Positions 1 through 8,773 of a stretch of DNA of 8,773 bases are shown piece by piece; within the stretch, counting starts at the first letter, position 1; each line of letters starts with the position of its first letter. Position numbers and translations under genes: made by a program. The notes beneath the pieces were generated by a model that saw only the letters and a program-made list of their open reading frames with translations, did no database searches and had not been told where the DNA came from. This stretch comes from Candidatus Alcyoniella australis. Lineage in GTDB: Bacteria > Lernaellota > Lernaellaia > JAVCCG01 > Alcyoniellaceae. The stretch spans positions 1-8,773 of the forward strand of contig JAVCCG010000100.1 of assembly GCA_030765605.1 (NCBI GenBank), given 5' to 3'.

Positions 1-774
1 ATTGCTGACAAACAGATTGTTGTTGCTGTTGACAAAATGGCTACCGTCCTTGTATCCCAAATCAAGCGTGTTGTTTTGAATGGTATTGTTATTGGAGGAG
101 TCCAACCAGATAGCGTTACAGCCCTTGTCATTTTCTGAAAAAATGCTGTTGTTGGAAATCAGATTTCCGCTTCCACCGAAGAGCACAATACTTGATTCAA
201 TAATGCCGTCTCGCTTATTAACTATTTGATTATCAGTGATTGAGCAACCCATGCAATCACGTAAAATAATTCCGTTGTTGAAAGTTCCCTCGAAATATGA
301 ATTCACGATTGACAAATTGCTGCTCGCTTTATTCTCCATTCCCAGATCAATATATGAATATATTATGTTTTCAACTCGAACATTCTCAATAATTACATTG
401 TCCAGTTTATTCCTGCTGTAGATACCAACGCCGAAATCCTCGATGGTAAGACCGGATAGTGATATGTTCGATACCGCTGCCTCCTCTTCATTCTTTTCGA
501 TGCCAATGGCGCAACGATCTTTTTTACTGTCGCCTACCAGCGTAACCCTATCGCCGGATATGTGTATATCCGAGTTTTCAATGACGATCGAACAATTGTC
601 TCCATTACCTATTTCATATCTTCCTGGGCAAAATATCATGCTTCGATTAACGATCATTCCGGCGAAAGGCGTGGAGCATGCTCTAATATCTAGCGGCAAT
701 CCATAAAATATTATCAATAGAAGAATAAGAGTTGTTGAAAACCCAAGGAAAAATATTTTCAAGTTTCTCTTCAT
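1..774 (-). CDS. Right-handed beta-helix (NosD-like) exported protein, N-terminal part, C-terminus outside the window
   Basis: The frame is open from an ATG at 774 to the window edge (258 codons, no stop), so the gene is partial. A hydrophobic segment at residues ~5-25 after MKRN suggests a signal peptide or anchor. From ~residue 48 there is a CPGRY segment, then successive short strands rich in Asn, Ile, Ser and Gly (ISLSGLTIEDFGVGIYS, VIIENVRVENII, ITDNQIVNKRDGI, NLISNNSIFSEN, NNNTIQNNTLD). These are the repeating coils of parallel beta-helix/NosD-type proteins. Such folds occur in polysaccharide lyases, surface adhesins and the NosD copper-insertion protein; the substrate here cannot be told. 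An AGGTG ribosome site lies 4 nt before the ATG. Base composition is much more AT-rich than every other gene here, suggesting different ancestry. The fold is fairly sure, the function unknown. Confidence 0.82.
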   Translation of the reverse strand, partial: MKRNLKIFFLGFSTTLILLLIIFYGLPLDIRACSTPFAGMIVNRSMIFCPGRYEIGNGDNCSIVIENSDIHISGDRVTLVGDSKKDRCAIGIEKNEEEAAVSNISLSGLTIEDFGVGIYSRNKLDNVIIENVRVENIIYSYIDLGMENKASSNLSIVNSYFEGTFNNGIILRDCMGCSITDNQIVNKRDGIIESSIVLFGGSGNLISNNSIFSENDKGCNAIWLDSSNNNTIQNNTLDLGYKDGSHFVNSNNNLFVSN

Positions 775-1125
775 ATTTCACCTACAATCCAAACTCCATT
801 AAAACCATTTCACCTGTCCCTCGCCAAAACTCGTCCGTCAATGAAATCAATAATTTGCGAGACTATCTGAAGTAGCCTATTTTAGCAAGATGAAATGTTT
901 ATATGAATAATCTACTCGCAATCTGCGGCATTCGAAACATGTTGATCCCGAATCCGCCCTGGCGATGTGGTTTTTTAGGGTCCCGCCAACTTCAGGCCAT
1001 TTGTAAGCACACATGGCTATTTTCGGCTTATAATGTTTAAGATTCACACGGACAAAACGATATGAAGAAGATTAACTTAAATAAAACGCGGCGTTAAGTT
1101 CGAGCACGACCCGTGTGTCGCCCTG
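775..1125. other. AT-rich intergenic region with the comM break at its high end
   Basis: I find no gene of credible length on either strand. The minus strand holds the ribosome site of the beta-helix gene, a 9-codon open frame (808-782) with its own AGGTGAAATG start context, and a weak promoter-like pair (TTGCTA, 17 nt, TAGTCT, about 887-859). A perfect TATAAT at 1029-1034 on the plus strand has no matching -35 element. From about 1088 the DNA turns GC-rich and runs into the truncated ATPase gene. Confidence 0.5.
1074..1100. repeat. Short inverted repeat at the composition boundary
   Basis: AACTTAA (1074-1080) and TTAAGTT (1094-1100) are perfect 7-bp complementary arms around a 13-nt GC-containing loop. 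The hairpin sits where AT-rich DNA meets the GC-rich comM side. It could be part of an element end or a weak bidirectional transcription stop, but neither arm carries a classical T-tract. Seven-base arms can arise by chance in AT-rich DNA. Confidence 0.35.
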
Positions 1126-2199
1126 TCACGGTGGGGTTGTGGGGCAGGGGTTCATCGCGGCGACGAGCATGAACTTGGCCGGGAAGGTCACGGTCATCTG
1201 CGCGCGGGCGATGGTCACCCGGCCGTCCTCCATCGGCTGGCGCATCACCTCCAGCGCGTTCTTGTGAAACTCCGGCAGCTCGTCGAGAAACAGCACACCG
1301 TTGTGCGCCAGTGAAATCTGGCCCGGACGCGGGATCGCGCTGCCGCCGACCAGGCCGACGTCGGAAATCGTGTGGTGCGGCGAGCGGAACGGGCGGCGCA
1401 CGACCAGCGATTTGTCGGGGCTCAGTTCGCCGGCCACCGAGTAGATCTTGGTGGTCTCCAGCGCCTCCTCGATCTCGAGGTCGGGCAGGATCGAGGGCAG
1501 CCGCCGCGCGAGCATGGTCTTGCCCGAGCCCGGCGGGCCGATCATCAGCACGTTGTGGCCGCCGGACGCCGCGATCTCGAGGGCGCGCTTGGCATGTGCC
1601 TGGCCGCGTACGTCGGAGAAATCGTCGGGATAGAGGTAATCGCGGCCGAACACGCACTCAAGGTCGACCACCGCCTCGGGAAGCTGTTTGCGATCGGAGA
1701 AGAACTCGACTACGTCGGACAGTACGCGCACCGGGTAGACCGGGAACCCCTGGACCACCGAGGCCTCGGCCGCGTTCTCGGCGGGTACGATGATCCCGCG
1801 CAGGCCCAGGCTCTGGGCCTTGAGCGTGGCGGGCAGCGCGCCGCGCACGCCCTTGACCCGGCCGTCGAGGCTCAGCTCGCCCAGCAGCATGAAGCGGCTG
1901 AGACAATCGACCGGGATCACCCGCGCCGACGCCAGAATGCCAACGGCGATCGGCAGGTCGTAGGCCGCACCCTCCTTGCGCACGTCGGCCGGGGCGAGGT
2001 TGATGGTGATCTTGCGGCTGGGCACGCTGTAGCCCTGGTTGCGCAGGGCGGAGCGCACTCGGTCGCGGCTCTCCTTGACCGCGCCGTCGGGCATGCCGAC
2101 TACGTTGATGCCCGGCAGGCCCAGCGAGGCGTCGACCTCGACCTCGATTTCGATGGCGTCGATACCCAGAACAGCCGCGGAAATGGCAGTGGCAAGCAT
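1126..2199 (-). CDS. comM: YifB/ComM-type Mg-chelatase-like AAA+ ATPase, 3'-truncated
   Basis: ComM/YifB proteins are hexameric AAA+ ATPases of about 500 residues; ComM acts as a branch-migration helicase in natural transformation. The ATG at 2199 is chosen because family members begin with an MLA...LLGIDA segment and AGGAGA lies 10 nt upstream; the in-frame TTG at 2244 falls inside a promoter-like element. Visible in the 357-residue product: the N-terminal ChlI-like domain ([31 protein letters not shown] ~107-115), DVRGQ (196-200), Walker A GPPGSGKT (221-228), RSPHHT (272-277), Walker B GVLFLDE (301-307) and AAMNPCP (347-353). Family members continue with CGYxGD-like sequence and a C-terminal Mg-chelatase domain. 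Here the frame gives TTPP and stops, and no other frame restores the family sequence. Sensor and lid regions are therefore missing, and the product is probably inactive. Family assignment is very sure. Confidence 0.9.
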
Positions 2200-2209
2200 T
2201 GTAGACACG

Positions 2210-2215
2210 TCTCCT
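2210..2215 (-). promoter_or_regulatory. Ribosome binding site deciding the comM start
   Basis: AGGAGA (minus strand) lies 10 nt before the ATG at 2199. No comparable site precedes the upstream in-frame TTG at 2244. It supports the shorter start, which also matches the family's N-terminus. Confidence 0.6.
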
Positions 2216-2228
2216 GGGCACTTACATA

Positions 2229-2244
2229 GCAGGAGGCGTGCCAA
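2229..2244 (-). promoter_or_regulatory. Candidate sigma-54 (-24/-12) promoter of comM
   Basis: On the minus strand TTGGCACG is followed by CCTC and CTGC, giving the invariant GG-N10-GC spacing of RpoN promoters, with one mismatch to the TTGC half. Transcription would begin near 2217, leaving a leader of about 18 nt that contains the AGGAGA site and the ATG at 2199. The match is seen directly; its use as a promoter is inference, since a 16-base match can occur by chance in GC-rich DNA and no enhancer-binding site was identified. Confidence 0.4.
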
Positions 2245-2311
2245 GGGCGATGGTTACTGCCAACAGGATGGAATGTCTACATTATTCAGTCTTGGGCGAA
2301 ATCGGGCCTCG

Positions 2312-2354
2312 CCGGATTCCGACCGAAAACCGCATCGTAGCGTCCGGAATCCGG
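2312..2354. repeat. Inverted repeat directly 3' of the DUF3795 gene
   Basis: CCGGATTCCG (2312-2321) and CGGAATCCGG (2345-2354) are perfect 10-bp complementary arms around a 23-nt loop, starting one base after the DUF3795 stop codon. In the minus-strand transcript this forms a stem at the end of the operon and may act in termination or 3'-end protection. It has no following U-tract, so it is not a classical intrinsic terminator. Confidence 0.45.
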
Positions 2355-2355
2355 G

Positions 2356-2805
2356 CTACTTCAAGTCCACCGCTTGTTTGCAGTTGCGGCAGCGCTGGGC
2401 GCCGCGGAACAGGGCTGCGCCGCATTGGGGGCAGGAATAGCGGGCAATCTCGGCAGCTACCCAGGCCTCGGTCCCCAGCTCGCGCCGTTGGGGAACCGAG
2501 CGCAGCATCACCTTTCTGCCCTCCTCGATCGGGAAATTCTCAATGTGTTCGCAGGGGAACTCGTCGCACTGATGGCAGCCCTCGATTTCGCGTTGCGCAG
2601 CGCAGGCTTTGATCTTGCAGACTTGGCAGAACTCGCACACATCGTCGGACAGGCATCCTTCACAGTGAATCTGCTCGGGCTTGAGGCCGTAGAGATCAGC
2701 TAGAACCTGCTTGAACTTCTCGTTGCGGTCGCGATGGGCGATCATGATCGAGCACACTCCGCAATACAGTCCGCAGGGCGCCAGCAGTTGGCGATTGATC
2801 TCCAT
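2356..2805 (-). CDS. DUF3795 family cysteine-rich protein with C-terminal zinc ribbon
   Basis: The 149-residue product opens with LLAPCGLYCGVCSI, the hallmark of DUF3795, a family of uncharacterised small Cys-rich proteins common in anaerobic bacteria and archaea. Sixteen cysteines are present: C11, C15 and C18; a cluster at 48, 51, 57, 60, 63 and 68; C77, C80 and C85; then a separate CPQCG...CRNC ribbon (125, 128, 139, 142). The pattern implies metal binding (Zn or Fe-S), and there is no signal peptide, so it should be cytoplasmic. The ATG at 2805 is 3 nt past the stop of the upstream membrane/propeller gene, and its GGAGG site lies within that gene's last codons, so translation is probably coupled. 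It appears to be the last gene of the operon. No reaction can be assigned. The family call is strong; metal binding is inference. Confidence 0.88.
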   Translation of the reverse strand: MEINRQLLAPCGLYCGVCSIMIAHRDRNEKFKQVLADLYGLKPEQIHCEGCLSDDVCEFCQVCKIKACAAQREIEGCHQCDEFPCEHIENFPIEEGRKVMLRSVPQRRELGTEAWVAAEIARYSCPQCGAALFRGAQRCRNCKQAVDLK

Positions 2806-2808
2806 TTC

Positions 2809-4491
2809 TTATTCCTCCAGGTACCAGGGTGGGCCTTCACATTGGCCGTCAAAGATGTATTGGGCCGAGCTGATTGGTAGATTGGACATCATCAGCCGCC
2901 GTCCATAACGGCTTGCGCTAAATACCGCCGCCAGTCGAAACAAAGCATAGAAAGGGTCCGCCCGTTTAAATGTCGCGCCTAAAGTATCGACCTCGATTGA
3001 TGCGGGATCAAGCTTGTACAGCCCGTGAAATCCCGTTGTGAAATAGATCCGGTCGTTCCGCGCATCGAGCGTGAGCCAGCGCACCCAGGGCGGGACGTTG
3101 AGGCGGGCGATCAGGGCCAGGTTCTCCAGATCGCGCACCTCCATCAACGGAGACAGGCCGAAGACGAGCAACCGGTCTCGCGCCGGGTCGATCAGCAGCG
3201 CGCGTGCTCCAGGCATGGCCTGGATCTCGGCGATCGGCTCGAAGCGTTCCAGGTCGAGCACCAGCACCCTGGCCAGGTAGGGCTGGGAGATAAACAGCCG
3301 GTCCCGCTTGCTGTCCAGCGCCAGCTTTTCCGACCAGCTGCCCAGCACCAGGCTGCGCGTGACCTCGAGCGACTCGAGGTTCAGCGCGACGAGCTCGCCG
3401 TTGATCGTGGAATAGAGCAGCTCGTCGCGACTCGGATCAAAGGCCAGGTCGCCCGGCGGACCGCTTATATATGCGCGCACCGCACGGCCCGAATCGCAAA
3501 AGACCCGCAGTCCGTCCACGCACACTGAGCACAAAAGGCCCCTTTGCTTCTGCCAATAAGTACGGCACAGCCCGCCGCTGCGATCGGGTCCCTCGGTGAA
3601 CGGGATCGTCGCCAAGCCGCGCATCTGGTCCAGGTTGCCAATCAGCATGCGCTGCCGGAAACCATCGGCATAGATTATTTTGCGTTGCGATCCCGCGATG
3701 GCCACGGCCTGCACTTCCCCGAGAGCATCATCGAGCTTCAACTTGCCCAGCAGCGAACCATCGTGCTCGGCGATTTTTAAAATCGCGTTATTGTTTGAGT
3801 CGACCACCAACAGGTCGCCGTCCAACGGATCGACCGTTGTTTGATAGAAGAAGCCTGGTAAAAGAAGATTTGCGGAATGATCATACCGGCCGATGCTGTT
3901 TGCCGGCAACGGATCCCACAGCCACGGAAACAGGCAACAGCCGGCCAGCAGTGCCAGAAGATAGGCGCGCATTATGGCCGTGAGCCAGCGGGGGACCGTA
4001 GTGTCGCGGGAGATCAAGATCCAGGTTGGCAGCGGAAACAACAGATCCGCCAAGGGAGGTGAGCAGCGCAACAGCCGCTCCAGCCTGCGTTGCGGCCGGC
4101 CGACCCAAATCCACCCCGCGCCGGCAAGGTTGAGCGCGATGCAGATTCCCGACGCAGCCGACCACGGTTGGATCCCCACATAGCGATAGACGAACAGCGG
4201 AGCGCAGGCCAGAGCTGCGCCCAGTAGCGGAGCCAGCGCCAGACACGCCGCTCCGAGAAGTGGCGTCTGACGCCGCGTGCTCGGTGCGAGGAGCACCAGC
4301 AGGCAGACCGGGAGCATGGCGTAAAACAACAGGCGGAACAGCTCCACCTGGCAGACGATATCGAGCATCGCCTCATAGCTTTGCACCCTGGACAGCGCCG
4401 CCTGGACGAACAGCAGCATGATGATCAAGGCTGCGATCGATCGGACTGACCAGCGAATTGCGCTTGACGCGTACGAAGGCTGTTTAGCCAT
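2809..4491 (-). CDS. Membrane protein with C-terminal beta-propeller, paralogue A
   Basis: I do not recognise a named family. The N-terminal third (560 residues in all) has about six hydrophobic segments: ~15-34, 50-70, 77-100, 106-130, 147-161 and 172-193. From ~210 to ~505 come repeating propeller-like strands (GDLLVVDS, KLALDSKRDRLFIS, RVLVLDLERFEPI, LLIDPARDRLLVFG), as in YVTN/NHL-type propellers. It aligns along its whole length with the gene upstream: MLDIVCQ, CRTYW (309-313), GPPGDL, GLSPLMEVRDLE, DPFYALF and a C-terminal FDGQCEGPPW. Cysteines 309, 324, 332 and 551 are shared. The ATG at 4491 is chosen because it forms a TGATG overlap with the upstream stop; a TTG 45 nt earlier would give a 46-nt overlap and is less likely. 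A role in envelope sensing or protein binding is conceivable, but nothing shows it. Confidence 0.82.
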   Translation of the reverse strand: MAKQPSYASSAIRWSVRSIAALIIMLLFVQAALSRVQSYEAMLDIVCQVELFRLLFYAMLPVCLLVLLAPSTRRQTPLLGAACLALAPLLGAALACAPLFVYRYVGIQPWSAASGICIALNLAGAGWIWVGRPQRRLERLLRCSPPLADLLFPLPTWILISRDTTVPRWLTAIMRAYLLALLAGCCLFPWLWDPLPANSIGRYDHSANLLLPGFFYQTTVDPLDGDLLVVDSNNNAILKIAEHDGSLLGKLKLDDALGEVQAVAIAGSQRKIIYADGFRQRMLIGNLDQMRGLATIPFTEGPDRSGGLCRTYWQKQRGLLCSVCVDGLRVFCDSGRAVRAYISGPPGDLAFDPSRDELLYSTINGELVALNLESLEVTRSLVLGSWSEKLALDSKRDRLFISQPYLARVLVLDLERFEPIAEIQAMPGARALLIDPARDRLLVFGLSPLMEVRDLENLALIARLNVPPWVRWLTLDARNDRIYFTTGFHGLYKLDPASIEVDTLGATFKRADPFYALFRLAAVFSASRYGRRLMMSNLPISSAQYIFDGQCEGPPWYLEE

Positions 4492-6224
4492 CAATTGTTG
4501 CTGCCGGATGCGGGGCTGGTTGTACCCTGGGTCCAATCCCCCGATCCGCAGGGCTGGCCGCCGAAGCTTTCAGCGGGCTGCATCGCTTGGCTCTTACCTC
4601 CCAGCGGCATTTCCAAGGCGCGCAGGATCGGCAGGTTGAGCCGAGCTGTCAGCAGGTAGAATGGGTCCAGACGCTGGAGGAGCCGGGCGCCACTGGAGAT
4701 CTGCCCCAGTTGCTTTAAATCAAGCTCCCAGAGGCCATGGGTTTTGGATGTCAGATAGGCCACATCGCGCTGCTCGTCGAACTCGATCCAACGACCGTAG
4801 GGCGGCGCCTTGATCCGCCTGATCAGCGAGAGATCTTGAAGCGAGCGGACCTCGATCAGCGGCGACAGGCCGGCCAACAGCAGCCATCCGTGATGCGGCT
4901 CAATCGCTACCAGCCGCACGCCGGGAAAGGCATAGAGCCATCTGATGGGCGTGAAGCTCTCGATGTCCAGCACCAGTACGCTGGAGAGCATCGGATAGGC
5001 CACGAACAGCCTGCCACTCCGGCTGTCCAGGGCCATGCGCTCGGGCGCAGCGCTGCCCCGGTTGAACTCGCGCAACGGGTGAAGGTCCGCGGGGGAGAGC
5101 GCCATCAGGGCTCTGTTCCACGCGGCTGTGTAAAACTCGCGGCGCTCGCTGTCGTAGAGCATATCGCCGGGCAGGCCCATGTATTGGGCCACCGGCCGTC
5201 GGCCGTCGGGGCACATCAGCAACAGGCCGCCCTCGCAGTTGGCATAGAGCAGATGGTCTTGCGCATGCCAATAGGTGCGGCAGGCGTCCATGTTCTGCGA
5301 AGACTCGACGCTCGCCGGATCTAAACCGCTGAAGGCGATCCGCCGACGCAGCTTCAGCGTGTCCGCGTCCAGTACCTGGGTTTGCATCCCCCCCGGATCA
5401 ACGAGGACGAGGCTCCGCGATTCCTGGTCCAGCGCCAGCGCGCGTATCGGTGCGACAATGTCGAGTGCGACCCGCTCGCGGCGCGAGCCGTCCAGAGGGT
5501 CGATGCGCTGGATCACTTGCAAGCTGCGGTCCACGACCAGCAGGTCGCGGCGTTGCGGATCGAGCAGAAACTGGTAATACCTGCCGCAGTCGAGCAGGCG
5601 CAACGGCGCGCTGAACTGCAACGGACTGGCGAAGTCCAGCGGATTTACCAGCCAGGGAAGCAACGGCGCCAACGCCAGTAGCACGGCGGGCAGAATGCGC
5701 GCTACGCTCAACGTCCGTCTGCCTCGCGTCTCACGGTAGATATAGGCGGACCAGACCAGGGCCGGGAAAAACAGGTCGCTCAGCGGCAGGCACGCGCGCA
5801 TCCACTTCCTGCTCCTGGGACCCCACTTTTCACCCAGGTGGAACCAACCCAGCCCGGTGAGGTTCACGGCGATCCAGACGGCGATGCCGATCTTCAGGCC
5901 ACCAATGTGGAGATCGGGACGGGTCGTTAGCGGAGCGATGCAGGTCAGCATGCCGGCCAAGGGCCCGGCGACCAGATAGACGGCCATTAGCGCAGCCCGC
6001 GGCCTGCTGCCCTCGATCCGTGACGGAAATAGCGTCACCAGCAGCAGCGTGGGAAAGGACGCATAGAACAGCGCGTGGAAGATGTCGATCTGACAGACCA
6101 GGTTGAGCATCAGATCGTTGTTGATAATCCAACGGCAGGTGTTGATCAGCTGCCAGAGCAGGAACGCCAGGACCAGACTCGCGCGTAGCGGATATATAAA
6201 TCCCTTTAGCACCGGGCTATACAC
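4491..6224 (-). CDS. Membrane protein with C-terminal beta-propeller, paralogue B
   Basis: This 577-residue protein is the tandem paralogue of the next gene. Hydrophobic segments lie at ~15-29, 47-67, 77-98, 110-129, 145-163 and 176-193. A propeller-like region runs from ~213 to ~510 (RDLLVVDRS, RMALDSRSGRLFVAY, SVLVLDIESFTPI, GLSPLIEVRSLQDLSLI). Landmarks shared with paralogue A are MLNLVCQID (39-47), CRTYW (315-319), C330, C338, GLPGDMLYD, LDPFYLL and a C-terminal FGGQPCGSGDW (554-564). After this the tail is Gly/Ser/Thr-rich. The start is taken as the GTG at 6224, because it gives the same lead length before the conserved MLNLVCQ as paralogue A. No good ribosome site is visible there, so the exact start is uncertain. 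It lies 57 nt after the carboxypeptidase stop and overlaps paralogue A by TGATG. Function unknown. Confidence 0.8.
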   Translation of the reverse strand: MYSPVLKGFIYPLRASLVLAFLLWQLINTCRWIINNDLMLNLVCQIDIFHALFYASFPTLLLVTLFPSRIEGSRPRAALMAVYLVAGPLAGMLTCIAPLTTRPDLHIGGLKIGIAVWIAVNLTGLGWFHLGEKWGPRSRKWMRACLPLSDLFFPALVWSAYIYRETRGRRTLSVARILPAVLLALAPLLPWLVNPLDFASPLQFSAPLRLLDCGRYYQFLLDPQRRDLLVVDRSLQVIQRIDPLDGSRRERVALDIVAPIRALALDQESRSLVLVDPGGMQTQVLDADTLKLRRRIAFSGLDPASVESSQNMDACRTYWHAQDHLLYANCEGGLLLMCPDGRRPVAQYMGLPGDMLYDSERREFYTAAWNRALMALSPADLHPLREFNRGSAAPERMALDSRSGRLFVAYPMLSSVLVLDIESFTPIRWLYAFPGVRLVAIEPHHGWLLLAGLSPLIEVRSLQDLSLIRRIKAPPYGRWIEFDEQRDVAYLTSKTHGLWELDLKQLGQISSGARLLQRLDPFYLLTARLNLPILRALEMPLGGKSQAMQPAESFGGQPCGSGDWTQGTTSPASGSNN

Positions 6225-6281
6225 CGACGACAGACGACTTGCTAGCCCCGGCGGAGGGTTCCGGAATTATCCGAGTGTTGC

Positions 6282-7535
6282 TCAGCGGATCATCCCCGCG
6301 TTGTATTCGGACCAGGAGCGGGCCACGCCCTGCATGCCGTAGGGCAAGTCACCGCTCTTGCCCGGATCGTCGCTTTGCCAGATCAGGTAGAGCATGCCGT
6401 TGAGGTTCTTGGCCTGCACCTCGGGGATCTGGCTGCCGGGAAGATAGAAGTCGCCGCCGAACTGGACCGGGTCGAGTTCCACGGTAAAACAGATTCGGCC
6501 CTGGTCGCCGTAGGCCCAGTCGCAGGTGTCGCCCGAAGTTATGTAGAGATCCGAACTCTGTTGGGGCGTGTACCCGGTGTAGGAGGCGTACTGCGTGCCC
6601 AGGGTCACGTGGTTGGTATGATCAGGCTCGGGCATTGCCGAATAGGTGTAGCCCCAGGGCCAGATCACCAGCTTGGAGAAGTTGTGAAAGCTGACGATGA
6701 TCTCGATCGAGGGATTGTCCACGATCAGGTCGCGGTAGGCCGCGCTCTCGGGCTCGGAGAACGCCGAGGGGCCGCGGTAGGTATCGGAACTCATGGTGCC
6801 CGACGAGCCCGAGCCGCCCCACATGTAGCCGTAGTTGCGGTTGAGGTCCACGCCCTCGTAAGAGCCTTCGTTGTCGCGGCGGTTCTTGCGCCAATAGTGA
6901 TAGCTGCCGCCGGAGATGTCGTAGACCACGCCGTCGGGATTGAGCATCGGCGTAACCCAGATCTCGTGGGTCTGCACCAGGTTGGTGGTCGAGTACAGGT
7001 AGTCGTAGGTGTCGCCCATGTACTCTAAAAACCCCAGCGGCACCTCAAGGCTGATGTGCTCGCGCGCGTGGTGTTGGCCCACAAAGCTCAGTCCGGGCTC
7101 ACTGGCGGATTCGTCCTGGTCCGGGTTGTCGCTGAGCTTGATTGTCCACAGCTCGCGCGATTCCCAGCTCTGGCCGATGGAGGAGAGCAGCATCACGTCC
7201 GGGTGCGCGTCGGCCAACGTGTTGAGCACCGCGACCATACCGTCGAAATAGCGGTAGGCCGGGTCCACCGCCACGTCGAGCTGCGGCAGCGGCTGCGCAA
7301 AGACCGTGTAGCCCAGGTCCTGCAACAGCGCCAGGTCATAGTCTCTGCCCAGCACCAGTACCGACTCGTCGAGCACCTGGACGATGTCCAGGCCCAGGTC
7401 CGCGATGGCGCTACGCTCGTACTTGTCCATCGCCGGGATCTCGATCAACAGCGCATTATCGTCGAACGCCTGCGCCGGAATCACCGGCAGCAGCAGCGCG
7501 GCCGCCAAAATAGTTAAAATCGCCGCGGCCCTCAT
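6282..7535 (-). CDS. Secreted M14-family zinc carboxypeptidase
   Basis: This removes C-terminal residues from peptides outside the cytoplasm. Residues 1-23 (MRAAAILTILAAALLLPVIPAQA) are a signal peptide, probably cut after AQA. Residues ~24-90 form a short pro-region and the catalytic domain runs from ~92 to ~390. Active-site landmarks: HARE (H156, E159) and H284 in SFHNF as zinc ligands; N232-R233 in GVDLNRNY binding the substrate carboxylate; FSEPES (259-264); Y331, the equivalent of Tyr248 in carboxypeptidase A; and E353 in FTVELDP as general base. All are present, so the enzyme should be active. The S1' pocket has Asp at 336 and Cys at 338, nearer to carboxypeptidase T than A. The ATG at 7535 has GGAGG six nt upstream and overlaps the lipoprotein stop by ATGA. 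It lacks the C-terminal beta domains many secreted relatives carry; the neighbouring lipoprotein has similar ones. Confidence 0.95.
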   Translation of the reverse strand: MRAAAILTILAAALLLPVIPAQAFDDNALLIEIPAMDKYERSAIADLGLDIVQVLDESVLVLGRDYDLALLQDLGYTVFAQPLPQLDVAVDPAYRYFDGMVAVLNTLADAHPDVMLLSSIGQSWESRELWTIKLSDNPDQDESASEPGLSFVGQHHAREHISLEVPLGFLEYMGDTYDYLYSTTNLVQTHEIWVTPMLNPDGVVYDISGGSYHYWRKNRRDNEGSYEGVDLNRNYGYMWGGSGSSGTMSSDTYRGPSAFSEPESAAYRDLIVDNPSIEIIVSFHNFSKLVIWPWGYTYSAMPEPDHTNHVTLGTQYASYTGYTPQQSSDLYITSGDTCDWAYGDQGRICFTVELDPVQFGGDFYLPGSQIPEVQAKNLNGMLYLIWQSDDPGKSGDLPYGMQGVARSWSEYNAGMIR

Positions 7536-8449
7536 TTGTCACCTCCGGGGATCATCACGATCGCGCGAATCATCAGGTTGTTGGCAAACGGGGTCGAGCC
7601 CAGCGGCGTATAGGTCGGTCCCGAGCGGCCGTACCAGGCGGAGCCCGCGAAACCCGAGGTGTCCAGACCGACAAACGGCGTCTTGCCGTCGGCCGAGGTC
7701 ACGCCGAGGATCAGGTTGCCCGAGTCGACCTGCATGTCGGCGGCCGTAACGTCGATATCCAGCCAGGCATCGACGGACTGCACTGCCTGCGGCTCGGAAA
7801 CAAACGTCGGCTCGCCGACCGGACCGGCTGCCGAGGGATCGGCGAACAGCACGCCGGAGACCGCCACTCCCGCGTCGTCTGGGTTGACGTGGACTTTGAT
7901 CCGCACCCGCGCGGGCTTGACCGGGTAGATCGGCATGGCCATACCCACCAGCAGGCTGTCGCCCGCGGCAATGGCGCGCAGGCCGTCCTCGGCCGATCCG
8001 TCGTCGAGCAGCACTTCCACCGCGCCCAATACGTTAAAGGTGTAGTTCTCGGTCTGGCTGGACTGGTCGTGATCGTCACTGGCCGAAATCCGATAGCTGA
8101 CATTGGCTCCGGCCGGCTGATCAGGGATCGCGCCCACGAACAGGCCCTCGCCGCGATCCTCCATTGCCAGCGTGGTCTCGGCGCTGCCGGAGATCGAGTA
8201 GACAACTGCGGCCGAGGCCACCGCGCTGTTGTCAATGATTGTCGCCCGGATGTAATAGACGCCGAAGCCCGCGGGCTGGTCGTTCAGCGGAGTATGGTCG
8301 ATGCTCGGCGGATCGCCCGGGCCGGTGTCGTCGTCGTCGTCACCGCCGGTATCGTCGTCGTCATCGTCGCCGGAGCCCGCGCAACCCACAACCAACATCA
8401 GGGCCGTGAGCAGCAGGAGCATCAACAACAGGTACTTGTTGGAAAACAT
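7532..8449 (-). CDS. Lipoprotein with Asp-rich linker and two beta-sandwich domains
   Basis: The 305-residue product has a lipoprotein signal: hydrophobic residues 6-20 and lipobox VVGC with the acylated C23. An Asp-rich spacer follows (D28-33, TGG, D37-41, TGPGDPP), which would hold the rest away from the membrane. Residues ~48-141 resemble an Ig/fibronectin-like domain seen beside secreted proteases (VVYSISGSAETTLAMEDRG, PAGANVSYRISASDDH). Residues ~145-300 resemble the all-beta C-terminal domain of secreted peptidases (LLDDGSAEDG, PARVRIKVHVNP, GLDTSGFAG, NNLMIRAIV). No catalytic motif is visible. The ATG at 8449 has GGAGG 4 nt upstream. The stop overlaps the carboxypeptidase start (ATGA), so the two are probably translated together, and the lipoprotein may tether or help the protease. 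That partnership is inference, and the domain calls rest on pattern recognition. Confidence 0.85.
   Translation of the reverse strand: MFSNKYLLLMLLLLTALMLVVGCAGSGDDDDDDTGGDDDDDTGPGDPPSIDHTPLNDQPAGFGVYYIRATIIDNSAVASAAVVYSISGSAETTLAMEDRGEGLFVGAIPDQPAGANVSYRISASDDHDQSSQTENYTFNVLGAVEVLLDDGSAEDGLRAIAAGDSLLVGMAMPIYPVKPARVRIKVHVNPDDAGVAVSGVLFADPSAAGPVGEPTFVSEPQAVQSVDAWLDIDVTAADMQVDSGNLILGVTSADGKTPFVGLDTSGFAGSAWYGRSGPTYTPLGSTPFANNLMIRAIVMIPGGDK
8327..8368. repeat. GAC/GAT codon repeat encoding the Asp-rich linker
   Basis: Two runs of Asp codons (six and five) separated by TGG form a trinucleotide repeat inside the lipoprotein gene. In-frame slippage could change linker length without breaking the gene. 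Aspartate-rich spacers after a lipobox are common in some deltaproteobacterial and related lineages. Confidence 0.7.
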
Positions 8450-8501
8450 GCTGCCTCCGATAGCTGGTCCAAAGCGTCGGTACAGACCTTATGGGGGTGC
8501 C

Positions 8502-8530
8502 ATTTTCCCGGGTGGCTGGATTTAAGTCAA
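8502..8530 (-). promoter_or_regulatory. Candidate sigma-70-type promoter of the lipoprotein-protease operon
   Basis: On the minus strand TTGACT (8530-8525) is followed, after exactly 17 nt, by GAAAAT (8507-8502). These match five of six -35 and four of six -10 consensus bases. Transcription would start near 8495, leaving a leader of about 46 nt with the GGAGG site and ATG at 8449. No operator is evident. Confidence 0.4.
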
Positions 8531-8584
8531 TCGGGCCGCACACCGGCGAGCGCGGAAAGCGGCCATCAATCCATCCTTCTCAAG

Positions 8585-8647
8585 TGTCATGCCCAACTCG
8601 TTTCAGCATCTCTACTTCATAGACCCTGAAATGAATTCAGGGTGACA
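8585..8647. repeat. 63-bp terminal-inverted-repeat element (MITE-like dispersed repeat)
   Basis: The two ends are imperfect 27-bp inverted repeats: 8585-8611 begins TGTCATGCCC, and the complement of 8621-8647 begins TGTCACCCTG. They agree at 19 of 27 positions, including the terminal TGTCA and an internal TTTCAG. A 9-nt spacer separates them. The right half alone folds into a perfect 8-bp hairpin (ACCCTGAA, 5-nt loop, TTCAGGGT; 8623-8643). The layout fits a small non-autonomous mobile repeat, and the wording resembles TTTCAG/CAGGGTGACA dispersed repeats I recall from many bacterial genomes. No coding capacity. Confidence 0.6.
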
Positions 8648-8668
8648 GTTATCGGACATTTGTGGCGA

Positions 8669-8711
8669 CCAGGGCGTTGCCCTGGACCCACCAGAGGGGC
8701 GGCCCCTCTGG
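8669..8711. repeat. Two adjacent GC-rich hairpins (REP-like)
   Basis: CCAGGGC/GCCCTGG (7-bp arms, 3-nt loop, 8669-8685) is followed 5 nt later by CCAGAGGGGC/GCCCCTCTGG (perfect 10-bp arms about one central base, 8691-8711). The two stems share a CCAG...GGGC arm pattern. Such paired hairpins recall intergenic GGACCC-containing repeats found in many deltaproteobacterial genomes. Possible roles are transcription stop, mRNA end protection or dispersed repeat; none can be chosen from one copy. Confidence 0.55.
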
Positions 8712-8773
8712 ACTCCCCCAAGGGTAAAAGTGCTCAAGGGTACAATCAGTCCCGGGCGCAACGGAAACCCAGA

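Follow-up and report, generated by a model that had tools for sequence, protein, structure and literature searches.

A diversified and apparently phylum-restricted family of YncE-like propeller proteins with a membrane domain in Candidatus Lernaellota

Introduction

The closest solved relative of the proteins described here is YncE of Escherichia coli (PDB 3vgz and 7seu; PF21783; NF052280), a seven-bladed propeller, as is the fold predicted for them. A second point of reference comes from mycobacteria, where the seven-bladed propeller MSMEG_5308 (Rv1057; NF048007) stabilizes the MmpL3/TtfA complex (PMC6593404). MSMEG_5308 is therefore a seven-bladed propeller at a membrane complex, and it serves us as an analogy, not as a claim of family membership. 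Our own subject is a pair of neighboring genes from Candidatus Alcyoniella australis, found in what we call the window, the whole 8,773-nucleotide stretch of DNA that was analyzed. The organism belongs to GTDB phylum FEN-1099, also known as Ca. Lernaellota or Podoxiota (PMC11382960), a phylum known here from metagenome-assembled genomes only. A first-pass annotation, made from the letters of the window, had singled out the two proteins as the best candidate for an undescribed family. Here we follow that suggestion through their genes, predicted structure, conserved residues, cysteines, and relatives.

Two overlapping genes and their surroundings

Paralogue A (P0002) runs directly into paralogue B (P0001). 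On the minus strand, P0002 ends AAC AAT TGA and P0001 begins ATG GCT AAA, the two sharing the TGATG at 4493–4489. A one-base overlap of stop and start is the usual mark of translational coupling. Because of this overlap, ATG 4491 is the most likely start of P0001, giving the N terminus MAKQPSYASS, rather than the TTG chosen mechanically (Table 1). The cysteine numbers first given for P0001 (309/324/332) agree with the ATG start.

Table 1. Features of the window, with positions numbered from its first letter
Feature	Position	Strand	Remarks
Paralogue A (P0002)	4491..6224	minus	577 aa from GTG
Paralogue A domains			residues 1–205 membrane; 206–502 seven-bladed propeller; 503–577 C-terminal helices and tail
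Paralogue B (P0001)	2809..4491	minus	560 aa from the likely ATG 4491
Mechanical ORF of paralogue B	2809–4536	minus	TTG at 4536; 575 aa
Paralogue A membrane domain	5625..6224	minus	five long helices and short helix 154–165 (D150, P154, W158 conserved)
Paralogue B membrane domain	3895..4491	minus	
Paralogue A C315 to C330	5235..5282	minus	blade 3, ends of one β hairpin; putative disulfide
Paralogue A C338	5211..5213	minus	directly after strand c of blade 3; tail C559 the putative partner
Paralogue A tail motif C559-x4-W564	4533..4550	minus	
Paralogue A conserved blade 5–7 face	4788..4928	minus	residues 433–479
DUF3795 protein gene	2356..2805	minus	starts 3 bp past paralogue B
M14 carboxypeptidase gene	6282..7535	minus	57 bp upstream of paralogue A
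Poly-Asp-linker lipoprotein gene	7532..8449	minus	overlaps M14 gene start

The genes for the lipoprotein, the M14 carboxypeptidase, the two paralogues, and the DUF3795 protein are so closely spaced or overlapping that they likely form one five-gene unit, and the DUF3795 gene probably shares a transcription unit with paralogue B. When other loci were compared, neither the DUF3795 gene nor the M14 gene proved to be a conserved partner of the family.

Near the start of the contig (window 1–1130), a comM/yifB-like gene is cut at about 1126, and the GC there drops from about 0.65 to 0.39. The absent C-terminal part of the gene begins near C128:2042 (locus L108, G000:C128, 1900–2530), and both broken ends bear similar inverted letters, CCCCACCGT and ACGGTGGGA. 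It looks as if comM had been interrupted by a mobile element; comM is a known site for AbaR islands in Acinetobacter. The low-GC stretch carries a β-helix (NosD-like) gene (window 1–774) with a hydrophobic N terminus, which runs past the contig end.

An old and diverged family

The first reading of P0001 and P0002 as tandem, diverged paralogues holds (36% identity over 490 aa, E = 5e-75, BLASTP), yet the family goes well beyond this pair. A window protein searched against its own genome, 4.29 Mb in size, gave 24 matches, and a 29-member profile sorted the family there into 19 full-length copies, one copy without its N terminus, and fragments. All told, the family occupies about 33 kb (0.8%) of the 4.3 Mb genome. 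Contig C34 has three copies in tandem and contig C66 three across 11.5 kb; clusters of three are present also in two related genomes (G006 and G001). P0002 is 21 to 38% identical to other members, and the family tree comes close to a star, its end branches having a median length of 0.93 changes per site. These identities, together with the long end branches, lead us to regard the copies as old. The tree leaves the order of the copies open, as it does 15 of its 30 inner branches, and in it the two window genes are not sisters.

Two members call for a remark. One (L007, G000:C93:26804-28237) is missing its first ~80 to 100 residues, and its match spans one in-frame stop; it may be a copy in decay, or the assembly may be wrong at this place. 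In another (L019), an open frame of 1011 aa raised the idea of a fusion between the paralogue and its upstream gene. That idea was dropped, the upstream gene being separate and in another frame, with an overlapping stop and ATG.

Predicted structure

P0002 was predicted with AlphaFold2 from a 33-row alignment, giving a model with a mean pLDDT of 90.6 and a pTM of 0.90. Residues 208 to 502 form 28 strands, which make seven four-stranded blades (7 × 4) when the first strand is counted as completing the last blade. The β-propeller half suspected from the letters is thus borne out in the model, as a seven-bladed, YncE-like one. When the model was compared with known structures by VIA-align, E. coli YncE was the top chain (Z 27.9 over 290 residues, 2.8 A, 15% identity), with WD40 proteins level with it or just behind, near-ties that are expected for any seven-bladed propeller. 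A sequence profile run against the PDB also found its best relative in YncE (2.2e-15). We are all but sure of the paralogy and of the predicted propeller fold, both of which were computed here.

The membrane half is another matter. Where six helices had been counted, the model gives five of membrane length (4–33, 46–65, 76–101, 109–130, and 170–193) and a short, broken one at 148–165. Folded alone, the N-terminal 200 residues reproduce these helices (pLDDT 90.4), with five of 19 to 30 residues, short ones at 36–44 and 136–144, and the broken one again at 148–165. The latter's second part, helix 154–165, is 12 residues long, separated from 148–152, and adjoins D150, P154, and W158, which are conserved along with R14, N121, and P195 elsewhere in the domain. 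As modeled, the 148–165 helix is probably re-entrant. The isolated domain was compared with the PDB and with viral models and found no convincing match in either (Foldseek best E 0.099; VIA best Z 6.6), a result that speaks neither for nor against a new fold.

Sidedness of the propeller

Unless the short helix spans the membrane, the propeller must lie on the side opposite the N terminus. The positive charges of the loops agree with this. Their mean content of lysine and arginine is 3.0 (loop 2–3), 3.8 (4–5), and 2.9 (5–6), against 1.5 (1–2) and 1.2 (3–4). Taken member by member (n = 28), loop 5–6 is inside-like in 16, outside-like in 7, and tied in 5, a moderate positive-inside signal. The loop pattern supports, short of proof, a propeller outside the cytoplasm. 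From the five long helices and the loop charges, we infer with good confidence that the propeller is extracytoplasmic, the better-supported topology.

The competing arrangement is a six-span protein with a cytoplasmic propeller and reduced cysteines, a WD40-like scaffold working inside the cell. Hydropathy alone would allow it, with anything from three to seven hydrophobic segments in each full-length protein, in several of them one near 141–173, but the model breaks helix 154–165 off from 148–152 and makes it only 12 residues long. The loop that follows the helix is rich in lysine and arginine, and the cysteines, which are gained and lost in pairs, suit an oxidizing side. We consider a cytoplasmic propeller unlikely.

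A conserved face and a possible scaffold

The signature of the whole family is the face made by blades 5 to 7 (FPGVR, GfSPxxExR, and APPWxRW). In paralogue A, the motifs read F-P-G-V-R437, G452-x-x-P455-x-x-E458-x-R460, R470, and A473-P-P-[W/Y]476-x-R478-W, of which R478 is invariant (33/33 members). Computed per column, conservation is 0.65 in d5-a6 (FPGVR), 0.62 in d6-a7 (APPWxR), 0.61 in b6-c6 (GfSPxxE), and 0.49 in b5-c5, with the final b7-c7 the exception (0.27); the equivalent loops of blades 1 to 4 on the same "top" face, a side assigned by strand order and not by coordinates, score 0.19 to 0.32.

How might such a protein work? We propose that each carries a YncE-like propeller of seven blades that is anchored in the inner membrane and lies outside the cytoplasm. 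Its N terminus would be cytoplasmic, and five transmembrane helices plus the short re-entrant helix would put the propeller on the outer side, where it may act as a non-enzymatic binding scaffold. The half-face of blades 5 to 7 (R437/E458/[W/Y]476/R478), constant in all copies, would make contact with a partner shared by the family or with the membrane domain of the same protein, and the variable loops of blades 1 to 4 would give every paralogue a partner of its own. On the whole, the best explanation we can offer, with about an even chance of being right, is a family of interaction propellers that are anchored in the membrane, lie outside the cytoplasm, and have diversified. The scaffold role in particular, which we infer from this pattern, could as easily be wrong as right.

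Listing the neighborhoods of homologues, a check proposed with the first-pass annotation, brought no conserved partner to light: no neighbor family recurs across 13 loci of the same genome and six of related genomes. Since no partner gene is conserved, genomic context lends the scaffold role no support. The neighbors are instead a miscellany. GDSL lipase genes adjoin two copies, a signal peptidase gene precedes one, and another copy comes after a gene whose multi-span membrane product matches nothing in Pfam; genes for DNA polymerase X, a melibiase-like lipoprotein, and a citrate transporter are also among the neighbors. Genes for poly-Asp lipoproteins lie near many copies. Their poly-aspartate stretch after the lipobox has 900 overlapping GAY x6 matches genome-wide against 3 for the reversed pattern, and they occur in related genomes too. 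We claim no link between these lipoproteins and the propellers, because such lipoproteins are everywhere in the genome. At one locus (L058, 8457–12834), a paralogue and the end of an MMPL transporter gene share a few bases. It is the sole paralogue adjoining an MMPL gene, an arrangement that recalls the propeller stabilizing MmpL3 in mycobacteria.

The same observations can be read as the marks of ligand sensors or receptors, in which the variable half of the propeller would bind a small molecule or peptide specific to each paralogue and the membrane domain would relay the signal. Such a role fits the large number of old, diverged copies, whose core is constant and whose loops vary, and also the polar N121 and D150 and the W158 conserved inside the membrane domain; against it, the proteins have no cytoplasmic output domain, and the loci show no conserved neighboring kinase, regulator, or transporter. 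We think sensing a rather doubtful reading. A bolder version, with some 20 membrane-embedded propeller receptors per genome, specific to the phylum, has a new-fold membrane domain contacting the conserved face through the re-entrant helix and coupling binding outside to an event in the membrane. It is less likely still.

Cysteine pairs

Within the interaction propellers we favor, the cysteines would have a supporting part. The annotated CRTYW motif with cysteines at +15 and +23 is present in both window proteins (C315/C330/C338 in P0002; C309/C324/C332 in P0001, counted from its ATG). The C-terminal F-x-G-Q-(P)-C-x4-W motif fared less evenly, for C-x4-W is found in both window proteins and in 10/10 members with the tail cysteine, but F-x-G-Q is not conserved. 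The signature is likewise fixed in the subgroup of the window genes and not across the family, where homologues lacking the cysteines and the C-terminal motif do exist. All four cysteines are kept by 8 of 33 aligned members (six in the same genome and one each in G004 and G002).

Their co-occurrence is what interests us. C338 and the tail C559 are both present in 10/33 members and both absent from 23/33, and are never split. L007 and L011 have C338/C559 without C315/C330; L008 has the reverse. C330 occurs without C315 in five of the 33. Fisher tests, with relatedness uncorrected, give 1e-8 for the co-occurrence of the third and fourth cysteines and 5e-5 for the first and second. In the model, strands 315–320 and 325–330 form a hairpin, which places C315 opposite C330. 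Because the cysteines are lost as pairs, we favor two structural disulfides over one four-cysteine metal site, and in the subgroup of the window genes C315–C330 and C338–C559 are quite probably the bonds. The first would span the blade 3 hairpin and the second would fasten the C-terminal tail, together stiffening the propeller. An oxidizing periplasm is not assured, since in this genome we find DsbA-like thioredoxin folds and no recognizable DsbB or VKOR.

The early suggestion of structural or redox pairing survives in its structural half, given the paired behavior, and not in its redox half. A metal-binding or redox site serving as the functional center, which the retention of all four cysteines by eight members of three genera might favor, is very improbable given loss in pairs instead of as an all-or-none set, a tail cysteine missing from most of the 33 members, and no CxxC among positions 315, 330, 338, and 559.

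Distribution and family status

How far does the family reach? Of 386 genomes, the membrane-domain profile (A8) matches 6, every one of them in the class of the window genome; by phylum, that is six of the seven FEN-1099 genomes and none of about 380 others. The full profile matches all seven, one of them (G003) through the propeller only. Searched against genome contigs, alignment A6 finds matches confined to the fen_1099 genome and alignment A4 finds none; plasmid sequences searched for the family also gave no match. Both window proteins match the membrane and propeller profiles over one ORF, the combination that marks the phylum family. Their scores (618 and 562 bits for the full profile, 198 and 162 for the membrane profile) are high by construction, both proteins being rows of both profiles; the profiles have no bearing on how the two score in BLAST against other copies.

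No named family in Pfam or NCBIfam covers the full-length window proteins. The first-pass view that the architecture fits no named family therefore stands for the whole protein and not for the propeller half, with YncE so near, and the forecast of an undescribed family has come true. This is a real family without an earlier description; it builds on a known propeller and seems to be restricted to the phylum, and its membrane domain is, as far as tested, specific to FEN-1099. An unnamed family is now defined, and its membrane domain could be placed by none of the searches run here.

Comparison with known systems

The window proteins have relatives of a looser kind. Four genes from other phyla (L087, L088, and L089 in G262; L090 in G125) encode a multi-TM N-terminal half and a C-terminal YncE-like propeller, and none of their products scores above cut-off for any Pfam or NCBIfam family. 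A loose search finds further FEN-1099 genes that also join a hydrophobic N-terminal half to a C-terminal propeller. The multi-TM and propeller architecture is thus not unique to FEN-1099, being found in G262 and G125. What these relatives share with the family is the architecture and the conserved arginines, and equivalents of D420, R437, and G497 are present in at least 90% of rows. They differ in their membrane parts, which have no significant match to the family profile, and in lacking the cysteine signature.

Neither window protein matches the MSMEG_5308/Rv1057 profile NF048007 at E<=1, and one of the looser FEN-1099 relatives (L092) matches it at 1.2e-9, far below the cut-off. The account of MSMEG_5308 used here describes no membrane domain (PMC6593404), unlike that of the window proteins. 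YncE is closer, if not by its own profiles: P0001 scores 29.6 bits with NF052280 against a 400-bit cut-off, P0002 has no score, and PF21783 matches neither at E<=1. The R437/E458/R478 motifs were not seen in the stretches of YncE compared by eye. That face offers a testable site for membrane-anchored YncE-like propellers, and the keeping of cysteines in pairs a testable rule. YncE is the soluble propeller only; the window proteins add to it a membrane domain of 200 residues.
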